Translations under genes and position numbers: made by a program
Part shown: positions 1 to 64,000 of the stretch, piece after piece
Numbering within the stretch: the stretch's first letter is position 1
How the letters are laid out: every line of letters begins with the position of its first letter
NCBI RefSeq assembly: GCF_025384765.1
Contig: NZ_VHLL01000003.1
Location: 124,001-188,000 of the forward strand
Direction of reading: 5' to 3'
DNA: 64,000 bases
DNA from: Methanoculleus formosensis
GTDB lineage: Archaea > Halobacteriota > Methanomicrobia > Methanomicrobiales > Methanoculleaceae
The notes under the pieces: model-generated
Databases searched by the model: none
Told to the model about the DNA's origin: nothing
The model's input: the letters and a program-made list of their open reading frames with translations, nothing else

Positions 1-1
1 C

Positions 2-856
2 CGGATCGCCAAGGAGATGAAACTCTACGGCGCCGGTCAGGACCTGCTCGCAGATGCGTTCAGCGGCAACGTCAAGGGCATGGGGCCCGGGGTTGCCGAG
101 ATGGAGTTTGAAGAGCGCGGCTCAGACCCGGTTCTTGTCTTCATGGCCGACAAGACCGAACCTGGAGCGTGGAACTACTTCCTCTACCGGATCTTTGCCG
201 ATCCCTTCAGCACGTCCGGCCTCGTCATCGACCCCTCGATGCATGACGGGTTCACCTTCGAGGTCCATGACGTCATCGAGAAGCGCAAGATCCTCTTCAA
301 CACACCCGAAGAGTCGTACAGCCTTCTCGCTTACATCGGAGCGCCGAGCCGCTACGTGATCAAGTATGTCTGGAAGAGGAACGGCGAAATTGCTGCATCC
401 ACCAGCACCCAGCGCCTGAACCTGATGGCCGGCCGCTATGTCGGGAAGGACGACCCGGTCATGGTCATCAGGGCACAGAGCGGGTTCCCCTCGGTCGGTG
501 AGGTCATCGACCCCTTCAGGACACCGATCCTCGTGGCCGGCTGGATGCGCGGCTCGCACCACGGGCCGTTCATGCCGGTGGGCGTCTGCGATGCAAACTG
601 CACCGCGTTTGACGGACCGCCGCGAGTCATCTGCCTCGGGTTCCAGATCTGCAACGGGAAGTTGATCGGGCCCGCGGATATGTTCGACGACCCGGCGTTC
701 GACCGCGTCCGCGACCGGTGCTGCGAGCTCACCGACGTGCTCAGGGCCCACGGGCCGTTTGAACCGCACCGCCTCTCGCTTGAGGAGATGGAGTACACCA
801 CCCTCCCCGGCGTCGAGAAGCAGTTCAAAGACCGCTGGGAAGACATCCCCGAGTAA
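2..856 (+). CDS. Fructose-1,6-bisphosphate aldolase/phosphatase, 5'-truncated by window edge
   Basis: This is the C-terminal 284 or so residues of the archaeal bifunctional FBP aldolase/phosphatase (class V FBPase). The enzyme condenses DHAP and GAP and then dephosphorylates the product, which gives one-way gluconeogenesis in the cytosol. The reading frame is open to the window edge: codons 2-16 read RIAKE before the first Met at 17, so that Met is internal. The family is about 365 residues long, so roughly 80 N-terminal residues with part of the Mg2+ site lie outside the window. A GKDDP stretch (codon 446 onward) matches the Schiff-base Lys and the two Mg-binding Asp of the family. SGNVKGMGPGVAEME and the ending with RWEDIPE are also typical. 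The call is very secure. Confidence 0.95.
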   Translation, partial: RIAKEMKLYGAGQDLLADAFSGNVKGMGPGVAEMEFEERGSDPVLVFMADKTEPGAWNYFLYRIFADPFSTSGLVIDPSMHDGFTFEVHDVIEKRKILFNTPEESYSLLAYIGAPSRYVIKYVWKRNGEIAASTSTQRLNLMAGRYVGKDDPVMVIRAQSGFPSVGEVIDPFRTPILVAGWMRGSHHGPFMPVGVCDANCTAFDGPPRVICLGFQICNGKLIGPADMFDDPAFDRVRDRCCELTDVLRAHGPFEPHRLSLEEMEYTTLPGVEKQFKDRWEDIPE

Positions 857-1008
857 CCTTTTTTTCCGACGCTGTTTTATCGGCTCCCGTAACGCTTCCG
901 CCTTCGTGACATACCCCCCCGCACCCGACAGGCTTCCCCGGAGTCAAACGGCCGTCGGTGGTCGGTCAACGAAAACCTTAATGCATGAACATAACCATAT
1001 AAGAACAG

Positions 1009-1245
1009 ATGGTTAACGGTATCGTACTCCCTGTTAAGAAGGTTTTTTCGCTCGTAGACTCTAAAATCACCGTCGAGATCAAGGACGACGGCAGGAAACT
1101 CCAGGGACGGCTCGTTGCAGTGGATGAACACCTGAACCTGCATATGGACGAGACCACGGAGTATACCGGAGAACAGCGGGGCCGCGCCCTCGGGACCGTC
1201 GTCATCCGCGGCAATAATATCCTGACCATTGCACCCCTGCTCTGA
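1009..1245 (+). CDS. Archaeal Sm-like (LSm) RNA-binding protein
   Basis: This 78-residue protein has the two Sm motifs. Sm1 contains GRLVAVDEHLNLHMDET (residues 33-49) and Sm2 contains GTVVIRGNNI (residues 62-71). LSm proteins form hexameric or heptameric rings that bind U-rich RNA and act in RNA processing and turnover. The ATG at 1009 gives the normal family length. The next gene follows five bases downstream on the same strand, so the two are probably co-transcribed. The stretch before the start is AT-richer than its surroundings but holds no clear Shine-Dalgarno sequence, which would fit a short-leader or leaderless mRNA. Confidence 0.95.
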   Translation: MVNGIVLPVKKVFSLVDSKITVEIKDDGRKLQGRLVAVDEHLNLHMDETTEYTGEQRGRALGTVVIRGNNILTIAPLL

Positions 1246-1250
1246 TAGCC

Positions 1251-1592
1251 ATGTCCGACCAGGAGGAAGAAGCACTCAAGGTAATCCAGTCCCATCGTCA
1301 GGGAGTCCTCCAGAGCGAGCTCTGGAAACTTCTTGATATCGACAGCAGGAAGTGCTCGAGGATCGTGAAGAGGCTGCTTGATGCCGGGCTGATCGAGCGC
1401 ATCGAGTTTCGCAGCGACGGCATCAAGACTTACCTGCTGCGCGCGAAGAAGCGCGCGATCGACCCCTGCGTCATCCTTGCGGGAGGAGAGGTTCTCCCCT
1501 GCATCGGCTGCGATCAGGAGTGCACCCCGGAAGAGTGCGCGCTCCTCCTCGACTGGATGTACCAGCTTGCTCTTGAAGAGTATCAGGAGTAA
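1251..1592 (+). CDS. Winged-helix (MarR/Rpc34-like) protein with C-terminal cysteine cluster
   Basis: This 113-residue protein begins with a winged helix-turn-helix (residues 5-65, including VLQSELWKLLDIDSRKCSRI and RLLDAGLIERIEF). It ends in a compact cysteine cluster, CIGCDQECTPEEC (about residues 83-95), that could hold zinc or an Fe-S cluster. The layout resembles the archaeal family sometimes annotated as MarR- or RPC34/TFE-like. Its place five bases after the LSm gene suggests one transcription unit and perhaps a role in RNA or transcription. DNA binding is inferred from the fold alone, and no target is evident. Confidence 0.8.
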   Translation: MSDQEEEALKVIQSHRQGVLQSELWKLLDIDSRKCSRIVKRLLDAGLIERIEFRSDGIKTYLLRAKKRAIDPCVILAGGEVLPCIGCDQECTPEECALLLDWMYQLALEEYQE

Positions 1593-1673
1593 GGCATCTT
1601 TTTTTACCGTTTTTCGCGAGCTGCCGCACCCGATTGGCTGCTCAAACCCGGGCCCATCGTCCTCTGCACGCCG

Positions 1674-2462
1674 TCATGCTCTGGCGACGATCACCGTGGC
1701 ATTATCGGTGCTTGCCGCGTCCCTGGCGGAATCGATCAATCTCCGGCATGCAGCATCAGGGTCGCGATCGAGCACGATCCCCCTGATGACGCTCTCCGGG
1801 ACGTGGTCGTGCAGCCCGTCCGAACTGAGCAGGAGAACCCCACCGGCGAGTTCCACGATATCGAGGTCGACCTGCACCCGGGCCGAGAGGCCGAGCGCCT
1901 GGGTCAGGACGTTCTTTCGCGGGTGGAGCATCGCCTCTGCCGGGGAGATGACTCCCGATTCGACCAGGCCCTGGACATAGGTCTGGTCGCGCGTATGCCA
2001 GGAGGAGGTCGGCGTGAAGATGTACGTCCTGCTGTCGCCCACCGTGCCGACCCAGCACCTGCCCGACTCGTCGACGACTGCCGCCGAGAGCGTTGTTCCT
2101 GCGTTCAGGGCGTTATCTTTATTGTACTCAAAAATAACTGCGTTGATCTGCTCGAACGCGCGTATGAGCATCTCGCCAGGGTCGTTCCCGGGAAGGTCTC
2201 TCCCTGCAGTCTCGGCGAGGATCTCGACCGCCATCCTGCTCGCAACCTCTCCGGAGGCATGCCCCCCGAGACCATCCGCGACGGCGAAGAGGTGATGCCC
2301 GCTCATCCGGCCGGCAAAATACGCATCCTCATTCTGCTTGCGCTTCCCTACATCGCTCATCACGGCGTACCGGAGCCCCGCCTCTCTTCTCACCTGCACT
2401 CCAGAGACAACTCTCTCTTTGAGTGGATAACCTTTCGGCGGCATCTTCCCTTCGCCTCTCAT
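1674..2462 (-). CDS. PP2C-family Ser/Thr protein phosphatase
   Basis: This cytosolic metal-dependent phosphatase carries the expected motifs in order: SDVGKRKQNEDAYF (metal and phosphate site), VADGLGGHASGEVAS, the GDSR segment, LLLSSDGLHDHV and DNATVIVA. It is full length for the bacterial-type stand-alone PP2C (about 262 residues). The start at 2462 is chosen because its ATG overlaps the TGA of the upstream radical SAM gene (ATGA), which suggests translational coupling. A second Met at 2444 preceded by GAGGCGAAGGGAAG is an alternative, and further upstream codons would run into the neighbour. No cognate kinase is seen nearby. Confidence 0.92.
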   Translation of the reverse strand: MRGEGKMPPKGYPLKERVVSGVQVRREAGLRYAVMSDVGKRKQNEDAYFAGRMSGHHLFAVADGLGGHASGEVASRMAVEILAETAGRDLPGNDPGEMLIRAFEQINAVIFEYNKDNALNAGTTLSAAVVDESGRCWVGTVGDSRTYIFTPTSSWHTRDQTYVQGLVESGVISPAEAMLHPRKNVLTQALGLSARVQVDLDIVELAGGVLLLSSDGLHDHVPESVIRGIVLDRDPDAACRRLIDSARDAASTDNATVIVARA

Positions 2463-3403
2463 GGGAAGCCCCGCCGAAGGCCGTTCTCCTTTGCGCAACG
2501 GACGGCGTAACGGTACTCCCGCGCCGTTACCGGACGTTGCAGTGCCGCAAGAACCGGGTTTCTCCCTCCTTCGGACGCCTTCCAGGCCGGGTGGTACTGG
2601 GCCATGACGTTCACGTAGGAGTCGCGCGATATCTCCTCTGCGATGAACTTCATCACCACCTCGCTGTTTGCAAGGTTCCCGGGGAGCACCAGGTGCCTGA
2701 TGATCATGCCCCGCACCGCGATGCCGTCCCTGATCTCGAGGTCGCCGACCTGCCGGTGCATCTCCTGTAGTGCGGCCTGCATGCGGCCGGTGTAGCCGGG
2801 GGCGTGGGAGAGTTCCAGCGCCACGTCATCCCGCCCGTACTTCGCGTCCGGCATGTAGATGTCGATGACGCCGTCGAGGAGACGCAGGGTCTCCACGGAG
2901 TCGTAGCCGCCGCTGTTGTAGACCAGCGGGACGTTGAGGCCCCGGGGAACGGCGATGGCCACCGCGCGGAGGATCTGGGGGACGACGTGCGAGGGGGAGA
3001 CGAAGTTGATGTTGTGGCACCCGCGTTCCTGCAGGCGGAGCATGACCCCGGCAAGGTCTTCGCACGAGACCGCGTAACCGGCCGCGCACTGGCTGATCTC
3101 GTAGTTCTGGCAGAAGATACACCGCATGTTGCAGCCCGCAAAGAAGACCGTTCCCGAACCGTTCTTTCCGACGAGCGGGGCCTCTTCGCCAAAATGCGGG
3201 CTGTAACTGGACACCCGGGGCAGCAGGCCGGTCCGGCAGAACCCTTCCTCGTCCTCGATACGGTTCACGCGGCACTCCTGGGGGCAGACGACGCAGTCGC
3301 GGAGCACCTCGTGCGCTCGCCGTGCCCGCTCCTCCAACTCGCCGCTCCGGGAGAGGCGCACGTATCCGGGTAGTTGTCTTCGTTCTGCTTCGGCCATGAT
3401 CAT
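2459..3403 (-). CDS. Radical SAM protein, PflA-like (COG1313 type)
   Basis: The protein of about 314 residues contains the radical SAM motif CNMRCIFC (CxxxCxxC), preceded by an N-terminal cysteine group CVVCPQEC...GFC typical of the archaeal 'pyruvate formate-lyase activating enzyme-like' family. The motifs VYNSGGYDS and DIYMPDAKY are also family hallmarks. These proteins bind a 4Fe-4S cluster and cleave S-adenosylmethionine. The substrate is unknown in this subgroup, and no formate-lyase-like partner lies nearby. The start is set at 3403 (MIMAEAERRQ), with 3397 as an alternative. Codons further upstream give a proline- and arginine-rich sequence unlike the family. It is coupled to the PP2C gene by an ATGA overlap. 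Confidence 0.88.
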   Translation of the reverse strand: MIMAEAERRQLPGYVRLSRSGELEERARRAHEVLRDCVVCPQECRVNRIEDEEGFCRTGLLPRVSSYSPHFGEEAPLVGKNGSGTVFFAGCNMRCIFCQNYEISQCAAGYAVSCEDLAGVMLRLQERGCHNINFVSPSHVVPQILRAVAIAVPRGLNVPLVYNSGGYDSVETLRLLDGVIDIYMPDAKYGRDDVALELSHAPGYTGRMQAALQEMHRQVGDLEIRDGIAVRGMIIRHLVLPGNLANSEVVMKFIAEEISRDSYVNVMAQYHPAWKASEGGRNPVLAALQRPVTAREYRYAVRCAKENGLRRGFP

Positions 3404-3671
3404 CCCTGGGTGCAGAGAGGAAGAAAGTTTGCCCTCCCGGTGCCCACCCCACGAGGCTACAGGCAGCCCGTAGCGGCACCAATCGGTCTGGAGGAGACAA
3501 CCAGGGTCACTCTCTTCGAGATCCGGTCCTCTCACGGGGTTCTGCGTTCTTCCCCTCGCATGGCCAAAATCTCTTACTGCCAATTTCACCGTTCGTTATC
3601 CCTCGACCCCACCCCACGGCGTCGAATAATTTTGAAAATGTTTATCCCTCAGGTAACGGATCTATCATCGT

Positions 3672-4583
3672 ATGACCGGCGACCCATACCGTCCACGCAA
3701 ATTTCCTATCAAGACCGTGATCGTCGTTCTTGTCGTCATCGGCATAGCCGCCATCTGGGGCGGGCAGATCGCCTCGTCGGTAGGAACCGCGGTCACCGGG
3801 ACACTTGAAGCGTCAGGCCTCAACTCACCTGAGATCTCCAAAGAGACCCTGGAGAAAGGGCCAAAGACCATCAATTATCCGTATGTTCTCCGCGGCAAAC
3901 CAGGTTCAATCCGGTTTGATGCCTATCGTGGCGTCAACGACTATCTCTCCACGAAGTATCCAGCCGCGCACCGTGACGATCGTGACTACTGGCTCCAGTT
4001 CACCGATGAGAGCATCCAGGACCGCTACTTACAGCAACTGGCCGCGAACATCCGCGCTGCCGAACCTGAGCCCGACAACCAGGTGCGCGCCGCGATCAGC
4101 CTGGTCCAGACCATCCCTTACAAGGATTACTCGTTCAATACAGCGGCCAAATATCCCTACCACGTCCTCTACCACCAGGACGGAGACTGCGACGAGAAGT
4201 CGCTCCTGCTCGCCTATCTCTTCCGTGAACTGGGATACGGCACCGCGGTCTTCCTCTTCGAGAAGGAGACCCACATGGCCGTGGGCATCAAGGCTCCCGA
4301 CCGGTACTGCTACCGGGACACCGGGTACGCGTTCATCGAGACCACGGTGCCGTCCATTCCGACCGACAGCGGAGAGGAGTACGGGGATGACGGAATAAAG
4401 ATGACGTCGAACCCGAAGGTCTTCGTCATAGCGGAAGGAGACTCCTTTGAGGGCATCTGGCGCGAGCATGCCGATGCCGTCGAGTGGAACAAGATACGCG
4501 ACATGGGCCCAAAACTGGACTCATACAACTACGGGCGCTATCGGAACCTGGCGCAGTCGTACGGGATAGACTACGGTGGCTAA
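3672..4583 (+). CDS. Membrane-anchored transglutaminase-like protein
   Basis: This 303-residue protein has one N-terminal membrane segment (about residues 14-33, VIVVLVVIGIAAIWGGQIAS) and an extracytoplasmic transglutaminase-like domain. A papain-type catalytic set is visible: Cys in HQDGDCDEKS (about 175), His in KETHMAVGI (about 199), and an acidic residue in the following FIETT strand. Such archaeal proteins are thought to act as proteases or cross-linkers at the cell surface, but the substrate is unknown. The next gene starts with a GTG eight bases before this stop, so the pair is probably one operon with the pilin-like protein. A TTTATCC element near 3640 could be the TATA box of a short-leader mRNA. 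Confidence 0.85.
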   Translation: MTGDPYRPRKFPIKTVIVVLVVIGIAAIWGGQIASSVGTAVTGTLEASGLNSPEISKETLEKGPKTINYPYVLRGKPGSIRFDAYRGVNDYLSTKYPAAHRDDRDYWLQFTDESIQDRYLQQLAANIRAAEPEPDNQVRAAISLVQTIPYKDYSFNTAAKYPYHVLYHQDGDCDEKSLLLAYLFRELGYGTAVFLFEKETHMAVGIKAPDRYCYRDTGYAFIETTVPSIPTDSGEEYGDDGIKMTSNPKVFVIAEGDSFEGIWREHADAVEWNKIRDMGPKLDSYNYGRYRNLAQSYGIDYGG

Positions 4584-5160
4584 AACCCGATCGTCCGGTG
4601 CGGCACGGAGGGGGGGGCATCCTTCCGGCCAACCGGTAACCATGGTGAGACGGACGGTCAGGGGCGAGACCGCTCTTTCGGATACGCATGGCGTATTCCT
4701 GATGGTCGCAATCACCGTCATCCTCGCCGTAATTGTTCTGCTGATGCTGCTCTCGATGCTCCCCACCGGCTCCTGGGTCGAACCGGAGCCGGCGATCATC
4801 ATCACCGAGATCTCCCACGTCAACGCAGGCGCCGGGGCGATGACGTATGCGAGCAGGATCACCCTCAAGAACAACAGCAGCACGACATTCGAGAACGATC
4901 ACCTGAAGGCGGTCATCTACGTGAACGGCTACAAGTCCTGCATCATCCAGACCTTAAATGGCCATCTCCTCATCCCGTCGCACCACTACGGGGTGAAGAC
5001 CCTCGGCGGCGAGGGGTGCCGCGACCGCTTCTGGAACCCGGGCGAGGAGATGACGGCGGATCTCACCGACGGGACGTTCTACCCGGGCGCAGAGGTCACT
5101 CTGAAGATACTGGATAAAGATAGCGAGAGGGTGATCTCGCAGCATACGGTGAGGGCATGA
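4576..5160 (+). CDS. Type IV pilin-like (archaeal DUF1628-type) secreted protein
   Basis: The N-terminal half carries an archaeal pilin-like signal: basic residues (MVRRTVRGE), then ALSDTHGVFLMVAITVILAV, close to the usual SPVIGVILMVAITVILA consensus recognised by class III signal peptidases. The rest is a beta-rich extracellular domain with asparagine-rich glycosylation-like sites (NNSST). The frame opens with GTG at 4576, overlapping the transglutaminase stop. ATG at 4642, just before the basic stretch, is the more natural start because it gives a normal-length prepilin signal. The protein is probably exported and assembled or anchored at the surface. Its role with the transglutaminase-like neighbour is unknown. 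Confidence 0.75.
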   Translation: MAKTRSSGAARRGGHPSGQPVTMVRRTVRGETALSDTHGVFLMVAITVILAVIVLLMLLSMLPTGSWVEPEPAIIITEISHVNAGAGAMTYASRITLKNNSSTTFENDHLKAVIYVNGYKSCIIQTLNGHLLIPSHHYGVKTLGGEGCRDRFWNPGEEMTADLTDGTFYPGAEVTLKILDKDSERVISQHTVRA

Positions 5161-5215
5161 GAGAGACTCCCGTCAGAGAACACGTTTTTGTACCCGAACA
5201 CTTCTAGAGACTGGT

Positions 5216-5677
5216 ATGTTCAGATCAATTCTCGTGGCGGTCGACGGATCGGAGATCGGCTGTCGGGCGCTCGAAGAGGCCCTTGCCGTCGCCCGCGCCA
5301 TGGGGGTTCCCGTGCATGCCGTGCACGTCGTCCAGATCGCCACGTATCCCTCGCTGACCCTCAACGAACTCGAACCCCCCACTATCGCCCAGCAGGCGCT
5401 TTTCGACGCGCTCGACCGGGAGGCCGACGAGATCCTTGCCGACGCCGAAGAGAAGGGAGCCGCCGCCGGTGTCCCGCTCACCGCCCACAAACGCCAGGGA
5501 CACCCGGGAGCGGAGATCACCGCGCTGGCACGGGAACTCGGCGCCGACCTGATCGTGGTCGGGTCGCACGGCAAGGGCCGGCTCGGCCGTTTCTTTCTCG
5601 GGAGCACCAGTTCCTACGTCGTCGACCACGCGGCGTCAACGGTCATGGTCGTCAGGGGCGAACCCGACTCATCCTGA
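5216..5677 (+). CDS. Universal stress protein UspA family
   Basis: This single-domain USP has 153 residues. It begins with the ILVAVDGSE strand and ends with the ATP-binding signature VVGSHGKGRLGRFFLGST (G-x2-G-x9-G-S/T), followed by the terminal strand TVMVVRG. These motifs mark the ATP-binding class of cytosolic stress proteins. It is monocistronic and converges with the DUF99 gene, with an overlap of nine bases at the 3' ends. ATG at 5216 is the first start codon and gives the canonical length. Confidence 0.93.
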   Translation: MFRSILVAVDGSEIGCRALEEALAVARAMGVPVHAVHVVQIATYPSLTLNELEPPTIAQQALFDALDREADEILADAEEKGAAAGVPLTAHKRQGHPGAEITALARELGADLIVVGSHGKGRLGRFFLGSTSSYVVDHAASTVMVVRGEPDSS

Positions 5678-6229
5678 CGACCGGACGACGCCGCGGGCGA
5701 TGAGCCGCGCCACACGGATGGGCTCGGGCACCCTCCCATCATACGTGAAGTCATTGCAGAGCCTTGCGGCGTCCTCCGAAGAGATACCGCATGAGCGCAG
5801 AAAGAGTGTATGTCCCGAACGGAGCCGGACGGGAAGCCGGTCGCCGAGCTTCCGGTATGCCGCAAGCCTCTCAACGTCGTCCGGGAAGTGGCGCCGGATA
5901 TCCTCTTCGAGCCCTTCCGACTCCTCGTAGGTGACGACAACGACGGGAAGACCGGTCGCGGCATGCACCGCCGCCGGATCGATGATGTTGTACCAGGCGA
6001 TGACGTTCCCGCCGATCATCAGGAGGTTGATGTCCCGGCGGGCGAGATGGGTGAAGAGCCGGACGACCGCATCGGTGGCATCCGATCCGCCGACGGTCAC
6101 CCGGGCGAAGGCCGCTCCATCGATCCGGAGGTCCTTTCGCATGACGACGCCGGCAAGGGTGGACTGCTCCCTTCCTGCATAACTCTCGGCGACACCGAGA
6201 GCCCGGAGCCCCGATTTGGCTACGTGCAT
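5669..6229 (-). CDS. DUF99 (UPF0215 / endonuclease dU-like) protein
   Basis: The 186-residue product matches the archaeal DUF99 family. It has GVVMRKDLRIDGAAFARVTVGGSD near residue 26, DINLLMIGGNVIAWYNIID in the middle, and the LRSCGISSEDAARLCNDFTYDGRVPEPIRVARLIARGV tail. Members are annotated as endonuclease dU on the basis of limited biochemical work and have an RNase-H/EndoV-like fold, so a role in DNA repair is plausible but not shown here. The first Met, at 6229, gives the usual length. The gene diverges from the glycosyltransferase about 40 bases away, and the intervening segment is AT-rich enough to hold both promoters. Confidence 0.85.
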   Translation of the reverse strand: MHVAKSGLRALGVAESYAGREQSTLAGVVMRKDLRIDGAAFARVTVGGSDATDAVVRLFTHLARRDINLLMIGGNVIAWYNIIDPAAVHAATGLPVVVVTYEESEGLEEDIRRHFPDDVERLAAYRKLGDRLPVRLRSGHTLFLRSCGISSEDAARLCNDFTYDGRVPEPIRVARLIARGVVRSSG

Positions 6230-6268
6230 GCGAAGTCCTTATGTTGCTCAATCGGATATAGTACATCA

Positions 6269-7195
6269 ATGAGCGTCGAGCACGATGAGGTCTGCATCTT
6301 CATCCCTACGTTAAACGAGGCCCCGACGATCGGCGAATTGGTCGAGGGATTCAAACAACGCGGTTTCTCCCGTATCCTCGTCATGGACGGGAACAGCACC
6401 GATAACACACCGGATATCGCACGGGCCGCGGGAGCGGTTGTCCGGACACAGACGGGGAAGGGAAAGGGCAACGCCATCATCGAGGCCGTGGATATCATCG
6501 ATACGCCCTACGTCCTCATGCTCGACGGCGACGGCACCTACTCGCCGGACGATGCGGAGAAGATGCTCGAACCCCTCGGCCGTGGATTCGATCACGTCAT
6601 TGGCGACCGGCTCGCAAGTCCCGAGGCTGGAGCGTTCACGCGGTTAAACCTCCTCGGCAACCAGCTCCTCAACACGATGTTTCGGATAGCGCACGGGAAA
6701 GACCTCAGCGACATCCTCTCCGGCTACCGCGCCTTTACCATCCAGTCGATCCGGCAGATGACGCTCAAAGAGGCGGGGTTTGAGATCGAGACGGAGATGG
6801 CGGTCGAGTCTGTGAGGAACGGGCAGCGGGTCACGGTCGTCCCTGTCCGGTATCTGGCGAGGCCCGGCACCGTCACAAAACTGAACCCGTTCCAGGACGG
6901 CCTGCGGATCTTCTCGACGATCTACCGGCTCGCGAAGATGAACAACCCGATCTTCTACTTCGGGATCATTGGCCTCTTCATATCGCTCATCGGGGGTGTC
7001 ATCGGCGTCTATGTCGTTCTCGAGTGGCTCAAAAACATCGAGCACCTCCCGCTCACCATCCTCACGGTCCTTCTGATCACGATGGGCTTTCAGATCTTCA
7101 TGTTCGGCGTGATCAGCGACATGCTGCTCGGGTTCCACCGCGAGACGACTCGCCAGATCGAGCAACTACAGAACCACTCAAAGCCTCCCCGATAA
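6269..7195 (+). CDS. GT2 dolichyl-phosphate hexosyltransferase (AglJ/DPM1-like)
   Basis: The first 220 or so residues form a GT-A family 2 domain: the nucleotide-sugar strand VCIFIPTLNEAPTIGEL, MDGNSTDNT, and the DxD motif in LMLDGDGTYSPDDAE. Two C-terminal membrane helices follow (FYFGIIGLFISLIGGVIGVYVV and LTILTVLLITMGFQIFMFGV). This matches archaeal enzymes such as AglJ that charge dolichyl phosphate with a hexose on the cytoplasmic face as the first step of N-glycosylation or a similar glycan pathway. The ATG at 6269 begins MSVEHDEVCIF, while the longer upstream frame is the antisense of DUF99. The exact sugar cannot be read from the sequence. Confidence 0.85.
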   Translation: MSVEHDEVCIFIPTLNEAPTIGELVEGFKQRGFSRILVMDGNSTDNTPDIARAAGAVVRTQTGKGKGNAIIEAVDIIDTPYVLMLDGDGTYSPDDAEKMLEPLGRGFDHVIGDRLASPEAGAFTRLNLLGNQLLNTMFRIAHGKDLSDILSGYRAFTIQSIRQMTLKEAGFEIETEMAVESVRNGQRVTVVPVRYLARPGTVTKLNPFQDGLRIFSTIYRLAKMNNPIFYFGIIGLFISLIGGVIGVYVVLEWLKNIEHLPLTILTVLLITMGFQIFMFGVISDMLLGFHRETTRQIEQLQNHSKPPR

Positions 7196-7708
7196 GAAGA
7201 GGATCCGGCAGGCGTACTCGGCGATCGAGGTGTAGATATACGCCTCGTCGAGCGTTTTTCCGGCTGCAAACGTCCCGTGCCCCCGGACGATGACGATATG
7301 GCCGTCCCGGAGCGCCCCCGCGACATTCTCTGCGATCTCCTCGGTCCCGGGACTCCCGGTGACAACCGGGATCTCGGGGCAGAGCATCCCCCCCTCGCTG
7401 TCGGCCGGCCGGACGAGGTCGGCATCGAGCGAGGCGGCGACGGCGTGAACCGGGTGGGCGTGGACGATGGCGGAGTGCGGGGTCGCCCGGTAGACCGCCC
7501 GGTGGACCCGGTACTCGCTCGAGGCCTCGCGCGGGGCGGCGCCCGCATCCGGCACAAAGACCGGCGCATCCCCCGAATCAAGATACGCGCCGGTCCTGGT
7601 GATCGAGAACCCGCCCTCGCCCCGAACGCTCATATTCCCAAAATTCGCTCCGACGAGCCCTTCCATAAAGAGCCTCCTTCCGACCCGTTCGAACTCCTGA
7701 TCGAGCAT
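7178..7708 (-). CDS. Class II aldolase (fuculose-1-phosphate aldolase/AraD family)
   Basis: This 176-residue cytosolic aldolase has GLVGANFGNMSVR (phosphate-binding loop), the zinc-binding motif AIVHAHPVHAVAA (about residues 77-89) and a third histidine in RGHGTFAAGKTLDEAY. Methanogen homologues such as the characterised Methanocaldococcus enzyme make lactaldehyde from fuculose-1-phosphate, and the lactaldehyde is a precursor of coenzyme F420. That role is plausible here but inferred. ATG at 7708 (MLDQEFERV) fits the family. The longer frame upstream is proline- and serine-rich and unlike the family. The gene converges with the glycosyltransferase with an 18-base overlap. Confidence 0.85.
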   Translation of the reverse strand: MLDQEFERVGRRLFMEGLVGANFGNMSVRGEGGFSITRTGAYLDSGDAPVFVPDAGAAPREASSEYRVHRAVYRATPHSAIVHAHPVHAVAASLDADLVRPADSEGGMLCPEIPVVTGSPGTEEIAENVAGALRDGHIVIVRGHGTFAAGKTLDEAYIYTSIAEYACRILFLSGRL

Positions 7709-8248
7709 CTCTGGCACCCCGGTTTTCTTGCAAGATGGTTTGGCGTGCAACGGGATATGTGCATGCCGCTCGGGGCACGGTGAGGAAGGGGCGGGTGTGT
7801 TGCGGGGGCTGGTAGTATGGGCAGGGGAGCCGGGTTTGAGGCAAGAGATATCAAATGCCCGATGGGCATTATCCTGGCAAGCCCGGCCCACTGGACCGTG
7901 GGGACTGCGCACCTTCGGCCGATCGCCAGTCTACACCCCGTGCACGGCTTCCCAGCGACTATCGCCATTGGGGGCGGCGGCTCGCGGGGAGGGGTCTCCC
8001 CTCCCCTGTCTCCACCTAATGTAGCGATGTCGGAAAACCCCACCCCGCCCGGCCTTCGGCCCGCCCAAGGGGCGGGGGCAGTGCGTGACGATGTCCCATG
8101 GAAAGCCGTGCCCGGGAACGTGGTAAACAGAACTACCGAGTTCTAAGAGGATGTTCATAGAATGAATACGAGCACCAAAGATCTTCGGCTTTTGGGGGCA
8201 GGCACGGGTCTCGAGCCATAAACCCTCTTCCCGGCCAAAAAAAGAAGA
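7709..8248. other. Gene-free stretch with several palindromes
   Basis: No convincing gene is seen in these 540 bases, since the open frames are arginine- and proline-rich shadows. The stretch holds a perfect palindrome with a three-base centre, AATGCCC-GAT-GGGCATT (7854-7870), a G-rich hairpin GGGGAGGGG-TCT-CCCCTCCCC (7986-8006), and a short inverted repeat AGAACT-ACCG-AGTTCT near 8130. These may be an unannotated small RNA, protein-binding sites or a decayed mobile-element end. A hairpin of the same design recurs at 62420-62440. Confidence 0.45.
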
Positions 8249-8899
8249 TTATACAAACTTCACGCCGGCGTCCCGCATCTTACCAAAACGGGCGATGTTG
8301 AGGAGGAGAGGCGTCACGCTCTCGACGACGGATGCGGCCGCGAGCGGCCCCGCGTCATAGGCACGGAGGCTCGAGACGTTGTTGACGATCTCCATCACCT
8401 GCTGCTTCGCAGCGTCGTCATCGCAGCAGACGGCGACCGAGTAATCGAGTTCCTCGTCAAGCACCTTCCATTTGTTCGCGGCGATGTTGTTGAACGCAGC
8501 GCAGACGGTCGCGCTTTCAGGAAGCATTCCCTTGACCATCATCGCCGCCGAACCCTCCGGCGGAGGGGCGTAGTAGAAGTAGTTCGTGCGCTCGATCGGG
8601 TTGATAGGACTGACGACGATCTTCCCCTCGAACCCGGTCAGGGTGTTCAGGGTGGGCGCCGCGTGCTTGAAGGGTATTGCGAGGACGATGACATCCGCCT
8701 CGTCGACCACACGCTGGTTGGTCACGCCGGAAAGGCTGCATTCCATCCCCTGAACCTGCAGGGTCTCCCGGCAGATATCGCAGGTCGCAACCGCCTTTAT
8801 CTCATCACGCGACCCCACGATCACGTCGTACTTCGGCGAGAGTCGGAGCGCCATGCCTTCCCCGATATCGCCGGTTCCCCCGACAATCCCGATCTTCAC
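8249..8899 (-). CDS. npdG: F420H2:NADP+ oxidoreductase
   Basis: The 216-residue protein starts with a Rossmann motif, KIGIVGGTGDIGEGMALRL, followed by the NADP-selective VGSRDE. It continues with DVIVLAIPF, SPINPIER and the conserved AAFNNIAANKW segment. This enzyme moves hydride between coenzyme F420 and NADP and supplies NADPH for biosynthesis in methanogens. Its start overlaps the thioredoxin stop by four bases (ATGA), so the two redox genes are one operon on the minus strand. That association suggests a shared electron-supply role, although NpdG is not known to reduce thioredoxin directly. Confidence 0.95.
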   Translation of the reverse strand: MKIGIVGGTGDIGEGMALRLSPKYDVIVGSRDEIKAVATCDICRETLQVQGMECSLSGVTNQRVVDEADVIVLAIPFKHAAPTLNTLTGFEGKIVVSPINPIERTNYFYYAPPPEGSAAMMVKGMLPESATVCAAFNNIAANKWKVLDEELDYSVAVCCDDDAAKQQVMEIVNNVSSLRAYDAGPLAAASVVESVTPLLLNIARFGKMRDAGVKFV

Positions 8900-9183
8900 T
8901 GCTCCACCAGTGGTGTTAAGATGCCTTCGAGCGTGCCGAGGTCCTGGACGCCCACCAGCTTCCGGACGAGTTGCCCGTCCTTCTCGATGATAAGCGTCGG
9001 TACGAACTGGATGTCGTACTTGGCAGCATACTTCCGCGTCTGTTCCGAATCAACGCCGACGTCGATCTTCAGGATCTCGACCCGGTCGCCCATCTTTGCT
9101 TTGAGCTCGTCGATGATCGGTGTCTGCTGGTGGCACGGACCGCACCACTCGGCGAAAAAGTCCATTAAAACCGGTTTTCCCAT
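8896..9183 (-). CDS. Thioredoxin-like protein (WCGPC)
   Basis: This 95-residue protein has a single thioredoxin fold with the active site AEWCGPCHQQTP (residues 11-22), the cis-proline strand FVPTLIIEKDG and a short N-terminus, so it is cytosolic. It would reduce protein disulfides. The first ATG at 9183 gives the right length. A 12-bp perfect inverted repeat lies just upstream, between this gene and secD, and probably governs this gene and npdG, with which it overlaps by four bases. It could instead be a glutaredoxin-like archaeal thioredoxin that uses a non-NADPH reductase. Confidence 0.92.
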   Translation of the reverse strand: MGKPVLMDFFAEWCGPCHQQTPIIDELKAKMGDRVEILKIDVGVDSEQTRKYAAKYDIQFVPTLIIEKDGQLVRKLVGVQDLGTLEGILTPLVEQ

Positions 9184-9192
9184 AAGGCTGTA

Positions 9193-9221
9193 CCCCGTTC
9201 AAACATTGTGTTTGAACGGGG
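9193..9221 (-). promoter_or_regulatory. 12-bp inverted repeat upstream of the thioredoxin-npdG operon
   Basis: The arms CCCCGTTCAAAC (9193-9204) and GTTTGAACGGGG (9210-9221) are perfectly complementary around ATTGT. On the minus strand a TATA-like CTTTATTG (9223-9230) sits just before it, and the thioredoxin ATG follows about ten bases after it. The element therefore overlaps the expected transcription start. This position favours an operator. It could also serve as the secD terminator hairpin, but no T-run follows. Confidence 0.6.
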
Positions 9222-9245
9222 CAATAAAGGTTATTGGTAGGGGTG

Positions 9246-10703
9246 TTATTTCGAGAGAATCGCCATGATAATCTTCCCGTACGCGGGCCGCGTCACCAGG
9301 ATACCGATCAGGACGCCGAGTATGGTGATGATGGCAAAGCCCCGGAGCGTGGAGAGATCCATCAGCGCCAGCGGGAGCATGGCGATGACGACCGTCGCCG
9401 CAGAGATGGCGATGATCCTGAGCGCCCGCCCGTACCGCTTGAGGTAGAGGTTCTGCGACGGGACACGCCCCTCATGGAGAACTTCGTCCGTTATGATGAT
9501 GAGCTGGTCGATACCGGTACCCACCACCGCTATCAGGCCGGCGATCGTGGCGAGATCGAGTTGTATGATGAACCGGGAGATCCCGAGAAGGATGACGATC
9601 TCGGCGAAGTTGACGGCGAGCATGGGGAGAACGATCGAGGGCTCGCGGTAGCGGTAGTAGACCATGACCCCCACGGCAAGCAGCGCGATGATCCCGGCAA
9701 GGGCGACCGTCATCTTGAACTGCTCGCCGAGCGCCGCCGGGACGGAGCCGGAGCCGACGATATCCACCTTCACCGGCAGGGCGCCGGCCCGCAGGTGAAT
9801 CTGGAGCGTCATCGCATCTTCACGCCCGGAGTCGCCGGTCCCGGTGCTCGCGGAGAGCGAACTGACCGGGCCCGACCGGATCTGTCCCGCAAGTTCTCCG
9901 GAGAGGGGGGCGCTGTAGACGGTCTCGTTGTCGAGGATCATCACGAGATGATGAGCGTTCGGGTTGTCGACCGCTCCGGATTCGATGGCGGCGGCGCGGA
10001 AGGCCTCCGCACCCGCATCAGTGAGCGAGAACCCGACGCCCCACTGGCCGTAGGTGTCCCTCTGCGGCACGCCGACGCTGGTGATCTGGTCGCCGTAGAG
10101 GACGTGCTCGGTCTCGTTGCCCGTCGTCTGGACCCGTATCTCGAAGAGGCCCTGGGTGCCGACGATCTCCTGTGCCGTCGCCATATCCACGCCGGCGAGT
10201 TCTATCCGGACGTACTGGGGATACTCGCTTCCTGTCGGGGTGAGCAGGTTGATCCTCGCATCCTGCATCCCGAGGGCGTTCACCTTCTCGTTCAGGATCC
10301 GTTTCACCTCGTCTGCGGTGAACGGCGATACGCCCTCCTGGTAGGTGACGATCGAGGCGCCCGATGCCGCGAAGATCGGTTCGAGATCGGCACGCGAGAC
10401 ATTCTTTCGGATCTCGAGGTGATTCTCGTCGATCTGGATGACCTCTGTCTCGAGGCCTGTGCGCAGGTTCTCAATGAGGTCGCCGACTGACCCGTCAGTC
10501 GAGTAGGCCACGACCACGGACTGGAACTCCATCTGCAGCCATGAGCCCCCCTGGAGATCGAGACCAAACTGGAGGTTCCCCTCGAGCCCTTTCTCCGGGT
10601 TCGGGGGGGCGAGGTAGATGCTGACGAGGGAGCCGATCACGAGCAGGAGCAGCAGGGCGACCCGCCAGTCTTTGACGAGATTGGTTAAGGTTTCTTTATT
10701 CAT
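9246..10703 (-). CDS. secD: Protein-export membrane protein SecD
   Basis: The 485-residue protein has an N-terminal membrane helix (about residues 13-31), a large extracytoplasmic part with the SecD motif NLQFGLDLQGGSW, and five C-terminal helices, including TIAGLIAVVGTGIDQLIIITDEV. SecD works with SecF to draw pre-proteins through the Sec translocon using the proton motive force. SecF is encoded immediately upstream, and the two genes overlap by four bases (ATGA). The length and motifs are normal for archaeal SecD. Confidence 0.95.
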   Translation of the reverse strand: MNKETLTNLVKDWRVALLLLLVIGSLVSIYLAPPNPEKGLEGNLQFGLDLQGGSWLQMEFQSVVVAYSTDGSVGDLIENLRTGLETEVIQIDENHLEIRKNVSRADLEPIFAASGASIVTYQEGVSPFTADEVKRILNEKVNALGMQDARINLLTPTGSEYPQYVRIELAGVDMATAQEIVGTQGLFEIRVQTTGNETEHVLYGDQITSVGVPQRDTYGQWGVGFSLTDAGAEAFRAAAIESGAVDNPNAHHLVMILDNETVYSAPLSGELAGQIRSGPVSSLSASTGTGDSGREDAMTLQIHLRAGALPVKVDIVGSGSVPAALGEQFKMTVALAGIIALLAVGVMVYYRYREPSIVLPMLAVNFAEIVILLGISRFIIQLDLATIAGLIAVVGTGIDQLIIITDEVLHEGRVPSQNLYLKRYGRALRIIAISAATVVIAMLPLALMDLSTLRGFAIITILGVLIGILVTRPAYGKIIMAILSK

Positions 10704-11554
10704 TTCTTACCGCTCCTGAAGATGTGTGCTTTGAGAATCCCGGCGTTCAGCATCCAGGTGTTCATCATGTCGGCGAGGAGTCCGATGATGAGGACGCTTG
10801 CGATCGCGCTGATGATCTGGATCTGCCCCGCCGTAGCGACAACCCACATGGCGACGATGGCTCCGAGCGTCGTCGTCGTCATGATGATCCCGGTCCTGAA
10901 TGCGCCGGAGAGTTTCTCTTCGAACTTGCCCTTGCGCTTCAGGAGTCGCGTAGTCAGAAGGACGTTGCTATCCGCAGCGTAGCCGATCAGCATCAGCAGG
11001 GCCGCCGTCGTCCCGAGGGAGAGCGGAATGCCGAGGACCTGCATGGCCCCGGCGGTGATGGTGATATCGGAAGCGGCCGCGAGGACGATGGCGCCCGACG
11101 CAACGGGGTTTCGGTACGCGATAAAGATCACGATGGCCACCCCGATGAACGAGAAGATCAGGGCGAGGAAGGCCTGGCTCTGGAGCGTCTTCCCGAATGT
11201 CTCGCCGATCTGGTCCACCTTTGCACCGGGGTACTTCTCATTGACGAGCGCGGAGAAACTCCGGTACTGGTCGTCGTCCATGGGACCGAACTGGACGTAT
11301 TTCCCGTCGCCGACACCCTCACCCACCGATAGGAGCGGATACCCGGCGAACGTCGCCTCGATCGTCTCTCTGCTGTCGGATGTGAAGACCGTGACCGCCG
11401 TTCCTCCCGCAAAGTCGATGCCCGGTGTCAGGGGCAGGCCGGTGGCGAGCGTGGTGTAGCCCAGCACGGCCAGGGCAAGGAGGAGAAGGGCGAGAGGCAG
11501 CGCTACCATCTGCCGCGGAGAGTATTTGTTGATGTCATATCCGGAAAATTCCAT
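10700..11554 (-). CDS. secF: Protein-export membrane protein SecF
   Basis: This 284-residue membrane protein has an N-terminal helix (VALPLALLLLALAVLGYTTL), the conserved PGIDFAGGTAVTV after it, a short extracytoplasmic loop, and five further helices with IGYAADSNVLLTTRL. It is the partner of SecD in the translocon accessory complex. The ATG at 11554 (MEFSGYDINKYSPRQM) is the first in frame. A TTTAACC element near 11585 on the minus strand could be its TATA box. It is the first gene of a two-gene operon with secD. Confidence 0.95.
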   Translation of the reverse strand: MEFSGYDINKYSPRQMVALPLALLLLALAVLGYTTLATGLPLTPGIDFAGGTAVTVFTSDSRETIEATFAGYPLLSVGEGVGDGKYVQFGPMDDDQYRSFSALVNEKYPGAKVDQIGETFGKTLQSQAFLALIFSFIGVAIVIFIAYRNPVASGAIVLAAASDITITAGAMQVLGIPLSLGTTAALLMLIGYAADSNVLLTTRLLKRKGKFEEKLSGAFRTGIIMTTTTLGAIVAMWVVATAGQIQIISAIASVLIIGLLADMMNTWMLNAGILKAHIFRSGKK

Positions 11555-11992
11555 GCTGCAATAATGTTCGGGTGTGATAGGTTAAAGGGTTGCTCATGGA
11601 TATGCGGTGGAACCTGTTATTCGCCCGGATATTCCTGAAATAGCCGGTAAGAACGGAGTCCCGGCAGGAAACCGGAGAGGGGGCCATCTCGGGGCGTTCC
11701 CTCATGCGGTATCGCTCCAGCGTATGCGCGCCCGGCGGCGTTCACACTCCGGGGCAAGGAGGGTGCAGTTTATGCGCGCCGCGAAGAGGGATGTGGAAAA
11801 GGGCCGCCACAAAATTGCGAGTATTTTTCGTTAAAAACGGATCTAACCAACATTATCATGAATTACAGGAAAAAACGTCGTGATAAGCGACATGGAGCAA
11901 TTTCGTCAGACAATTGTCGTCCTCCTGGCAGAACACGTAATTAAACGGGTGAAAAGAAAAGATATATATAAAATCCCGAATTACTACCACAT
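11555..11992. other. Intergenic region with promoter of the DUF2551 gene
   Basis: No convincing gene is seen. The first half is GC-rich, and the second half from about 11810 turns AT-rich and leads into a strong TATA box for the next gene. A 28-codon basic frame at 11858-11944 (MNYRKKRRDKRHGA...) has a weak TATA-like TTAAAAAC 25 bases before it and could be a tiny gene, but nothing else supports it. Confidence 0.5.
11960..11974 (+). promoter_or_regulatory. TATA box and BRE of the DUF2551 gene
   Basis: The run GAAAAGAAAAGATATATATAA ends with a TATA box at 11965-11973, preceded by a purine-rich BRE. Its centre lies about 25 bases before the ATG at 11993, so transcription probably begins at or next to the start codon and the mRNA is leaderless. 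Confidence 0.8.
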
Positions 11993-12307
11993 ATGAGATC
12001 GCCCGGTGAGCTCAAAAAAGAGATAGAATCTCGACTCAAAGGTTATCTCTCACGTGACCGGGACGGTATCCGGCATGAGTTGCTCAACCTATTCGTCAAA
12101 GTGAAATCTCTCACCATACCCCAGATCCACGAGAAACTGCAGGAGCGGTTCTCGATCAGTTATCACTCCATTGCGTCGATGGTAGGCATCATTGCATCCC
12201 GTATCGGCATCCTGCACGTGAGACGCAACGCAGAGGGAACAAACTCCATCTACGAGTTGAAAGATCAGTACGTGGACGTGGTGGCGAACGTCCTCGTGGC
12301 GACGTAG
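11993..12307 (+). CDS. DUF2551 methanogen winged-helix protein
   Basis: This protein of 104 residues is recognisable as DUF2551, a family restricted to methanogens. It begins with basic helices (ELKKEIESRLKGYLSRDRDGI) and continues with a winged-helix-like region, LTIPQIHEKLQERFSISYHSIASMVGIIASRIGILHVRR. It is probably a DNA-binding regulator, but its targets are unknown. It has a strong TATA box and probably a leaderless transcript. It is followed, after a short gap, by another small conserved gene on the same strand. Confidence 0.85.
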   Translation: MRSPGELKKEIESRLKGYLSRDRDGIRHELLNLFVKVKSLTIPQIHEKLQERFSISYHSIASMVGIIASRIGILHVRRNAEGTNSIYELKDQYVDVVANVLVAT

Positions 12308-12360
12308 TTCCCGAAAACCATACCACTTTTTTAGCCACGCCGCCAATATGTGAGACTACC

Positions 12361-12630
12361 ATGCAGAGCGATGTTGGGGAGCCAGGGCAGTCACAGGGCA
12401 TATATGTCACGGAGGATGTCCGATCGTATATCCTCCAGAGAAAACGCGACTTCCGGGTGAGCACATCCTGTAGCGGACCCATCCTCCTGCCGGTAGCGGT
12501 CAAACCACCGAAGGCGACCGACCTGCAGATTCAGATCGGCGATTATACCGTCTATATCTCGAAGTATCAGGCCCGCTACATCGATTCCATCCACAGGGGA
12601 ATGATCCCCATATTCTACGAAGACTTCTGA
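12361..12630 (+). CDS. Conserved small archaeal protein of unknown function
   Basis: I do not recognise a named family for this 89-residue protein. It has a flexible N-terminus, a helical IYVTEDVRSYILQRKRDF, and then a compact core STSCSGPILLPVAVKPPKAT, followed by beta strands LQIQIGDYTVYISKYQARYI. There is a single cysteine and no membrane segment. Codon use is like the neighbours. The archease gene starts two bases after the stop, so it probably belongs to the archease-rtcB operon and may contribute to RNA processing. That is only a contextual inference. Confidence 0.75.
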   Translation: MQSDVGEPGQSQGIYVTEDVRSYILQRKRDFRVSTSCSGPILLPVAVKPPKATDLQIQIGDYTVYISKYQARYIDSIHRGMIPIFYEDF

Positions 12631-12632
12631 TC

Positions 12633-13040
12633 ATGAGTTTTGAAGAACTGGAGCACACCGCCGACGTCCTTATGCGGGTGCGGGGCGCGGACCTGACCGA
12701 ACTCTTTGCCGAGGCGGGGCGCGCGATGTTCCATGTGATGTACGGCCCCTGCGAGGATCGGGGTATCGAGCGGAGGATCGAGATCGAGGCGGAGAACCTT
12801 GAATCGCTTCTCATCGACTACCTCTCGGAACTGCTCTTCGTCACCGAGGTCGAGAACACCGTCTTCTGCACCTTCGACGTCGATCTCCGGGGCACCCGGC
12901 TCTCCGCCCACCTCAGGGGCGAGCTGTTCGACCCCGCGCGGCACTCGGCGGGAGCGCTCATCAAGGGCATATCCTACTTCGGGCTCGAAATCGTTAAAGA
13001 AGAAGAGGGTTACGTGGTGGAGATCATCTTCGATATCTGA
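12633..13040 (+). CDS. Archease (RtcB activator)
   Basis: The 135-residue sequence starts MSFEELEHTADVLMRVRGADL, with the conserved HTAD signature, and contains IEIEAENLESLLIDYLSELLF and the terminal IKGISYFGLEIVKEEEGYVVEIIFDI. The acidic metal site is formed by the HTAD aspartate and the C-terminal aspartate. Archease promotes guanylylation and multiple turnover of the RNA ligase RtcB. The rtcB gene abuts it directly, a typical archaeal arrangement. Confidence 0.95.
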   Translation: MSFEELEHTADVLMRVRGADLTELFAEAGRAMFHVMYGPCEDRGIERRIEIEAENLESLLIDYLSELLFVTEVENTVFCTFDVDLRGTRLSAHLRGELFDPARHSAGALIKGISYFGLEIVKEEEGYVVEIIFDI

Positions 13041-14486
13041 GTGATTGCCATGCTTACCGGAATCAATAAGATCGGGGATCTCGAATGGGAGGTTCCTATC
13101 GGATACGTCCCCGAGATGCGGGTACCCGGGCGATTCTTCCTATCCCGGGAGTTGGCGGAGACGCTCGAAGAGGGAGCCGTCCGCCAGCTCGCGAATGTCG
13201 CAACGCTTCCCGGGATCGTGAAGCACTCGCTTGCCATGCCCGACATCCACTGGGGATACGGGTTTCCCATCGGCGGCGTCGCCGCGTTCGATATGACCGA
13301 AGGGGTCATCTCCCCCGGCGGGGTCGGGTTCGACATCAACTGCGGCGTCCGGCTGATCACGACGCCGCTCACCGAGGCCGATCTCGCCGGCAAGAAACGT
13401 GAGGTGATCGAGCGGCTCTTTGCCGCCGTGCCGACCGGCGTCGGAGGAAAGAGCAACCTGCGGGTCTCGAACAAGGATCTCACCGCGGTCATGGTCGACG
13501 GCGCCCGGTGGGCGGTCGAGCGCGGGCTCGGCATCGAGGCCGACCTCGTCCGGTGCGAGGGCGAGGGAGCGATGCCGGGTGCCGACCCCGGCGCGGTCAG
13601 CGCCAAAGCGCGCCAGCGGGGTTTGCCGCAGCTCGGGACGCTCGGCGCCGGCAACCACTTTCTGGAGATCCAGGTGGCGAGGGAGATCGTCGACCCCGAA
13701 GCGGCAAAGACCTTCGGGATCGCCGAAGGACAGGTCTGCTTCATGGTGCACTGCGGCTCGCGCGGCCTCGGCCACCAGGTCGCGACCGACCACCTGCGGA
13801 CGCTTGAAAGCGCGGCCGCGAAGTACGGGGTGCGCCTCCCCGACCGGCAGCTCGCCTGCGCCCCCGTCGACTCCCCGGAAGGCCGCGCCTACTACGGGGG
13901 CATGGTCTCGGCTGCAAACTACGCCTGGGCAAACCGGCAGGTCATCATGCACGAAGCGAGGAAGGTCTTCGCAGAGGTCTTCGGGATCGAGTACGACGAG
14001 ATGCGGCTCATCTACGACGTCGCGCACAACGTCGCGAAGTTCGAGCGCCACGACGTCGACGGTGTCTTGACGGAGGTCTGCGTCCACCGTAAAGGCGCGA
14101 CGCGGGCGTTCGGCCCGGGCGTCCCCGGCATCCCCCGCGAGTATGCCGCGGTCGGGCAACCGGTGATCATCCCGGGGAGCATGGGGACGTCATCCTACCT
14201 CCTCCACGGCACGAAGGCCGCGATGGAGAAGACGTGGGGGAGCACCTGCCACGGCGCGGGGAGGGTGCTCAGCCGGTCGAAAGCGAAGAAGGAGGTCAAG
14301 GGCCGGGAACTCCGGGAGCAGCTCGCAGGAGCAGGCATCCTGGTGCGCGCCCACAGTGACTCCGTCCTCGCCGAGGAGGCCCCTGATGTCTACAAGCCAA
14401 GCGGGGAGGTTGTCCGCGTCGTGCACGAGGCAGGCCTCTCGAAGATCGTTGCAAGGCTCGACCCGCTCGGGGTGATCAAGGGGTGA
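13041..14486 (+). CDS. rtcB: RNA-splicing ligase RtcB
   Basis: This protein joins 2',3'-cyclic phosphate and 5'-OH RNA ends, and in archaea it completes tRNA splicing. Visible motifs are GVGFDINCGVRL (manganese-binding Cys), GTLGAGNHFLEIQ, HCGSRGLGHQV, and CHGAGRVLSRSKA with the guanylylated His near residue 404. No intein is present, unlike some archaeal RtcB genes. The frame opens with GTG at 13041 directly after the archease stop. ATG at 13050 (MLTGINKIGDLEWEVP) is an equally likely start. Its client is present in this window: the intron-containing tRNA-Met at 22590. Confidence 0.96.
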   Translation: MIAMLTGINKIGDLEWEVPIGYVPEMRVPGRFFLSRELAETLEEGAVRQLANVATLPGIVKHSLAMPDIHWGYGFPIGGVAAFDMTEGVISPGGVGFDINCGVRLITTPLTEADLAGKKREVIERLFAAVPTGVGGKSNLRVSNKDLTAVMVDGARWAVERGLGIEADLVRCEGEGAMPGADPGAVSAKARQRGLPQLGTLGAGNHFLEIQVAREIVDPEAAKTFGIAEGQVCFMVHCGSRGLGHQVATDHLRTLESAAAKYGVRLPDRQLACAPVDSPEGRAYYGGMVSAANYAWANRQVIMHEARKVFAEVFGIEYDEMRLIYDVAHNVAKFERHDVDGVLTEVCVHRKGATRAFGPGVPGIPREYAAVGQPVIIPGSMGTSSYLLHGTKAAMEKTWGSTCHGAGRVLSRSKAKKEVKGRELREQLAGAGILVRAHSDSVLAEEAPDVYKPSGEVVRVVHEAGLSKIVARLDPLGVIKG

Positions 14487-15061
14487 CCGGCAGGACAGGG
14501 CTGCTCTGGGACAACCCCCTGATCTTCTCACGCCTCATCGAGGACTGCGGCGGCGCTTGCGAGTCGGTCAACCCGAACATGCTCGCATCTCCCTTCTGGC
14601 GCGGGAGGTTTGGTGCGCTCATCATACCGACGGGGTTTGCGAACCCGGCCTATTCGAACCTTCTCCCTGCTCTCCGGGCTGCAGAAGGGCGTATCCGGCG
14701 GTTTATCGAGAATGGCGGGCGGCTGCTGGTCTTCGGCGCGGGGTGCTGCCGTGAGGACGCCTACGACTGGCTCCCGTTCCCGGTGACCTATGCGTTCGGC
14801 TACGGGCCGCGTGCTGTCCGGTTCACCCGGGAGGGCCCCTTCAACTCCCTCTTTTCGGGGTATGACCTCGACGCCGTCGAGTGCGACGGCTCGTTCCCGT
14901 CGCACGGCGGCGAGACGCTTGCCGCCACCCCCGATGGCGAGGCGCTTCTTATCCAGAAGTCGCTCGGCGACGGAATGGTCCTGGTCACCAGCATCCATGA
15001 GTACCCGTCACGCGAATTCTTGAAGGAGTTCTCCTGCGGAGATAGGGAAACATTATTTTAG
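14483..15061 (+). CDS. GATase1-like/BPL_N-type Rossmann-fold protein, function unknown
   Basis: The GTG start overlaps the rtcB stop (GTGA), so the gene is coupled to rtcB. The 192-residue product looks like a class I glutamine amidotransferase-like or biotin-ligase N-terminal-type alpha/beta domain: GALIIPTGFANP, RRFIENGGRLLVFGAGC, and later MVLVTSIHEYPS. The cysteine in FGAGCC sits where such proteins have a nucleophile elbow, but I see no clear catalytic His-Glu pair. The family is conserved in methanogens and no function is assigned. Confidence 0.7.
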   Translation: MTGRTGLLWDNPLIFSRLIEDCGGACESVNPNMLASPFWRGRFGALIIPTGFANPAYSNLLPALRAAEGRIRRFIENGGRLLVFGAGCCREDAYDWLPFPVTYAFGYGPRAVRFTREGPFNSLFSGYDLDAVECDGSFPSHGGETLAATPDGEALLIQKSLGDGMVLVTSIHEYPSREFLKEFSCGDRETLF

Positions 15062-15071
15062 ATAAAACCTG

Positions 15072-15515
15072 ATGAACAGTATGGATACGGCCATGAATCA
15101 ATACGTCGTCTCTGCGTCTTCGAGCGCGCGCGATCTCATCCCGATCGTGGTATGTATTCACGATCTGCTTGGTCGGCTGCCCGTTACGGCACGGTCCCGC
15201 GAACACCCCGGGGTCAGGGTCGAGGACGGGGAGGTGATCGACGAGGCCTATACCGGTCCGATCCTCGAGGAGGTCCTGGCGGAGAACGCCACATTGAGGG
15301 TCAGGCCCCCGAGCGGCCCATACAAAGGCATCCCGGTGGTGGTGGCGCCGGTGAGGGACGAAGAGGGCAACGCAATCTGCGCAATCGGCATCGTCGATCA
15401 GACCGGCATCTTTGATCTGGCGGGTTTTATGGAGCAGAGCACGGTGATCCGGAGGCAGGTCTGCGGCGAGGACCCGTGTCCGCTCCCGACCGAGTCGCCT
15501 GCAGCGAAAAGGTAA
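15072..15515 (+). CDS. DUF2111 methanogen protein
   Basis: This protein of 147 residues resembles the methanogen-specific DUF2111 family. It shows SSSARDLIPIVVCIHDLLGRLPVTARS, GPILEEVLAENATLRVRPPSGPYKGIPVVVAPVRD and CAIGIVDQTGIFDL, a PAS/GAF-like pattern that suggests a small ligand-sensing domain. It has no DNA-binding or membrane part. Its TAA stop overlaps the ATG of birA (TAATG), so it is translated together with the biotin ligase. This raises the possibility of a sensor role in the same circuit, which is inference only. Confidence 0.85.
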   Translation: MNSMDTAMNQYVVSASSSARDLIPIVVCIHDLLGRLPVTARSREHPGVRVEDGEVIDEAYTGPILEEVLAENATLRVRPPSGPYKGIPVVVAPVRDEEGNAICAIGIVDQTGIFDLAGFMEQSTVIRRQVCGEDPCPLPTESPAAKR

Positions 15516-16501
15516 TGGACATGAAGGATACGGCAATCAACGTATTGAAGATTCTCGAAGAATCGCCCGGCCCGGTATCGGGGGAACGGATTGCAGAGCA
15601 GCTGGGGATCACCCGATCGGCTGTCTGGAAGCAGATACGCGAACTCCGCAGGCTTGGGTATGGGATATCGTCGTCCCGGGCGGAAGGCTACCGCCTCGAG
15701 GAGAAGACCAACCGGCTCCTTCCCTACGAGATCAACAAGAAACTGCGTACCCGGGTCATCGGACGGCAGATCCGTCACTTCGACAACACCGCCTCCACGG
15801 GCTGGATCGCGAAGAAACTTGCCGCCGAGACTGACCCCGAAAAACTCCACGGCATGGTGATCATCGCCGAGGAGCAGACCGGCGGGGTAGGAAGGCTCGG
15901 ACGCGCCTGGGTCTCGCCTGCCGGCGGCATCTGGCTCACCATTCTCCTGAAACCAAAGATCCCGCTCGATCACCTCTTCATGATCACCATGGCCGGATCG
16001 GTCGCGATTGCCCGTGCCATCCGCAAGGAGTACGGCATCGCCGCGCTCATCAAGTGGCCCAACGACATCTTCATCGGGGATAAGAAGGTCGGCGGCCTGC
16101 TCCTGGAACTTGCTGCCGAGGCGGATACCGTGCACTACGCCCTGCTCGGGATCGGGATCGACGCGAACATATCGCTCACCGAACTCTCGTCTCCCCTGAA
16201 GGATATCCTGACCTCGCTCAAGGCGGAGGTCGGCCACGAGGTCGACCGCGTGGCGCTGCTTGCCCGGGTTCTCCGGGAGTTCGAACTGCGCTACCAGCAG
16301 CTCGAGGACGGCGAATACGACTCCATCATCCGCGAGTGGAAGAGCCTCTCCATGACGATCGACCAACGGGTGGTCATCAAGACGATCAACAAGACCTTCG
16401 CGGGAGAGGCGATCGATATCGACGCCCGCGGCGCCCTGATCATCCGGAAGGACAACGGAAAGGTTGAGCGGGTCATCGCCGGGGACTGTTTCCAGTTCTA
16501 A
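15515..16501 (+). CDS. birA: Bifunctional biotin-protein ligase / biotin operon repressor BirA
   Basis: Residues 1-65 form a winged helix (ISGERIAEQLGITRSAVWKQ-type segment followed by RRLGYGI). Residues 75-265 form the ligase with EEQTGGVGRLGRAWVSP, IKWPNDIFIGDKKVGGLLLE and GIGIDANI, and a C-terminal SH3-like domain ends the protein. It activates biotin with ATP, transfers it to a lysine of the acceptor domain, and as the biotinoyl-AMP complex should repress transcription. The usual GRGRRGR loop is altered to GGVGRLGR (the first Arg becomes Val). ATG at 15515 overlaps the DUF2111 stop, and ATG at 15521 is an alternative with a better-spaced AAAGG. The acceptor (PycB) and a likely operator (16693-16724) are both close by. 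Confidence 0.95.
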   Translation: MDMKDTAINVLKILEESPGPVSGERIAEQLGITRSAVWKQIRELRRLGYGISSSRAEGYRLEEKTNRLLPYEINKKLRTRVIGRQIRHFDNTASTGWIAKKLAAETDPEKLHGMVIIAEEQTGGVGRLGRAWVSPAGGIWLTILLKPKIPLDHLFMITMAGSVAIARAIRKEYGIAALIKWPNDIFIGDKKVGGLLLELAAEADTVHYALLGIGIDANISLTELSSPLKDILTSLKAEVGHEVDRVALLARVLREFELRYQQLEDGEYDSIIREWKSLSMTIDQRVVIKTINKTFAGEAIDIDARGALIIRKDNGKVERVIAGDCFQF

Positions 16502-16692
16502 CCACTCATACACTTTTTAGGGTACCGGGCTCCGGGGAAGACCTTCCCCCGGTAACGGAACACCCTGAGAATTTCTTTCGAGCATGTCTCCAGGATCATC
16601 CGTCCACCTTACTGCCCTCTCCCGGCATTCTCCGGAGATTATGTGATGGGAACCGCCGGGGTTACCCGGCGTTCGTGCATCAACAGACATTT

Positions 16693-16724
16693 ATGTCAAC
16701 CACTCAAAATAAACAGGTTGACAT
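16693..16724 (+). promoter_or_regulatory. BirA-type operator in front of bioY
   Basis: A perfect inverted repeat, ATGTCAACC (16693-16701) and GGTTGACAT (16716-16724), is separated by 14 bases. The arms match the bacterial BirA arm TTGTAAACC at seven of nine positions. The repeat overlaps the TATA-like ATTTATG (16689-16695) and the likely bioY start codon at 16723. Its position after a birA gene that encodes a DNA-binding domain supports biotin-responsive repression of the uptake operon. Confidence 0.75.
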
Positions 16725-17223
16725 GATCCACAGGGCCCGGATTCTCGCCTACAGCGGTACCTTCATCGCGCTGATCGCCGCCGGGAGCTGGATATCCATA
16801 CCGCTCCCCCCGGTTCCGCTCACGCTCCAGACCCTTTTCGTCCTGTTATCCGGGATCGTCATGAAGCGATACGCGGTGATCCCCGTCGCCCTTTACGTCC
16901 TCCTCGGGGCGGCGGGCCTCCCGGTCTACCACAACGGCACGGCGGGCCTCGGGGTGCTTCTCGGTCCCACGGGCGGGTTCCTGATCGGTTTCATCCCCGC
17001 CGCACTCGTCGCCGGGCTCGCCTACGAACACGAATCGCCGACCGCGCGGGTCGGGGGACTGATCGCGGCAACCGTTCTCACCTATGCCTTCGGCGTCGCA
17101 TGGCTCGCCTGCTCGGCATCGCTCTCGCTCTACCAGGCCATCCTGGTCGGCGTCGCCCCGTTCGCCGTCGGCGAGGTCGTGAAGGTCGCGGCCGCCTATA
17201 CCATAGGAAAACGTGTGACATGA
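16723..17223 (+). CDS. bioY: Biotin ECF transporter S component BioY
   Basis: This hydrophobic protein has about six membrane helices and the BioY signatures IPLPPVPLTLQTLFVLLSG and GLGVLLGPTGGFLIGF. It binds biotin in the membrane and works with the EcfA/EcfT module encoded directly downstream. ATG at 16723 is preferred (166 residues, MIHRARILAYSGTFIAL) because it lies about 30 bases after a TATA-like element. An upstream ATG at 16693 lies inside the left arm of the operator and would add ten residues. Its stop overlaps the next ATG (ATGA). Confidence 0.93.
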   Translation: MIHRARILAYSGTFIALIAAGSWISIPLPPVPLTLQTLFVLLSGIVMKRYAVIPVALYVLLGAAGLPVYHNGTAGLGVLLGPTGGFLIGFIPAALVAGLAYEHESPTARVGGLIAATVLTYAFGVAWLACSASLSLYQAILVGVAPFAVGEVVKVAAAYTIGKRVT

Positions 17224-17891
17224 TCCGTATCATCGATCTCCGGCACCGGCTGCTCGACATCCCCGACCTCGCGGTGGATGCGCGCCATATCGCCGTCATC
17301 GGGCCGAACGGGAGCGGCAAGACGACGCTTCTTTCGGTCTGTTCCGGCATCGAGGAGCCCGAAGCAGGGTCAGTCCGGCTCCTCGACCGCCCTCCGTCCG
17401 CCGTGAAGGTCGGCTGGGTGGGGGAGTTCCCCGACCGGACGCTCCTCTTCTCCCGGGTCTACGACGAGATCGCGTCGACGCCCCGGTTCCGCCACCGCCC
17501 CTGCCCCGAGACGGACGGGATGGTCCGGGCGGCCGCTGAGGTGGTCGGCATCCCGCACCTCCTCGGCAAAAAGGTCGCAGATCTCTCCGGAGGGGAGAAG
17601 GCGCTCGTCGCGCTGGCCGCCGCCTGTGCCGGCGACCCCGAGGTCTTCATACTGGACGAGGCCGACTCGCACCTGGACGGCGTGACGGCGGAGCGCGTCC
17701 GGCGCGTGGTGCAGGAGAACGCCGCAGCTCACGTGATCTGGTGCACGCAGTCGATGGACACCGCGGCCACCGCGGACTACGTCCTCTTCATGGAGAACGG
17801 CCGCGTCCGGCACCACGGCACCCCGGAGGAGGTCTTCTCCGCGCTCGATGAAACGTGCTTTTATCCCACGGTCTGGAGGGTCTCCCGGTGA
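17220..17891 (+). CDS. ECF transporter ATPase subunit, first copy (degenerate Q- and H-loops)
   Basis: This 223-residue ABC ATPase has Walker A GPNGSGKTT (about residue 28), the signature LSGGEKALVAL and Walker B VFILDEADSHLD. Two catalytic features are altered: the Q-loop region reads VGWVGEFPDRTLLF without the usual Gln, and the H-loop reads WCTQSMD, where the normal switch His is replaced by Gln. It may therefore be the less active partner of the ATPase pair. The gene overlaps bioY and the second ATPase by four bases each. It is cytoplasmic and docks on EcfT. Confidence 0.88.
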   Translation: MIRIIDLRHRLLDIPDLAVDARHIAVIGPNGSGKTTLLSVCSGIEEPEAGSVRLLDRPPSAVKVGWVGEFPDRTLLFSRVYDEIASTPRFRHRPCPETDGMVRAAAEVVGIPHLLGKKVADLSGGEKALVALAAACAGDPEVFILDEADSHLDGVTAERVRRVVQENAAAHVIWCTQSMDTAATADYVLFMENGRVRHHGTPEEVFSALDETCFYPTVWRVSR

Positions 17892-18586
17892 GAGTCGAAC
17901 TTCTCGATCTCACCTTCTCGCGGGGCTCGTTCTCCCTCCGGGGCAGCGGCACGTTCGGCGAGGGCGTGCACCTGGTCAGCGGACCGGTGGGGAGCGGGAA
18001 GTCGACGCTTGCCCTCCTGCTTGCCGGCCTGCTCCGGCCCGGGAGCGGAGACGTCCGGCGGCACGGCGTCCTGACGACGCAACTCCTGCTGCAGTTCCCC
18101 GAGCACCACGTCACCTCCCCGACGGTTGCCGGGGAGGCCGCGTCCTGGGGGCTTATCCCGGATGACGCGCTCAGGCTCGCGGAGTTGTCGGCGCGCGCGG
18201 ACGACGACCCATTCCACCTCTCCCGCGGCGAACTCAAACGGCTGACCCTTGCCTGCGCGCTCCTGCGAGACCCGGATCTGTTACTGCTCGACGAACCGTT
18301 CGCCTCGCTCGACTGCGTCACGAAGAAGAAGGCCTGCGCGGTCCTCGAAGAGCGGGATTCCGGTATTACGATTGTCTTCTCGCACGAGCGCGCGATCCTT
18401 CCCCGGGTGGACACGATCTGGGAGATGGAAGAAGGCGCTCTTGCAGCCCGCGGCAGCGTCCCCGACGCGATCCCCTCCTGGCGGCACGCTCCATCGTATC
18501 TTCGGTATGCACTGGATCAGGGCGCCCGCCCGGAGAACATCAGGCTCTCCGACGCCCGGGAGGCGCTATGCAGGATCCGCGGCTGA
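17888..18586 (+). CDS. ECF transporter ATPase subunit, second copy
   Basis: This ABC ATPase of 232 residues starts at a GTG that overlaps the previous stop. Walker A is GPVGSGKST, the Q-loop is LLLQFPEHHV, the signature is LSRGELKRLTL (Arg replaces the first Gly of LSGGE), Walker B is LLLLDEPFASLD and the switch His is in VFSHER. Its catalytic set is complete, in contrast to the first copy, so the pair looks asymmetric. A start further upstream is unlikely because it would lie inside the previous gene. It powers biotin uptake with BioY and EcfT. Confidence 0.9.
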   Translation: MRVELLDLTFSRGSFSLRGSGTFGEGVHLVSGPVGSGKSTLALLLAGLLRPGSGDVRRHGVLTTQLLLQFPEHHVTSPTVAGEAASWGLIPDDALRLAELSARADDDPFHLSRGELKRLTLACALLRDPDLLLLDEPFASLDCVTKKKACAVLEERDSGITIVFSHERAILPRVDTIWEMEEGALAARGSVPDAIPSWRHAPSYLRYALDQGARPENIRLSDAREALCRIRG

Positions 18587-19221
18587 GACTTCTTTCTGTC
18601 GCCGTCCTCTCGCTCGCAGCCTTCGCGAGCACCGTGGGAGCCGCCGCCGCACTCGTCTGGTGGCTGCTTTTTACACCACGCACAAAATCACTCCCCCGCC
18701 CGGGGGTGCTGCTCCCGCTCGTTGCGATAGTTGCCGCAACGGCGCTCGTCTCGGCGTGGGGCGGCGGCGCAGGGCTCTCCTACTTCTTTCGGATGACCGT
18801 GATCCTCCTCCTCGCCGCGTGGGCGTATGCCGGGACGGAGGATGGCGAGGTGCTTACCGTAGCGGTCTGGGCGCTCGGGAACCGGGTGGGGTTCGAGGTC
18901 GGGCTCATCGCTGAGATGGGGATTGGCGGCCTCTCCGTGATCCGCCGGGAGGTCGAGCAGGTGCGGGTGGCGATGGCGCTGAAAGGTATCCGGCCGGGTC
19001 TCCGCACGATCGTGCCGCTCGCCGTCACTCTCATCGTCATGGAGATCCGGCGGGCCGACGAGACCGCGCGGTTGCTTGTGGTACGGGGATACACAAGCGG
19101 GGGAAAGATATGTCCCCGGTTCAGGACGGATCCTCTGGACGTTCCCGCTGGAATGGCGGCCATAATACCCGCCATTTTATCAGCTCTACCTCTTAGTGAC
19201 GTTTTTATATTAGTAGGATGA
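18568..19221 (+). CDS. ecfT: ECF transporter transmembrane subunit EcfT
   Basis: This 217-residue membrane protein has about five helices and the two cytoplasmic coupling helices typical of EcfT (EVEQVRVAMALKGIRPG and RADETARLLVVRGYTSGG, which contain variants of the A-R-G motif). It links the S component BioY to the ATPase pair. It is shorter than the common 250-270 residues. The gene overlaps the second ATPase by 19 bases and ends the uptake operon. The promoter of pycB begins inside its last codons. Confidence 0.88.
   Translation: MQDPRLRLLSVAVLSLAAFASTVGAAAALVWWLLFTPRTKSLPRPGVLLPLVAIVAATALVSAWGGGAGLSYFFRMTVILLLAAWAYAGTEDGEVLTVAVWALGNRVGFEVGLIAEMGIGGLSVIRREVEQVRVAMALKGIRPGLRTIVPLAVTLIVMEIRRADETARLLVVRGYTSGGKICPRFRTDPLDVPAGMAAIIPAILSALPLSDVFILVG
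19202..19213 (+). promoter_or_regulatory. TATA box of the pyruvate carboxylase operon
   Basis: TTTTTATATTA at 19202-19212 is a clear archaeal TATA box inside the end of ecfT. Transcription would start near 19237. It would leave a leader of about 38 bases carrying GAGGTG (19259-19264), ten bases before the ATG at 19275. The carboxylase genes thus have their own promoter next to the biotin-uptake operon. Confidence 0.7.
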
Positions 19222-19274
19222 ATTTTTGAGAGGCTTTATTGATATCTTCTCAGCCCTTCGAGGTGTACAAATCG

Positions 19275-21026
19275 ATGTGTGCTGCCAAATTAGGTTCACT
19301 CAATATCACCGACACCACGCTTAGGGACGCGCATCAGTCGCTCATCGCCACTCGCCTCCGGACTGAGGATATGCTCCCGCTTGCCCAGGCCATCGACGAA
19401 GCAGGCTTCTTCTCCGTCGAGGCCTGGGGCGGGGCGACCTTCGACACCTGCATAAGGTTCCTCAACGACGATCCCTGGGAACGTCTCCGGGTGCTGAAGG
19501 CGGAGCTACGGCGCACCCCTATCCAGATGCTCCTGCGCGGTCAGAACCTCGTGGGCTACCGGCATTACCCTGATGACGTGGTGGAGAAATTTGTAGAGGC
19601 GTCGGCGCGAAACGGGGTCGACATCTTCCGGGTCTTCGACGCATTAAACGATATCCGGAACATGAAGAAAGCGATGGCGGAGGTCAAGAACGTCGGGGCG
19701 CACCTGCAGGGTGCGATATCCTATACGACGAGCCCCGTCCATTCGGTCGCGACGTTCGTCGATATGGCAGAAGAGCTCTATTCGCTCGGCTGCGACTCGA
19801 TCTGCATCAAGGACATGGCCGGCCTGATCATGCCGCACGATGCCCGCGACCTCATCACGGGGATCAAGAAGAGGGCGGACGTCAGGGTCTGTCTCCACTC
19901 CCACTGCACGAGCGGCGTCGCGCCCCTGAGTTACCAGGCGGCCATCGACGCAGGCGTGGATATCCTGGATACGGCGATGTCGCCATTCGCCTTCGGCACC
20001 TCCCAGCCGCCGACGGAGAGCGTCGTAGCAAGCGTTGCCGGGACGGCGCGAGACACGGGTATCGATCTCCTTGCGCTCCGCAAAGTCAGGGACATCTGCC
20101 GCGATATGCGGCAGAAGTACGAGCCGCTCTTCAACTCGATCGCCGACCGGGTCGACTCGGACGTGCTGATCTATCAGCTCCCGGGCGGGATGATCTCAAA
20201 CCTCGTCTCGCAGCTCAAGGAGCAGGACGCGCTCGATCGTCTTGATGAGGTGTTCCACGAGGTTCCCCGCGTGAGGGAGGATCTCGGCTATCCGCCGCTC
20301 GTGACGCCGACAAGCCAGATCGTGGGCACCCAGGCGGTCTTCAACGTCCTCATGGACGGGGAGCGCTACCGGAACGTGACGAAAGAGGTGAAGGACTACG
20401 TCCTCGGCCTCTACGGTCGTTCTCCCGCCCCGGTCAGCCCGGAGATCCGGAAGATGATCATCGGCAACGAGTTGCCGATCACCGTTCGCCCGGCGGATCA
20501 ACTCGCGCCCATCTACGAGCAGATGAAGAAGGAGGCGATGGAGCAGTGCCTCGTCAACCAGGAGGAGGATGTCCTCACCTACATCCTCTACCCGAACATC
20601 GCGCCGACGTTCCTCCGGGGCGAATGCAAGGCCGAGACGATCCCCGAGAAGGCGGCCGGCGCGCCGGCGAGTGTCGCGGAGATCCCCCGCTCCATGGAGG
20701 TTGAGGTGGACGGAGAGATCTTCTCGGTCCGGATCATCACCGTCGAAGGAGGCGCGGTCACGACATCTTCGGCAGCCTCGTCTGCGAAGGATGCGCGTCC
20801 CCGCGGGGACGTCGCCGGCGGCGTCAAGAGCAACATGCAGGGCATGGTCCTGCAGGTGATGGTCGCGCGCGGAGGCGCCGTCAAGAAGGGCGATCCGCTC
20901 ATCGTCCTCGAGGCGATGAAGATGGAGAACCCCATCCCCAGCCCCCGCGACGGCACGGTCTCGGAGATCTTCGTGACCGCCGGGGATGTCGTACAGAACG
21001 GCGATGTGCTGATGGTCATTGAGTGA
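19275..21026 (+). CDS. pycB: Pyruvate carboxylase subunit B (carboxyltransferase and biotin carrier)
   Basis: Residues 1-300 form the TIM-barrel carboxyltransferase (ITDTTLRDAHQSLIATR, QMLLRGQNLVGYRHYPDD, CIKDMAGLIMP, HSHCTSGVAPLSY). A PYC-type helical region follows, then a variable linker, and the C-terminal biotinyl domain carries EAMKMENP with the acceptor Lys at about residue 549. It makes oxaloacetate from pyruvate for the incomplete citric acid cycle, using CO2 carried from PycA. ATG at 19275 is preferred over upstream TTG/GTG codons because of the GAGGTG ribosome site. The protein is the expected substrate of the BirA encoded 4 kb upstream. Confidence 0.95.
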   Translation: MCAAKLGSLNITDTTLRDAHQSLIATRLRTEDMLPLAQAIDEAGFFSVEAWGGATFDTCIRFLNDDPWERLRVLKAELRRTPIQMLLRGQNLVGYRHYPDDVVEKFVEASARNGVDIFRVFDALNDIRNMKKAMAEVKNVGAHLQGAISYTTSPVHSVATFVDMAEELYSLGCDSICIKDMAGLIMPHDARDLITGIKKRADVRVCLHSHCTSGVAPLSYQAAIDAGVDILDTAMSPFAFGTSQPPTESVVASVAGTARDTGIDLLALRKVRDICRDMRQKYEPLFNSIADRVDSDVLIYQLPGGMISNLVSQLKEQDALDRLDEVFHEVPRVREDLGYPPLVTPTSQIVGTQAVFNVLMDGERYRNVTKEVKDYVLGLYGRSPAPVSPEIRKMIIGNELPITVRPADQLAPIYEQMKKEAMEQCLVNQEEDVLTYILYPNIAPTFLRGECKAETIPEKAAGAPASVAEIPRSMEVEVDGEIFSVRIITVEGGAVTTSSAASSAKDARPRGDVAGGVKSNMQGMVLQVMVARGGAVKKGDPLIVLEAMKMENPIPSPRDGTVSEIFVTAGDVVQNGDVLMVIE

Positions 21027-21040
21027 GAGGCGCGAGGGCG

Positions 21041-22516
21041 ATGAAATACTTTGACAAGATCCTGATCGCCAACCGCGGCGAGATCGCCATCCGGGTCATG
21101 CGCGCCTGCCGGGAACTGGGCATCGACACGGTCGCGATCTACTCCGATCCGGACAGCAACGCGCTTCACGTCAAGTATGCCGACGAGGCGTTCAACGTGG
21201 GCGAGGCGCATCCGTCGAAGAGTTACCTCAACAAGGAGCGGATCTGCGCCGTGGCAAAGAAGACCGGGGCCGAGGCGATCCACCCGGGCTATGGGTTCCT
21301 CGCGGAGAACGCCGGGTTCGCAAAACTTGTCGAGGACGAGGGCCTGACGTTCATTGGCCCGTCGTGGAAGACGATCGAGGCGCTGGGCTCGAAGATAGGG
21401 TCGAAGCGGATGATGCGCGAGGCCGGCGTCCCGGTCCTTCCGGGCACGCCGGACGGCGTGACGAGCATCGACGAGGCGAAGAAGGTCGCCGCCGATATCG
21501 GCTATCCGGTGGTGGTGAAGGCGAGCGCGGGCGGCGGCGGTATCGGGATGCACATCGTCGAGAGCGAGGAGGAACTCGAGGAGGCAATCGAAGGGGGGAA
21601 GCGGATAGCAGGTTCCGCCTTCGGGGACCCGACGGTCTTCGTGGAGAAGTACCTCGCGAAACCGCGCCATATCGAGATCCAGGTCCTTGCAGACGCGAAG
21701 GGGCACACCGTTCACCTCTACGACCGTGAATGCTCGATCCAGCGGCGGCACCAGAAACTGCTCGAAGAGGCGCCCTGTCCGATCATGACGCCCGCTCTCC
21801 GGGAGGAGATGACTGCGTCGGCCATCGCGGCCGCAAAGGCTGCGAACTACAAGAACGCCGGCACGGTAGAGTTCCTCTACTCGAACGGGAAGCATTACTT
21901 CATGGAGGTGAACACCCGGCTGCAGGTGGAGCATACGGTCACGGAGTTCATCACCGGGATCGATATGGTGAAGCAGCAGATCGCGATCGCGGCCGGGGAA
22001 GACCTCGCGATGGACCAGGAGGATGTCAGCATCCGGGGACACGCGATCGAGTGCCGGATCAACGCGGAGGACCCGCTGAACAACTTCACCGCGGATCCGG
22101 GGAAGATCGTCCGCTATCGCTCTCCGGGCGGCCCGGGGATACGGGTCGATTCCGGAATCCACATGGGCTACACCATCCCGGCGCACTACGACTCGATGAT
22201 CTCGAAACTCTGCGGCTGGGGCTCCAACCGCGAGGAGGCGATCCAGCGGATGCGCCGGGCGATCTACGAGTACGTCGTCCTGGGGGTGAAGACGACGCTC
22301 CCACTCCATTACGCGATCATGCACAACGCCCACTTCATAGCCGGCGACACCCATACGCACTTCCTGCAGGAGGAGCACATCGCGTCGAGCCTGCGCCGTT
22401 ACCTCCACGAGGAGGAGGCGCGTATGCAGACGCTGGGAGATTCGCTCCGCCAGGGGAAAGAAGTGGCGGCGATCACGGCAGCGGTCGATGTGTATATCCG
22501 GAAAAACTCAAAGTAA
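21041..22516 (+). CDS. pycA: Pyruvate carboxylase subunit A (biotin carboxylase)
   Basis: This 491-residue ATP-grasp enzyme begins MKYFDKILIANRGEIAIRV. It contains HPGYGFLAEN, VVKASAGGGGIGM (ATP lid), ECSIQRRHQKLLEEAP, FMEVNTRLQVEH and the C-terminal carboxylase domain. It carboxylates the biotin of PycB with ATP and bicarbonate. A GTG that overlaps the pycB stop (21023) is in frame, but ATG at 21041, preceded by GAGAGG, gives the family's usual start. It is co-transcribed with pycB. Confidence 0.96.
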   Translation: MKYFDKILIANRGEIAIRVMRACRELGIDTVAIYSDPDSNALHVKYADEAFNVGEAHPSKSYLNKERICAVAKKTGAEAIHPGYGFLAENAGFAKLVEDEGLTFIGPSWKTIEALGSKIGSKRMMREAGVPVLPGTPDGVTSIDEAKKVAADIGYPVVVKASAGGGGIGMHIVESEEELEEAIEGGKRIAGSAFGDPTVFVEKYLAKPRHIEIQVLADAKGHTVHLYDRECSIQRRHQKLLEEAPCPIMTPALREEMTASAIAAAKAANYKNAGTVEFLYSNGKHYFMEVNTRLQVEHTVTEFITGIDMVKQQIAIAAGEDLAMDQEDVSIRGHAIECRINAEDPLNNFTADPGKIVRYRSPGGPGIRVDSGIHMGYTIPAHYDSMISKLCGWGSNREEAIQRMRRAIYEYVVLGVKTTLPLHYAIMHNAHFIAGDTHTHFLQEEHIASSLRRYLHEEEARMQTLGDSLRQGKEVAAITAAVDVYIRKNSK

Positions 22517-22589
22517 TCCTCTATCCAATTTTTCCAGTGAGCCATAAGGTTTATTTGGCAATACAACATTGTTATACTGCACTTTGTGC

Positions 22590-22699
22590 GCTGCGGTGGC
22601 CTAGTCGGTTAGGGCGCCAGACTCATAGGGTTTACGAGAAAACGGTGCGTCCAAGCCTGGGACATCTGGAAATCGTGGGTTCGGATCCCACCCGCAGCA
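22590..22699 (+). tRNA. tRNA-Met(CAT) with 36-nt intron
   Basis: The acceptor stem GCTGCGG pairs with CCGCAGC, with discriminator A at 22699. The anticodon stem is CCAGA/TCTGG and the T arm is GTGGG-TTCGGAT-CCCAC. The loop reads CTCATA, then an intron (22628-22663), then A, so the anticodon is CAT and the intron lies at the canonical position 37/38. It is probably elongator Met, although a CAT anticodon could also be the Ile2 type. The intron requires the splicing endonuclease plus RtcB, which is encoded in this window. The gene marks the left edge of an accessory island. Confidence 0.9.
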
Positions 22700-22732
22700 T
22701 CTATTATTCAGGCTCGGATCTGTCAGCAAACG

Positions 22733-22741
22733 CTTTTATAC
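22733..22741 (+). promoter_or_regulatory. TATA box of the integrase remnant
   Basis: CTTTTATAC at 22733-22741 is centred about 26 bases before the ATG at 22763, which is the spacing for a leaderless archaeal mRNA. The promoter survives although its gene appears broken. Confidence 0.6.
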
Positions 22742-22762
22742 CTCCATTCCGACCTCCCTTGC

Positions 22763-23096
22763 ATGGGAGCGTTCACAGCACCAACCCAAACCGACAGAGA
22801 GTTCCATCCTGTCGATAAAACCTACGCCACTACAGCCGTCCGGAAAGCAGTGGCCACGGGCCTACTCACCCGCGACGAATCTCGCAGAAGCGGCACCGCG
22901 AACCGGTGCAGTGCCCGGCTGCAAGACCAGCTACGCCCCGATTACGAACTACTGCTCCACCTGCGGCCGGTCGTTCACCGGCGGCGGGGAGGATGTGCAG
23001 GAGGCAATGGGCAAGGACGTGCTCGATAACCCGGAGCTCGTGCGGAAACTGCTCAACGAACTGATCGAGGAGAAGAAGCGGAAGGGAGAACTCTGA
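22763..23096 (+). pseudogene. Probable tyrosine-recombinase remnant (N-terminus joined to C-terminal zinc ribbon)
   Basis: The frame from ATG 22763 encodes a protein-like start (GAFTAPTQTDREF, then KTYATTAVRKAVATGLLTRDE) before turning arginine-rich. The frame 22911-23096 then encodes PGCKTSYAPITNYCSTCG, a zinc-ribbon-like segment, and a charged helical tail ending LLNELIEEKKRKGEL. In archaeal site-specific integrases an N-terminal basic helix region and a C-terminal cysteine pair flank the catalytic core, which is missing here. I therefore read this as an integrase with an internal deletion and a frame change. Integrase identity comes from remembered family resemblance, not a search. Alternatively 22911-23096 is a 61-residue zinc-ribbon gene with a GTG start. 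Confidence 0.45.
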
Positions 23097-23369
23097 TGCC
23101 CGCTTCTTATCCCTAGGGACAACCCTCATCATCTCCTTATCTTTCAGGTATAACCAAGAGGGGATCTTGCCTGACAGCAAAAGGAGTGGCAAGAACTCTG
23201 CGGAAGGAATATGTGAAGGCGATTCACGAATGGAACTGAAATGTTGAAGTATTATATAAATGGAACTTCTCATTAACGATATAGGTCTCAATTGTTAAAT
23301 GGCAGACTTCCCTGCACTCCGAAGAGGTTTGATATGAGGATCGCTTTAGCACGCAATGAGGGTAATAGA

Positions 23370-23993
23370 ATGCCCTTTAAAGCTACTTTTGCCTTCTATG
23401 AGATTAGCATGGAAACTGGACCCAATGGGAGGATTCTATTGCAGGATATAAAATATGGAACTGATCAACTAATTGCGGATCATGTTTGGATCCATGATAA
23501 TCCATCTATCAAGAAAATGGCTGATTTGGATGAAGGAGATATAATCCGGTTTACTGCATTGGTGTATAAATATAGTAGGGATTATCAGCAAAATAAAGAA
23601 GGCGAAGCGAGTTCAGACTACGGACTTAAGGATATCCAGAATCTGGTCATCCTAACTAAAGGACAAAGAGGATCCTCTAGACTCCTAAATGAAAGACAAA
23701 GAGAATCCTTTAGTGGGATCTTCATCGGATGTGAGCTTAACACGGTACTTGGGCCAAGGATCCTATTGAAGGACATAATAGATACCCATGGTCGCCGAAT
23801 CGCATCTCACGGGTCGATTCGTGGTACGATTAAAGATATTTTTCCTGTGAAAGAGGGGGATCAGATTCGATTCACTGCAGTTGTCAGACACACAAATGAT
23901 CCTTGGCCGAAAAATGCCCCCAGTGAAAACAACGGCCTTGAGCATGTAGGAGATGTAGAAAATCTGACAAATAAACCGGGCTGTTTATCATAA
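23370..23993 (+). CDS. AT-rich island protein with two tandem similar domains
   Basis: I do not recognise this 207-residue protein. It consists of two copies of one module: RILLQDI...DLDEGDIIRFTALVYK...YGLKDIQNL (first half) and RILLKDI...PVKEGDQIRFTAVVRH...NGLEHVGDVENL (second half). The pattern of short beta strands around a G-D-x-I-R-F-T-A core suggests small barrel domains that may bind nucleic acid. ATG at 23370 is preferred because GAGGGT lies seven bases upstream. An ATG at 23334 and a TTG at 23292 are alternatives. A TATA box (TTATATAAAT) lies near 23250. Base composition is far more AT-rich than the surrounding chromosome, which points to transfer with the island. Confidence 0.7.
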   Translation: MPFKATFAFYEISMETGPNGRILLQDIKYGTDQLIADHVWIHDNPSIKKMADLDEGDIIRFTALVYKYSRDYQQNKEGEASSDYGLKDIQNLVILTKGQRGSSRLLNERQRESFSGIFIGCELNTVLGPRILLKDIIDTHGRRIASHGSIRGTIKDIFPVKEGDQIRFTAVVRHTNDPWPKNAPSENNGLEHVGDVENLTNKPGCLS

Positions 23994-24107
23994 CCGTTGG
24001 ATATTCTCACATTACACCTTCGACAACGCACCCTGAAGTTCCCCATTTTCACTTTCACCCCACCCACGGCGCTGGTTCATATACTCCCGTTCCCTGATCG
24101 CTTACCT

Positions 24108-24524
24108 ATGAGGCAGAGAGAAACCCTTCGCTACGACCAGACGCTCTTTCGCGACCGCGAGGTCTTCGAGTTCACCTACATGCCCGACGAGATCCATCAC
24201 CGCGACGCCCAGATCCGCGAACTCGCCCTCCTCGCCCGACCGGCCCTCCGGGGCGGCAGCCCGAAGAGCGCGGTCCTCCGCAGCCCGCACGGGACGGGGA
24301 AGACCACCACCGCCCGCCGGCTCTTTGTCGAGATCGAGGAGACGAAGCAGCAGATTGCCCCGGTCTACATCAACTGCCGGCAGCACCGGACGCCGTTCGC
24401 CGTCTTCGCGTGCATCTTTGAGGCGGTCGTCGGCTACACGCCCCCGGCGACCGGCAAGCATCTCGATGAGGTCGTGCGGCTGGCGGCGACGATCAAGAAG
24501 AACTTCGAGGAGCTTGGGGTATGA
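24108..24524 (+). pseudogene. Truncated Orc1/Cdc6-family ATPase, possibly fused to an HsdM tail
   Basis: The first 115 or so residues match the N-terminus of archaeal Orc1/Cdc6 initiator proteins: FRDREVFEFTYMPDEIHHRDAQ, Walker A SPHGTGKTTTARRLF, and APVYINCRQHRTPFAVFACIFE. A normal protein has about 400 residues with Walker B, sensor and winged-helix domains, all absent here. The last residues, VRLAATIKKNFEELGV, resemble the C-terminal end of type I methylase HsdM subunits, and the TGA overlaps the ATG of a YhcG gene, which is often found in such operons. A deletion that joined two genes would explain this. A TATA-like TCATATAC near 24078 suggests a leaderless start. The product should not bind origins normally. 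Confidence 0.65.
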
Positions 24525-25543
24525 CGGTCTCTAAACTGCCGGAGGATTACGGCTCGTTGCTTGTCGAGGTCAAAGAGCGCATTCGTGCCGGCCAGTACCA
24601 GGCGCTCAGGGCGGTCAACAAAGAACTGATCGGCCTGTACTGGGATATTGGCAGGATGATTGCCCAGAGACAGAAGAATGAAGGGTGGGGGAAGTCGGTA
24701 GTCGAGCGATTGGCGGGCGACCTTCAACAGGAGTTTCCCGGCATTAAAGGCTTCTCAATCCAGAATCTCTGGTATATGCGGCAGTTTTACCTGGAGTACC
24801 ATGGCAGCGAAAAACTCCAACCACTGGTTGGAGAAATCAGCTGGAGTCACAATCTCGTTATCATGTCGCGTTGCAAGGACCCGCTGGAACGTGAGTTTTA
24901 CCTTCGCATGACCCGTAAATTCGGCTAGTCAAAGAACGTACTGATCCACCAGATCGAAAACCAGAGCTACGAAAAGACGCTCCTCGGCCAGACCAACTTC
25001 GATCGGGCACTCACGCCGGAACTGCAGGCGCAGGCCAGACTCGCCGTCAAGGACGAGTACACCTTCGATTTCCTGGAACTCGCAGAGGAGCACTCCGAGC
25101 GCGAGCTGGAGCGCGCCCTGATTGGCAGAGTCGAAGACTTCCTGCGGGCCATGGGGGGAGTCTTTGCCTTCATCGGGAGCCAGTTCCGGCTGGAGGTCGA
25201 GGACAGAGAGTACTTTATCGATCTGCTGCTGTTTCACCGGCGGCTTCGCTGCTTGGTGGCCGTCGAACTGAAGATCGGTGAGTTCCAGCCCGAGTTCGTC
25301 GGCAAGATGCAATTCTATCTGGCCGCTCTGGACGGGCAGGAGCGCCAAGAGGGTGAAAATCCCTCAATCGGCATCATACTGTGTAAGGAGAAGAACCGCA
25401 CCATCGTCGAGTACGCCCTGCAGTCCTCCACCTCACCCATCGGCGTCGCCGCCTACCGGATGGTCAGAGAACTGCCACGGGAACTCCGGGATCAGCTCCC
25501 GGGCCCAGAGGAGATTGCGAAATTGCTGGAGGGGGGAGAATGA
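24521..25543 (+). pseudogene. YhcG/DUF1016 nuclease-like gene interrupted by an in-frame TAG
   Basis: The 340-codon frame encodes an N-terminal DUF1016 domain (LLVEVKERIRAGQYQALRAVNKELIGLYWDIG) and a C-terminal PD-(D/E)XK-type domain (EYFIDLLLFHRRLRCLVAVELKIGEF). It is broken only by TAG at 24926-24928. Upstream reads YLRMTRKFG and downstream, in the same frame, SKNVLIHQIENQSYEKTLL. The family has Trp (TGG) at this spot, so one G-to-A change explains the stop. The part after the stop could not start efficiently. The gene overlaps the preceding frame by ATGA. Pyrrolysine read-through is formally possible but not expected in this lineage. Confidence 0.85.
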
Positions 25544-25777
25544 GGGTTGAATGGGTTAACGGGGCGGGGCGAGCGGCGGTGACCACCAAGGAGAATAGTG
25601 TTACTAGTGGGAACAAAGAAGAGGGCGACCCATTTGTCGCCAGTGTCCTCCAAAATCACATCCTTGTTGCGGGGGCTACGTTATAAGGCGGCGGGAGTGC
25701 GTTGATCGGGTCTCATCCGCTCCGATTCCAGGCTGTTTTGACACACTGTAGACACTTCCGGTATATCCGGATCACCT

Positions 25778-25788
25778 TGCTATATAGA
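25778..25788 (+). promoter_or_regulatory. TATA box for the 90-residue gene
   Basis: TGCTATATAGAT, centred near 25784, lies about 27 bases before the ATG at 25811, a spacing that predicts a leaderless transcript. Confidence 0.65.
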
Positions 25789-25810
25789 TTCATACAACAA
25801 CCCTGAGACC

Positions 25811-26083
25811 ATGTCTGCAAGCGCCGGATCCGCCCACTCCCCCACACTTGATACGATCAGAATGGTCGAAGACTTCATCCGGGAGTACAACGGCGAATAC
25901 CGCCGCCGGGCGCTGTGGGAACGCCTGCCACGGAAGGTCATGTACCAGACGTTCAAGACGATTATCGAGTACCGCCTGGAGTCGGGTAAGATCGCCATCG
26001 ATGCACAGGGCAAGGTCTGCTGGATCTACGATCCGGAGTTTACCCGGTGGTACCTGGCCCGTGAAGACCTGCGGATCCGATGA
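25811..26083 (+). CDS. Small winged-helix-like archaeal protein, function unknown
   Basis: This 90-residue protein contains TIRMVEDFIREYNGEYRRRALWERLPRKVMYQTFKTIIEYRLESGKI, which looks like a small winged helix in which YRRRALWERLP would precede the recognition helix. The end, VCWIYDPEFTRWYLARED, is aromatic-rich. There is no membrane segment or cysteine pair. It is monocistronic, has a good TATA box and probably a leaderless mRNA. It lies between the broken YhcG gene and the MNT/HEPN pair, on the opposite strand to the latter. A regulatory role is a guess from its fold. Confidence 0.7.
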   Translation: MSASAGSAHSPTLDTIRMVEDFIREYNGEYRRRALWERLPRKVMYQTFKTIIEYRLESGKIAIDAQGKVCWIYDPEFTRWYLAREDLRIR

Positions 26084-26184
26084 AGGCGGCAATCTTTTTT
26101 GCCGACACGATCCTGTTTTTTCCGATTCACACACTGCCAGCGGTAGGCTTCATGGCTGGATGTCGTGCAGCCCCATTGGAGTAA

Positions 26185-26643
26185 TCATCTCCATTCCCTC
26201 CTGCTCGTTTCGGAGAGCAGGCGCCGTATCCTCTCGATAAACTGCCCGGCATGCTCGACAGCCGCCAGAACCTCGGTGGTGGTCGGCGCCGGGCCGAACG
26301 AATACTGGCTCTCGTGGCGTTGTGTTCGCATCCTGGAAAACATTAACACCCACTCCTCTTCGAGGTCTCCTGACTGCGCATAGTGGTTAAGGTACAGTTC
26401 AATGCAATAGTGGCTCTTTTCGCGGATACCATCGCGGAAGAGTACCGCACGGGCTGCGTGGAACCATGCCATGTACGCACCCGTCAGGCTTATCCTCCTT
26501 GCGCCGAGACCGGCTACCTGCTGTGCTTCGTCAAGGTAGGAGGCGGCAAGGTTCAGCGATTCGTTCGCCTTCTCCACGGAAGGTGCGACTCTGCGAAGCA
26601 TCTTCTCTTTAAAGCAGTCTTCAATAGATGTCAATGGATGCAC
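26185..26643 (-). CDS. HEPN-domain protein (putative toxin of MNT/HEPN pair)
   Basis: This all-helical protein of about 150 residues has the HEPN pattern: SVEKANESLNLAASYLDEAQ, then AYMAWFHAARAVLFRDG, and the Rx4-6H motif in SRMRTQRHESQY (Arg104 to His110). HEPN proteins paired with MNT nucleotidyltransferases are usually RNases neutralised by AMPylation. The frame opens at GTG 26643, which is inside a strong GGAGGTG ribosome site. TTG at 26634 may be the true start. The start region overlaps the end of the MNT gene by 23 bases, so translation is coupled and the antitoxin is made first. Confidence 0.82.
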   Translation of the reverse strand: MHPLTSIEDCFKEKMLRRVAPSVEKANESLNLAASYLDEAQQVAGLGARRISLTGAYMAWFHAARAVLFRDGIREKSHYCIELYLNHYAQSGDLEEEWVLMFSRMRTQRHESQYSFGPAPTTTEVLAAVEHAGQFIERIRRLLSETSRREWR

Positions 26644-27178
26644 CTCCGAGGGTTACGCTCGACCGGACGAGACTGGTGTAGAACGGCCGATCGGTCTCCC
26701 TCAGGTCGGAGAGCCTGTCGGGAGTGAGGATAAGCAGGTTTGCCTCGGTCCCGACCGCCGCACCCGCACTTCTCCCGACTCTCGCCGCAGGAACCTCGAG
26801 ATCCGGTGTATACTCATCGACCAGCACCCAGAGGTCGAGGTCGCTATCGGCCGTGTTCGTTCCCTCTGCATAACTTCCGTACACTCCTACTCCCCGGGCC
26901 CATTCCGGGAGCGGAACCGCCGCCACAAGGAGGTCGATGTTAAGCAGGCGTTTCACCGCCAGACTTTGGGCGTTCCCACTCCAGATATACTCCCGACCGC
27001 GCTGCGTACAGAAACCGCTCCGGGCAAGCAGACGCAGGTAGCGCGAGACAAGAGCTTTCGAAGTTCCGGTCGCCGCGGCAACCGCCGTTGCTGTTACCGG
27101 GCTTCGTTCGGCGACGTACCAGAGGATGCGTATCCGCTCCTCTGTTTTGAAAAGTTCGGACAGTACCGATTTTTCCAT
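26621..27178 (-). CDS. MNT nucleotidyltransferase with N-terminal winged helix (antitoxin)
   Basis: Residues 1-75 form a winged helix (ILWYVAERSPVTATAVAAATG, then SKALVSRYLRLLARSGF). Residues 95-185 form a minimal nucleotidyltransferase with the motif GSYAEGTNTADSDLDLWV (catalytic Asp113 and Asp115). In MNT/HEPN modules this protein is the antitoxin that modifies or binds the HEPN toxin. The attached winged helix makes it a likely autoregulator of its own operon. Four 22-bp repeats with palindromic cores begin three bases before its ATG (27178) and are the obvious candidate target. The longer frame upstream is a translation of those repeats and not part of the gene. Confidence 0.85.
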   Translation of the reverse strand: MEKSVLSELFKTEERIRILWYVAERSPVTATAVAAATGTSKALVSRYLRLLARSGFCTQRGREYIWSGNAQSLAVKRLLNIDLLVAAVPLPEWARGVGVYGSYAEGTNTADSDLDLWVLVDEYTPDLEVPAARVGRSAGAAVGTEANLLILTPDRLSDLRETDRPFYTSLVRSSVTLGGASIDIY

Positions 27179-27180
27179 AC

Positions 27181-27268
27181 TGTTTCTGCTCCGTGAAGAG
27201 ATTGTTTCCGTTCCAGAAACAAAGTGTTTCCGATCTGGAAACAGAATATTTCTGACCTGGAAACATCT
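27181..27268 (-). repeat. Four tandem 22-bp iterons with palindromic cores (operator array)
   Basis: Four units start at 27181, 27203, 27225 and 27247, exactly 22 bases apart, or two helical turns. Each begins with a 19-bp dyad. The clearest are TGTTTCC-GATCT-GGAAACA (27225-27243) and TGTTTCC-GTTCC-AGAAACA (27203-27221). The fourth is TATTTCTGACCTGGAAACA, and the first, TGTTTCTGCTCCGTGAAGA, is the most degenerate. They sit immediately upstream of the MNT start codon and cover its promoter region. Confidence 0.85.
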
Positions 27269-27464
27269 GCGTGGGGAAGATCTAGGACAGGTGCCTGGGC
27301 CCACTGCCCAAAAATTACCCCTCACCTCGGGTATACCCTGACACAGAGATCCGCACCGGAGCTTCCGAGCGGTTGAAATATATACCCGGCGCACCGCTCC
27401 ATGCGGTAAACGCCGCGGTTGCCGGAGGGTTACGTTTATACGAGGGGCCTCGCCCATATCCAGT

Positions 27465-27911
27465 ATGGAGAGAGGCTCGATAGATAAAATAGGGGCGACG
27501 TTCACCGGGATGAACCGCTACTTCGAGGAGAGGTACCGGGAGACGTTCGCGATACCTGAGGATGCCCTGCAGGAGAGGAAGAACGGGTCGATGCGGATTG
27601 CGACCTTTCAGTTCAACTGGGTCTTCGGAGAGGCCGACGGTTACGAGTACATGGAGTTCTACCGCTTTCATCGTTTTGGAGACGAGCATGCCCGGATATG
27701 GGAAGACGGCACCGTCGAAGATCTCGACACCCTCGAAACCATGTACGCGTACAATCCGAATATCCCCGGGGACGAGGAACGAAAGAGTGAGGAGTCGGCG
27801 CAGAGGTATGAGAACCTGCTCAAGGAACTCTCGGAGGCCGGCCTTCTGGGGACGGTGCCCGGTCACACGGCCATAAACACGTTCCTGATGTTACAGGACG
27901 AAAAAGAGTAG
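27465..27911 (+). CDS. Soluble protein of unknown function
   Basis: I do not recognise a family. The 148-residue product is acidic and soluble, with a helical start SIDKIGATFTGMNRYFEERY, a beta-rich middle MRIATFQFNWVFGEADGYEYMEFYRFHRFGDEHARIWEDG (the pattern of a small alpha/beta domain), and a helical end EESAQRYENLLKELSEAGLL. Codon use and GC content are like the core chromosome. A TATA box CGTTTATAC (27433-27441) lies about 27 bases before the ATG, so the transcript is probably leaderless. It is monocistronic, divergent from the MNT/HEPN operon about 290 bases away, and closes the right side of the island. Confidence 0.75.
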   Translation: MERGSIDKIGATFTGMNRYFEERYRETFAIPEDALQERKNGSMRIATFQFNWVFGEADGYEYMEFYRFHRFGDEHARIWEDGTVEDLDTLETMYAYNPNIPGDEERKSEESAQRYENLLKELSEAGLLGTVPGHTAINTFLMLQDEKE

Positions 27912-27935
27912 GCTTAAAATCCATTTATTTAAATC

Positions 27936-28313
27936 TCAATTTAAAGAGGAGAACCCGGGTAGCCTACCCCCGGCTCTCAAGGCCGGGGTGCCGCCGCCGG
28001 CACGGCAACCGCGTCGGAGCCGGGTCTCTCTCCGAGAGTCTTTCCGATCCGGAGGCACCACGGACAAAGACCACCCGTCCGAACCCTTGCTCCACGAACT
28101 CCTCCTGCTTGGTCTACAACCCTCCCCCGGGTCAGACTCCGCCGTATTATCTCTCCGCACGGCGACCTGGATCCGGCAGCCTGTTGATCGCCCCGGACGG
28201 CAACAGCGCATTAAAACACAATCGTTATGCCCCCGGAGAGCGAAGACCTTTGCTTCTTCCCGGCGACGAACGAACGTGCTCAAAAGAGCATGAACTCTCT
28301 TCTCCCGATACAT
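27936..28313 (-). mobile_element. Probable IS200/IS605-type remnant (TnpB tail and terminal hairpin)
   Basis: The minus-strand frame encodes an arginine-, serine- and glycine-rich tail, including RDNTAESDPGEGCRPSRRSS and the final TPALRAGG. Such low-complexity tails followed by a hairpin are typical of archaeal TnpB genes. The hairpin CCCCGGC-TCTCAA-GGCCGGGG lies at 27967-27988. The catalytic part of TnpB and any TnpA are absent, so this is at most a 3' remnant or a miniature derivative. The frame could also be a chance translation of a structured end. The rest of the 430-base gap before the MATE gene shows no other gene. Confidence 0.4.
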
Positions 28314-28345
28314 CCGGAGAAAGAACCCGTACCCGAAGGATACCT

Positions 28346-29773
28346 ATGAGTGAAATCACCGCCATCACCTCCGAACCGGCAGAACGCCGGGACACAATCA
28401 CCGAAGGCGTCGCCGTTCTCACCGGCGACCCGAAGCGCGCCATCTTCAAGATTGCCGGCCCGATCATGGTCGCCATGCTCTTCCAGGCCACCTACAACCT
28501 CGCCGACGCCGTCTGGGTCGCGGGCCTCGGCTCGGACGCCCTTGCCGCCGTCGGGTTCGTCACCCCGATCTTCCTGATCCTCGTCGGCCTCGGGAACGGC
28601 CTTGGGGCCGGCGTCATCTCGGCCGCCTCCCGCCGCATCGGGGCCGGGGACCGAGCCGGAGCGGACAACGTCGCCATGCACGGCATCGCCGTCGTGCTCG
28701 CCCTCGCAGCCGTCGTAACCCCCGCGCTCCTCCTCTTCATCGAGCCGCTCGTCTTCGCCCTGGGGGCCGGGGAGACCGCGGCATACGCCGTCGAGTACGG
28801 CAGCATCGTCTTTGCCGGAACCATCTTCATCCTCCTCTCCGACATCCTCTACGCCGTCTTCACGAGCGAGGGGAGTACCCGGAGGACGATGTACGCCGTC
28901 GCCGCCTCCGCCGTCCTCAACATCGCCCTCGACCCCATCCTCATCTACGGTGCGGGCATGGGTGTCGCCGGTGCCGCATGGGCGACGCTCATCTCTATGG
29001 TAGCTGGCTGCGCCCTCCTCCTGTACTGGTTCCTGGTCAGGAAGGACACCTACATCACCCTCGACTGGAAGCGCTTCTCGCCCGACGGGCGCACGACAAT
29101 GGACATCTTCGGCGTCGGAATCCCCGCAAGTCTCGAGTTCGTGCTGATGTCGGTCACCGCAATGGTCATCAACGTACTCCTCGTCCACGTCTCTGGGCCC
29201 GATGCCGTCGCTGTCTACACCGGCGGGTGGCGGATCGTCTTCTTCGCCCTGATACCTTTCATCGCCATGTCCATCGCCGTCGTTTCGGTTTCGGGGGCGG
29301 CCTACGGCAGCAGAAAGCATGACAAACTCAGGGTCGCCCACTCCATTTCAGTCCGCTCGGGCATCCTCATAGGTATCGGACTCTCCATCACCACCTGGCT
29401 CCTCGCGCCCGCCATCTCCGGGATCTTCGCTTACTCGACGGGCAGCATGCACCTTGCCGGCGGGATCACCGCCTTCCTGATGACGATGTGCCTCTTCTAC
29501 CCCTTCGTCTCGCCGGGCATGATGTCCGCCGGAGTCTTCGAGGGGACGGGAAAGGGTCTCTTCGCCCTTGCCGTCGAGTTTTTCAGGAACCTCGGTGCCA
29601 TCGTGGTCTTCGCCTACGTCTTTGCGATCGTCATGGACTTCGGCGAGACTGGTGTCTGGTGGGGGATCGTCGTCGGCAACATCCTCGGCGCGTTCTTCGG
29701 ATACGGCTGGGCCCGGGTCTACATCGCCCGTCTCATTGCCGTGAGCCGGAAACGGGGCGCGGTGGCCGCCTGA
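28346..29773 (+). CDS. MATE-family multidrug/cation antiporter
   Basis: This 475-residue membrane protein has twelve predicted helices in two related halves (first helix region AGPIMVAMLFQATYNLADAVWVAGLG, second half GIPASLEFVLMSVTAMVINVLLV). MATE proteins export drugs or organic cations in exchange for Na+ or H+. The polar residues in the first and seventh helices fit the archaeal DinF/NorM-like group. ATG at 28346, with GAAGGA ten bases upstream, gives a normal length. The frame is open further upstream but that sequence is not MATE-like. It is monocistronic. Confidence 0.92.
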   Translation: MSEITAITSEPAERRDTITEGVAVLTGDPKRAIFKIAGPIMVAMLFQATYNLADAVWVAGLGSDALAAVGFVTPIFLILVGLGNGLGAGVISAASRRIGAGDRAGADNVAMHGIAVVLALAAVVTPALLLFIEPLVFALGAGETAAYAVEYGSIVFAGTIFILLSDILYAVFTSEGSTRRTMYAVAASAVLNIALDPILIYGAGMGVAGAAWATLISMVAGCALLLYWFLVRKDTYITLDWKRFSPDGRTTMDIFGVGIPASLEFVLMSVTAMVINVLLVHVSGPDAVAVYTGGWRIVFFALIPFIAMSIAVVSVSGAAYGSRKHDKLRVAHSISVRSGILIGIGLSITTWLLAPAISGIFAYSTGSMHLAGGITAFLMTMCLFYPFVSPGMMSAGVFEGTGKGLFALAVEFFRNLGAIVVFAYVFAIVMDFGETGVWWGIVVGNILGAFFGYGWARVYIARLIAVSRKRGAVAA

Positions 29774-29951
29774 ACGGCGGACCGACCACGACCTTCATGC
29801 CCGATATGGGCAGCGAACCCCTCGCTGCCGCCTCCCGGCAGGAGGTGTCCGCACCCGTCGCACAAAGGTATTTTATGTATGACAACAGATTAAATGAGGT
29901 AAACGGGGCGTGAGAACGCAACCGCTGCACCTTCCGTCCATGCACACCCGT

Positions 29952-30036
29952 GCGAGGGTTGCCAAGCCAGGTCAAAGGCGCCAGGTTGAGGGCCTGGTCT
30001 CGTAGGAGTTCGTGAGTTCGAATCTCACCCCTCGCA
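29952..30036 (+). tRNA. tRNA-Leu(GAG)
   Basis: Acceptor stem GCGAGGG pairs with CCCTCGC, and the discriminator is A. The anticodon stem-loop is CCAGG-TTGAGGG-CCTGG with anticodon GAG, and the long variable arm TCTCGTAGGAGTTC marks a type II tRNA. The T arm is GTGAG-TTCGAAT-CTCAC. There is no intron. The opposite strand gives a well-known false protein frame. Confidence 0.95.
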
Positions 30037-30181
30037 TTCGATTTTTCAAACACCTTATCCCGGCACTGCTTTCCCCCGGAGCCGTCGCATTTCCGGAGCG
30101 TAACCGTCCATAGAACACAAACAAACCTGCACGCCGTAGTTTCCGCCTCAAGAACGGAGAAGAGAAGAGTGTTCCGGGGAC

Positions 30182-30373
30182 TTACGCCGGCACTGCGTGC
30201 CGCTGCTGGCAGCGTTCCTGCAGTTCGTTCCACTCTTCCGGGTGCTCCTCTGCCCACTCGAGGATCGCGTGGACAATCCGGCCCCGCGACTCGGAATCCC
30301 CCCGGTAGTCTACCAGGACACAATTGACCACCACTTCGACCTCTCCTTCCTGATGTTGCCTGACTTCCGTCAT
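30182..30373 (-). CDS. Small acidic protein of unknown function
   Basis: The 63-residue product reads as a beta strand region (EGEVEVVVNCVLVDYRGD) followed by an amphipathic helix (RIVHAILEWAEEHPEEWNELQERC). No family is recognised. ATG at 30373 is chosen because GGGAGG lies about eight bases upstream, while the in-frame ATG at 30412 lacks such a site and adds a glycine-rich stretch. It is divergent from the diphthamide gene and may share its promoter region. Confidence 0.6.
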   Translation of the reverse strand: MTEVRQHQEGEVEVVVNCVLVDYRGDSESRGRIVHAILEWAEEHPEEWNELQERCQQRHAVPA

Positions 30374-30579
30374 AGTGAAACCTCCCGATACACCCCCGGT
30401 GCTCACACCCAATGAAGATTCGACACCATATAATCCCGATCCTCCCCCGACGGCGGCGGCCGCGGATCGTGCGATTCGCCCCTATGGGGTGCCGGGCCCC
30501 GCCTTTTGTCGCCGGCCGCTTCCGGCACCGCCGCCGCAGGGGTTATCGTGCCATGGAGGAGAACAGTACGGGAAGACTC

Positions 30580-31260
30580 ATGAAACTCGGCGTGCTCTTC
30601 TCCGGCGGGAAGGACTCCCTCTTCGCCTGCTGGAAGGCGATGCAGAAGGAGGAGGTGGTCTGCCTGATCACGATCGTCTCCAGAAACCCCGAGAGTTACA
30701 TGTTCCACACCCCGAACATCTGCCTCGCCGCACTGCAGGCTGAAGCGGCGGGATTCCCTCTCGTGGAGGTGGAGACGGCGGGGGAGGAGGAGACGGAACT
30801 CCTTGACCTCGAGCGGGCTCTCCTCGCCGCCAGGGAGCGCTACGGGATCGAAGGGGTCGTCACCGGGGCGATCCTCTCGGTCTACCAGGCGACAAGGGTC
30901 CAGAGGATCTGCCGGAAACTGGGGCTCTGGTGCTTCAACCCGCTCTGGCTCGCCGACCAGGAGGCATACATGGAGGAACTCATCGACGCTGGCTTTACAG
31001 TCGTCATCCAGGGCGTCTTCTCCTCCCCCTTCGACGACTCCTGGCTCGGGAGGGAGATCGACCACTCCACCCTCGACGAACTCCGGGCGATCGCCCGGAA
31101 GTACCAGGTCACCCTCACCGGCGAAGGGGGGGAGTTCGAGACGTTCGTCACCGACGCCCCCTTCTTTGCTCAAAGGATCGCGATAGAAGAGACATCGAAG
31201 GTCTACCGGAACCACAACGGCGTTCTGCGGATCGAGCGTGCGAGGCTGGTGGCGAAGTGA
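30580..31260 (+). CDS. Diphthine-ammonia ligase (Dph6-like ATP pyrophosphatase)
   Basis: This 226-residue protein begins MKLGVLFSGGKDSLFACWKA, with the PP-loop SGGKDS. It contains NPESYMFHTPNI, VVTGAILSVYQATRVQRICRKLGL, and the family hallmark GEGGEFETFVTDAPFF. It catalyses the last step of diphthamide formation on elongation factor 2 and acts in the cytosol. ATG at 30580 is preferred, and ATG at 30553 would add nine residues. The upstream arginine-rich part of the open frame does not belong to the family. Its stop overlaps the next GTG. Confidence 0.93.
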   Translation: MKLGVLFSGGKDSLFACWKAMQKEEVVCLITIVSRNPESYMFHTPNICLAALQAEAAGFPLVEVETAGEEETELLDLERALLAARERYGIEGVVTGAILSVYQATRVQRICRKLGLWCFNPLWLADQEAYMEELIDAGFTVVIQGVFSSPFDDSWLGREIDHSTLDELRAIARKYQVTLTGEGGEFETFVTDAPFFAQRIAIEETSKVYRNHNGVLRIERARLVAK

Positions 31261-31820
31261 TCCTGCTGATCGATCTCTGCTGCCGGGACGGTTCGCTCTC
31301 CCGGGACGAGTTCGTCGCGCCTGTCGAACGACTGCTCTGCCGGATCGGCGTGCCGTTTGCGACCCGCCACTACACCGCCGTCGGTGCACCGGATCTCGAG
31401 GCCGCGGATGCGGCGATCCTCTGCGGCACGGCGCTGATGGATACCGGATTCATCGAGCATCCGTTCCGGTGGCTCACGGCGTTCGAGCGGCCGGTGCTCG
31501 GCATATCCTCCGGCATGCGGGCGCTCGCGGCGGCATTCGGCGGCGGCACCGGGCCGTGCTGCGAGATCGGTATGGTTGACGTCCGGGTGCTCGCGCCCGA
31601 CCCCCTCTTTGCCGGGCGGGAGGTGTTTTCCGCATATACGGTGCACGAGGACGCCGTGCAGGTGCCCGGAGAGTTCGTACCGCTCGCCGCTTCCGACCGC
31701 TGCGTCCAGGCGATCCGGCACCGCTCGCTCCCTCTCTACGGGCTCCTTTTCCACCCCGAGGTCAGGAACGAGTGGATCGTTGAGCGGTTCTGCGAGCTGG
31801 TAGATCGTCAGAGCCCGTAG
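31257..31820 (+). CDS. Class I glutamine amidotransferase-like protein with Ser for the catalytic Cys
   Basis: The 187-residue protein starts with a GTG that overlaps the previous stop (GTGA). It has the GATase1 fold: ILLIDLCCRDGSLSRDEF, then AILCGTALMD, the nucleophile-elbow strand VLGISSGMRALAAAFGG, and LLFHPEVRNEW with the His-Pro-Glu of the triad. Where active enzymes have GxC (as in GICLG), this one has GISSG, so the catalytic Cys is Ser. It probably lacks glutaminase activity and may bind a ligand or protein. Translational coupling to the Dph6 gene is notable, because Dph6 uses free ammonium. Confidence 0.82.
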   Translation: MILLIDLCCRDGSLSRDEFVAPVERLLCRIGVPFATRHYTAVGAPDLEAADAAILCGTALMDTGFIEHPFRWLTAFERPVLGISSGMRALAAAFGGGTGPCCEIGMVDVRVLAPDPLFAGREVFSAYTVHEDAVQVPGEFVPLAASDRCVQAIRHRSLPLYGLLFHPEVRNEWIVERFCELVDRQSP

Positions 31821-33034
31821 CGGTTGATGGTGTTGATCAGGGCAGCGAACCCTTCCATCTCCTTATCGAGCACTTCCGTCCGGGTCATGCCCATGCTCGT
31901 CTCCGCGTCGGCGGTCAGCATATCGGGACCGCGCACCACCTCGCGGTCGACGCCGTCGGCGGAGAGGATCTTTCGCGCCTCAGCGTCGTGGACGAACGCC
32001 CGGCCGGGGAGGATCACGACGTCTTCGAGCCTTCGGAGGTTCACCCCGGCGAGGTCGTCGGCGGTGATGAGGCAGGCGATCTCCTTTTTGACCGCAACGA
32101 CCCTTGCGATCGAGCCGCGGATCGAGAGGACCCTCTGGATGAATGGGGCGGCGACGCTCCCGGTGATCACCGTCGCACGCTTCCGGACGCGGGGGAGTTT
32201 CTTCAAGAGGTCGGGCTCGTGGAGGATCGCGAACGGCGAACCGATCGAGGGGTCGCCGAGCGGTGTCCCGCTGATCTTCATCGAGAATCGATCGTTGAGG
32301 TTGGTGACGAGCTCGTGGAACTCGTCGACGGTGTGGACCTGCTGCCCCTCGATGATGGGCGCGTTCCCGAGGATCAGCCCCTGGTCGGTCCGGTTCGCGA
32401 ACCGCATCAGGATCAGCCCTTTTGCGCCGCGCTCCTCAAGCCACGCGCAGGTCTCTTCGAGCACCTCGCCGTCGTTGACGCCCGGTATGACGACCGCCGC
32501 GGCGTAGACGTCGATTGCGCCGCAGAGCCGGTCGAGAACCGCGAGCGAGGCCTCCGGCGTCGGGTCGTGCATCCACTGCCGCCGGAGTTCCGGGTCGGCG
32601 GCGAAGACGGTGTAGGAGACCTCGGCAAGGCCGTTTGCGATGAGGTGGTCGGCGATGGCCGGGTCGTCGAACCCCTTGCCGCTCGTGTAGCCGATGTGGA
32701 GCGGCACCTCCATGCTGCCGAGGAGCTCGACGAGGTCGCGGAACTCCGGGTAGCAGCTCGGGTCGCCGCCGCCGCTGATGGTGATCCGGTCGACGTCGTC
32801 GCTCATCATCTGGAGGTTTGCGAGCGTCTCGTCGGCGACTGTCCGGAGGCTCTTGAACGCATCATAGCCTTCCCGCACCCCCCGGGTGCAGTAGTCGCAG
32901 CCCTTCTGGAAGGGGAGGCAGTATTTGCAGCCGAACGACGTCGTGTCCTTGACGTGTTTGAAGTAGCAGTACGAACAGAATCCCCGGCAGTCGAGGCCGG
33001 GCCGGCCCCCGAGATCGACGGTGAGATGCGACAT
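31808..33034 (-). CDS. mmp10: Methanogenesis marker protein 10 (radical SAM arginine methyltransferase)
   Basis: The protein of about 408 residues starts MSHLTVDLGGRPGLDCRGFC and has the radical SAM motif in CRGFCSYCYF, a second cysteine cluster GCKYCLPFQKGCDYC, and SGGGDPSCYPEF. Mmp10 uses SAM and a cobalamin to methylate an arginine of methyl-coenzyme M reductase (McrA), so this gene directly marks the host as a methanogen. ATG at 33034 is chosen, since the upstream in-frame ATG (33088) adds a non-homologous stretch. The gene converges with the amidotransferase-like gene with a 13-base overlap. McrA itself is not in the window. Confidence 0.93.
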   Translation of the reverse strand: MSHLTVDLGGRPGLDCRGFCSYCYFKHVKDTTSFGCKYCLPFQKGCDYCTRGVREGYDAFKSLRTVADETLANLQMMSDDVDRITISGGGDPSCYPEFRDLVELLGSMEVPLHIGYTSGKGFDDPAIADHLIANGLAEVSYTVFAADPELRRQWMHDPTPEASLAVLDRLCGAIDVYAAAVVIPGVNDGEVLEETCAWLEERGAKGLILMRFANRTDQGLILGNAPIIEGQQVHTVDEFHELVTNLNDRFSMKISGTPLGDPSIGSPFAILHEPDLLKKLPRVRKRATVITGSVAAPFIQRVLSIRGSIARVVAVKKEIACLITADDLAGVNLRRLEDVVILPGRAFVHDAEARKILSADGVDREVVRGPDMLTADAETSMGMTRTEVLDKEMEGFAALINTINRYGL

Positions 33035-33171
33035 CCTGCTGGTACTTCTGTGCTCCTCTGTTATGAACGTTGCAGACCTCTCCCTCACGGCGCGGGTTCG
33101 CGGGGAGAACGAGCGGTGCTCCGGGCGGACGGCGGCATGTTTATGATCCGCCGGGGCGAAAGAGTCGCACT

Positions 33172-33444
33172 ATGCGGACGAGCCGCCGGCTGCTGCTCCG
33201 GCTCTATCACGACCCCGGTTACGACTTCTCCCGGGTCGAGGTCGAGTACGTCGACCGGGGGGCGCCCGGCGACCGCTCGACGGTCCGGGGCGACCTGGTC
33301 GCTGCGCTCGACGCGCAGTACCTGGAGGTGGACGCCGGGACGCACGTGGCGTGTATTCCGTATCATAGGGTCCGGCGGATACTGTATGACGGGGAGACTC
33401 TATGGCTGTATGGTGATCAGCCGGGGGATGCCGGGGAGGAGTGA
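33172..33444 (+). CDS. DUF504 (UPF0248) RNA-repair-domain protein
   Basis: This 90-residue basic protein has RLLLRLYHDPGYDFSRVEVEYVDRG, the internal RGDLVAALDAQYLEVD, and CIPYHRVRRILYDGETLW, all hallmarks of the archaeal DUF504 family, sometimes called 'RNA repair domain'. The biological role is not established. ATG at 33172 gives the family length, and the in-frame upstream sequence is unrelated. It diverges from mmp10 across about 140 bases and is followed closely by tRNA-Thr. Confidence 0.85.
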   Translation: MRTSRRLLLRLYHDPGYDFSRVEVEYVDRGAPGDRSTVRGDLVAALDAQYLEVDAGTHVACIPYHRVRRILYDGETLWLYGDQPGDAGEE

Positions 33445-33495
33445 GAAGAACCGGCGCCATCTTTTTTAGCGCGGACGATCCACATTATAAGGTAT

Positions 33496-33568
33496 GCCCC
33501 AGTGGCTTAGCTGGCAGAGCGGCTGACTTGTAATCAGCAGGTCCCGAGTTCAAATCTCGGCTGGGGCT
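33496..33568 (+). tRNA. tRNA-Thr(TGT)
   Basis: Acceptor stem GCCCCAG pairs with CTGGGGC and the discriminator is T. The anticodon stem-loop is GCTGA-CTTGTAA-TCAGC with anticodon TGT, and the T arm is CCGAG-TTCAAAT-CTCGG. There is no intron. It is the left boundary of the second accessory island. Confidence 0.95.
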
Positions 33569-33631
33569 TTCGCAATTTTGGTTCAAATCCCTTAGAAAAT
33601 GCTTATATCCCCATTGTGTGACCCCTCAATC

Positions 33632-33790
33632 ATGAGGACTACCAGCGACCCCATCGCGCCCGCGCGCGGTTTCCACCACGTCAAGATCACCTATGTAGAC
33701 CGCTCGATTCAAAAAAACAGTTGCAGAGAACCGGATCGATCCGGATGATAGCAATCTCATATGCGATTCTGTTGTAGAACTTCAGGCATG
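33632..33790 (+). pseudogene. Probable site-specific integrase remnant next to tRNA-Thr
   Basis: From ATG 33632, 26 bases after a TATA box GCTTATATC (33600-33608), the frame reads RGFHHVKITYVDRSIQK. A run of seven A then shifts to a second frame reading TVAENRIDPDDSNLICDSVVELQA. Together they resemble the N-terminal SAM-like domain of archaeal tyrosine recombinases (basic helix, then an 'I-x-P-D-D-A-x-L-I' type motif). Stops follow and the catalytic core is missing. The identity is inferred from family resemblance and from the tRNA-proximal position. Confidence 0.5.
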
Positions 33791-34128
33791 AAGAATACTT
33801 GAAGTTGCAAAAGGGCTTGGAAGATAACCGTTTTGGGGTCAGCCACTTAATAAAAAACTTGATGACCGCTCAGCTCATGGTGATCAGTCAGTCTATGGCG
33901 CTGGAGGATCTCGCGGCGGAAAAGTGCGCGTGGCGGTCCTCTGTGACCTACTCTGGAAAGGTGAGCGGATCGCGTTATGGGGGTAAAGTAGCATTTATAC
34001 CTGCTCTTACTTCAAACAGTGAAAGTTGTTCTACTATCCTTTGTGTCTTGGGATACTACTCATTACTTTGGGTGGAGAGTTATTCGGAACCGTCTGTTGA
34101 CGGTTTTGGGATGATCTCAAAAAATGTC
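33791..34128. other. AT-rich decayed stretch without a credible gene
   Basis: A plus-strand frame covers 33799-34191 but overlaps the nuclease-like gene on the other strand, has no ribosome site and encodes a sequence without recognisable pattern. A segment near 33840-33985 in another frame reads like a protein fragment (KKLDDRSAHGDQSVYGAGG and VRVAVLCDLLWKGERIALWG). I take the stretch to be scrambled remains of island genes. Confidence 0.4.
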
Positions 34129-34566
34129 TTATTTTTTAATTATTGCATATCTTTTTGGGTCCATAAGGTTGATTCGATCTCTACGCCGTGAAATATCCAT
34201 ACGTAAGTGCTGAAAATGATTTGTATCCGTATTTCCAACAAGAACAATTATAATGTCCGAATACTCTCTTTCGTAGTTATTGATTTGGCCGGTTAGCCTG
34301 TCAACCATCTCTTTTGACTTAAGGTTTCTTTTAAGCTCAATGCCGATTCTGCGATTAACTTCTAAATCACAAAGTCCCCTTCCGGCCTCCTTTCTAACGA
34401 TCACAGATTGGTTGATGAGGCTCATCGGATCGGGTCGATTTAATACTTTAAGAAGATACCCTTGTAAATCGTCCCGATACTTCGGTTCACTGGTGTATTC
34501 TGCTGAAGGTTTCCACCTATTTATTGCTTCAACAACATTATCATAGAGCGGATCGATGCCTATCAT
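34129..34566 (-). CDS. PD-(D/E)XK nuclease-like protein
   Basis: The 145-residue protein has an N-terminal helical part (DPLYDNVVEAINRWKPS, KYRDDLQGYLLKVL) and a core matching the PD-(D/E)XK pattern: CDLEVNRRIGIELKRNL, with Asp67, Glu77 and Lys79. A strand DIIIVLVGN follows. This is the fold of many restriction and defence nucleases. The gene is markedly AT-rich and lies third in a minus-strand group after the OGG-like and YaaA/HEAT-like genes, with a gap of about 150 bases. It is short but complete for a single-domain nuclease. Activity is inferred from the motif only. Confidence 0.6.
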   Translation of the reverse strand: MIGIDPLYDNVVEAINRWKPSAEYTSEPKYRDDLQGYLLKVLNRPDPMSLINQSVIVRKEAGRGLCDLEVNRRIGIELKRNLKSKEMVDRLTGQINNYEREYSDIIIVLVGNTDTNHFQHLRMDISRRRDRINLMDPKRYAIIKK

Positions 34567-34713
34567 ACTAGATACTCATGTATCCCATAAATAAACCTTC
34601 CGAGATCCAATCCCACATATCCTAAGTCAATCACTATATGGCGCTCATAGTTGCCCTAATGCGCCTTAAGGCTCCATAAATTACCTAGAATCTCGATGAT
34701 GCTCTCCCGAAAG

Positions 34714-35532
34714 TCAGGCATGATGTTGTTCAACCCACCGGCGCTCCCCAAGCATGAACAGAACCATCTCGACGTGGTAGAGTGCCCATCCTTCCCCATC
34801 ATCGATAGCGTATCGCGGCGCCGGAAAAGACTGAGCGTTCAACGCCGATGCTACCTCGCGCAGCAATAAACTCGCCCGAACAAACCATTGCGGCGCGTAC
34901 CGGTCATTCCACATATTGCCGAACAAACTCTTCCTGCCAATGGCTTTGCTCACCGGCACTGCGAAGGTGATATGATCCCGTATTCGGTCAAAGACTGCTG
35001 CATTCTCATTTCGGAAGGCAAAACTAAACTGATTCAGCGCATACGCAACCCGTGAGTCGTATATCGTCCACGCCCATGGATCTGAGAGGTAGTACACCTT
35101 CGATGCCGTGGCGATCCGCCGTCCGAAGATGTTCTGACAATCAATGCTGTCAGCATCCCTGCAAGATGAGAGGATCTCGATCGTGGAGAAGATCCGGCCC
35201 ACATCGCTCTCGGATACCGGAGCGTTGATCCCTCCCCAACCTGCGATGGCGTTACAGACCTCGCTCTTCAGCCGGGCGGCATCCCGGTCGCTTGATTCCC
35301 GGGCGCGAGTGACAGCGTCATGAAAGCGCGTCCGGGCTGCTATCCCTTCTCTGCAACCCGCTCTCCCTCGCGGCCATTCGTATGCCTCAAAGTGTTCTTG
35401 CCAGCCCCATCTACTCCGGATACGCTCGTGCTCAATGGTGCGGACGATGTACTGCACGAACGCTTTCATTGCCAGCGACCTGAAATCTGACGTGACGATC
35501 TTCGCAGGTGGGGTGGCAGGGGGAGCAGGCAT
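34714..35532 (-). CDS. Unknown island protein, possible OGG/HhH-type DNA glycosylase fold
   Basis: The ATG at 35532 overlaps the TGA of the preceding gene (TGATG), so it is translationally coupled. The 272-residue product is mostly helical. The segment IATASKVYYLSDPWAWTIYDSRVAYAL (residues 141-166) resembles the region of OGG-fold proteins in which a 'K-x-L-x-F-x-P-x-x-x-P-I-Y-D-S-R' pattern carries the active-site Lys and Asp (here Lys145 and Asp159). This is a weak, remembered resemblance, and the protein may be unrelated. It has no membrane segment. Together with its neighbours it could handle modified or foreign DNA. Confidence 0.5.
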   Translation of the reverse strand: MPAPPATPPAKIVTSDFRSLAMKAFVQYIVRTIEHERIRSRWGWQEHFEAYEWPRGRAGCREGIAARTRFHDAVTRARESSDRDAARLKSEVCNAIAGWGGINAPVSESDVGRIFSTIEILSSCRDADSIDCQNIFGRRIATASKVYYLSDPWAWTIYDSRVAYALNQFSFAFRNENAAVFDRIRDHITFAVPVSKAIGRKSLFGNMWNDRYAPQWFVRASLLLREVASALNAQSFPAPRYAIDDGEGWALYHVEMVLFMLGERRWVEQHHA

Positions 35533-37478
35533 CAGATACACCCCAGCTGCTCACACGCACACCTGATTCTGTTTTTGACCTCCCAGTTTGTTTCTATGTC
35601 GTGCCTCTCCATGAGATACTTGCATGCGCACCTACTCCCCAATTTGCCGAGCGAAACGGCAGCAAAGCCACGAACCAGAAAGTCTGGATCTGAAAGTGCA
35701 TCCGCGAGTTGCTCTACTACATCGTGACCACCGGTTCTGCCCAAGGCAAGGATGGCGTCGAGACGCTCATACCTGTCACCACACCGTGCGTCCGTGAGAA
35801 GCGAGCTGTGATCCTTCCGATGCTCGGTGTAGAGGAGCCCGATGACCGTATTGAGATGCATAAGGATCGTCTTCCGCTCTTTGAGAAGATCCTCAAGCGT
35901 GTACGTCCCGGTGTGCGTGGCCTTTCCCCGATGACCGGAGAAGTATTCGCATACCGTCTCAATCTGAACGTAGTCCGCATCAAACTCCCGATCAATAAAG
36001 GCAAGGGCGTCAGTGAGGATATCGGCGAAGAAATCCGGAACAAAAGGCTCACTGGCGCCCTTTTGTAGGTTTTCCCGAAGGTATTCCCACTCGCCCAGGT
36101 TGATCTGTTTGATCTTCTCCTCTTCAGCCCACAGAATCTTTTTCAGCTGTTTGGGGAGATCTCCGAATGTGCAACCCTCGAATCGCCACGCTTCGTTGGC
36201 ATATTTTGAAAATATATATGCACGCAGCCTCCGGGCGACTTCGTAATGCAACATCTTCTCAAGCCCTTTGGCATACCCGAGCCAGATTGATGAGCCTGCA
36301 TCGGCGTAGGCTTTTGGCGAACGGTAAAGGGCAACCAGCAGATCTTCAGCGTAGGCCAATTGTACTCTGACATCCCCATCCGGTATCGTGTCATGGTGCA
36401 ACACGCCCCAATCTTCGGGCAAGGGGCGCTTCTCCGCTTTATCGGCCCTGAAGCACCGGTCGCTGAAGATCACATCCCCGCATTCGGTGCCGGGTTGAAT
36501 CCGGAAGACCTGATCCTCTGACAGATCTAAAAAGGTATTCCCGACGAATTTCCCCAACGATCGGAGCCCTTTCTGTCCATCTGCGTGTTTGTACAAGCAA
36601 TGGAATACCTCTACGCTGCTGATCGTACTTTTCAGAGATTCCCAATCTATGACGTTGCGATAATCGTCGATGGACGTGAACTCGAATACGCGGCAGATGT
36701 TATTTTTCCGGATGTAATCAGCAAGTACGCGGGTCAGGCAACCGCTCAGTTTCCAGATTTCGAAGTTCGGGTTGTGCTCGTCGAGGATACAATCGTACAT
36801 CTGCACCGGTTCGAGAGGGCAGACAAGACCGTACAGGCCGGAGACGATGAGAACATGATGTCCCGATACGAGAAGTCGTTTCTTACCATCTTCACCAAGG
36901 CCGGTATAGAAGTCACCGTCATAGCGTTCGATTGCAGGCATGTAAAACGCTCCGGATTGCACGACAGCATTGCCAAAATCTTCGCCCGGAGCGAGAGCCT
37001 GATTGAAGTGGGAGTCTTTCAGGTCGGCGTTCTGCCATATCAGGCCGCCGTTTTTCAAACAGTGGATTACGTACTGACGAGAATGTACCAGAGAGTATCT
37101 GGTATCAGCTTCCAGATCATGGCCGAGGATTGAATCTTCCATCCGATACTCTGCAGGACTCGGACCTTCTTTTTTATGGAAGGAGTCACCAAGCAGGATC
37201 AGGATCGGGGAGCACGGCCGGTACCGCGAATTCAGTAATTTTTTGACATCCTCAATGGCGGTTGCGTACTCGCATGCTTCTACTTTTAGCCGGAGTGATC
37301 GGTTGTGTGGGTGGATGAAACCAACTGCACGATTGAGTGTATCGAATACCTTGGCATCAAGACGCGATATGCTGAAGATCTCTTCGATATCGTGAAGACT
37401 CACGATAAAATCATCCTGCTGAACTCGAAAGATAACTTTGTCATCGCGTATTAGGATTCTATCAACAAATTCAACCAT
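35532..37478 (-). CDS. Large island protein: YaaA/DUF6884-like domain plus C-terminal HEAT-like repeats
   Basis: The 648-residue protein has three visible parts. Residues 1-85 are of unknown type. Residues 90-290 resemble the YaaA/DUF6884 fold: SPILILLGDSFHKKEG, then LLVSGHHVLIVSGLYGLV, DCILDE and LADYIRK. A long helical part follows, and residues 570-620 look like HEAT repeats (RLDAILALGRTGGHDVVEQL, LVRGFAAVSLGKLG). ATG at 37478 is preferred over a TTG at 37544. YaaA relatives bind DNA or act in peroxide stress, and HEAT repeats are common scaffolds in defence proteins. It is first in the three-gene cassette and coupled to the next gene. Function is unknown. Confidence 0.6.
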   Translation of the reverse strand: MVEFVDRILIRDDKVIFRVQQDDFIVSLHDIEEIFSISRLDAKVFDTLNRAVGFIHPHNRSLRLKVEACEYATAIEDVKKLLNSRYRPCSPILILLGDSFHKKEGPSPAEYRMEDSILGHDLEADTRYSLVHSRQYVIHCLKNGGLIWQNADLKDSHFNQALAPGEDFGNAVVQSGAFYMPAIERYDGDFYTGLGEDGKKRLLVSGHHVLIVSGLYGLVCPLEPVQMYDCILDEHNPNFEIWKLSGCLTRVLADYIRKNNICRVFEFTSIDDYRNVIDWESLKSTISSVEVFHCLYKHADGQKGLRSLGKFVGNTFLDLSEDQVFRIQPGTECGDVIFSDRCFRADKAEKRPLPEDWGVLHHDTIPDGDVRVQLAYAEDLLVALYRSPKAYADAGSSIWLGYAKGLEKMLHYEVARRLRAYIFSKYANEAWRFEGCTFGDLPKQLKKILWAEEEKIKQINLGEWEYLRENLQKGASEPFVPDFFADILTDALAFIDREFDADYVQIETVCEYFSGHRGKATHTGTYTLEDLLKERKTILMHLNTVIGLLYTEHRKDHSSLLTDARCGDRYERLDAILALGRTGGHDVVEQLADALSDPDFLVRGFAAVSLGKLGSRCACKYLMERHDIETNWEVKNRIRCACEQLGCI

Positions 37479-37664
37479 CCGGCAACAATTAACCGTTAAC
37501 GTAATTGCTATTGAAAAGAGTTGCGATACAACATTTTCCGACAAGCACCGGGCGATTAGGATTGTAGCGTCGAATTTTTTGACCTGGCCTCAACACACCC
37601 GGACCCTCTCCGACCCCACCACCCCCACCCATCGTAGCCCTTTTCACCAGATCCAACCTTATAC

Positions 37665-38068
37665 ATGGCCTCGTACGTCCACCGGATAGAGGTACACTTT
37701 TCCCGCGATCCACACTTGCAGTCGCGTACCGAGAGGTTCCGCTCGCGGGGCTTCCCCCTGCGCGAACTGCACCTCGTCGATGTCTATACCATAGCGACCG
37801 CCCGGAGGGACTTCTCCCCCGAGGAACTCTTGCAGATCGGCGCGCAGCTCAGCAACCCCGTCGTCCAGCGGTACTCCGTAGACCGGCCGACCTTGACCAC
37901 GCGATCGAGGTCGGGTTCCTGCCCGGGGTCACCGACAACGCCGGGACGACGGCAAGGCAGACCATCGAGGACTACTTCGGGTTCCGGTTCGGCGAGAGGG
38001 AGGCGCTCCCCGGCACGCCTGAAGCGGTGCTCCTCGCCGGTGGCCGTGCAAAAGCGAAACCCGGATGA
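37665..38068 (+). pseudogene. purL N-terminal fragment, frameshifted and fused to a LolA-like lipoprotein gene fragment
   Basis: The first 75 residues (VHRIEVHFSRDP, LRELHLVDVYTI, FSPEELLQIGAQLSNPVVQ) match the N-terminus of FGAM synthase PurL. Near 37895 the frame shifts, and a second frame continues the same protein (LDHAIEVGFLPGVTDNAGTT, TIEDYF). It then runs into LPGTPEAVLLAGGRA, which is nearly identical to LPGTPEAVLLSDGREA in the lipoprotein gene at 46546-47637, and stops at 38068. So a purL duplicate was truncated and joined to a copy of an unrelated gene. It cannot make a working enzyme. Confidence 0.7.
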
Positions 38069-38148
38069 AGAAGCAGCAGGAAGACTCTGTTACGGGAGCA
38101 GTCTGATGGCCCATGCCGAGCGGTGCAAGGCGTGTAAACGGGCTCCTC

Positions 38149-39348
38149 TCACTCCAGGTACCGGACGATCGACTCAAGATCCCGGTACCCGACCAGGTGC
38201 CCTGCCGCCCGATGCTGCGGCTGGTCGCCCCCGTAGACCACGAACGAGCGATCCGGGGAGTTGCCGGAGAGCCCATTCCAGTAGGTGATCTCATTGAAGA
38301 AGTCGGAACTTGCCGTTCGGGCTGATTTGATCTCGACCGGAATGGGGTCCCACCCCTGGTACTCGATGATGCAGTCGATTTCGTGGCCGAGTTTGTCCCG
38401 CCAGAAGTAGAGGTTTGACTCTTTACCCCGGTTGAAGCGGAACTTCAGGAACTCCGTTATGATGAGCGATTCAAAGAGCCCCCCTTTTAAGGGGTGGTAA
38501 ACAAGGTCATCGGCGCTCTGGACCCCGGCCAGGTGTGCAGCAAGGCCGGGGTCTGTGAAGTAGAGTTTGGGCATCTTGATAAGCCGTTTGTTGAAGTTCT
38601 TGTGGTGGGGCCTGACCTGGACGATCAGCATCGCTGTCTCCAGGAGGGATAGCCATTCTTTCGCCGTGTTATGGGTGATGCCGCAGTCATGGGCGAGGGA
38701 CGAGTAGTTCACCACCTGGCCTGAACGGTAAGCGCACATCTTCATGAACGTCTGGAACGTCGAAAGGTTCTGCACCTGCTTGAGGAGGCGGAGATCGCGC
38801 TCGATGTAGGTCTGGATATACGACGAATAGAAGTCCGCCGGGTGAATGGCGCTACTGTATGGGCGGGGGAAGAGGCCGGCGTAGAGGAGGTCCTCGTAGC
38901 GTTCGATCGTGATCCCAGCACGGGCAAATTCCTCCATCGAGAGGGGGAGGAGTTTGACGATACCGACCCGGCCGGCGAGCGACTGAGATATCCGCTCCAT
39001 CATCAGGAAGTTCTGCGACCCGGTGAGAATGAACCGTCCCGGCCTCTGATTCGCATCGAGGACCCCCTGGAGGTACGAGAAGAGTTCCGGGACCCTCTGT
39101 ACCTCGTCGAGGATCGCCCCGGTCTTCTCGTACTGTGCGAGAAAACTGCGGGGGTCCTCCTCTGCGAAGGCGCGGGTATCGGGGTCTTCGAGCAAGACGT
39201 AGGGCAACTGCGGGAATATCGACCGGACGAGCGTCGTCTTTCCTGACTGGCGGGGGCCGACGACGGCGACTGCCGGGAAGCCGAGAGCGAGCGACCGGAT
39301 CTGTGCCTCTGCATCCCGCCGGATCATCCCCTGCATCCTCATGGACAT
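38149..39348 (-). CDS. AAA+ ATPase with DUF4143 C-terminal nuclease-like domain
   Basis: This 399-residue protein has Walker A VVGPRQSGKTTLVRSI (about residue 30), Walker B GAILDEVQRVPELFSYLQ, and sensor region FILTGSQNFLMM. The second half is DUF4143, with a winged-helix stretch (NYSSLAHDCGITHNTAKEWL) and a PD-(D/E)XK-like core EIDCIIEYQGWDPIPVEIKSA. Such proteins are frequent in archaea. Their function is unproven, and roles in DNA repair or element maintenance have been suggested. Met at 39348 is used, though Met at 39342 is close. A near-perfect palindrome covers the start codon, implying tight repression. It lies at the right end of the tRNA-Thr island. Confidence 0.85.
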   Translation of the reverse strand: MSMRMQGMIRRDAEAQIRSLALGFPAVAVVGPRQSGKTTLVRSIFPQLPYVLLEDPDTRAFAEEDPRSFLAQYEKTGAILDEVQRVPELFSYLQGVLDANQRPGRFILTGSQNFLMMERISQSLAGRVGIVKLLPLSMEEFARAGITIERYEDLLYAGLFPRPYSSAIHPADFYSSYIQTYIERDLRLLKQVQNLSTFQTFMKMCAYRSGQVVNYSSLAHDCGITHNTAKEWLSLLETAMLIVQVRPHHKNFNKRLIKMPKLYFTDPGLAAHLAGVQSADDLVYHPLKGGLFESLIITEFLKFRFNRGKESNLYFWRDKLGHEIDCIIEYQGWDPIPVEIKSARTASSDFFNEITYWNGLSGNSPDRSFVVYGGDQPQHRAAGHLVGYRDLESIVRYLE

Positions 39349-39375
39349 ATTGTAAATAGCATTTACAATTTGTCC
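39343..39375 (-). promoter_or_regulatory. 33-bp near-perfect palindrome over the ATPase start codon
   Basis: Left half GGACA-T-ATTGTAAAT (39343-39357) and right half ATTTACAAT-T-TGTCC (39361-39375) face each other around AGC. Fourteen of fifteen positions pair. It includes the ATG of the DUF4143 ATPase gene (39346-39348). On the minus strand a TATA box ATATTTATATGG (about 39375-39386) precedes it, so the palindrome spans the transcription start and is an obvious operator. Confidence 0.8.
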
Positions 39376-39703
39376 ATATAAATATTCCTGCGGAGCCGAC
39401 GAGGAGCGCCACCCGGGTGGATGAGAATACGCCCTAATTACCGTGTCTGGCCTTGGCGTTCAATGCCGGTGCTCTGAGTTCCCGCAACTGCCCCATCCTC
39501 TGGCCAGGGAAGGAGCGCTGTTTTTTTGACCAGCACGGGGTCAGGGCCGGCATCCGGAGCGCTCAATGAAACCTGCCAGTCTGCCGGGCAAGATTTCGCG
39601 GAAACTGAGGGCTTTTTTCGGGAAGTAACGATCATATTCGCTAATCCCTTTTCGACGCTCCCCGCAGGTCTGAGTATTCCTCTTAACCCTGAATACGACC
39701 CTT
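39376..39703. other. Intergenic region without a gene
   Basis: Apart from the minus-strand TATA box at its left end, I see no gene or strong repeat. The GC-rich open frames on both strands are proline- and arginine-rich shadows. An AT-richer patch at 39600-39650 has no recognisable signal. Confidence 0.5.
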
Positions 39704-40534
39704 TCATCCACCGATCCCGGCACCCGCTCCTTCACGCCTCTCAGCGTCCTGGCAATCCCCGGACTTCGCCGTCCCGCCGTCCACCTGCTCCCCGACGACC
39801 GCCACCGCCTCATCGGAGAGGAAATACCGGACCTCCCCTCCCGCCCCCTCCCGGCTCACGACCCCGTCGCCTGAGAGGCGCCGCAGGTGCCACGAGACCG
39901 ACGAGGCGGTGATCCCGAGCCGTTCGGCAAGTTCATGCCGCGACGCCCCCGGTTCCTCCAGCAGCGTGAAAAGGATCTCCCGGGTGTTCGGGTTTTTGAG
40001 GTGGATGAACACCTTTGCTTCGAGGGGGGAGTATCTCTGCCGGTTCTCGAAGTATCCCGTCTGCCCGCCGACGGCGGCGGCGGCGACCATCCCGAACTCC
40101 TGCAGTCTCCCGAGGTGGTAGCGTAAGGTTCCGCGGTTCACCCCGAGATCCTCGGCGAGGGTGCCGAGGCGGATGCCCGGGTGGGCGCGGATGTGGTCGT
40201 AGATCGCCGTCCGGGTCTCATGCTCGAGCGCGGCGTTTTTCGCAATCCGGCGGTAGCCGAAGAAGAACCAGACGTTCAGGAGGAACAGGACATTAACGAC
40301 GACCAGGAGTTCGGGAGGGGCACCGATGAGGAGGCCGGAGATCAGGATCTGGGGCGGGACCTGCCACCACTCGATGGGGGTCATATCCTGCGGCGGACGG
40401 TCGGGCACATAGTCCTTGGCCGGACTGACGGTATAGCCCGCGGTCGCGCAGGAGGGGAGGGCAGAGAGAAGGATGATCAGGATTACGGCAGCCGGCCAGC
40501 ATCGCATACTCCAGGAATCGGAGTGAGGAAGCAT
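39704..40534 (-). CDS. Membrane-anchored regulator with two winged helices
   Basis: The 276-residue protein begins with a signal-like hydrophobic segment (MRCWPAAVILIILLSALPSC region) and a second membrane helix (LLVVVNVLFLLNVWFFFGY). Two cytoplasmic winged helices follow. The first is HPGIRLGTLAEDLGVNRGTLRYHLGRLQEFGMV and the second is SRHELAERLGITASSVSWHLRRLSGDGVV. The C-terminus is glycine-rich. Tandem membrane-tethered ArsR/MarR-like regulators of this layout are common in Methanomicrobiales. ATG at 40534 is chosen, and ATG at 40507 is an alternative. The gene is divergent from the envelope cluster that starts at 40647 and may regulate it. Confidence 0.8.
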   Translation of the reverse strand: MLPHSDSWSMRCWPAAVILIILLSALPSCATAGYTVSPAKDYVPDRPPQDMTPIEWWQVPPQILISGLLIGAPPELLVVVNVLFLLNVWFFFGYRRIAKNAALEHETRTAIYDHIRAHPGIRLGTLAEDLGVNRGTLRYHLGRLQEFGMVAAAAVGGQTGYFENRQRYSPLEAKVFIHLKNPNTREILFTLLEEPGASRHELAERLGITASSVSWHLRRLSGDGVVSREGAGGEVRYFLSDEAVAVVGEQVDGGTAKSGDCQDAERREGAGAGIGG

Positions 40535-40646
40535 TACTTTTACGTTTTGCCGGCGCCCTTTCTTACCCGGCTTCAGGGAAAACCGGGGCTCGCGAGTAGA
40601 CGGCCGGCACAGAAACCGTATATAATCCCGCGCCCCATCTCCCACT

Positions 40647-42228
40647 ATGATGGAGGGAGAGGCGCCTGCGCCGGTGCCGCGGCGGCGGATCGCCGCCATC
40701 CCGGTCGGCACCGGACTCCTTGCCGGGGCGGCCGTCCCCGGGGTGGTGGGAGCGCTCTCGCGGTGCTGGAGCGCCCTGTCCGCCTACAACCAGGGCCTTC
40801 TGGGGGTGGGGATCACGCAGACGTTCGTCTCGATCCTGCTGATCCTCTTCTTCGCCGGGTTCCTTGCGGCATGCGCGAGCACCGCCTCCCGGAGCGCACG
40901 GCTCATCTCCGCCCTCCTTGCCGGCGCGACCGCCGGAGTCGTCGCCCGGACACTCCTCTTCGCGGGCGACCCCGCCTACCTCCTCCAGTCGCTCGCCGCG
41001 GCCCCGGGGCAGGTTCTCCTCCTCGTCGGCGGCGCGATGCTCGTCGCCGGGCTCGGGGGGCTGGTCGCGTCGTTCCTCGACTCTGAGCGGCCGTACCGCG
41101 ACCTTCTCCCGGTGGCGGCGGTCGCCGTCGCGTTCATCGTCGCCCCGCCGCTCACCGCGATGGCCGGGATCGCCGCAGGCGTCATCCCCTCCGCGCCCTA
41201 CTCCGGTGGCGCACCCGGCACCGGAGACCGACATCCTGATCCTCAAGGTCTCCGCCGCCGGGGATATCAAGTGGGAGGCGCGGGTGGATATCGACGCTTA
41301 CGACCGGCCCGACGTCCTCGCCGAATTTCCGGGCGGCTACGCCCTCGCGGTCACGGAGTACGGCCGGGAGGGGAGCACGGCGCATATCCTCACCTACAAC
41401 GAGCACGGGGACGCCCGCGGTCGGATGAACGCCGAAGTCGGGTTCGGCCGTGTGACCGCGCTCGTCCCGGCAGACGGCGGCGGGTTCCTGGTAGCCACGG
41501 AGATGCCCGGGCTCGTCCGGGTCGGTGCCAGGGGCGAGGTGCTCTGGGAACGGTCGTTCGCCGGCGAAGACCAGGGGATGGTGCCCGTCTCCCTCCTCGC
41601 TCAAAACGGCCAGTACGTCGCGGCGTGGGAGGATAAGGTCGCCTGCTTTGACGAGAACGGCACCCGGATCTGGCAGACCGCGCTCGACGCCGCGGGCGGT
41701 ATCGGTTATCACCCGGTCTACCCGGCGCCGGAAGGTGGTGTTCTCGTATTTGCAGAAGGGCCGGACGTCTTCTCCGGGGATCGTTTCGAGGTGTACCTGC
41801 AGGCCGTCCGCCTGGACGAGAACGGCACCGTCCTCTGGACACAGGACTTCGGGGGCGAGGAACTCAACGAACTCCTGGGTGCCCGGGAGACGGCGCCGGG
41901 AGAGTTCGCGGTTCTCTACCGGTCGGTGACCCACTCCGGGAACTTCTGGGGCGGCACTGAACGGGTCAGCCACGGCCACCTCGCTACGCTCAACGACGAC
42001 GGCGAGGTGACGGGCCACCATGCCATCGAGGGCAGCGGCGGTGCCATGATCCCGGCAGAGAACGGCTACCTCTCTGTCACCGCCGCCGGTGCGGGCTCCA
42101 CGCTCGTCGGCAGGGACATCACGGGCCACGAGGTCTGGCGGCAGGAGCAGCCGATCGACCCCTACTCGTTCCGGGGCATCGGCACGGCAGACGGCGGCTA
42201 CCTCATTGCCGGGAGCGTCGCCGCATGA
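40647..42228 (+). pseudogene. Membrane protein with beta-propeller domain, split by a frameshift near 41205
   Basis: The first frame (40647 to about 41205) encodes a hydrophobic domain of about 185 residues with five membrane helices. It then degenerates into arginine-rich sequence. A second frame takes over with DILILKVSAAGDIKWEARVD and continues as a propeller with repeated 'LDENGTVLWTQDFGG' and 'DGGYLIAG' type blades to 42228. The two halves fit as one membrane-anchored propeller protein, so a one-base indel is likely, either a recent mutation or a sequence error. A GTG at about 41198 in the second frame would give a propeller without an anchor. The next gene overlaps by ATGA. Confidence 0.7.
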
Positions 42229-42950
42229 GAGACCGATGGCTCGCTATCGGCATCGCCATCGTGGTGATATTCGTCTTCTGGCGTGCCTCCTACGTCCCGC
42301 CCGGCTACGAGATGATTCACTACGAGACCGTCCCCGTCCTCCCGGCAGAGCGGTACAACCCCCCGTTCATCGAGATCTGGGAAGCGATGGAGCGCGAGAT
42401 CCCGTTCGAGAACGAGACGGCGAAGTCGCCGCTGCTCGTCATGGAGTTCGATAGGAACGGCTCGTTCACCTACATCCAGTTCGCGTTCTTCGCCGATATG
42501 GAGGGGGAGGCCTGGGTCCACTCCGCCTTCGTCCTCCAGAACGGGAGCGCCTACCTCTCGTCCCAGCGACTCGACTACCGCCCTCCCCACGCCCATCCGC
42601 TCGGAGCTCTCGCTGCCCTCGATGAGATCCCGTTCGACCAAATCTCCTATGGCACGAAGGGAATGAATTTGAAGGTCTTCTACCACGAGCAGAACCGGAC
42701 CTACAACGACACCTACAAAAACATCTACGCTGTCGAGAACGGCACCCTCCGCCCGCTGGAGTTCGTCTCCTTTGCCACCACGGAGGTCTGGAACACCATC
42801 GAGATCTACCCAAGGGACCCGCCGGACGGAAACCGGACGCCGACCGCCATCGACGAGGACCCGCGGGCGCTGGTCGTCTTTCCTCCACGGGAGATCGCCC
42901 TGGCGGAGAGGGTTGTGTACGCGGAGACGGACGGCACAGAAAAGGTATAA
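42225..42950 (+). CDS. Membrane-anchored extracellular protein, function unknown
   Basis: This 241-residue protein has one N-terminal membrane helix (WLAIGIAIVVIFVFWRASYV) and an extracytoplasmic domain with several N-glycosylation-type sequons (NGS, NRT, NDT, NGT). No known family is recognised. Its ATG overlaps the stop of the propeller gene by four bases. The C-terminal residues AETDGTEKV are nearly repeated at the end of the gene at 43731-44288. In both copies the DNA for this end contains the TATA box of the following gene. Confidence 0.7.
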   Translation: MRDRWLAIGIAIVVIFVFWRASYVPPGYEMIHYETVPVLPAERYNPPFIEIWEAMEREIPFENETAKSPLLVMEFDRNGSFTYIQFAFFADMEGEAWVHSAFVLQNGSAYLSSQRLDYRPPHAHPLGALAALDEIPFDQISYGTKGMNLKVFYHEQNRTYNDTYKNIYAVENGTLRPLEFVSFATTEVWNTIEIYPRDPPDGNRTPTAIDEDPRALVVFPPREIALAERVVYAETDGTEKV

Positions 42951-42953
42951 ATG
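42944..42953 (+). promoter_or_regulatory. TATA box inside the 3' end of the preceding gene
   Basis: GGTATAAATG spans the last codon and stop of the 42225 gene. It lies about 40 bases before the ATG at 42988. The same sequence block with a TATA box recurs at 44260-44290. Confidence 0.6.
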
Positions 42954-42987
42954 ACCCGTTCCAATCGTTCATTCAAGGAGCCGGACA

Positions 42988-43734
42988 ATGAAACGAAACC
43001 TCTGGATGATCCTCTGTATTCTCGTGCTGATATCGGCCATAGCCCCGGCGGCGGCCGGGGAGGAGCCGGTCGAGACCTCGACGTTCCTCTCGGTCACCTC
43101 ACCGAAGCAGTACGAGATGGTATGGAGCGATCTTGTCCCGCCCGAGGTCACGGTCGTCGGCCGGGCCGAGGCCTCGAACGGGATACGGGACGTGGTGGTC
43201 GAGAGCAGCGTCGGGAAGGTCTCGTGCGGGAACGCGACCAACTTCTCCTGCACCGTCCCGGTCGCGGAGGGGAACGAGACGATCACCGTGACTCTGATCG
43301 ACAGCCTGGGAAAGACCTCTGAGGCGGCGCTGCACGTCTACGTCAACGTCGATATCCCGCCGCCGCCGTGGATCTCTGTGATCGGGACGGTGCGGGACGC
43401 CGACGGTCGGCCGGTTCCGGGCGCAACGGTGAGGTTCGAGTCCGCCCTCCCGCTCGCCTGGGGACCGCACCCCGTGACGACCGGGACCGCCGACGACGGC
43501 GGTTACCTTATAGCGAACGCGTTCGGTTACGGACAGAACATATCGGTCGAGAAGGAAGGCTACCTCCCCCTGCACCGGGAAGTCGTCTTCGAGAACACTA
43601 CCAACCGGCTCGACCTGGAACTGGAGCCGGAGCCGCCGCAGGCCCGGATCGCGCCCGGGTTCTCCGCCGGGATGGGCATCCTTGCGCTCGCGGGAGGGCT
43701 GCTCGCCGCCCATGGGGCGAGGCGGGAGAGGTGA
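42988..43734 (+). CDS. Secreted surface protein with carboxypeptidase-regulatory-like domain and PGF-CTERM-type tail
   Basis: The 248-residue protein has a signal peptide (MKRNLWMILCILVLISAIAPAAA), a first beta domain (residues 30-120), and a carboxypeptidase-regulatory-like domain (SVIGTVRDADGRPVPGATVRFES). It ends with ARIAPGFSAGMGILALAGGLL-type sequence followed by basic residues. PGF before a hydrophobic helix and a basic end is the PGF-CTERM signal recognised by archaeosortase A, which swaps the tail for a lipid anchor. It is therefore probably a lipid-anchored surface protein. Its function is unknown. Confidence 0.78.
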   Translation: MKRNLWMILCILVLISAIAPAAAGEEPVETSTFLSVTSPKQYEMVWSDLVPPEVTVVGRAEASNGIRDVVVESSVGKVSCGNATNFSCTVPVAEGNETITVTLIDSLGKTSEAALHVYVNVDIPPPPWISVIGTVRDADGRPVPGATVRFESALPLAWGPHPVTTGTADDGGYLIANAFGYGQNISVEKEGYLPLHREVVFENTTNRLDLELEPEPPQARIAPGFSAGMGILALAGGLLAAHGARRER

Positions 43735-44288
43735 ACCGCGCATACCGGTTCGGCGCGGCTGCTCTGACAATCGTTGCGGCGGGACTGGTCTTCGCGTTCC
43801 TCGTCCCTCCGGTTCAGCTGACCGAATACGATGCCACCGGTGACGAATTCAGGAAAACGGCAATATTTCTGCATGACGGGAGGGAGGTCTTCCCCGTATC
43901 GGTGCTTAACGAACCGCTCCCCGCTTCCGGCCGGGCACGACTGGTTGTCGAACTCGGGGATCGTGCAGGGATGCGTATCGAGAGCGTGACGATCGGCATC
44001 CGGGGTTCCACGGAGGCATACCTGGAGGCTCTCGGCGGCGATTCCCCGGTTATCCGTTTTCAGCACGCAACCGACGGCGGATACGGGAGCATTCTTGAGA
44101 TCCCGGATACGGGGGTTCAGGGCAACGGGGCGATGATGATCCCGTTCCTCCTCGCCTCACGCGGGACGGAGAATCTGACAGTCGATGTCAATGCACAGCT
44201 CTCGGAGACGACCTTCCCGTGGCGCCGGTTCGTGGCCCGGCACCAGTTCGATGTCCGTGGGGAGACGGACGGCACAGAAAGGATATAA
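43731..44288 (+). CDS. Membrane-anchored extracellular protein, distant relative of the 42225 gene
   Basis: The GTG start overlaps the previous stop (GTGA). The 185-residue product has one membrane helix near the N-terminus (ALTIVAAGLVFAFLVPPV) and a beta-rich outer domain. It ends VRGETDGTERI, matching the end of the protein encoded by 42225-42950. The two genes may be old duplicates whose ends have been kept because they also encode the next promoter. No known family is recognised. Confidence 0.7.
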   Translation: MNRAYRFGAAALTIVAAGLVFAFLVPPVQLTEYDATGDEFRKTAIFLHDGREVFPVSVLNEPLPASGRARLVVELGDRAGMRIESVTIGIRGSTEAYLEALGGDSPVIRFQHATDGGYGSILEIPDTGVQGNGAMMIPFLLASRGTENLTVDVNAQLSETTFPWRRFVARHQFDVRGETDGTERI

Positions 44289-44290
44289 AG
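44282..44290 (+). promoter_or_regulatory. TATA box inside the 3' end of the 43731 gene
   Basis: GATATAAAG overlaps the stop region of the 43731 gene. It would start transcription near 44311, giving the next gene (ATG 44394) a leader of about 80 bases. Confidence 0.55.
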
Positions 44291-44393
44291 CCTTCTCCCA
44301 AACTGCTCTCGTATAGACCTCCCGTTGCGCTCATGAGCGCCTCAACCCAAACCCCGAGAGGAACAGGCGTCCCGGGAGGCCGGAGTCGATCCG

Positions 44394-46010
44394 ATGAAAT
44401 ATCTTTACGTTATTCTTCTTCTCTGCCTGCTTCTCCTCCCTGCGGCGGCGGCCGAAACCCCCCGCCCAGCCGAAAGCCCGGTGGAGGCGCCCGTCGACCG
44501 GCTTGAGATCGACGACGCGGTGAAACAGGCGTCACCCTACTACGTCATGCTCGCCGGGACGGAAGACGAGCGGGAGAACCTGCTCGGCTACATTGATCGC
44601 TCCCCCCGCTCCGTCGAAGAGAAAGAAGCGATGAAGGAGTCCCTCCGCGAGATCTGGGAGAAATACCCGGTGGTGCGCGAGACCGGAGATTCGGTGACCC
44701 GGATCGCGTTCGACCCGGCGGCGGGAGAGAACCCGGTCCTGACCGACGAGGAAAACACCCGGCTCGCCGAGATTGCCCGGGCCATGGCGGAGGCGTTTGC
44801 CACCGAGCCCACGGGCACGCAGGCCACCTGGTACGACCTCTCCATCTGGCTGATCAAGACGGACGGACAGGGGAGCGAGGCCTGGAACCGGACTTACCCC
44901 GCCGGGGATAGTGCGGACGTCGCGGCGGTGCTCCAGGCGGACGACGGGGGATACCTGATCGCCGGAAACACCGGGTTCCGGGACGCCCTGCTGCTCAGGA
45001 CGGACGCCGACGGCAACGAAGTCTGGAGGAAGACCTATGGCGGGCCGGACTGGGACAGCGTGCGTGCCGTGGCCGCGACCGACGATGGAAACTACGTCGT
45101 CGCCGGGAGCACCGGATGGACGCCGGAGAAGGATACGCGCAGCGCCTGGCTCTTCAAGGTCGCGCCGGACGGCCGGGAGGTCTGGAGCCGGACGTTCCCG
45201 GGGGACGGGCTCTTCTCGACGGTCGCCATGACCGGTGACGACGGGTTCATCCTCGGCGGGAAGAGGACGTCCGGGACCGACAACGCATGGCTGGTCAAGG
45301 TCGACCGCGACGGGAGAGAGGAGTGGAGCCGGTCCATCGGCGGCAACGGTTCCGGGCTTGTGGACAGCGTCATATCGACCCCGATCGACAAAGGCTTCCT
45401 CGTCGCGGTGAGGAACCCCTGGGAAGCGGATCGTTCCAGGACCGCCGTGCCCATCCGGGTGTTCAAGACCGACCCGGCGGGGGAGGTTCTCTGGACGAAG
45501 ACGCTTGACGGGATGGACGGCGGCACCGGCGCGACTCTTCTCGAGGTGCCCGGCGGAGGCGCCGTCGGTTACCTCGTCGCCGGCGGGGCATTCCGGCCCG
45601 GAAGCGACCTCCCCGGCCCCTGTCTCATCAAGATCGGCGGCACCGGGAATGTCGCCTGGACCGTGACGCCGGAGATCCCCGGCATCTTGGTCACGTCGGC
45701 GGTCGCGCCGTCTCCGGGGCAGTATGCCTTCACCGGCACGGTCTACGCCGGAGGGCCGCACGACGGGTGGCTGGTGCTCCTGGACCATACGGGGAACGTC
45801 ACCGTTGCGCACTCGTTCGGCGGTGATGCGACCAACGATATCTCGGCCCTTGCGGCGACGGACGACGGCGGCTATGTCCTCGCCGGCACGACCCGGTCGT
45901 TCGGGGAGAACGGGTGGACGGCGCCCGCCCGCGCCCCCGGGTTCGGGACGCTCGCGGCGACGGTCGCCTGCGGGATCGCGCTCCTGTGCCGTGGGGTGAG
46001 GCGGGGATGA
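44394..46010 (+). CDS. Secreted beta-propeller protein with PGF-CTERM-type tail
   Basis: This 538-residue protein has a signal peptide (KYLYVILLLCLLLLPAAAAE), a helical region to about residue 130, then a propeller. At least six blades share a pattern such as 'DGNEVWRKTYGGPDWDSVRA' followed by 'DDGNYVVAGSTG'. Similar blades occur in the gene at 40647-42228. The C-terminus ARAPGFGTLAATVACGIALL with basic residues fits a PGF-CTERM anchor. It is likely a lipid-anchored surface protein that binds ligands or partners. It is coupled to the next gene by ATGA. Confidence 0.82.
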   Translation: MKYLYVILLLCLLLLPAAAAETPRPAESPVEAPVDRLEIDDAVKQASPYYVMLAGTEDERENLLGYIDRSPRSVEEKEAMKESLREIWEKYPVVRETGDSVTRIAFDPAAGENPVLTDEENTRLAEIARAMAEAFATEPTGTQATWYDLSIWLIKTDGQGSEAWNRTYPAGDSADVAAVLQADDGGYLIAGNTGFRDALLLRTDADGNEVWRKTYGGPDWDSVRAVAATDDGNYVVAGSTGWTPEKDTRSAWLFKVAPDGREVWSRTFPGDGLFSTVAMTGDDGFILGGKRTSGTDNAWLVKVDRDGREEWSRSIGGNGSGLVDSVISTPIDKGFLVAVRNPWEADRSRTAVPIRVFKTDPAGEVLWTKTLDGMDGGTGATLLEVPGGGAVGYLVAGGAFRPGSDLPGPCLIKIGGTGNVAWTVTPEIPGILVTSAVAPSPGQYAFTGTVYAGGPHDGWLVLLDHTGNVTVAHSFGGDATNDISALAATDDGGYVLAGTTRSFGENGWTAPARAPGFGTLAATVACGIALLCRGVRRG

Positions 46011-46549
46011 AGGCCGGCCCGCTTATCGCCGCGAGCGCGGTCTTCTTCTTCCTCTGGGTGATCATGCCGGTGACGCTCGCATCCCATGGCTCCATCGGCC
46101 CGGGGAGTGTGATATTCCTGCTCTCGCTCATCTCGCTCGTCGGGTCGGTTGAGTTCCTGCGCGGGATGCGGCGGGAGTCGTCCCGGTGGTTCTGGGGCAT
46201 TCCGTTCGCGGCCGTCTGCACCGCACTTCTGCTCTGGACGGGTATCACCGAGTGGGTTGTGTTGGATCATCCCGGGAACCCTGCCTTCCAGATGACGTTC
46301 TTTCTCCCCCCGGCCGCGGCACTGCTCCTCTGCTCCTTCCCGGACGACTGCCGGGCGAGGCTGCGGATACCGACCGGCGTCGTCGCGATCCTCGGTATCG
46401 TCTCGCTCTTCCTTGCCTCTGGTGCGTTCTTCATCCCCACTCCCGTGCCCGCACCGGGCGTCATGGAGTTTGTCGGACCCCTGTATGCCCTCCTCCTCAT
46501 GCCGGTCGTCGGGCTGATCCTCATCGTGGCGGGGGTAGCCTGCCGATGA
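46007..46549 (+). CDS. Polytopic membrane protein, function unknown
   Basis: The 180-residue protein has five predicted membrane helices (LIAASAVFFFLWVIMPVTLA, SVIFLLSLISLVGSVEF, WFWGIPFAAVCTALLLWTG, GVVAILGIVSLFLASGAF, LYALLLMPVVGLILIVAG). No catalytic motif is visible. Its start overlaps the propeller gene by four bases and its stop overlaps the lipoprotein gene by four bases, so the three are translated as one unit. This suggests a membrane partner for the surface proteins. No family name is recognised. Confidence 0.75.
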   Translation: MKAGPLIAASAVFFFLWVIMPVTLASHGSIGPGSVIFLLSLISLVGSVEFLRGMRRESSRWFWGIPFAAVCTALLLWTGITEWVVLDHPGNPAFQMTFFLPPAAALLLCSFPDDCRARLRIPTGVVAILGIVSLFLASGAFFIPTPVPAPGVMEFVGPLYALLLMPVVGLILIVAGVACR

Positions 46550-47637
46550 AGCCCGGCCCCCTCGCGCTCCTCCTCGTCCTCGCCTGCACCGCCGGGTGCC
46601 TCGGCACCGCCGCGGATCCGCCGCCGGCGGACGAGATCGCCGCCCGGTTCGTCGCGGCAGAGGGACAGGCGGAAGACTTCTCCGCCACCGTAACGATATC
46701 TGCCGGTTCCGAGAACGTCACCGTCAGGCTGTTTCAGAAAGGCCCCGGGTGTTACCGGCTCGAATACCTGGAGCCCGCGGAGATCGCCGGGACTGTCGTC
46801 GTCTCGAACGGCACGCGGAAGTGGCGTTACGACCCGGCGACCCGGACGGCGCTGACGGTCGCCGGGCCGTACATGGCCGCCGCCTTCTCCGAACCGCCCT
46901 ACCCAGGCTGGGCGGAGGAGGTCCGGGGGTACACGAAGACGGTTGCGAAACCGCTCTCGGAGCAGAACGCCTCATACCGGGATAGCGAGACCATCGACGG
47001 CCGCACCGCCTACCTCCTTGAAGTCGCGGGGGATGCAAAACTCTTCGAGGCTCCCACCCGGTATCGCAAGGCGGTGCACCGCTTCAAAGTACGGATCGAC
47101 GCCGAAACCTGGCTCCTCCTCGGCGTCGAGATGTACGGGAGGGAAGGAAACCTGATCCTCTCCGCCCGGTATACCGACCTCTCGGCAAACACCGGGCTCC
47201 CGGACGACCTCTTCGTCGTCGACCCGCCGGCCGGAACCACGATCCGGCCAATGCCGACGGCCGCGATCACGCCGCTCTTCTTATCGAGCATCGACGACGC
47301 CCGGCACTATTGTGTGGAGATGCCGTCCTCCCTCCCGGAGGGGTACGTCTTCAGGGAAGGGGCGCATCTCCCCGGCGGCTACACCACACTCCGGTTCACG
47401 GACGGCAGCAACGACCTGGAGGTCGTGCAACGGCTCTACGACCCCTACCGGGAGGAAAGGGTGCTCCCCGGGACGCCTGAGGCGGTGCTCCTCTCCGACG
47501 GCCGGGAGGCCGAGTACGTCTCCGCCGGCGGGAAGGACCAGCTCCGCTGGCGTGCCGGCGAATACTCCTACCAGGTTACGGGCGCCATGCTCGGCAAAAC
47601 TGAACTCGTGCGGGTGGCGGAATCGATGGTGATGTAG
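46546..47637 (+). CDS. Lipoprotein with LolA-like and DUF4367-like domains
   Basis: This 363-residue protein has a lipobox (LLLVLACTAGC, Cys about 18). Residues 30-230 resemble the outer-membrane lipoprotein sorting protein LolA-type beta fold (EIAARFVAAEGQAEDFSATV, GTVVVSNGTRKWRYDPATRT, WLLLGVEMYG), a fold common in archaeal lipoproteins. The C-terminal 120 residues form a second domain (SSLPEGYVFREGAHLPGGY, RVLPGTPEAVLLSDGREA). A fragment of this second domain recurs in the chimeric pseudogene ending at 38068. It ends the envelope operon. Confidence 0.82.
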   Translation: MKPGPLALLLVLACTAGCLGTAADPPPADEIAARFVAAEGQAEDFSATVTISAGSENVTVRLFQKGPGCYRLEYLEPAEIAGTVVVSNGTRKWRYDPATRTALTVAGPYMAAAFSEPPYPGWAEEVRGYTKTVAKPLSEQNASYRDSETIDGRTAYLLEVAGDAKLFEAPTRYRKAVHRFKVRIDAETWLLLGVEMYGREGNLILSARYTDLSANTGLPDDLFVVDPPAGTTIRPMPTAAITPLFLSSIDDARHYCVEMPSSLPEGYVFREGAHLPGGYTTLRFTDGSNDLEVVQRLYDPYREERVLPGTPEAVLLSDGREAEYVSAGGKDQLRWRAGEYSYQVTGAMLGKTELVRVAESMVM

Positions 47638-47699
47638 AGGCTGCGCCGGTTCCGGCAGACGTTCTCTATTGAGGGCGAACACCAGAGCGCTGACGCTAC

Positions 47700-47905
47700 A
47701 GAGCTAAAATAAGAACCACCGCGCCCTGAGAGCGCGTGGCTTCCTGTCCGGACAGGCCTGCACCATGGGGCGTGTATGGGGACCGGTCTCCGCGGCACGG
47801 GAGATGCTTTACATCTCCCGTGCCGTTCCCCTCTCTGGAGACCGGTGGCCTCCTGTTTCCCCTCCTCATACCTGCCAGTTGACCAGGAGGCGACGTTGTG
47901 GATTG
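47700..47905. repeat. Highly structured stretch with nested hairpins, possible IS605-related end or structured RNA
   Basis: A 14-bp perfect stem CGGCACGGGAGATG/CATCTCCCGTGCCG around CTTTA (47793-47825) is nested in ACCGGTCTCC (47782-47791) and GGAGACCGGT (47837-47846). A perfect palindrome CCTGTCCGGACAGG (47743-47756) and a small hairpin CGCGC-CCTGAGA-GCGCG (about 47721-47737) lie before it. No gene is present. Miniature IS605-derived elements and their guide RNAs look like this, but a regulatory RNA is equally possible. Confidence 0.5.
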
Positions 47906-48755
47906 AACTGCTGATGAGACACCTGATGTTGGAATGAGACGTGATCTGATATTGTTATCCGGTAAGTTTGTAACGATCGCCTGAAGGATTGCGATGAGAT
48001 TGTTAACGGGCATCGCCCTGTCTAACAGAGAACACCGTGCCAACAGGCAACAACTCTAAGACCTGCCTTATGATAACTCTTTCCATTCATCATTTTAACG
48101 ATATCGCCTTTATTTTGAATAAATAGTAATATAACGCGATTATTGAGGGTGAATGGCCTTTCGCCGAATCCCGTGACGGCACCTCTAAATACCACGACTC
48201 CCCGGGGGCAGAACGGGCCCGTGCTCCCTGCGTTCGCCGCCGTCCGTACCGGTTCAGGCACCCGGTCTTGTATCCCCGGGTAAAGGAATGACAGCCAGGA
48301 ACCTCAAGTGTTCAGGAACAGCGGGTCTGCGCGGGCAGCCCGCTCCCTCCTTGCGGGCCTGATCCGGGATGGTGCGGCGACGGTTCCCTGCACCGCTCTT
48401 CTTCTCTCCCGCCCGGGGGACTGCTTCAGCGGCGGATTCCGGTATGCCCGTAGTCCCGCCGGAGTCACCGTTTAGATGCCATGGTCCTGTAATCGCGGTG
48501 TGGCCTGAATTCCGCTGATAGACGGCTCCTCGCGTTGCGCCGGCCGGTTCGGGAGCCTCAAAGATGGTGGAGTCCGGCGCTCCTACCGGGCAAGGATCTT
48601 CTGCTTCTCCTGCTGGAACTCCTCCTCATGACCATATACTCGACAGGACCAAGAGACATCGTGCGCCTCCGGAGCAGGATGCCGGTTCAACTATATATCT
48701 CGTTCTGTTACCCGGCCTCTCCGGCGGACCGGGCAGTGCCGGTGTCCTCCCCTCC
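47906..48755. other. Long intergenic region without a gene
   Basis: The first part to about 48160 is AT-rich and contains TTATTTTGAATAAATAGTAATATAA near 48110, which could be a promoter but has no clear gene behind it. The rest is GC-rich with only shadow frames. I see no further gene, RNA or repeat that I can support. Confidence 0.45.
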
Positions 48756-50204
48756 TCACCCGAGGGGCGAAAACAGCCGCGATATCGACTCCTTGAACCT
48801 GATCCGGCGGGAGCGCCTGCCGTACCGTTCCGGCGTCAGCTCGGTGCTCAGGGCGAGGTCCTCGATAAAACGTCGTTTCAACTCCTCTCCGACGGCCGCA
48901 TCGTAGAAGAAGGCGTTCGCCTCAAAGTTCAGCCGGAAGCTTCGCACGTCCCAGTTTGCGCTCCCGACCGATCCCGCTTTCCCGTCCACGACGACGGTCT
49001 TTGCATGGATGAAGCCGTTGTCGTAGGTGTAGACCCGCACGCCGGCGTCGAGCAGGTCGGCGGCGAAGGAGAGCGTCGCCCAGTAGACGAAGGGGTGGTC
49101 CGGCTTGCAGGGGATCATCAGGCGGACATCGACGCCGGAGAGGGCCGCGAGAAGCAAGGCGTCCGAGATGCTGTCGTCGGGGATGAAGTAGGGGGTCTGG
49201 AGGTAGACGGACTCGCGGGCGGCGTTGATCAGCTTGAGGTAGCCCTCTTTGACCGGGTTCCAGCGGGTGTCCGGGCCGCCGGAGACGATCTGGACGGCAG
49301 TGGTGCCGCCGCCCTCCGGGTCGGGAAAGTAGACCGGGTCGGCTCTCAGGTACTCGCCGGTCGTGAAGTTCCAGTCGAGGAAGAACCGGAGTTGCAGCAT
49401 CTTCACGGCCTGTCCCGTGATCTTCACGGCAGTATCCCGCCAGTAGCCGAGAGGGCCCCTGCCCAGGTACTCGTCCCCGATATTGAACCCGCCGATGAAG
49501 CCGATCCTGCCGTCGATGACCGCGATCTTTCTATGGTTGCGGTAGTTGATCCGGTAGACCGAGGGGAAGAAGACGCCGATCCGGCCGCCTGCATCCGTCA
49601 GTTCCCGGAACGCAGCCCGCGACCCTCCCCCGGCCCGTGTCCCCAGGGCGTCGAAGAGCAGCCGGACCTCTAACCCCTCCGCTGCCTTCGCGGCGAGCAC
49701 GTGCACGACTTCCCGCCCGAGTTCGTCGTTATTGACGATGAAGTACTCCAGGTGGATATGGTGGCATGCGTCCCGGATTGCGGCGAACAGGGCATCGAAC
49801 AACTCGCTTCCGTCCGTGTAGATCTCGACCCGGTTGCCTTCCGTCAGGAACGCACGGTTGCGCCGGAGGAGTGCGAGAATGACGTCGCGATACCGTTCCG
49901 CTTCCGGGTTGGAGAACCGGTGCTGACTTTCGAGAAATCTCCGGTGCTGCTCCTCGAAGATCGACCTGAGGGTGGCGTCGTCCTTCTCCTTGAGGGTGAA
50001 CAGCCGCTGCCGGGTGTAGTTCTGGCCGAGGAAGAGGTACAGCACGAACCCGACCAGCGGCAGGAAGAAGAGCACCATCAGCCAGGCCAGGGTCGCCGTA
50101 GGGTTTCTCCGCTCAAAGAAGATGACGACGATCGCAAAGAGGGTGTTGAGGAGGTAGATGACGCCCGTGACAAGCGGCCAGTCCATACCAACAATCCCGA
50201 GCAT
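48756..50204 (-). CDS. Cardiolipin synthase-type phospholipase D family protein
   Basis: The 482-residue protein has two N-terminal membrane helices (VIYLLNTLFAIVVIFFE, LAWLMVLFFLPLVGFVLYLF) and two HKD motifs: NYRNHRKIAVIDGRIGFIGG and FIHAKTVVVDGKAGSVGSAN. This is the bacterial Cls layout. In archaea such proteins make archaeal cardiolipin analogues from two phospholipids, acting in the membrane. Met at 50204 is used, with Met at 50186 as an alternative. The gene follows a small membrane protein gene on the same strand, 18 bases upstream. Confidence 0.9.
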   Translation of the reverse strand: MLGIVGMDWPLVTGVIYLLNTLFAIVVIFFERRNPTATLAWLMVLFFLPLVGFVLYLFLGQNYTRQRLFTLKEKDDATLRSIFEEQHRRFLESQHRFSNPEAERYRDVILALLRRNRAFLTEGNRVEIYTDGSELFDALFAAIRDACHHIHLEYFIVNNDELGREVVHVLAAKAAEGLEVRLLFDALGTRAGGGSRAAFRELTDAGGRIGVFFPSVYRINYRNHRKIAVIDGRIGFIGGFNIGDEYLGRGPLGYWRDTAVKITGQAVKMLQLRFFLDWNFTTGEYLRADPVYFPDPEGGGTTAVQIVSGGPDTRWNPVKEGYLKLINAARESVYLQTPYFIPDDSISDALLLAALSGVDVRLMIPCKPDHPFVYWATLSFAADLLDAGVRVYTYDNGFIHAKTVVVDGKAGSVGSANWDVRSFRLNFEANAFFYDAAVGEELKRRFIEDLALSTELTPERYGRRSRRIRFKESISRLFSPLG

Positions 50205-50222
50205 ATTATCCCGCCGCCCGCA

Positions 50223-50762
50223 TCAGAAGACCACCCGGACCAACCCGAGCGCCACGAGCAGGAGGAAGCCGGTGACGAGGATCCATCCCAGCGTGACGAA
50301 GAAGATCGACTGGAGTTTGCTCCACCGCAGAAGCCACCCAATGACGACGCTGGTGTAGAGCCCGATCACCGGGAGCGCAGGAAGGATGATGAGCGTGACT
50401 GCGCCGTACCTCTGCAGGATCGGGTACCGCTCCATCTTCGCCTCCGTGCTCTTCGTGAAACGCCTGACTCTCTCCGACTGCTCGGCAAATACGTCCAGGA
50501 TCTCGTAGATGGCAAGGACGATCCCGAGTTCAACGAACGTCATGACGGCGAGGATGAATGCAGGGTGCAGGCCGAGCCCCACGCCGACGAAAGCGGCGTT
50601 TGCCTGGAGAAGGAGGGTGGAGACGATCAGGGAAAAGACCCTCGCGGTCGGGACGGAGAGGAGAAGGCCGAGGAGCACGGGTATCAGGGTGGCGACGACG
50701 AACGCGATGGCGATTGCCCGAAACCCCTTTCGGATCCCATCAATCGCCTTCGATCGGTCCAT
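50223..50762 (-). CDS. Small multidrug-export-like membrane protein
   Basis: This 179-residue protein has four or five membrane helices. The end YGAVTLIILPALPVIGLYTSVVIGWLLRW resembles the PF06695 'small multidrug export' family, with its proline-glycine-rich helix. ATG at 50762 (MDRSKAIDGIRKGF) is chosen, since the frame upstream is not homologous. It is the first gene of a minus-strand pair with the cardiolipin synthase-type gene. The export function is only a family label and has not been shown in archaea. Confidence 0.7.
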   Translation of the reverse strand: MDRSKAIDGIRKGFRAIAIAFVVATLIPVLLGLLLSVPTARVFSLIVSTLLLQANAAFVGVGLGLHPAFILAVMTFVELGIVLAIYEILDVFAEQSERVRRFTKSTEAKMERYPILQRYGAVTLIILPALPVIGLYTSVVIGWLLRWSKLQSIFFVTLGWILVTGFLLLVALGLVRVVF

Positions 50763-50976
50763 TGTTTCACCCGAACGCCGGGAGAGGGACGAGCCCCGGA
50801 GTTCTTGCAATTCCGGCGTGCCATAGGGTGCGCACTGTGGTATATGAACCTTGCCCCGGGCATTTCGTGCCATGCCCCCCATGCATCTGCGGCAATCGTG
50901 GTGATGAAGGCCACTCTGCACCGCATGAAACCGGAAGACTGTGACAATCCCGGGGAAGGAAAGCAGCGGCGTTCAC

Positions 50977-50991
50977 GATATATATTTATAC
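50977..50991 (+). promoter_or_regulatory. TATA box of the psiE-like gene
   Basis: CGATATATATTTATACG at 50977-50991 is a strong TATA box. Its centre lies about 28 bases before the ATG at 51014, so the mRNA is probably leaderless and the in-frame TTG at 50996 is not used. Confidence 0.75.
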
Positions 50992-51013
50992 GGGCTTGCA
51001 GGATGGCCTGTGC

Positions 51014-51466
51014 ATGCGTCCCTGGCTGGAGTTGTTTGAGCGTTTTACCTATATCGTGCTCATGGCCTTCCTGGTGGTGGTACTGCTCTTCGCACTCTTC
51101 GAACTGGGGTGGCTGTTGTTCACAGGGCTGTTCGAGGGTCCTATCTACCGGCTTACCAGCCAGAAGCTCTTCGACCTCTTCGGGTACTTCCTGCTGATCC
51201 TCATCGGCCTGGAACTCCTGGAGACGATAAAGGCCTACCTCGACAGGAAAGAGTTCCACGTCGAGATCATCATCCTCGTCGCAATCATCGCCATTGCGAG
51301 AAAGGTCATCCTCCTCGGTTCGGCGACCGCGGGCGAGCTCATCGGGATCGCGCTGATCGTCATCGCCCTTTGCGGCGGCTACTACCTCATACGCCGGGCG
51401 GGACTGCCGCGTTCTTCCTCGCCGGACGATCTCGTTCCCTCATCTGGAAGGCGGGAAGAGCCGTGA
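51014..51466 (+). CDS. PsiE-family membrane protein
   Basis: The 150-residue protein has four membrane helices and the phosphate-starvation-inducible PsiE pattern: RFTYIVLMAFLVVVLLFALFELGWL, then GYFLLILIGLELLETIKAYL, the conserved EFHVEIIILVAIIAIARKVILL, and a last helix. The C-terminal tail is polar. The function of the family is not known. The start at 51014 follows from the TATA box position. It is monocistronic and divergent from the small membrane protein gene at 50223-50762. Confidence 0.85.
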   Translation: MRPWLELFERFTYIVLMAFLVVVLLFALFELGWLLFTGLFEGPIYRLTSQKLFDLFGYFLLILIGLELLETIKAYLDRKEFHVEIIILVAIIAIARKVILLGSATAGELIGIALIVIALCGGYYLIRRAGLPRSSSPDDLVPSSGRREEP

Positions 51467-51540
51467 TCTCCGGCGGGGCGGAGACCCTGCACCCCGCATC
51501 GTCTCCGGCCCTGAGAGGACGCGGTCCCCGTGAGGTGGCG

Positions 51541-51552
51541 CAGGTATAAATA
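51541..51552 (+). promoter_or_regulatory. TATA box upstream of the sugar porter gene
   Basis: CAGGTATAAATACC lies 190 bases before the porter ATG. It would give a leader of about 160 bases holding a strong hairpin next to the ribosome site. It is also placed correctly for a leaderless 57-codon frame beginning at 51574, which looks non-coding. Confidence 0.55.
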
Positions 51553-51681
51553 CCGGAATTGCAACTGAACGCGATGACATCCCCGGCAATCTCCGGTGAC
51601 GGAGTATTCCTGTTATTTCACGAAATTGCCCTCTCTCCCGCGCCCTCTCTCCACGACCCGATGGTGAACCCCTCTCATCCC

Positions 51682-51730
51682 GCCCCTCCATCCCGGGTTC
51701 GGGAGAGACCCCCCGGCGGGGTGGAGGGGC
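51682..51730 (+). promoter_or_regulatory. Hairpin that sequesters the ribosome site of the sugar porter gene
   Basis: GCCCCTCCA (51682-51690) can pair perfectly with TGGAGGGGC (51722-51730). The right arm contains the Shine-Dalgarno GGAGGGG, four bases before the ATG at 51734. The loop holds further GC-rich complementarity (CCCGGG and CCCCCCGG). If formed, the stem would block translation initiation. Confidence 0.55.
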
Positions 51731-51733
51731 CCC

Positions 51734-53116
51734 ATGACCTCTGAACCCGGCCGTGTCACGGGGTTCGTCCTCGTCGTCGCCGCAATCGCCGCCGTTGCCG
51801 GGATTCTCTTCGGGTTCGATACCGGCGTCATCTCCGGGGCGATCCTCTTCATCAACGAGGAGTTCAGCCTGACAAGTGTCATGACCGAGGTGGCGGTGAG
51901 TTCCGTGCTGATGGGCGCGATCCTCGGGGCGCTCTTCGGGGGGCCTCTCTCCGATCGGGTGGGGCGCCGCACCTCCATCCTGGCCGCATCGGTGATCTTC
52001 ATCGCGGGCACGCTCGTGGTCGTTCTCTCCCCCATCTTCTCCATATTCATCATCGGCAGGATCCTGATCGGGATCGCCATCGGCGTCGCATCGTTCGTCG
52101 CGCCCCTCTATATCTCGGAGATTGCGCCGGAGAGCATCCGAGGCGCCCTTGTCTCGCTCAACCAGCTCCTGATAACGGTCGGTATCCTGATCGCCTACGG
52201 CGTGAACTACTCCTTTGCGGCGGCCGGCAACTGGCGGGCGATGTTCCTCGCGGGCGTGATCCCGGGCACGGTCCTCCTGGTCGGCATGTTCCTGATGCCC
52301 CGGAGCCCCCGGTGGCTGATGTTCATGAACCGTCCCGCCGAGGCCGCAACCGTCCTCAAAAAGATCCGCGGCACCGCCGACGTATCGGACGAACTCGGGG
52401 AGATCGAGAAGAGCGTGAGGACGGAGGGGGCGGGGACGTTGTCGGACCTGGTCGCGCCCGGTGTTCGGCTCCCGCTGCTCCTGGGTCTCGGGCTCGCGGT
52501 CCTCCAGCAGGCGACCGGGATCAACACCGTCATCTACTACGCCCCGACCATCTTCCAGTTTGCCGGACTCGCGGAAGCGACCGCCTCGATCGCCGCGACG
52601 GTCGGGATCGGCGTCGTAAACGTCCTGGTGACCCTCATCGCCATCCGGCTCGTCGACCGGGCGGGGCGCCGGCCGCTGCTCCTCTGGAGCCTTGCCGGGA
52701 TGGGCATCGCCATGCTGCTCCTCGGGGCCGGGTTCGCCCTCGAGAACAGCGGCGCCGGAGGGGCGGCCGTCTCGCTCGGGCAGGTCACCGCGGTGAGCCT
52801 CATCATCTACGTCGCCGCCTTTGCGCTGGGCCTCGGCCCAATCTTCTGGCTGCTCATCGCCGAGATCTACCCGCTCAGCGTGCGGGGACTGGCCATGAGC
52901 CTTGCGACGGTCACGAACTGGGCCGCGAACTTCCTCATCGCGGCGACGTTCCTCTCGCTGGTGGACCTGATCGGGGAGTCGGGGGTCTTCCTCCTCTACG
53001 CGGTAGTTGCCCTGCTCGCGTGGTTCTTCGTCTTCAAACTCGTGCCGGAGACGAAAGGGCTGTCCCTGGAGCAGATCGAGGCCTACTTCCGGTCCCGCGG
53101 GCGTCCGGGCGGGTAA
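51734..53116 (+). CDS. MFS sugar porter (XylE/GalP-like)
   Basis: The 460-residue protein has twelve helices and all sugar-porter signatures: GFDTGVISGAILFI, SDRVGRRTSI, ESIRGALVSLNQLLITVGI, PRSPRWLM, QQATGINTVIYYAPTIF, VDRAGRRPLLLW, and PETKGLSLEQIE at the end. It would import a sugar by proton symport, which is unusual for a methanogen that does not grow on sugars. It lies near a large glucosidase, and both may come from bacteria. GGAGGGG before ATG 51734 is its ribosome site. Confidence 0.93.
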   Translation: MTSEPGRVTGFVLVVAAIAAVAGILFGFDTGVISGAILFINEEFSLTSVMTEVAVSSVLMGAILGALFGGPLSDRVGRRTSILAASVIFIAGTLVVVLSPIFSIFIIGRILIGIAIGVASFVAPLYISEIAPESIRGALVSLNQLLITVGILIAYGVNYSFAAAGNWRAMFLAGVIPGTVLLVGMFLMPRSPRWLMFMNRPAEAATVLKKIRGTADVSDELGEIEKSVRTEGAGTLSDLVAPGVRLPLLLGLGLAVLQQATGINTVIYYAPTIFQFAGLAEATASIAATVGIGVVNVLVTLIAIRLVDRAGRRPLLLWSLAGMGIAMLLLGAGFALENSGAGGAAVSLGQVTAVSLIIYVAAFALGLGPIFWLLIAEIYPLSVRGLAMSLATVTNWAANFLIAATFLSLVDLIGESGVFLLYAVVALLAWFFVFKLVPETKGLSLEQIEAYFRSRGRPGG

Positions 53117-53131
53117 CGGGAGGGCCGCCGA

Positions 53132-54616
53132 TCAGGCAGGTTCGGGCTCCGGGCTCCGGGGCACCGGACTCGCGGGCAGCATGAACGCGGCTGCAAGGCC
53201 GACCAGAGCAAACACCACCAGAACAACCAGGGCGAGGGCGTAGCCCATGTTCCCCTCAACAAGGCTGGAGACGATGACGGTGCCCGCGATGGCCACGCCG
53301 AGCGAGGAACCCAGGTTCGAGACGCTGCGCGAGAGGCCCGATATCTCCCCCTGGTCTTTCTCGGGGAAACTGGACTGGACGACGTTGACCGAGGATGTCA
53401 GCATCACCCCGACGCCCAGGCCGACCAGAAAAAGGCCCGGCACGAAGGTAAGGACGTTGGACGTCTCCCGTACCCACAGCAGCAGGAGGAGCACGCCGAC
53501 GACCGTCACGATGAACCCCGCCCGGATCAACGTTGCCTGGGCCCGCCTCCGCGCCAGCCTGGCCGCAGCCATCGAGGAGAGCAGGATGCCGATCGTGGCC
53601 GGTGTCAGGACCAGGCCGGTCTCGATCGCGCTGTAGCCCCGCACCGTCTGCAGGTAGACCGACACCACGAACGAGAGCCCCATCAGGACCAGCCACTGGG
53701 TGTTCTGCGTGATGAGGCCGAGGTTCGATGTGCGGTTCTTAAACAGCCTGGTGGAGAGCAGCGGCTCCTTGCCCGCCCGCTCCATAGACCGGATGTGCCA
53801 GAAGAACCCGGCTAGCAACAGCAGTCCGATCAGCACAAAGACCCATACCGGCGATATGCCGCCCTGCGGGATCACGACCGTATTCCCGACGACAAAGTCC
53901 TGGCTGGCCGCAAACCAGCCGTAGGTCGAGGCCTGCAGGATGCCGACCACCACGAAGAAGAGTCCTGCCGCCGAGAGGATGGTTCCGACGATGTCCAGAC
54001 GGGGTTTTGGGCCCTGCACGCCCGGGTCGACGATCTTCCGGCTCTGAAGGATGACGATGGCGACCACGAGAGCCTGCACGACAAAGGCTGCCCGCCAGCT
54101 GATCGCGGTGGTGATGATCCCGCCGACCAGCGGGCCTGCGGCCGCTCCGATGCCGCCCGCCGCACTGATCGCGCCGAAGGCACGGGCGCGTGAGGTGAGG
54201 TCGGGAAAGAAGACGGTTGCGAGGATGTAGACAGGCGGGATCAGCAGCGCGGTCCCGATGCCTTCGAGGAGCGAGTAGCCGAGGATCAGGATCCCGATCC
54301 CCGGCGCCGCTGCCGCTACCAGTGCTCCCACCCCGTAGACGAGCAGGCCCCGCCTGAAGAGGTACGTGCGGCCCAGGATATCCGTCAACTTGCTGCCGGG
54401 GATCATCAGGGCCGCCATGGTGAGCGTAAAGACGGCGATGGTCGTCTGGACACCGCTGACCGTCGTCCCCAGGTCGGTGGCGATGTTGCTGATGGCCACG
54501 TTCATGTTCGAGGCAGCGTAACTGCAGATGAACTGGGCCAGCGCAAGCGGCAGGAGCACACCCTGCGGGGCTGCCGCTGGTGCCGGAGGAGCCGGGTCTG
54601 CGGAGTTGGTCATCAT
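53132..54616 (-). CDS. MFS drug exporter, DHA2 (EmrB/QacA, 14-helix) type
   Basis: This 494-residue membrane protein has fourteen predicted helices and DHA2 features: ALAQFICSYAASNMNVAISNIATDL in helix 1, the motif KLTDILGRTYLFRRG, the helix-5 motif GGIGAAAGPLVGGIITTAISWRAAF, and the central 14-helix insertion. It should export hydrophobic compounds using the proton gradient. The first of two adjacent ATG codons is at 54616. A TATA box TATTTATATACA (54651-54662, minus strand) gives a leader of about 15 bases. It converges with the sugar porter gene, with 15 bases between the stops. Confidence 0.92.
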   Translation of the reverse strand: MMTNSADPAPPAPAAAPQGVLLPLALAQFICSYAASNMNVAISNIATDLGTTVSGVQTTIAVFTLTMAALMIPGSKLTDILGRTYLFRRGLLVYGVGALVAAAAPGIGILILGYSLLEGIGTALLIPPVYILATVFFPDLTSRARAFGAISAAGGIGAAAGPLVGGIITTAISWRAAFVVQALVVAIVILQSRKIVDPGVQGPKPRLDIVGTILSAAGLFFVVVGILQASTYGWFAASQDFVVGNTVVIPQGGISPVWVFVLIGLLLLAGFFWHIRSMERAGKEPLLSTRLFKNRTSNLGLITQNTQWLVLMGLSFVVSVYLQTVRGYSAIETGLVLTPATIGILLSSMAAARLARRRAQATLIRAGFIVTVVGVLLLLLWVRETSNVLTFVPGLFLVGLGVGVMLTSSVNVVQSSFPEKDQGEISGLSRSVSNLGSSLGVAIAGTVIVSSLVEGNMGYALALVVLVVFALVGLAAAFMLPASPVPRSPEPEPA

Positions 54617-54939
54617 GTCAGCCCTCGATTCGATGCATCAAACGGAGAGGGTGTATATAAATACAGCAGACCGCCGTTCCCGGATGGCAGTGCATCGCCC
54701 GTTCGAGAAGACCGGGCGAGCGGCCCGGCGGTAGCGGCAACGGGGCCTCCCGGTCTGCCTGCCGCACCGGCCGACATCCTCCAGTTCTGCTTCCTCATCC
54801 GGTCTTCCCGGACGGCCTATGAGGCGAAACCCCCGGATCCCGCATACACAGGGGGTGAAACGCCGCATGATGCAATTGGGGTAACCCGGAATTCAATTCC
54901 CCGATAAATATAATATGTGATGGATGGTCTGGCTTGCGC
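54617..54939. other. Divergent promoter region
   Basis: Two TATA boxes mark the ends: the minus-strand TATTTATATACA at 54651-54662 for the exporter, and the plus-strand GATAAATATAATAT at 54903-54916 for the glucosidase. The second predicts a transcript that starts within a few bases of the ATG at 54940. Between them there is no gene or clear repeat. Confidence 0.6.
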
Positions 54940-57705
54940 ATGACACCTGCAACGTTTGTACCCGGCACATCCGAGGGGCAACGGATGCTCGAGATCCGCG
55001 CCAGCGGTATCCCCTGGCGTCGGTGGGGGCCCTACCTGAGCGAACGGCAATGGGGGACGGTGAGAGAGGATTACGGGGAGGACGGCAACTCCTGGGCCTA
55101 CTTCACGCACGACCAGGCCCGGTCCCGCGCCTACCGGTGGGGGGAAGACGGGATTGCCGGCATCTCCGACGACGCCCAGCGCCTCTGTTTTGCGCTCGCT
55201 CTCTGGAACGGCGTCGATCCCATCATCAAAGAACGGCTCTTCGGTCTGAACAACGGCGAGGGGAACCACGGGGAGGACGTGAAGGAGTACTACTACTACC
55301 TCGACAACGCCCCGTCGCACTCCTACATGAAGTACCTCTACCGGTACCCGCAGGCGGCGTTCCCGTACAACGACCTTGTCGAGACGAACCGGCAGCGCAC
55401 CCGGTATGACCTGGAGTACGAGCTCATCGATACGGGGATATTCGACGGCGACCGCTACTTCGACGTCTTCGTGGAGTACGCGAAGGCAACGCCTGAGGAT
55501 ATCCTGGTGCAGGTCACCGTGCATAACCGCGGTCCGGAGGAGGCATCCCTCCACGTGCTGCCCACCCTCTGGTTCCGCAACACCTGGTGGCAGGGCGGCA
55601 GTGCAGAGAAACCGTCCCTCAGAAGGGCGGAGGGTCCGCCGGGGACCAGCGTGATCGCGGCCGGCCACCCGGATCTCGGGCCGCGTTACCTCTCCTGTGA
55701 AGGCGCCCCCGTTCTGCTCTTCACCGAGAACGAGACCAATACGGAGCGCCTCTTCGGGACGCCGAACGCCACGCCGTTCGTAAAAGACGGCATCAACAAC
55801 TACATCGTCGAAGGACGCGCCGATGCCGTGAACCCGGAAGGATCCGGGACAAAATCCTGTGCGCACTACCGGTTGACCCTCGCTCCGGGGGAAGTGCAGA
55901 GGATACGGCTGCGGCTGAACCAGACCCCGCGCTCCGGGGAGGAGGCGCCGTTCGGGAGCCCCTTTGAGAACGTACTCGCAGAGCGGCAGAGGGAGGCGGA
56001 CGCGTTCTACGAGAACATCACCCCTCCGTCGGTCGGCCCCGATGCGGCGAACGTGATGCGCCAGGCGCTCGCCGGGATGCTCTGGACGAAACAGTACTAT
56101 CTCTACGAGGTCGACCGCTGGCTCCGCCAGCACGGCTCGGATGCCGCCGCAGGCCGGCAGATCTCAGTCCGGAACACCTCGTGGTTCCACATGGTGAACG
56201 CCGACATCATATCCATGCCCGACAAGTGGGAGTATCCCTGGTATGCGGCATGGGACCTGGCGTTCCATACCGTTGCCCTTGCCATGGTGGACCCGGACTT
56301 TGCCAAAAACCAGCTCGACCTGATGCTGCGGGAGCGCTACCTGCACCCGAACGGCCAGATCCCGGCTTACGAATGGAACTTCAGCGATGTCAACCCTCCC
56401 GTGCACGCCTGGGCCGCCCTGTTCATATACCGCACGGAGAAGGAACTCCTGGGCACGGGGGACGTGGGGTTCCTGGAGAGAATGTTCCAGAAACTGCTGA
56501 TGAACTTCACCTGGTGGGTGAACCGCAAGGACCGCACCGGCCAGAACGTCTTCGAGGGCGGGTTCCTCGGCCTCGACAACATCGGGGTCTTCGACCGCAG
56601 CGCTCCTCTGCCCACGGGAGGATACCTGGAGCAGGCCGACGGGACGGCATGGATGGCCCTGTTCGCCCAGACGATGCTCGACATTGCCGCCGAACTCGCC
56701 GTTCACGATCGGGTCTACGAAGAGATGGCGACCAAATTCTACGAGCATTTCGTCTGGATCGCGTCGGCGATGAACAGCATCGGCGAGAACCAGGAAGGCA
56801 TGTGGGACGAGGAGGACGGTTTCTACTACGACCTCCTCCGCCTGCCCGACGGGAGCGCAACCCGCCTCAAGGTGCGGTCCCTGGTGGGACTGCTGCCGCT
56901 CGCCGCAAGCACGGTCTTCACCCGGGAGATGATCGAGCAGATGCCAGGCTTCGTGGAGCGGGCTCAGTGGTTCAACCGGTATCATACGCGTATGGCGTCC
57001 ACCGTCTCCAGCATCACCCGGCCCGGCGTCGGAGGCAGGCTCCACCTCTCGCTGCTCACCGAGGAGAGGCTGCGAAGAGTTCTTGCGCGAATGCTGGACG
57101 AGAACGAGTTCCTGGGCGACTACGGGATCCGGTCCCTCTCCCGCGCACACCTGCACGACCCCTACATCTTTTACCAGGACGGGCAGGAGCACCGGGTGCA
57201 GTACCTGCCCGGGGATTCCGATACGGGTATGTTCGGCGGGAACTCCAACTGGCGGGGGCCGATCTGGTTCCCGGTGAACATGATGCTGCTCCGGGCGCTG
57301 TTGAACCTCTATGCGTACTACGGGAACGACTTTACGGTAGAATGCCCGACGGGGTCGGGGAACCGGATGAACCTCTACCAGGTGAGCGAAGAGATTGGAC
57401 GGCGCCTGACCCGGGTCTTCCTCCGCGACGAGAGCGATCGGCGCCCGGTCTTCGGCTACGCCCAAAAGTTCCAGGACGATCCTCACTGGCGCGACTACCT
57501 CCTCTTCTACGAGTACTTCCACGGGGATAACGGAGCCGGGATCGGTGCCAGCCACCAGACCGGGTGGACGGGGCTCGTTGCCCGGATCATCCAGTTGTTC
57601 GGGTATATGAGCCCCGAACAGGTGCTCGGGGAGGAAGCGCGCAGGCTCGTCTACAGGAAGGAGGGATCTCTCCCCCAACCGGTAGAGGGACCTGCTGCCA
57701 GGTAG
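54940..57705 (+). CDS. GH63-like (MGH1-type) glucosidase, cytoplasmic
   Basis: The 921-residue protein has no signal peptide. It has an N-terminal beta domain (RRWGPYLSERQWGTVREDYG, LFGLNNGEGNHGEDVKEYYYY) and an (alpha/alpha)6 barrel with EYPWYAAWDLAFHTVALAMVDP, GQIPAYEWNFSDVNPPVHAW, GFLGLDNIGVFDRSAPLP, ADGTAWMALFAQ and GDSDTGMFGGNSNWRGPIWFP. These fit the GH63-related mannosyl-oligosaccharide glucosidase-like family found in bacteria and some archaea. It may process a storage or osmolyte glucoside. ATG 54940 is supported by the TATA box, and TTG 54934 is less likely. It is the longest gene in the window. Confidence 0.88.
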   Translation: MTPATFVPGTSEGQRMLEIRASGIPWRRWGPYLSERQWGTVREDYGEDGNSWAYFTHDQARSRAYRWGEDGIAGISDDAQRLCFALALWNGVDPIIKERLFGLNNGEGNHGEDVKEYYYYLDNAPSHSYMKYLYRYPQAAFPYNDLVETNRQRTRYDLEYELIDTGIFDGDRYFDVFVEYAKATPEDILVQVTVHNRGPEEASLHVLPTLWFRNTWWQGGSAEKPSLRRAEGPPGTSVIAAGHPDLGPRYLSCEGAPVLLFTENETNTERLFGTPNATPFVKDGINNYIVEGRADAVNPEGSGTKSCAHYRLTLAPGEVQRIRLRLNQTPRSGEEAPFGSPFENVLAERQREADAFYENITPPSVGPDAANVMRQALAGMLWTKQYYLYEVDRWLRQHGSDAAAGRQISVRNTSWFHMVNADIISMPDKWEYPWYAAWDLAFHTVALAMVDPDFAKNQLDLMLRERYLHPNGQIPAYEWNFSDVNPPVHAWAALFIYRTEKELLGTGDVGFLERMFQKLLMNFTWWVNRKDRTGQNVFEGGFLGLDNIGVFDRSAPLPTGGYLEQADGTAWMALFAQTMLDIAAELAVHDRVYEEMATKFYEHFVWIASAMNSIGENQEGMWDEEDGFYYDLLRLPDGSATRLKVRSLVGLLPLAASTVFTREMIEQMPGFVERAQWFNRYHTRMASTVSSITRPGVGGRLHLSLLTEERLRRVLARMLDENEFLGDYGIRSLSRAHLHDPYIFYQDGQEHRVQYLPGDSDTGMFGGNSNWRGPIWFPVNMMLLRALLNLYAYYGNDFTVECPTGSGNRMNLYQVSEEIGRRLTRVFLRDESDRRPVFGYAQKFQDDPHWRDYLLFYEYFHGDNGAGIGASHQTGWTGLVARIIQLFGYMSPEQVLGEEARRLVYRKEGSLPQPVEGPAAR

Positions 57706-57879
57706 TGGGGATGATTACGGCCTGCCCGGGAGGTGCCGCGGACCGTGGATGCACGGTTCGCGATTCACCTTCTCCCGCAAAACCTGCCTTCGTGACGGTC
57801 GGCTCCCGGCAGAACCGGGGTCCCGGGGTGGCTGGGATACATATATATGGTGACAGTGAGCCCTCCGCGTGGTGTTGTC

Positions 57880-58431
57880 ATGGTTAACACACTGTCTGGC
57901 GCCGGTTCCGTTGAGTCCGGCACTGCTATGGCTCCGTCACGCTGGCCTGTGCTGCTGCTCGGCATACTCGCGGTCCTCTTTGGCGTTCTCTTCTTCATTT
58001 ACCCGATCCCGACGCTGACGCTCCTCGTCACGTTTCTCGGTTTTTACTGGCTGTTCAACGGTATCGTCGCGTTCATCGACCTGTTTCGAGACAAAACAGG
58101 CCGGGGCTGGAAACTGCTGGTCGCGATCCTCGGCATCCTTGCAGGCGTCCTTGTGCTCGCCTATCCTCTCTACAGCGCTGTTCTCATCCCGTCCGTCCTT
58201 GCCATCATCATCGGCGTGGAAGGGCTGATCATTGGAGCTGTCTACACGGTGCAGGGGTTCTCCGGTGCCGGGTGGGGAACCGGGATCCTCGGCATCCTGA
58301 GCATCATCTTCGGCCTGGTCCTGATCGCAAACCCGCTCGTCGCGGCTGTCGGCCTGGTGCTGCTCCTTGCGGGACTCGCCATCGTCGGCGGCATCGCGGC
58401 GATCGTCGTTTCGTTCCGACTGCCGGGGTGA
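57880..58431 (+). CDS. HdeD-family (DUF308) membrane protein
   Basis: This 183-residue protein has six membrane helices in three repeated pairs (PVLLLGILAVLFGVLFFIYPI, KLLVAILGILAGVLVLAYPL, GILGILSIIFGLVLIANPL), each ending in the 'xPx' pattern of HdeD proteins. The E. coli member acts in acid resistance at high cell density, but the archaeal role is unknown. ATG at 57880 is preferred. An ATG at 57847 lies inside the TATA box (CATATATATGG, about 57838-57850) and cannot be the start of that transcript. Confidence 0.85.
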   Translation: MVNTLSGAGSVESGTAMAPSRWPVLLLGILAVLFGVLFFIYPIPTLTLLVTFLGFYWLFNGIVAFIDLFRDKTGRGWKLLVAILGILAGVLVLAYPLYSAVLIPSVLAIIIGVEGLIIGAVYTVQGFSGAGWGTGILGILSIIFGLVLIANPLVAAVGLVLLLAGLAIVGGIAAIVVSFRLPG

Positions 58432-58587
58432 CTGGAGAGAGGGGCCGGATGGCATCCCTGGCGTGGAGGCACGACCTCCCCCTCTCTTTGCCCGTAAAGA
58501 AGTGTATCCTGCTACTGTACTCACCGGTATGGGGGCGTGCGGGAGCGCCGTGTGTGGTACCCGGTTCGCCGCAATATATTGGGATAA

Positions 58588-58599
58588 TTTTATATAAGT
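58588..58599 (+). promoter_or_regulatory. TATA box of the lipoprotein gene
   Basis: ATTTTATATAAG lies about 50 bases before the ATG at 58647 and predicts a transcript start near 58622. The leader holds CCCGGGAG as ribosome site. Confidence 0.65.
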
Positions 58600-58646
58600 A
58601 TCGTCATCATTTGGCCCAGGGCAGTCATCCTGCCCGGGAGATGGAT

Positions 58647-59066
58647 ATGAAGAAAATGGGGGTGCTATTCATCGCGCTGGTCCTTGTCCTGGCCTGCGCC
58701 GGTGCCGGATGCGTCCAGCCTTCGGAGCAGGAGGCGGAGGCGCAGCTCTGCCAGAGTCTCACAGACCTCGGAGCAGCGCTTGAGAGCATGGAGAACACCA
58801 GCCTGAGATCCACTGTCGGAGATATCCGGGATGGACGGGACCAGGTCCAGTCCGCCATGGAGGGTGTCAGGGAGTCTGCGGGCCAGGTCGCTAACATCCG
58901 GGTCGACGATCTCAACGCGGCATACGAAAACCTCAACCAGGCCGTGGAAAACCTCCCCAACGATGTGACCGCCATTGAGGCCATTCAGACCATCCGTCCG
59001 CAGATACAGGCCGTCCGGACTGAACAGCAGAATATTTACGCAGACCTGAACTGCACGGCGCAGTGA
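58647..59066 (+). CDS. Small helical lipoprotein
   Basis: The 139-residue product has a lipobox, LVLACAGAGC (Cys about 20), and a mature part made of long helices without glycine (LCQSLTDLGAALESMENTSL, VQSAMEGVRESAGQVANIRV, LNQAVENLPNDVTAIEAIQT), likely a helical bundle or coiled coil on the outer face of the membrane. ATG at 58647 has GGGAG six bases upstream, while ATG at 58641 is too close to it. No family is recognised with certainty. Its function is unknown. Confidence 0.78.
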   Translation: MKKMGVLFIALVLVLACAGAGCVQPSEQEAEAQLCQSLTDLGAALESMENTSLRSTVGDIRDGRDQVQSAMEGVRESAGQVANIRVDDLNAAYENLNQAVENLPNDVTAIEAIQTIRPQIQAVRTEQQNIYADLNCTAQ

Positions 59067-59279
59067 GCGCCGCGAGGGTTGGGTTGCAGCAGGAGACGTG
59101 AAGAGCGACCCGGCAGGTACCCGGAAGGAACGGTGGCCGGGGATGGGGGTCATCGACTCCCATACCCGCCGGATGCACATATTGCGGCTGTAGATGGAGA
59201 TCTCAGTGTGAATACTCATGTTCTTGCCCCGCAGCAGCATCTAATCGAGCTCGCGCGGGGAACCGGGAGAGGATGATAC

Positions 59280-59648
59280 ATGCCGGAGGGAGATCCGCGG
59301 GCCTTCAGGGCCGGGGTGGTTATCGGGCTCATTGTCGCACTCGTCATCACGTACCTGATAGCGGTCGGCGGTGCGTTTGTCGGGGGTCTTGTTGCGGGCT
59401 GGGTTGCCGGCGGAGGAAGAAGAAAATCCAGGGAGATCGGAGGAAGAGCAGGTGTGTATACGGCCCTCCTGGATGCGCTTGTCCTGGCAGCGGTCGTTGC
59501 GGTGCTGGGCATCGAAGCCGCTCCGGGCGATCTCGCCCTTCTTCGCTTCCTCGGTTCGACGCTCATCATCACCCTGATGTTCTTCCCGGTCCTCGGTTTC
59601 GTCGGCTACCTGGGAGGAGTGCTGGGGGGTGCCTTGAAGGAGCGGTGA
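59280..59648 (+). CDS. DUF5518-like membrane protein
   Basis: This 122-residue protein has four membrane helices and the glycine-rich pattern of archaeal DUF5518: FRAGVVIGLIVALVITYLIAVGGAFVGGLVAGWVAGGG near the start and GYLGGVLGGALKER at the end. ATG 59280 follows GGGAGAGG at a suitable distance. No function is known. The 213 bases between this gene and the lipoprotein gene hold no feature I can support. Confidence 0.75.
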   Translation: MPEGDPRAFRAGVVIGLIVALVITYLIAVGGAFVGGLVAGWVAGGGRRKSREIGGRAGVYTALLDALVLAAVVAVLGIEAAPGDLALLRFLGSTLIITLMFFPVLGFVGYLGGVLGGALKER

Positions 59649-59697
59649 ATGCCTGAGCGGTTCGGGATATGAGGAGGATCCATTCTTTCGGCGAGGC

Positions 59698-60020
59698 ATG
59701 GTCGATTACGCCGGAAACAGGCCCATTTCCGGTTTTTCAACGCCTCCAGGCGGTGCAGCGGGAACGAGGTCGGCCGATGAGCGGATCAAGATTGTCCTGA
59801 ACTTCGACTGGGCGCTCGCGGGATGGCAGGGACGGTCTGCGTCTTCGCCCCTGCCTGCGGCCCTGGCGTGGCGCTCGAGCATACCGGCGACCTCGGCTCC
59901 TGCGACCACTTCGTCGAACCGGACCACTTCCTCGGTAACATCCTCACGACACCGCTGGTCGATTTTGTGAGTTCGGAGAAGCTCCGAACCGTGAGCATGA
60001 GGCCCCTCGCTGGCGAATGA
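59698..60020 (+). pseudogene. Remnant of an anaerobic sulfatase-maturase (radical SAM/SPASM) gene
   Basis: One frame gives IVLNFDWALAGWQG near 59790-59830. A second frame, from 59823, gives CVFAPACGPGVALEHTGDLG and SCDHFVEPDHFLGNI with a tail to 60020. The order 'F-D-x-A-L-x-x-W, C-x6-C-G-x-x-x-x-L-E-H-x-G-D-L-x-S-C-D-H-x-V-x-P' is that of the C-terminal SPASM domain of anSME-type maturases. The frames join at a one-base shift near 59828. The radical SAM core is missing, so this is a decayed 3' fragment. Confidence 0.6.
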
Positions 60021-60362
60021 ACGATCATGACGATATGATCTGGAGGATGCGAAGGGATATATGGCTAGATCCGCGAATTACGACCTTTCTATCCGGCGGT
60101 TTCCTCATCAGATAACGTATATATACGGGATTAAATATTACTGGCCTATCCCCTTCCGCATCTCGTACGCCGTCAACAGACATTGCCAGGGCATCAGTGA
60201 CCGCTTGACTGGTCACCTCGAGTGAGCATCTCTCCTATTGCATCGAACCTCCGGCAGATGCAGGGGTGGCTATCGGGAATTACGCTTCAATCTGAGGTAT
60301 ACCATGGCAAACCGGGCGATTGTCCCCGGCGCCGGGTAGTATCTCGAAAAGGAGAGAATGTA
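60021..60362. other. Intergenic region with a TATA-like element
   Basis: An AT-rich patch, GTATATATACGGGATTAAATATT (60117-60139), looks like a promoter on the plus strand. The only gene that follows starts 220 bases later. No other gene or repeat is evident. Confidence 0.45.
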
Positions 60363-60755
60363 ATGACGGAATATGCAGAACGACCCCTCGGGGTCACCAT
60401 CCTGGCTGTACTGGCCGGAATTTTAGCGGTAATCAATCTTATCATCACGCTGCGGTTCCTGGGATTCTTCCCCTGGCTGGGACTGCTGGACACACGCATC
60501 TTCAACCTCTGGTATGCGCTGGTCTACGGCCTGCTCGCCTACATCTGGTTCTGGGTTGCCCAGATGCTCTGGCGGGTTGATCGCCAGGGCTGGATATTCC
60601 TGCTGATCATCACGGTCTTCAACCTGCTTCTGAGTTTCACCACAATGCTGACCGGCGGTGCATGGTATGACAATAACATTGCCGTGCTCCTGAACGCCCT
60701 GATCCTGATCTATATCATGCTGCCGGGGGTGAGGAGGGCTTTCGGGACGGATTGA
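60363..60755 (+). CDS. Small four-helix membrane protein, function unknown
   Basis: The 130-residue product has four membrane helices (VTILAVLAGILAVINLIITL, NLWYALVYGLLAYIWFWVAQ, WIFLLIITVFNLLLSFTTML, IAVLLNALILIYIMLPGV) and short loops. It resembles small archaeal membrane proteins related to DUF2127 or similar groups, but no name is certain. ATG 60363 is preceded by AAAAGGAG, a strong ribosome site. Confidence 0.75.
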   Translation: MTEYAERPLGVTILAVLAGILAVINLIITLRFLGFFPWLGLLDTRIFNLWYALVYGLLAYIWFWVAQMLWRVDRQGWIFLLIITVFNLLLSFTTMLTGGAWYDNNIAVLLNALILIYIMLPGVRRAFGTD

Positions 60756-61170
60756 GGCCTATAGATGGGAAAGCGATGAGTTGTGAAATGAAAAGAAGAA
60801 CGAAGCCGCCCGCGACGCCGCATAGTACATCCTTGAGGCACGCTTAAGCGATGCACGGGCTGCCGAGGATGACGAACTCGACGGGGAGGCTCACCGAAGT
60901 GCGCGAAAAATACGGCAGGCCCCCCTGGCATCATCCCCATCATGCGGGACGATAGGGCCTTCGGCGAGGTTGGAACCTACCATGTCCGCCGGAAGATGCG
61001 CGATCTCGAAACGCCGGAGATAAACAGACCGGCGTCCGAAGGCGTTTGATTGGTCAGTAAAGGCGACCCGGGACGAGCCCTGTCCCTGCAGGAGACGAAT
61101 AGTGCGCCGAAAAATGATGACTTTCAAGAATGGTGAGGGTATCTCATGCACCGTACGTACGGAGTCTTCT
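60756..61170. other. Stretch with possible gene debris
   Basis: No intact gene is seen. Two fragments read like protein in different frames (ARLSDARAAEDDELDGEAH near 60840, and IMRDDRAFGEVGTYHVRRKM near 60940), which suggests an old decayed gene. The upstream extension of the ion-channel frame, from a GTG at 61102, is also in this stretch. Confidence 0.35.
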
Positions 61171-62004
61171 ATGAAGGATGAGTCCGAATATCCTGTTGAG
61201 TTCAAGGGGTCGGGTTATGAGGGGTTCATCCTGCTCCTCTCCGTCCTGTCAATCCTCAATATCATCTTTATCATCTTCCCCGGCCTCAGCCTCAATGCGG
61301 CCCGGGTTGTTCTCATCGTGGACCCCGTCCTATCGTTTATCTTCCTGCTGGACTTCCTCTTCCGGTTGCTCACGGCCGAATCGAAGGTGCAGTATTTCCT
61401 CCGGAATGTGGGCTGGGCGGATCTCCTCTCCGTGGCGCCGGTTCCCGGCATGAAGTTCTTCCGCCTCTTTCGGATTGTACACGACGTCCGGCTGATACGC
61501 ACGTTCGGGACCGAACGATTACGGTATGAGTTCTCCGAACGGAGGGCGGAAGGAGCGCTCTTCTCCGTCTTTTTCCTCATCATTCTCCTCATCGAGGTGA
61601 GTGCCGTGCTCGTGCTCGATGCGGAGGGGACTGCCCCGGACGCGAACATTCGGACGGCGGGAGACGCACTCTGGTGGGCGTACGTTACGATCGCGACGGT
61701 GGGTTACGGGGATGAGTACCCCGTCACCGCACAGGGACGGATCGTGGGTGTCATCCTCATGACCGCGGGGATAAGCGTTTTCGGAACGCTCGCCGGGTTC
61801 CTCTCGAATAAGCTGACGGCACCCCGGAGGATGCCGGCGGAGAAGATTACATCGGTGCAGGGCAAAGAGCAAGGGACAGCGAACGAGCTTCGGGAGATGC
61901 TCGCCCGCCAGGAGGAGATGTATCGGGAGATCGTCACGCGGCTCGAGAAGATCGAGCAGGCGTTGGAGATCGGGAAGGGCGAAGAGAATGAGCGGCTGCC
62001 GTGA
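61171..62004 (+). CDS. Voltage-gated potassium channel-like protein
   Basis: The 277-residue protein has S1-S4 helices, the S4 being arginine-rich (KFFRLFRIVHDVRLIRTFG), then the pore with the K+ filter ATVGYGDEYPVT (about residues 174-185) and the inner helix. A C-terminal coiled coil (ELREMLARQEEMYREIVTRL, then EKIEQALEIG) may hold the tetramer together. This is the KvAP-like layout. ATG 61171, with GGAG before it, gives a short N-terminus. An upstream GTG at 61102 or ATG at 61117 would lengthen it by up to 23 residues. It is monocistronic. Confidence 0.88.
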   Translation: MKDESEYPVEFKGSGYEGFILLLSVLSILNIIFIIFPGLSLNAARVVLIVDPVLSFIFLLDFLFRLLTAESKVQYFLRNVGWADLLSVAPVPGMKFFRLFRIVHDVRLIRTFGTERLRYEFSERRAEGALFSVFFLIILLIEVSAVLVLDAEGTAPDANIRTAGDALWWAYVTIATVGYGDEYPVTAQGRIVGVILMTAGISVFGTLAGFLSNKLTAPRRMPAEKITSVQGKEQGTANELREMLARQEEMYREIVTRLEKIEQALEIGKGEENERLP

Positions 62005-62804
62005 GCGGTCGGCCTGCACGAGAACCTTGAAAGCATTTTCCCGCCCCGCCCGCCCGCAACCAGCCCAAAACCATCTCCGCCCATGTCGAGATGCCGACGG
62101 GAGGGGCAGAGGGCGTCCTCTTCGCTTTCGGGACGCATTTCGGCGGCAATGCCCTGTGCAGCATCAGACACCGCCCGGAAAATTCGAGCTCGCCGGGATC
62201 GGGAAACTCTTCCCGCCAGTCCCAGCAGCCTTCCCCAGGTTCTCCCGGTGAGGGGCTCATGCCCGTGGATAGAATAGAGGTCGTCCCAAAAAGATCTCCG
62301 AACCTTCGGTATACCCTAACCGGAGCCCTTAATTCCCAGGTATCCGCCATCTGAGCCACATTCTGAGCCAGGGGGATGAAACGGCTTCCCATTGGGTATC
62401 GCCACACGGGGGAGGGTCCGGGAGGGGGTGTCCCCCTCCCAGCAATAGCGTTTTGGGACAACTTCATACACTGCGTATGTTTAGCCGGGCACTGCGCGAT
62501 CTGGAACGGTGCCCAAAAACGAAATCTCCGTCGTCTCCTGCTCATGGACGCCGGCATCCCACAGGGCTTCTTTCTCCGGACAGTTTTGCATCGTTTCGGT
62601 GCGGTTTGCCGATCTCACCACTATAGTTCCAGGGGGATTTATTCTCACCGACAAATATAATTGCACCATAATATAATCGACGCTGGCAGCTGTCCGCCCC
62701 GGCGTATCTCACCCGCTCGATCACCGGGCTTGCGGCGACCCGGGCCCGGTGAGCCGGAACGGGGTCGTGGGGACGACGGCTCGACGGTATATGAGGTGAT
62801 ATCC
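62005..62804. other. 800-base region without a gene; G-rich hairpin and two AT-rich promoter-like patches
   Basis: The notable element is the perfect hairpin GGGAGGGGG-TGT-CCCCCTCCC (62420-62440), of the same design as that at 7986-8006. AT-rich patches follow at 62650-62660 (ACAAATATAAT) and 62672-62682 (ATAATATAATC), which may hold the promoter of the next gene. The open frames on both strands are proline- or serine-rich shadows. Degenerate mobile-element sequence is possible. Confidence 0.45.
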
Positions 62805-63341
62805 ATGATGCGAAGGAGAGCAGAAGGCGGCCCGCGAGGGCGCGAAGAGGCCGGCGGGGCACACCGCTATAAGATGCACGAGAAACTCGTCTCCATCGGG
62901 GACGACTACTGGATCGAGGACGCGGCCGGAGAGCGGGCGTTCAAGGTGGACGGGAAAGCGCTCCGCGTGCGGAACACGCTGGTCATCCAGAGCAGGGAGG
63001 GGCAGGACCTCTACACGATCCAGGAGCGGATGCTCCGGATCAAGGATACGATGGAGATCGAGAAGGGCGGGGGCGGCACGGCGGCGACGATCAAGAAGGC
63101 GCTGATCGCGCCGCTCCGGGACCGGTGGACGGTCAGTATCCCCGGAGGGGAGGATTGGGATGTCCAGGGGAACATCCTCGACCACGAGTACCATATCGAG
63201 GCCGGGCGGCGGGAGCGGGTTGCCGAGATCTCGAAGAAGTGGTTCCGGGTCCGGGATACCTACGGCGTGGAGGTGGAGCCGGGGCACGACGACGCGCTCG
63301 TCCTCGCCGTGACGGCGGCGCTCGACCAGATGGCGCATTAG
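62805..63341 (+). CDS. LURP-one-related (LOR/DUF567) protein
   Basis: The 178-residue product follows the LOR beta-barrel pattern: YKMHEKLVSIGDDYWIED, AFKVDGKALRVRNTLVIQS, LYTIQERMLRIKDTMEIE, WDVQGNILDHEYHIEAG, VAEISKKWFRVRDTYGVEV. LOR proteins have a tubby-like fold and an unknown function, with a possible role in membrane phospholipid binding. The pair of ATG codons at 62805 and 62808 follows GAGGTGAT. The N-terminal 20 residues are arginine- and glycine-rich. Confidence 0.85.
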   Translation: MMRRRAEGGPRGREEAGGAHRYKMHEKLVSIGDDYWIEDAAGERAFKVDGKALRVRNTLVIQSREGQDLYTIQERMLRIKDTMEIEKGGGGTAATIKKALIAPLRDRWTVSIPGGEDWDVQGNILDHEYHIEAGRRERVAEISKKWFRVRDTYGVEVEPGHDDALVLAVTAALDQMAH

Positions 63342-63664
63342 GCGGCTATTGGAGGAGGAAAGAGCGAAGGGCAGTCAGCAGGGCCGTCGCGGCAGCAGGG
63401 CTGAACACGGAGCCCGATTGGGGGACGGTTCTTATCATGGCGAGTATCCGGATATTCGGGCTCACCGGAATTATATGCTTATATTTTTATGCCTGGTGGC
63501 CTATCGGAATCCTGACCCGCCGCCGGTCTGCGCACTTCCGGAGAGAGACGCAAAGCGTGCAGGTAGAAGCGTTCTATCGATGCAGTTGTATTGCGGCAGG
63601 GGGGGCACTGGATCACGGGGTGCAGGCAGGCAACCCATGCAGTTTGTTATAGGAGGCATAGAAT
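63342..63664. other. Intergenic region with promoter and ribosome site of the last gene
   Basis: An AT-rich patch AATTATATGCTTATATTTTTATGCC (about 63468-63492) looks like a promoter. A perfect ribosome site, AGGAGG, lies at 63652-63657, eight bases before the ATG at 63665. No gene is supported between them. Confidence 0.5.
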
Positions 63665-64000
63665 ATGGCTGAAGTTATGTATGGACCGATGCAGCTCCTG
63701 GTCATCGGGTTCAAAAACCCGGACTTCCACGGCCAGATCCGGCAGGTGCTCGGCTCGGCGATGGAGAAGGGCGTCATCAGGCTGATCGATCTCCGGTTCG
63801 TATGGAAGGACGCAGACGGTAACGTCAAGGGGATGGAGGCGACACAACTCGACGATGTGGAGCGGGAGCGCTTCGGCGCCGCCGTCGGCGCACTCATCGG
63901 CCTTGGGGCCGGCGGGGAGGAAGGCGTACAGGCCGGCTGGGAAGCCGGCACCACGGCGGCCGCCCGGCATACCTTCGGGATGACCGAGGAGAACGTCCGG
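63665..64000 (+). CDS. DUF1269/DUF6325-type protein, 3'-truncated by window edge
   Basis: The open frame runs from ATG 63665 to the window end (112 residues so far). It reads MAEVMYGPMQLLVIGFKNPDF, then GQIRQVLGSAMEKGVIRLIDL, RFVWKDADGNV, and a glycine- and alanine-rich segment, AAVGALIGLGAGGEEGVQAG. This fits the DUF1269/DUF6325 family of small proteins with an alpha/beta part and a glycine-zipper-like segment, whose function is unknown. It has a perfect AGGAGG ribosome site. The end of the gene lies outside the window. Confidence 0.75.
   Translation, partial: MAEVMYGPMQLLVIGFKNPDFHGQIRQVLGSAMEKGVIRLIDLRFVWKDADGNVKGMEATQLDDVERERFGAAVGALIGLGAGGEEGVQAGWEAGTTAAARHTFGMTEENVR

Follow-up and report, generated by a model that had tools for sequence, protein, structure and literature searches.

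The 22-bp array at positions 27181-27265 of the window (the whole 64-kb stretch of DNA that was analysed), immediately before an MNT gene, is very probably the operator of the MNT/HEPN operon, from which adjacent dimers of the winged-helix antitoxin (wHTH-MNT), one per dyad, would repress their own genes. As judged from sequence comparison, a dimer of the antitoxin would sit on each 19-bp dyad via its winged helix, and neighbouring dimers, spaced 22 bp or about two helical turns apart, would lie on the same face of the DNA. A row of two to four dimers would cover the region up to the start codon, or in certain clades extend across it, and would repress transcription of both antitoxin and toxin until a fall in free antitoxin lifts the repression. 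We infer here that it is the wHTH-MNT protein which binds the array, that each dyad takes up a single dimer, that the antitoxin represses rather than activates, and that HEPN has a role in the complex.

Both genes read on the minus strand. The ATG of the MNT gene is found at 27178-27176, and four units of 19 bp fill the preceding 87 bases, with gene-strand starts at -87, -65, -43, and -21 (-1 being the base that precedes the A of the ATG). Unit 4, the distal one (27247-27265, minus strand; plus strand TATTTCTGACCTGGAAACA), is a 19-bp dyad with one arm mismatch. Units 3 (27225-27243, minus strand; plus strand TGTTTCCGATCTGGAAACA) and 2 (27203-27221, minus strand; plus strand TGTTTCCGTTCCAGAAACA) are exact TGTTTC-N7-GAAACA dyads. 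The proximal unit 1 (27181-27199, minus strand; plus strand TGTTTCTGCTCCGTGAAGA) is a hybrid, half-degenerate unit, TCTTCACGGAGCAGAAACA, that ends 2 nt before the ATG and in the window genome has one good half only; relatives show TGTTCACGGAGC[AG]GAAACA at the place of this hybrid. A possible Shine–Dalgarno motif, GGAG, could be read from the sequence within unit 1 (27189-27192, minus strand).

The sequence-only reading had described four dyads, exactly two turns apart, that cover the promoter and reach to within three bases of the antitoxin start. The measured spacing of 22, 22, and 22 and the end of unit 1 bear out the second and the last of these points. As for the four dyads, three are good (two exact, one with one mismatch), and the fourth is the hybrid, a dyad in one half only. 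Coverage of the promoter found no direct support, as no convincing TATA box lies near the gene; a TATA-box scan of the upstream regions gave no consistent position and none clear enough to place the array on a promoter.

The array was then compared with the rest of the window and of the genome. It is the strongest 40-nt stretch of the 64-kb window at lag 22, with 32 of 40 positions identical and a maximum of 23 elsewhere. The two-dyad pattern TGTTY-N9-RAACA-N3-TGTTY-N9-RAACA, allowing up to three mismatches, matched three times in the window, always inside the array, and not once in 100 dinucleotide shuffles. With up to one mismatch, TGTTTC-N7-GAAACA has just one other, weak site in the 2.6 Mb genome, and beyond this one-mismatch site no second genomic target of the operator was found; the array site is all but unique there. 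The same genome holds 24 matches to PF01909 (nucleotidyltransferase domain), many of them minimal MNTs. No 22-bp array was found upstream of its other NTase-fold genes, which are mostly minimal MNTs, and the one weak lag-22 value among 22 NTase-fold genes (L129, p 0.015) corresponds to chance expectation. Gene starts were chosen mechanically in this survey, and for the window's own gene (L130) an upstream in-frame start was taken, so that the array was not measured there. At 23650-23713 the window also has about two copies of a 33-bp tandem repeat, overlapping an ORF at 23292-23993. Plasmid replication iterons were considered for the 22-bp array and rejected: it adjoins MNT and HEPN genes on a 292,674-bp contig, and no initiator was recognised beside it.

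The wHTH-MNT antitoxin gene (P0001; 26621-27178, minus strand) encodes 185 aa, with the wHTH at about residues 5-69 and the MNT domain, carrying GS-x10-D-x-D, at about residues 96-150. The N-terminal winged helix that had been read from the letters is upheld by profile matches, on which this assignment is based. The N-terminus is ArsR/IclR/MarR-like and matches HlyU and CzrA in the winged-helix region, and over the MNT core Shewanella MntA (5yep) is matched. The MNT active site is intact, with G101, S102, D113, and D115 invariant in 34 homologues. The HEPN toxin gene (P0002; 26185-26643, minus strand; GTG start as listed; PF05168, E 7.8e-13) shares a 23-nt overlap with the MNT gene. Its product contains the Rx4-6H motif together with a nearby Tyr (RMRTQRHESQY, R-x5-H); in some relatives the motif His is replaced by D, Q, E, or N. 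The gene order is MNT before HEPN in an overlapping two-gene operon, and HEPN was detected in 42 of the 51 loci analysed. The pair shows the layout and the MNT and HEPN motifs of HEPN/MNT (type VII) modules, from which the antitoxin and toxin activities are predicted. With NF047752, the NCBIfam equivalog of MntA, the antitoxin scores 24.8 bits at a cut-off of 60; consequently, it is a relative and not an MntA equivalog. Elsewhere in the window a DUF1016/YhcG-type nuclease gene (24521-25543) appears to be broken, its N-terminal domain (24521-24928) and its C-terminal nuclease domain (25151-25543) lying in separate frames.

Similar iterons, whose absence upstream of all close homologues would have spoken against the sequence-only reading, were found there in nearly all cases and in phase. 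The antitoxin has a match in 65 of 232 genomes of the archaeal order. When lags of 8 to 45 were scanned with no motif fixed, 22 was the best lag upstream of 35 of the 42 homologues in the order. The mean lag-22 identity of these 42 homologues was 0.489 compared with 0.262 in shuffles (sd 0.007, maximum 0.278 in 300), and lag 44 was likewise raised (0.394). Broken genes (L027, L049, and L052) are prominent among the homologues that do not follow the 22-bp lag; L022 is a seemingly intact homologue lacking the 22-bp array. Within the genus the array is conserved, whereas the DNA farther upstream is not alignable; the period survives in homologues with as little as about 40% protein identity, although their site letters diverge. 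The architecture recurs outside the order: nine homologues from a second order of the phylum are preceded by AGTTCAY...RTGAAC dyads, and in eight of the nine two such dyads stand 22 bp apart. In some clades the last unit overlies the start codon and the second codon (ATGAAC), which would explain the constant Asn at residue 2 in these clades. In two species of the genus a second copy of the antitoxin gene survives as a winged-helix remnant of 60 aa (L053, in the window's own genome on C5 near 149891-150070, and L054). It has neither an MNT match nor HEPN, and a TGTTCAC-type 22-bp array still precedes it.

The two-dyad pattern was also used to search 231 genomes of the order by DNA alone. It gave 22 loci in 22 genomes, and the reversed pattern gave none. 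A wHTH-MNT gene, intact or broken, lies directly downstream at 17 of the 22 loci, and a remnant of the gene at another two (L136 and L153). The remaining three (L142, L145, and L155, with two-dyad arrays at 1501-1541) have no recognisable gene and are perhaps fossils of lost modules. Five viral contigs (L161-L165) match the two-dyad 22-bp pattern as well; a protein search of viral contigs found no relative.

The half-sites share TGTT at positions 1-4 and vary at positions 5-6. Residue 46 of the antitoxin sits in the helix that is aligned to the ArsR-family HTH of HlyU. Where this residue is Arg (VSRYL), 131 of the 150 half-sites have C at position 6; where it is Gln, Pro, or Gly, 103 of the 104 have A, G, or T there, mostly A or G by array. 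Counted by array, position 6 is mostly C for 24 of 25 Arg proteins and for none of the 23 Gln/Pro/Gly proteins (Fisher p 1.6e-12, uncorrected for relatedness); the lone Arg exception, L050, is a broken gene. The residue-46/operator class changes about three to four times on the tree, which leaves one or two independent pairs. We therefore rejected the association as a statistically independent one, the switches being too few, and after correction for descent the co-variation is of little statistical weight. The counts are suggestive, not proof, of a co-variation of position 6 with residue 46. A contact of Arg46 to the G paired with the position-6 C would be usual chemistry.

We considered three other explanations for the array. 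A different, trans-acting winged-helix regulator could bind the sites and have other targets besides the MNT/HEPN operon; any ArsR/MarR-type dimer could read such dyads, and the window genome does encode other winged-helix MNTs. Against such a regulator stand the near uniqueness of the site in the genome, the shift of the site letters in step with the recognition helix that the neighbouring gene itself encodes, and the fact that the two-dyad pattern marks the wHTH-MNT gene family in other genomes. We hence regard it as unlikely. That the repeats work as RNA, as hairpins of the 5' leader comparable to type III repeat RNA antitoxins or to a translational operator, is in our opinion very improbable, even though the dyads might fold into short stems, with the proximal unit right beside the start codon. 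As an indirect test, the disagreements between the two arms were counted in 110 distinct units. At the pair 7-13 there were 28 C-A and 19 U-G disagreements, at the pair 5-15 there were 23 and four, respectively. C-A is unpaired in the sense RNA, and each half-site behaves like a separate copy of a single degenerate word; disagreements that are mostly C-A fit DNA half-sites that are independent of each other and bound by a protein dimer. In addition, the strict 22-bp phasing has no obvious RNA reason, and it is the MNT enzyme that would be expected to neutralise the toxin.

A chance tandem duplication without function was the third possibility. Such an event is simple for a stretch of 22 bp, and three arrays do occur without a gene. 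The comparative data contradict this explanation, as the period is kept in the homologues to the identity level given above despite sequence change, and the reversed-pattern controls gave zero matches; the chance of its being correct is negligible.

Operator function with self-repression by the wHTH-MNT antitoxin can be compared with several known systems. HEPN/MNT has been called the most abundant predicted toxin–antitoxin module in prokaryotes, and MntA-type antitoxins are without a DNA-binding domain (PMC7641770). Makarova et al. (2009) doubted that the putative antitoxin, then taken to be HEPN, regulates transcription and postulated a DNA-binding partner in trans (PMC2701414). The Shewanella oneidensis MNT SO_3165, which has no predicted DNA-binding domain, nevertheless binds its own promoter, where two dissimilar palindromes are found, and represses 1.6-fold in vivo (PMC4621449). 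The window pair resembles this HepT/MntA type VII system (SO_3166/SO_3165) in having the MNT gene first, an overlapping HEPN gene and GS-x10-D-x-D, and in the known system the MNT is reported to bind its own promoter, as is proposed for the window antitoxin. The window antitoxin differs from SO_3165 in the N-terminal winged helix fused to the MNT and in the phased array of like dyads. The control mode had been called poorly described; this holds for winged-helix MNTs, for which a literature search with few subscription papers found no description of operators, but not for MNT autorepression as such, already reported for SO_3165 (PMC4621449).

The two proteins also hit the PADLOC candidate system PDC-M05: residues 3-172 of P0001 align with its A component (PDC-M05A, E 1.4e-9), and P0002 with its B component (PDC-M05B, E 9.3e-5). 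PDC-M05A fits two paralogues of the same genome far better (E 1.7e-51 and 3.6e-50), neither of which showed the 22-bp array. Judged by these profile matches, the window antitoxin family is a distant branch. The ArsR/SmtB repressors HlyU and CzrA align in the winged-helix region, recognition helix included; the difference is that the window protein carries its DNA-binding domain joined to an NTase.

The AbiE (type IV) systems likewise have a winged-helix antitoxin, AbiEi possessing the winged-helix fold, and tandem inverted repeats upstream of the antitoxin gene. In AbiE the NTase is a separate toxin and there is no HEPN, whereas the window antitoxin is NTase and winged helix in one protein. 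Membership in AbiE was rejected because a separate AbiEii/DUF1814 NTase toxin is missing and the partner is HEPN (PF05168). AbiEi and Rv2827c exert negative autoregulation via two and four tandem inverted repeats, respectively, upstream of the antitoxin gene; AbiEi monomers occupy 23-bp repeats 3 bp apart, and the Rv2827c repeats are 4 or 13 bp apart (PMC7319586). In the window array, by contrast, each 19-bp unit is itself a dyad. Autoregulated toxin–antitoxin operons with tandem repeats are already known, and a winged-helix MNT with a phased operator would be a new form of them.

For the window pair, cooperative autoregulation had been predicted. Autoregulation is strongly supported, because the iterons are in phase upstream of nearly all close homologues and the half-sites change with the recognition helix. 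Cooperativity between the dimers we infer only from the constant two-turn spacing. Since cooperativity is positive for AbiEi and negative for Rv2827c (PMC7319586), caution is called for before positive cooperativity is assumed in the wHTH-MNT array.

In more distant winged-helix MNT genes, among them paralogues in the window genome, dyads of other types frequently precede the start codon directly. Putative operators phased at 20 bp (TTGAAY...ATTCAA type) were observed at L057, L059, L096, L097, L098, L102, and L104, operators phased at 21 bp at L103, L107, and L109, and single-dyad operators (GTTCGTATATACGAAC) at L058, L089, L090, and L100. The presence of such dyads suggests that winged-helix MNTs are generally controlled by operators in cis, of which the 22-bp array would be this branch's version.

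A more far-reaching and rather doubtful idea is that the array reads the chemical state of the toxin. The wHTH-MNT protein together with unmodified HEPN would leave the operator or tighten on it, and repression would report nucleotidylation. If this were true, an enzymatic antitoxin would be coupled directly to transcription, and winged-helix MNTs as a whole would regulate through specific operators that differ between subfamilies, some being single dyads and others phased at 20, 21, or 22 bp. As to self-repression, the best-studied members of the family are not built for it, unlike the wHTH-MNT antitoxin as proposed here, and the phased operators of the winged-helix branch would be an answer to how HEPN/MNT modules can be controlled in cis. 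About fifty naturally varied protein–operator pairs are available for working out the recognition, and both existing modules and the traces of lost ones can be found by the DNA signature alone, independently of protein sequence.

What the first reader, a model, noticed from the sequence alone, without database searches (positions are those of the whole stretch)
34129..37478. Three-gene cassette: YaaA/HEAT-like, OGG-like and PD-(D/E)XK-like proteins, a candidate new defence system
The genes are on one strand. The first two are coupled by TGATG, and the third follows about 150 bases later. They combine a YaaA/DUF6884-type domain with HEAT-like repeats, a protein with a possible DNA-glycosylase active-site pattern, and a nuclease-like protein. 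They lie in an island between an integrase remnant and broken genes, where defence systems typically occur. I know of no described system with this combination.
Basis: inference. Interest (0 to 1): 0.7.

Follow-up and report, generated by a model that had tools for sequence, protein, structure and literature searches.

The report
YaaA-HEPN sensor-toxin with glycosylase-like partner
A methanogen genome carries, at a tRNA site where foreign genes come and go, a two-gene module that pairs a protein joining a DNA-base-handling domain to a likely RNA-cutting toxin with a DNA-repair-like partner; relatives keep the base-handling part, often the partner, but swap the toxin, which looks like an undescribed modular antiviral system.

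Summary
The first two (p1, p2) overlap as TGATG and recur as a pair in a second species (91% identical, dN/dS about 0.25). p1 is more than YaaA+HEAT: between those lies an HEPN-like domain with an R-x4-H motif, the likely toxin. Homologues in about 20 Methanomicrobiales genomes keep the YaaA-like domain but swap the effector (HEPN, Schlafen AlbA_2, RelE/ParE). In one of two YaaA clades, 7 of 11 members have a glycosylase-like partner, adjacent or fused; in the other, 0 of 11. Several lie beside Druantia, type I or IV restriction, DrmD/MTase or CRISPR genes. p2 belongs to an unnamed family, also in bacteria, with weak but significant profile similarity to HhH-glycosylase-like proteins; Asp kept, catalytic Lys absent. 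p3 is a PD-(D/E)XK-like nuclease found elsewhere alone, so the 'trio' is not supported. The genes fill a variable tRNA-Thr/purL site; no integrase remnant was found. Best reading: a base-lesion/modified-base sensor coupled to interchangeable toxins, a candidate defence module related to but distinct from DpdC and PDC-M57. Function is inferred; AlphaFold models were too poor to help.

The parts
33496..33568 (+). tRNA-Thr (TGT) gene at the island edge
   Evidence: ARAGORN; conserved in seven relatives
33569..37600 (.). variable island between tRNA-Thr and a purL 5' fragment; holds p3, p2 and p1 here and other genes in related species
   Evidence: blastn against syntenic loci L128-L131; contents of the same interval in relatives
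34129..34566 (-). p3, 145-aa PD-(D/E)XK-like protein (D67...E77-x-K79); membership in the module not supported
   Evidence: no Pfam/PHROG/PDB family
34714..35541 (-). p2, 275 aa from GTG (272 aa from ATG at 35532), OGG/HhH-like family; Asp162 kept, catalytic Lys position not Lys
35532..37478 (-). p1, 648-aa fusion: N-terminal domain, YaaA-like domain, HEPN-like domain, HEAT repeats
36450..37241 (-). YaaA-like domain of p1 (res 80-343); D98-SFHK at the Cys-x3-Lys position, S213-GLYG motif
   Evidence: PF03883; family profile A1 375 bits; motif positions
35814..36380 (-). HEPN-like domain of p1 (res 367-555), R517-GKAT-H522
   Evidence: PADLOC TPR model C-terminus 1.2e-18; alignment of six domains, R-x4-H invariant
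35568..35786 (-). HEAT_2/PBS repeats of p1 (res 565-637)

Best explanation
p1 and p2 form a two-gene sensor-toxin module carried as island cargo at a tRNA-Thr site. The YaaA-like domain of p1, helped by the HhH/OGG-like p2, is proposed to recognise an abnormal base (modified, damaged or abasic) in invading nucleic acid, probably by flipping it out. That recognition releases the HEPN-like domain of p1, which cuts RNA and halts the cell or the infection; the HEAT repeats would serve as a scaffold or partner site. Shown: the co-conserved pair, the domain make-up, effector swapping in relatives, recurrence of glycosylase-like partners, defence neighbourhoods, the variable site. Inferred: base recognition, activation of HEPN, RNA cleavage, antiviral role. 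p3 is treated as a neighbour, not a component.
For: Pair conserved in a second species with purifying selection. The same kind of YaaA-like domain is fused to AlbA_2 (L060, L062, L116, L117), HEPN (L061, L064, L066) or RelE/ParE (L072, L073). A glycosylase-like protein is adjacent to or fused with the YaaA-like gene in L060, L062, L063, L069, L074 and L116; all five strong hits of that profile in 290 genomes are such loci. Tree: 7 of 11 with partner in one clade, 0 of 11 in the other. Defence neighbours: Druantia I (L063), type IV restriction (L060), type I RM (L069, L071), DrmD/MTase operon (L066), CRISPR and CARF (L074), NERD-UvrD candidate (L065). HEPN R-x4-H motif. YaaA-fold proteins act on bases in DNA: DpdC (PF03883) hydrolyses dPreQ0 (PMC12839542); YfjM (DUF6884) is reported among interactors of abasic and ribo lesions (PMC11701544).
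Against: No experiment. The close p1 orthologue L065 has no p2, so p2 is not obligatory. p2 is not the same subfamily as the other glycosylase-like partners: similarity only P = 2.8e-4 with the family profile and not significant for p2 alone. Bacterial p2 homologues stand alone, with no YaaA-like gene nearby. AlphaFold models poor; Foldseek found nothing. The p1 domain matches no Pfam HEPN model. Defence neighbourhoods were counted without a matched control.
Confidence: 0.5

Rival explanations
1. All three genes form one cassette: p1 senses, p2 excises or marks bases, p3 cuts the DNA at abasic or modified sites, as in base-excision restriction.
For: Same strand and same island; p3 has the D...ExK pattern.
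Against: p3 homologues are solitary in other genomes (L092-L097) and no YaaA-like gene is found in those loci; p3 has a lower GC (0.388 against 0.51-0.57) and starts about 150 bp away; the second p1-p2 locus ends before this position, so linkage is untested rather than disproved.
Confidence: 0.12
2. A DNA-damage response module rather than antiviral defence: YaaA-like and HhH-like proteins detect oxidative or abasic damage in the cell's own DNA, and HEPN slows translation.
For: E. coli YaaA is a peroxide-stress protein and YfjM is reported as a lesion interactor (PMC11701544); HhH proteins are mostly repair enzymes.
Against: Patchy distribution (20 of 232 genomes of the order), variable island site, effector swapping and neighbouring defence systems fit defence better.
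Confidence: 0.15
3. p1 is a single-protein abortive-infection or toxin system (HEPN controlled in cis), and p2 is an unrelated passenger whose glycosylase likeness is coincidental.
For: L065 has p1 without p2; 11 clade-B homologues have no partner; the p2 family is often solitary.
Against: Overlapping stop/start kept in two species, both genes under similar purifying selection; independent recurrence of glycosylase-like partners in the sister clade, including fusions.
Confidence: 0.2

Closest known systems
DpdC of the Dpd (7-deazaguanine) DNA modification-restriction system
   Same: YaaA-type domain (DUF328/PF03883) that acts on a modified base (PMC12839542); the distant stand-alone relative in L074 matches DpdC models (3.6e-5)
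   Different: No TGT (DpdA) or other Dpd gene adjacent; p1 itself does not hit DpdC models; p1 carries HEPN and HEAT
PADLOC candidate system PDC-M57 (A + B)
   Same: M57A matches the YaaA-like/DUF6884 domain of L074 (1.1e-6) and M57B the N-terminal (GIY-YIG-like) domain fused to a YaaA-like domain in L076 (2.5e-45)
   Different: p1 does not match M57A; the effector is HEPN, and the partner is glycosylase-like
Brig1/Brig3 anti-phage DNA glycosylases
   Same: Idea of glycosylases reading modified viral bases (PMC11078745, PMC13160076)
   Different: Those belong to the uracil-DNA-glycosylase superfamily and act directly; p2 is HhH-like, lacks the OGG lysine and accompanies a toxin fusion
HEPN effector proteins (Abi, Swt1-like and RM-associated)
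   Same: R-x4-H motif and position as C-terminal effector; HEPN domains in RM operons are described (PMC3710099)
   Different: No Pfam HEPN model is met by p1; fused to a YaaA-like domain, which that survey does not mention
DUF6884 (PF21818), e.g. B. subtilis YfjM
   Same: Same fold family as YaaA, conserved Lys and S-x-x-x-G type motif (PMC11701544)
   Different: Cys of C-x3-K is Asp in p1 (D98-SFHK); toxin fusion

Membership tests
YaaA domain family (PF03883) | score over Pfam gathering cut-off | tested here: met
   38.0 bits against 29.6
YaaA peroxide-stress protein (NCBIfam equivalog) | equivalog cut-off | tested here: not met
   25.7 bits against 278: related domain, not an orthologue of E. 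coli YaaA
DUF6884 (PF21818) | C-x3-K and LSAxxG motifs | tested here: not met
   p1 has D98-SFHK and S213-GLYG; no PF21818 hit for p1
HEPN superfamily | R-x4-6-H catalytic motif in a helical domain | tested here: met
   R517-GKAT-H522, invariant in six aligned domains
HEPN superfamily | match to a curated HEPN model or fold | tested here: inconclusive
   no Pfam HEPN model for p1; HEPN_Swt1 only 16.2 bits in the homologue L066, under its cut-off; fold model too poor
HhH/OGG DNA glycosylases | profile similarity to HhH-glycosylase-like proteins | tested here: inconclusive
   p2 family against L090/L091 P = 5.8e-5, over 26 columns at the motif only; against the L060-type partner P = 2.8e-4; p2 alone not significant; L090/L091 themselves were named by motif
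HhH/OGG DNA glycosylases | catalytic Asp and, for bifunctional enzymes, catalytic Lys | tested here: not met
   Asp162 kept in the whole p2 family; Lys position not Lys; at most monofunctional or binding-only
HhH/OGG DNA glycosylases | glycosylase activity | not testable with these tools
   needs biochemistry
PD-(D/E)XK nucleases (p3) | D...(E)xK motif conserved | tested here: met
   D67, E77, K79 positions conserved in L092-L097
PD-(D/E)XK nucleases (p3) | match to a known nuclease family | tested here: not met
   no Pfam, PHROG or PDB hit of note
Dpd system | DpdA/B/C and partner genes together | tested here: not met
   none in the island
PDC-M57 | M57A and M57B proteins | tested here: not met
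   p1 and p2 do not hit either model
Anti-phage defence system | protection against virus or plasmid | not testable with these tools
   no assay possible

The most novel reading that the evidence does not exclude
A previously undescribed archaeal family of modular immune proteins in which a pair of base-reading folds (YaaA-like plus HhH/OGG-like) acts as a reader of modified or damaged bases in viral nucleic acid and switches on exchangeable toxins (HEPN, Schlafen AlbA_2, RelE/ParE).
Probability: 0.35. Interest if true: 0.8.

Novelty: new variant of a known kind. Interest (0 to 1): 0.55.

Why it matters
If true, it would show that a repair-type reading of DNA bases can trigger an RNA- or translation-directed suicide response in archaea, linking YaaA/DpdC chemistry and glycosylase folds to abortive infection. 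It would give a role to a widespread but obscure domain (YaaA/DUF6884) and to an unnamed glycosylase-like family that also occurs in bacteria, and it makes clear predictions (HEPN mutants, modified-base dependence) that can be tested in laboratory hosts.

Tried and rejected
AlphaFold of p2 alone (pLDDT 35) and of p1 with four homologues (pLDDT 47); Foldseek of the latter gave no match. Direct p2-partner profile comparison without more homologues was not significant and p2 ranked only 52 of 244 in a decoy test; it became significant only with bacterial homologues. Linking G348 contig C264 (a p3-like gene near its end) to the p1-p2 contig: ends do not match, so rejected. Viral contigs, plasmids and phages gave no p2 or glycosylase-like partner relatives at normal thresholds; one plasmid hit at E = 0.5 proved to be a true family member. 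Direct repeats of the tRNA 3' end in the window: none. Integrase remnant: none found. Conserved surface-protein genes next to the L061-type loci were considered as partners and left aside as an unrelated neighbour pair.

Full report
What is there. The window comes from a genome whose same-genus relatives include named Methanoculleus records (genus inferred). Three minus-strand genes lie at 37478-35532 (p1, 648 aa), 35541-34714 (p2) and 34566-34129 (p3). p1's TGA and p2's ATG overlap as TGATG at 35534-35530. Pfam finds YaaA (res 177-291) and HEAT_2 repeats (565-637) in p1, both over the curated cut-offs, and nothing in p2 or p3.

A missed effector. Residues 367-555 of p1 match the C-terminus of a PADLOC 'TPR' model (1.2e-18) and the same kind of domain in TPR proteins of related genomes. 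An alignment of p1, its orthologue L065, the two-YaaA protein of L061 and three TPR proteins shows one invariant R-x4-H (RGKATH, RGRATH, RNKAVH, RNGAAH, RNDAFH), the HEPN RNase signature. Pfam HEPN models do not recognise p1, so HEPN is a motif- and context-based assignment.

The YaaA-like domain is a constant part with changing effectors. Homologues in the order (20 of 232 genomes) carry the same domain with HEPN (L061, L064, L070, L066, L067), Schlafen AlbA_2 (L060, L062, L063, L069, L068, L114-L117), or RelE/ParE-type toxins (L071, L072, L112, L073) (some effectors assigned by sequence likeness to the scanned members). A maximum-likelihood tree splits the family into two clades of 11 (99/96 support). 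The window protein, L111 and L065 are sister to an AlbA_2 set in the clade whose C-x3-K motif reads mostly DSFHK; the other clade reads CSxxK. HEPN and AlbA_2 both occur in both clades, so effectors have been exchanged. The tool warns that some long branches may join falsely.

The glycosylase-like partner. A second gene family sits next to or is fused with the YaaA-like domain in L060, L062, L063, L069, L116 and, with a distant stand-alone YaaA/DUF6884 protein, L074. In 290 genomes of the phylum its profile has five strong hits, all at such loci. It matches HhH-glycosylase-like proteins in L090/L091 (hhalign P = 7e-7). p2 is a different subfamily. It had no relatives in 295 genomes of the phylum sample, but a weak plasmid hit (Skermanella, E = 0.5) proved to be a real relative and led to others in Variovorax, Microvirga and Persicobacter. 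With these, the p2 family matches the L060-type partner at P = 2.8e-4 and L090/L091 at 5.8e-5. These P-values come from single pairwise comparisons, and the second alignment covers only 26 columns. The Asp of the 'YDSRV' motif (p2 D162) is kept throughout; the position of the glycosylase lysine, counted by register from known HhH enzymes (general knowledge), is not Lys. So p2 may be a monofunctional enzyme or only a binder. Counting p2, 7 of 11 clade members have a partner against 0 of 11 in the other clade (Fisher p = 0.004; rows are related, so this is only a guide). L114 lies at a contig end, so one of the four 'no partner' cases is uncertain; a profile search of that incomplete genome found none.

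The p1-p2 pair is maintained. L111 (another species of the genus) has both genes in the same overlap at 91.5% and 90.6% protein identity, dN/dS 0.25 and 0.24. L065, 72% identical in DNA, has p1 without p2. The pair is thus conserved but not obligatory.

p3 is probably a neighbour. Its homologues occur in 19 of 295 phylum genomes; in six loci examined they are single genes in unrelated settings, and none of those loci holds a YaaA-like gene. The D...GIELK motif is conserved, so a PD-(D/E)XK nuclease is likely. The second p1-p2 contig stops before this position, and the p3-like gene of that genome is on another contig whose end does not match, so linkage is untested.

Site. In seven relatives the radical-SAM gene and tRNA-Thr are conserved, and in four of them purL-homologous sequence follows after about 1-2 kb of other genes (GNAT, lipoprotein, membrane protein, possible nuclease; one shows a duplicated tRNA-Thr). 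Here the interval 33569-37600 holds p3, p2, p1 (GC 0.39-0.57 against 0.61). This is a variable cargo site. No integrase remnant was found.

Defence context. Loci of this family lie beside Druantia I (L063; DruE 2046 bits), a type IV restriction enzyme (L060), type I RM (L069, L071, and by gene likeness L030), within an overlapping DrmD helicase/methyltransferase operon (L066), a CRISPR array and CARF gene (L074), and a NERD-UvrD candidate (L065). No matched control was run.

Mechanism. DpdC, a PF03883 protein, hydrolyses dPreQ0 to dADG in the Dpd system (PMC12839542), and YfjM, a DUF6884 protein, is reported to interact with abasic and ribo lesions (PMC11701544). HhH proteins flip bases (general knowledge). 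HEPN, AlbA_2 and RelE/ParE are toxin or effector domains. The simplest joint reading is a base-reading sensor wired to exchangeable toxins. Whether the trigger is viral modification or damage is open. Brig1 and Brig3 show that glycosylases can serve as antiviral readers of modified bases, with a different fold (PMC11078745, PMC13160076).

Limits. Both AlphaFold models were poor and Foldseek was empty. The literature search covers open papers only; no described system with this combination was found. All functional claims are inference.

Noticed in passing
window 37600-38008: A 5' fragment of a purL-like gene (full length, about 980 aa, at this site in relatives L128 and L131) is left next to p1; an intact-length purL frame lies on another contig of the same genome (C10). 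A rearrangement seems to have broken the old copy in this lineage (also in L111).
   Followed up: partly
window 38054-39581: A DUF4143 AAA ATPase gene (PADLOC PDC-S01, 340 bits) is present here but absent in L111, where the flanking sequences are joined: a recent gain or loss.
   Followed up: partly
L066:412-10628: Operon of overlapping genes: DrmD-like helicase, DrmMI/type IIG-like methyltransferase ending in an AlbA_2-like domain, YaaA-HEPN, two unknown genes; looks like an undescribed restriction-type system.
   Followed up: partly
L061, L064, L070, L079: Proteins with two tandem YaaA/DUF6884-type domains plus HEPN, always beside a large NHL-repeat-like surface protein and a small secreted protein.
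   Followed up: no
L074:6794-8272 and 12673-15400: Glycosylase-like gene followed by a stand-alone DUF6884/YaaA gene, near a CARF gene and a CRISPR array of 40 or more repeats.
   Followed up: partly
L129:9292-10404: Two tRNA-Thr genes about 1 kb apart at the syntenic site, as expected from integration at the tRNA.
   Followed up: no
L090:4841-6178: HhH-glycosylase-like domain fused to a RadC-like domain next to a type I restriction-like gene.
   Followed up: no
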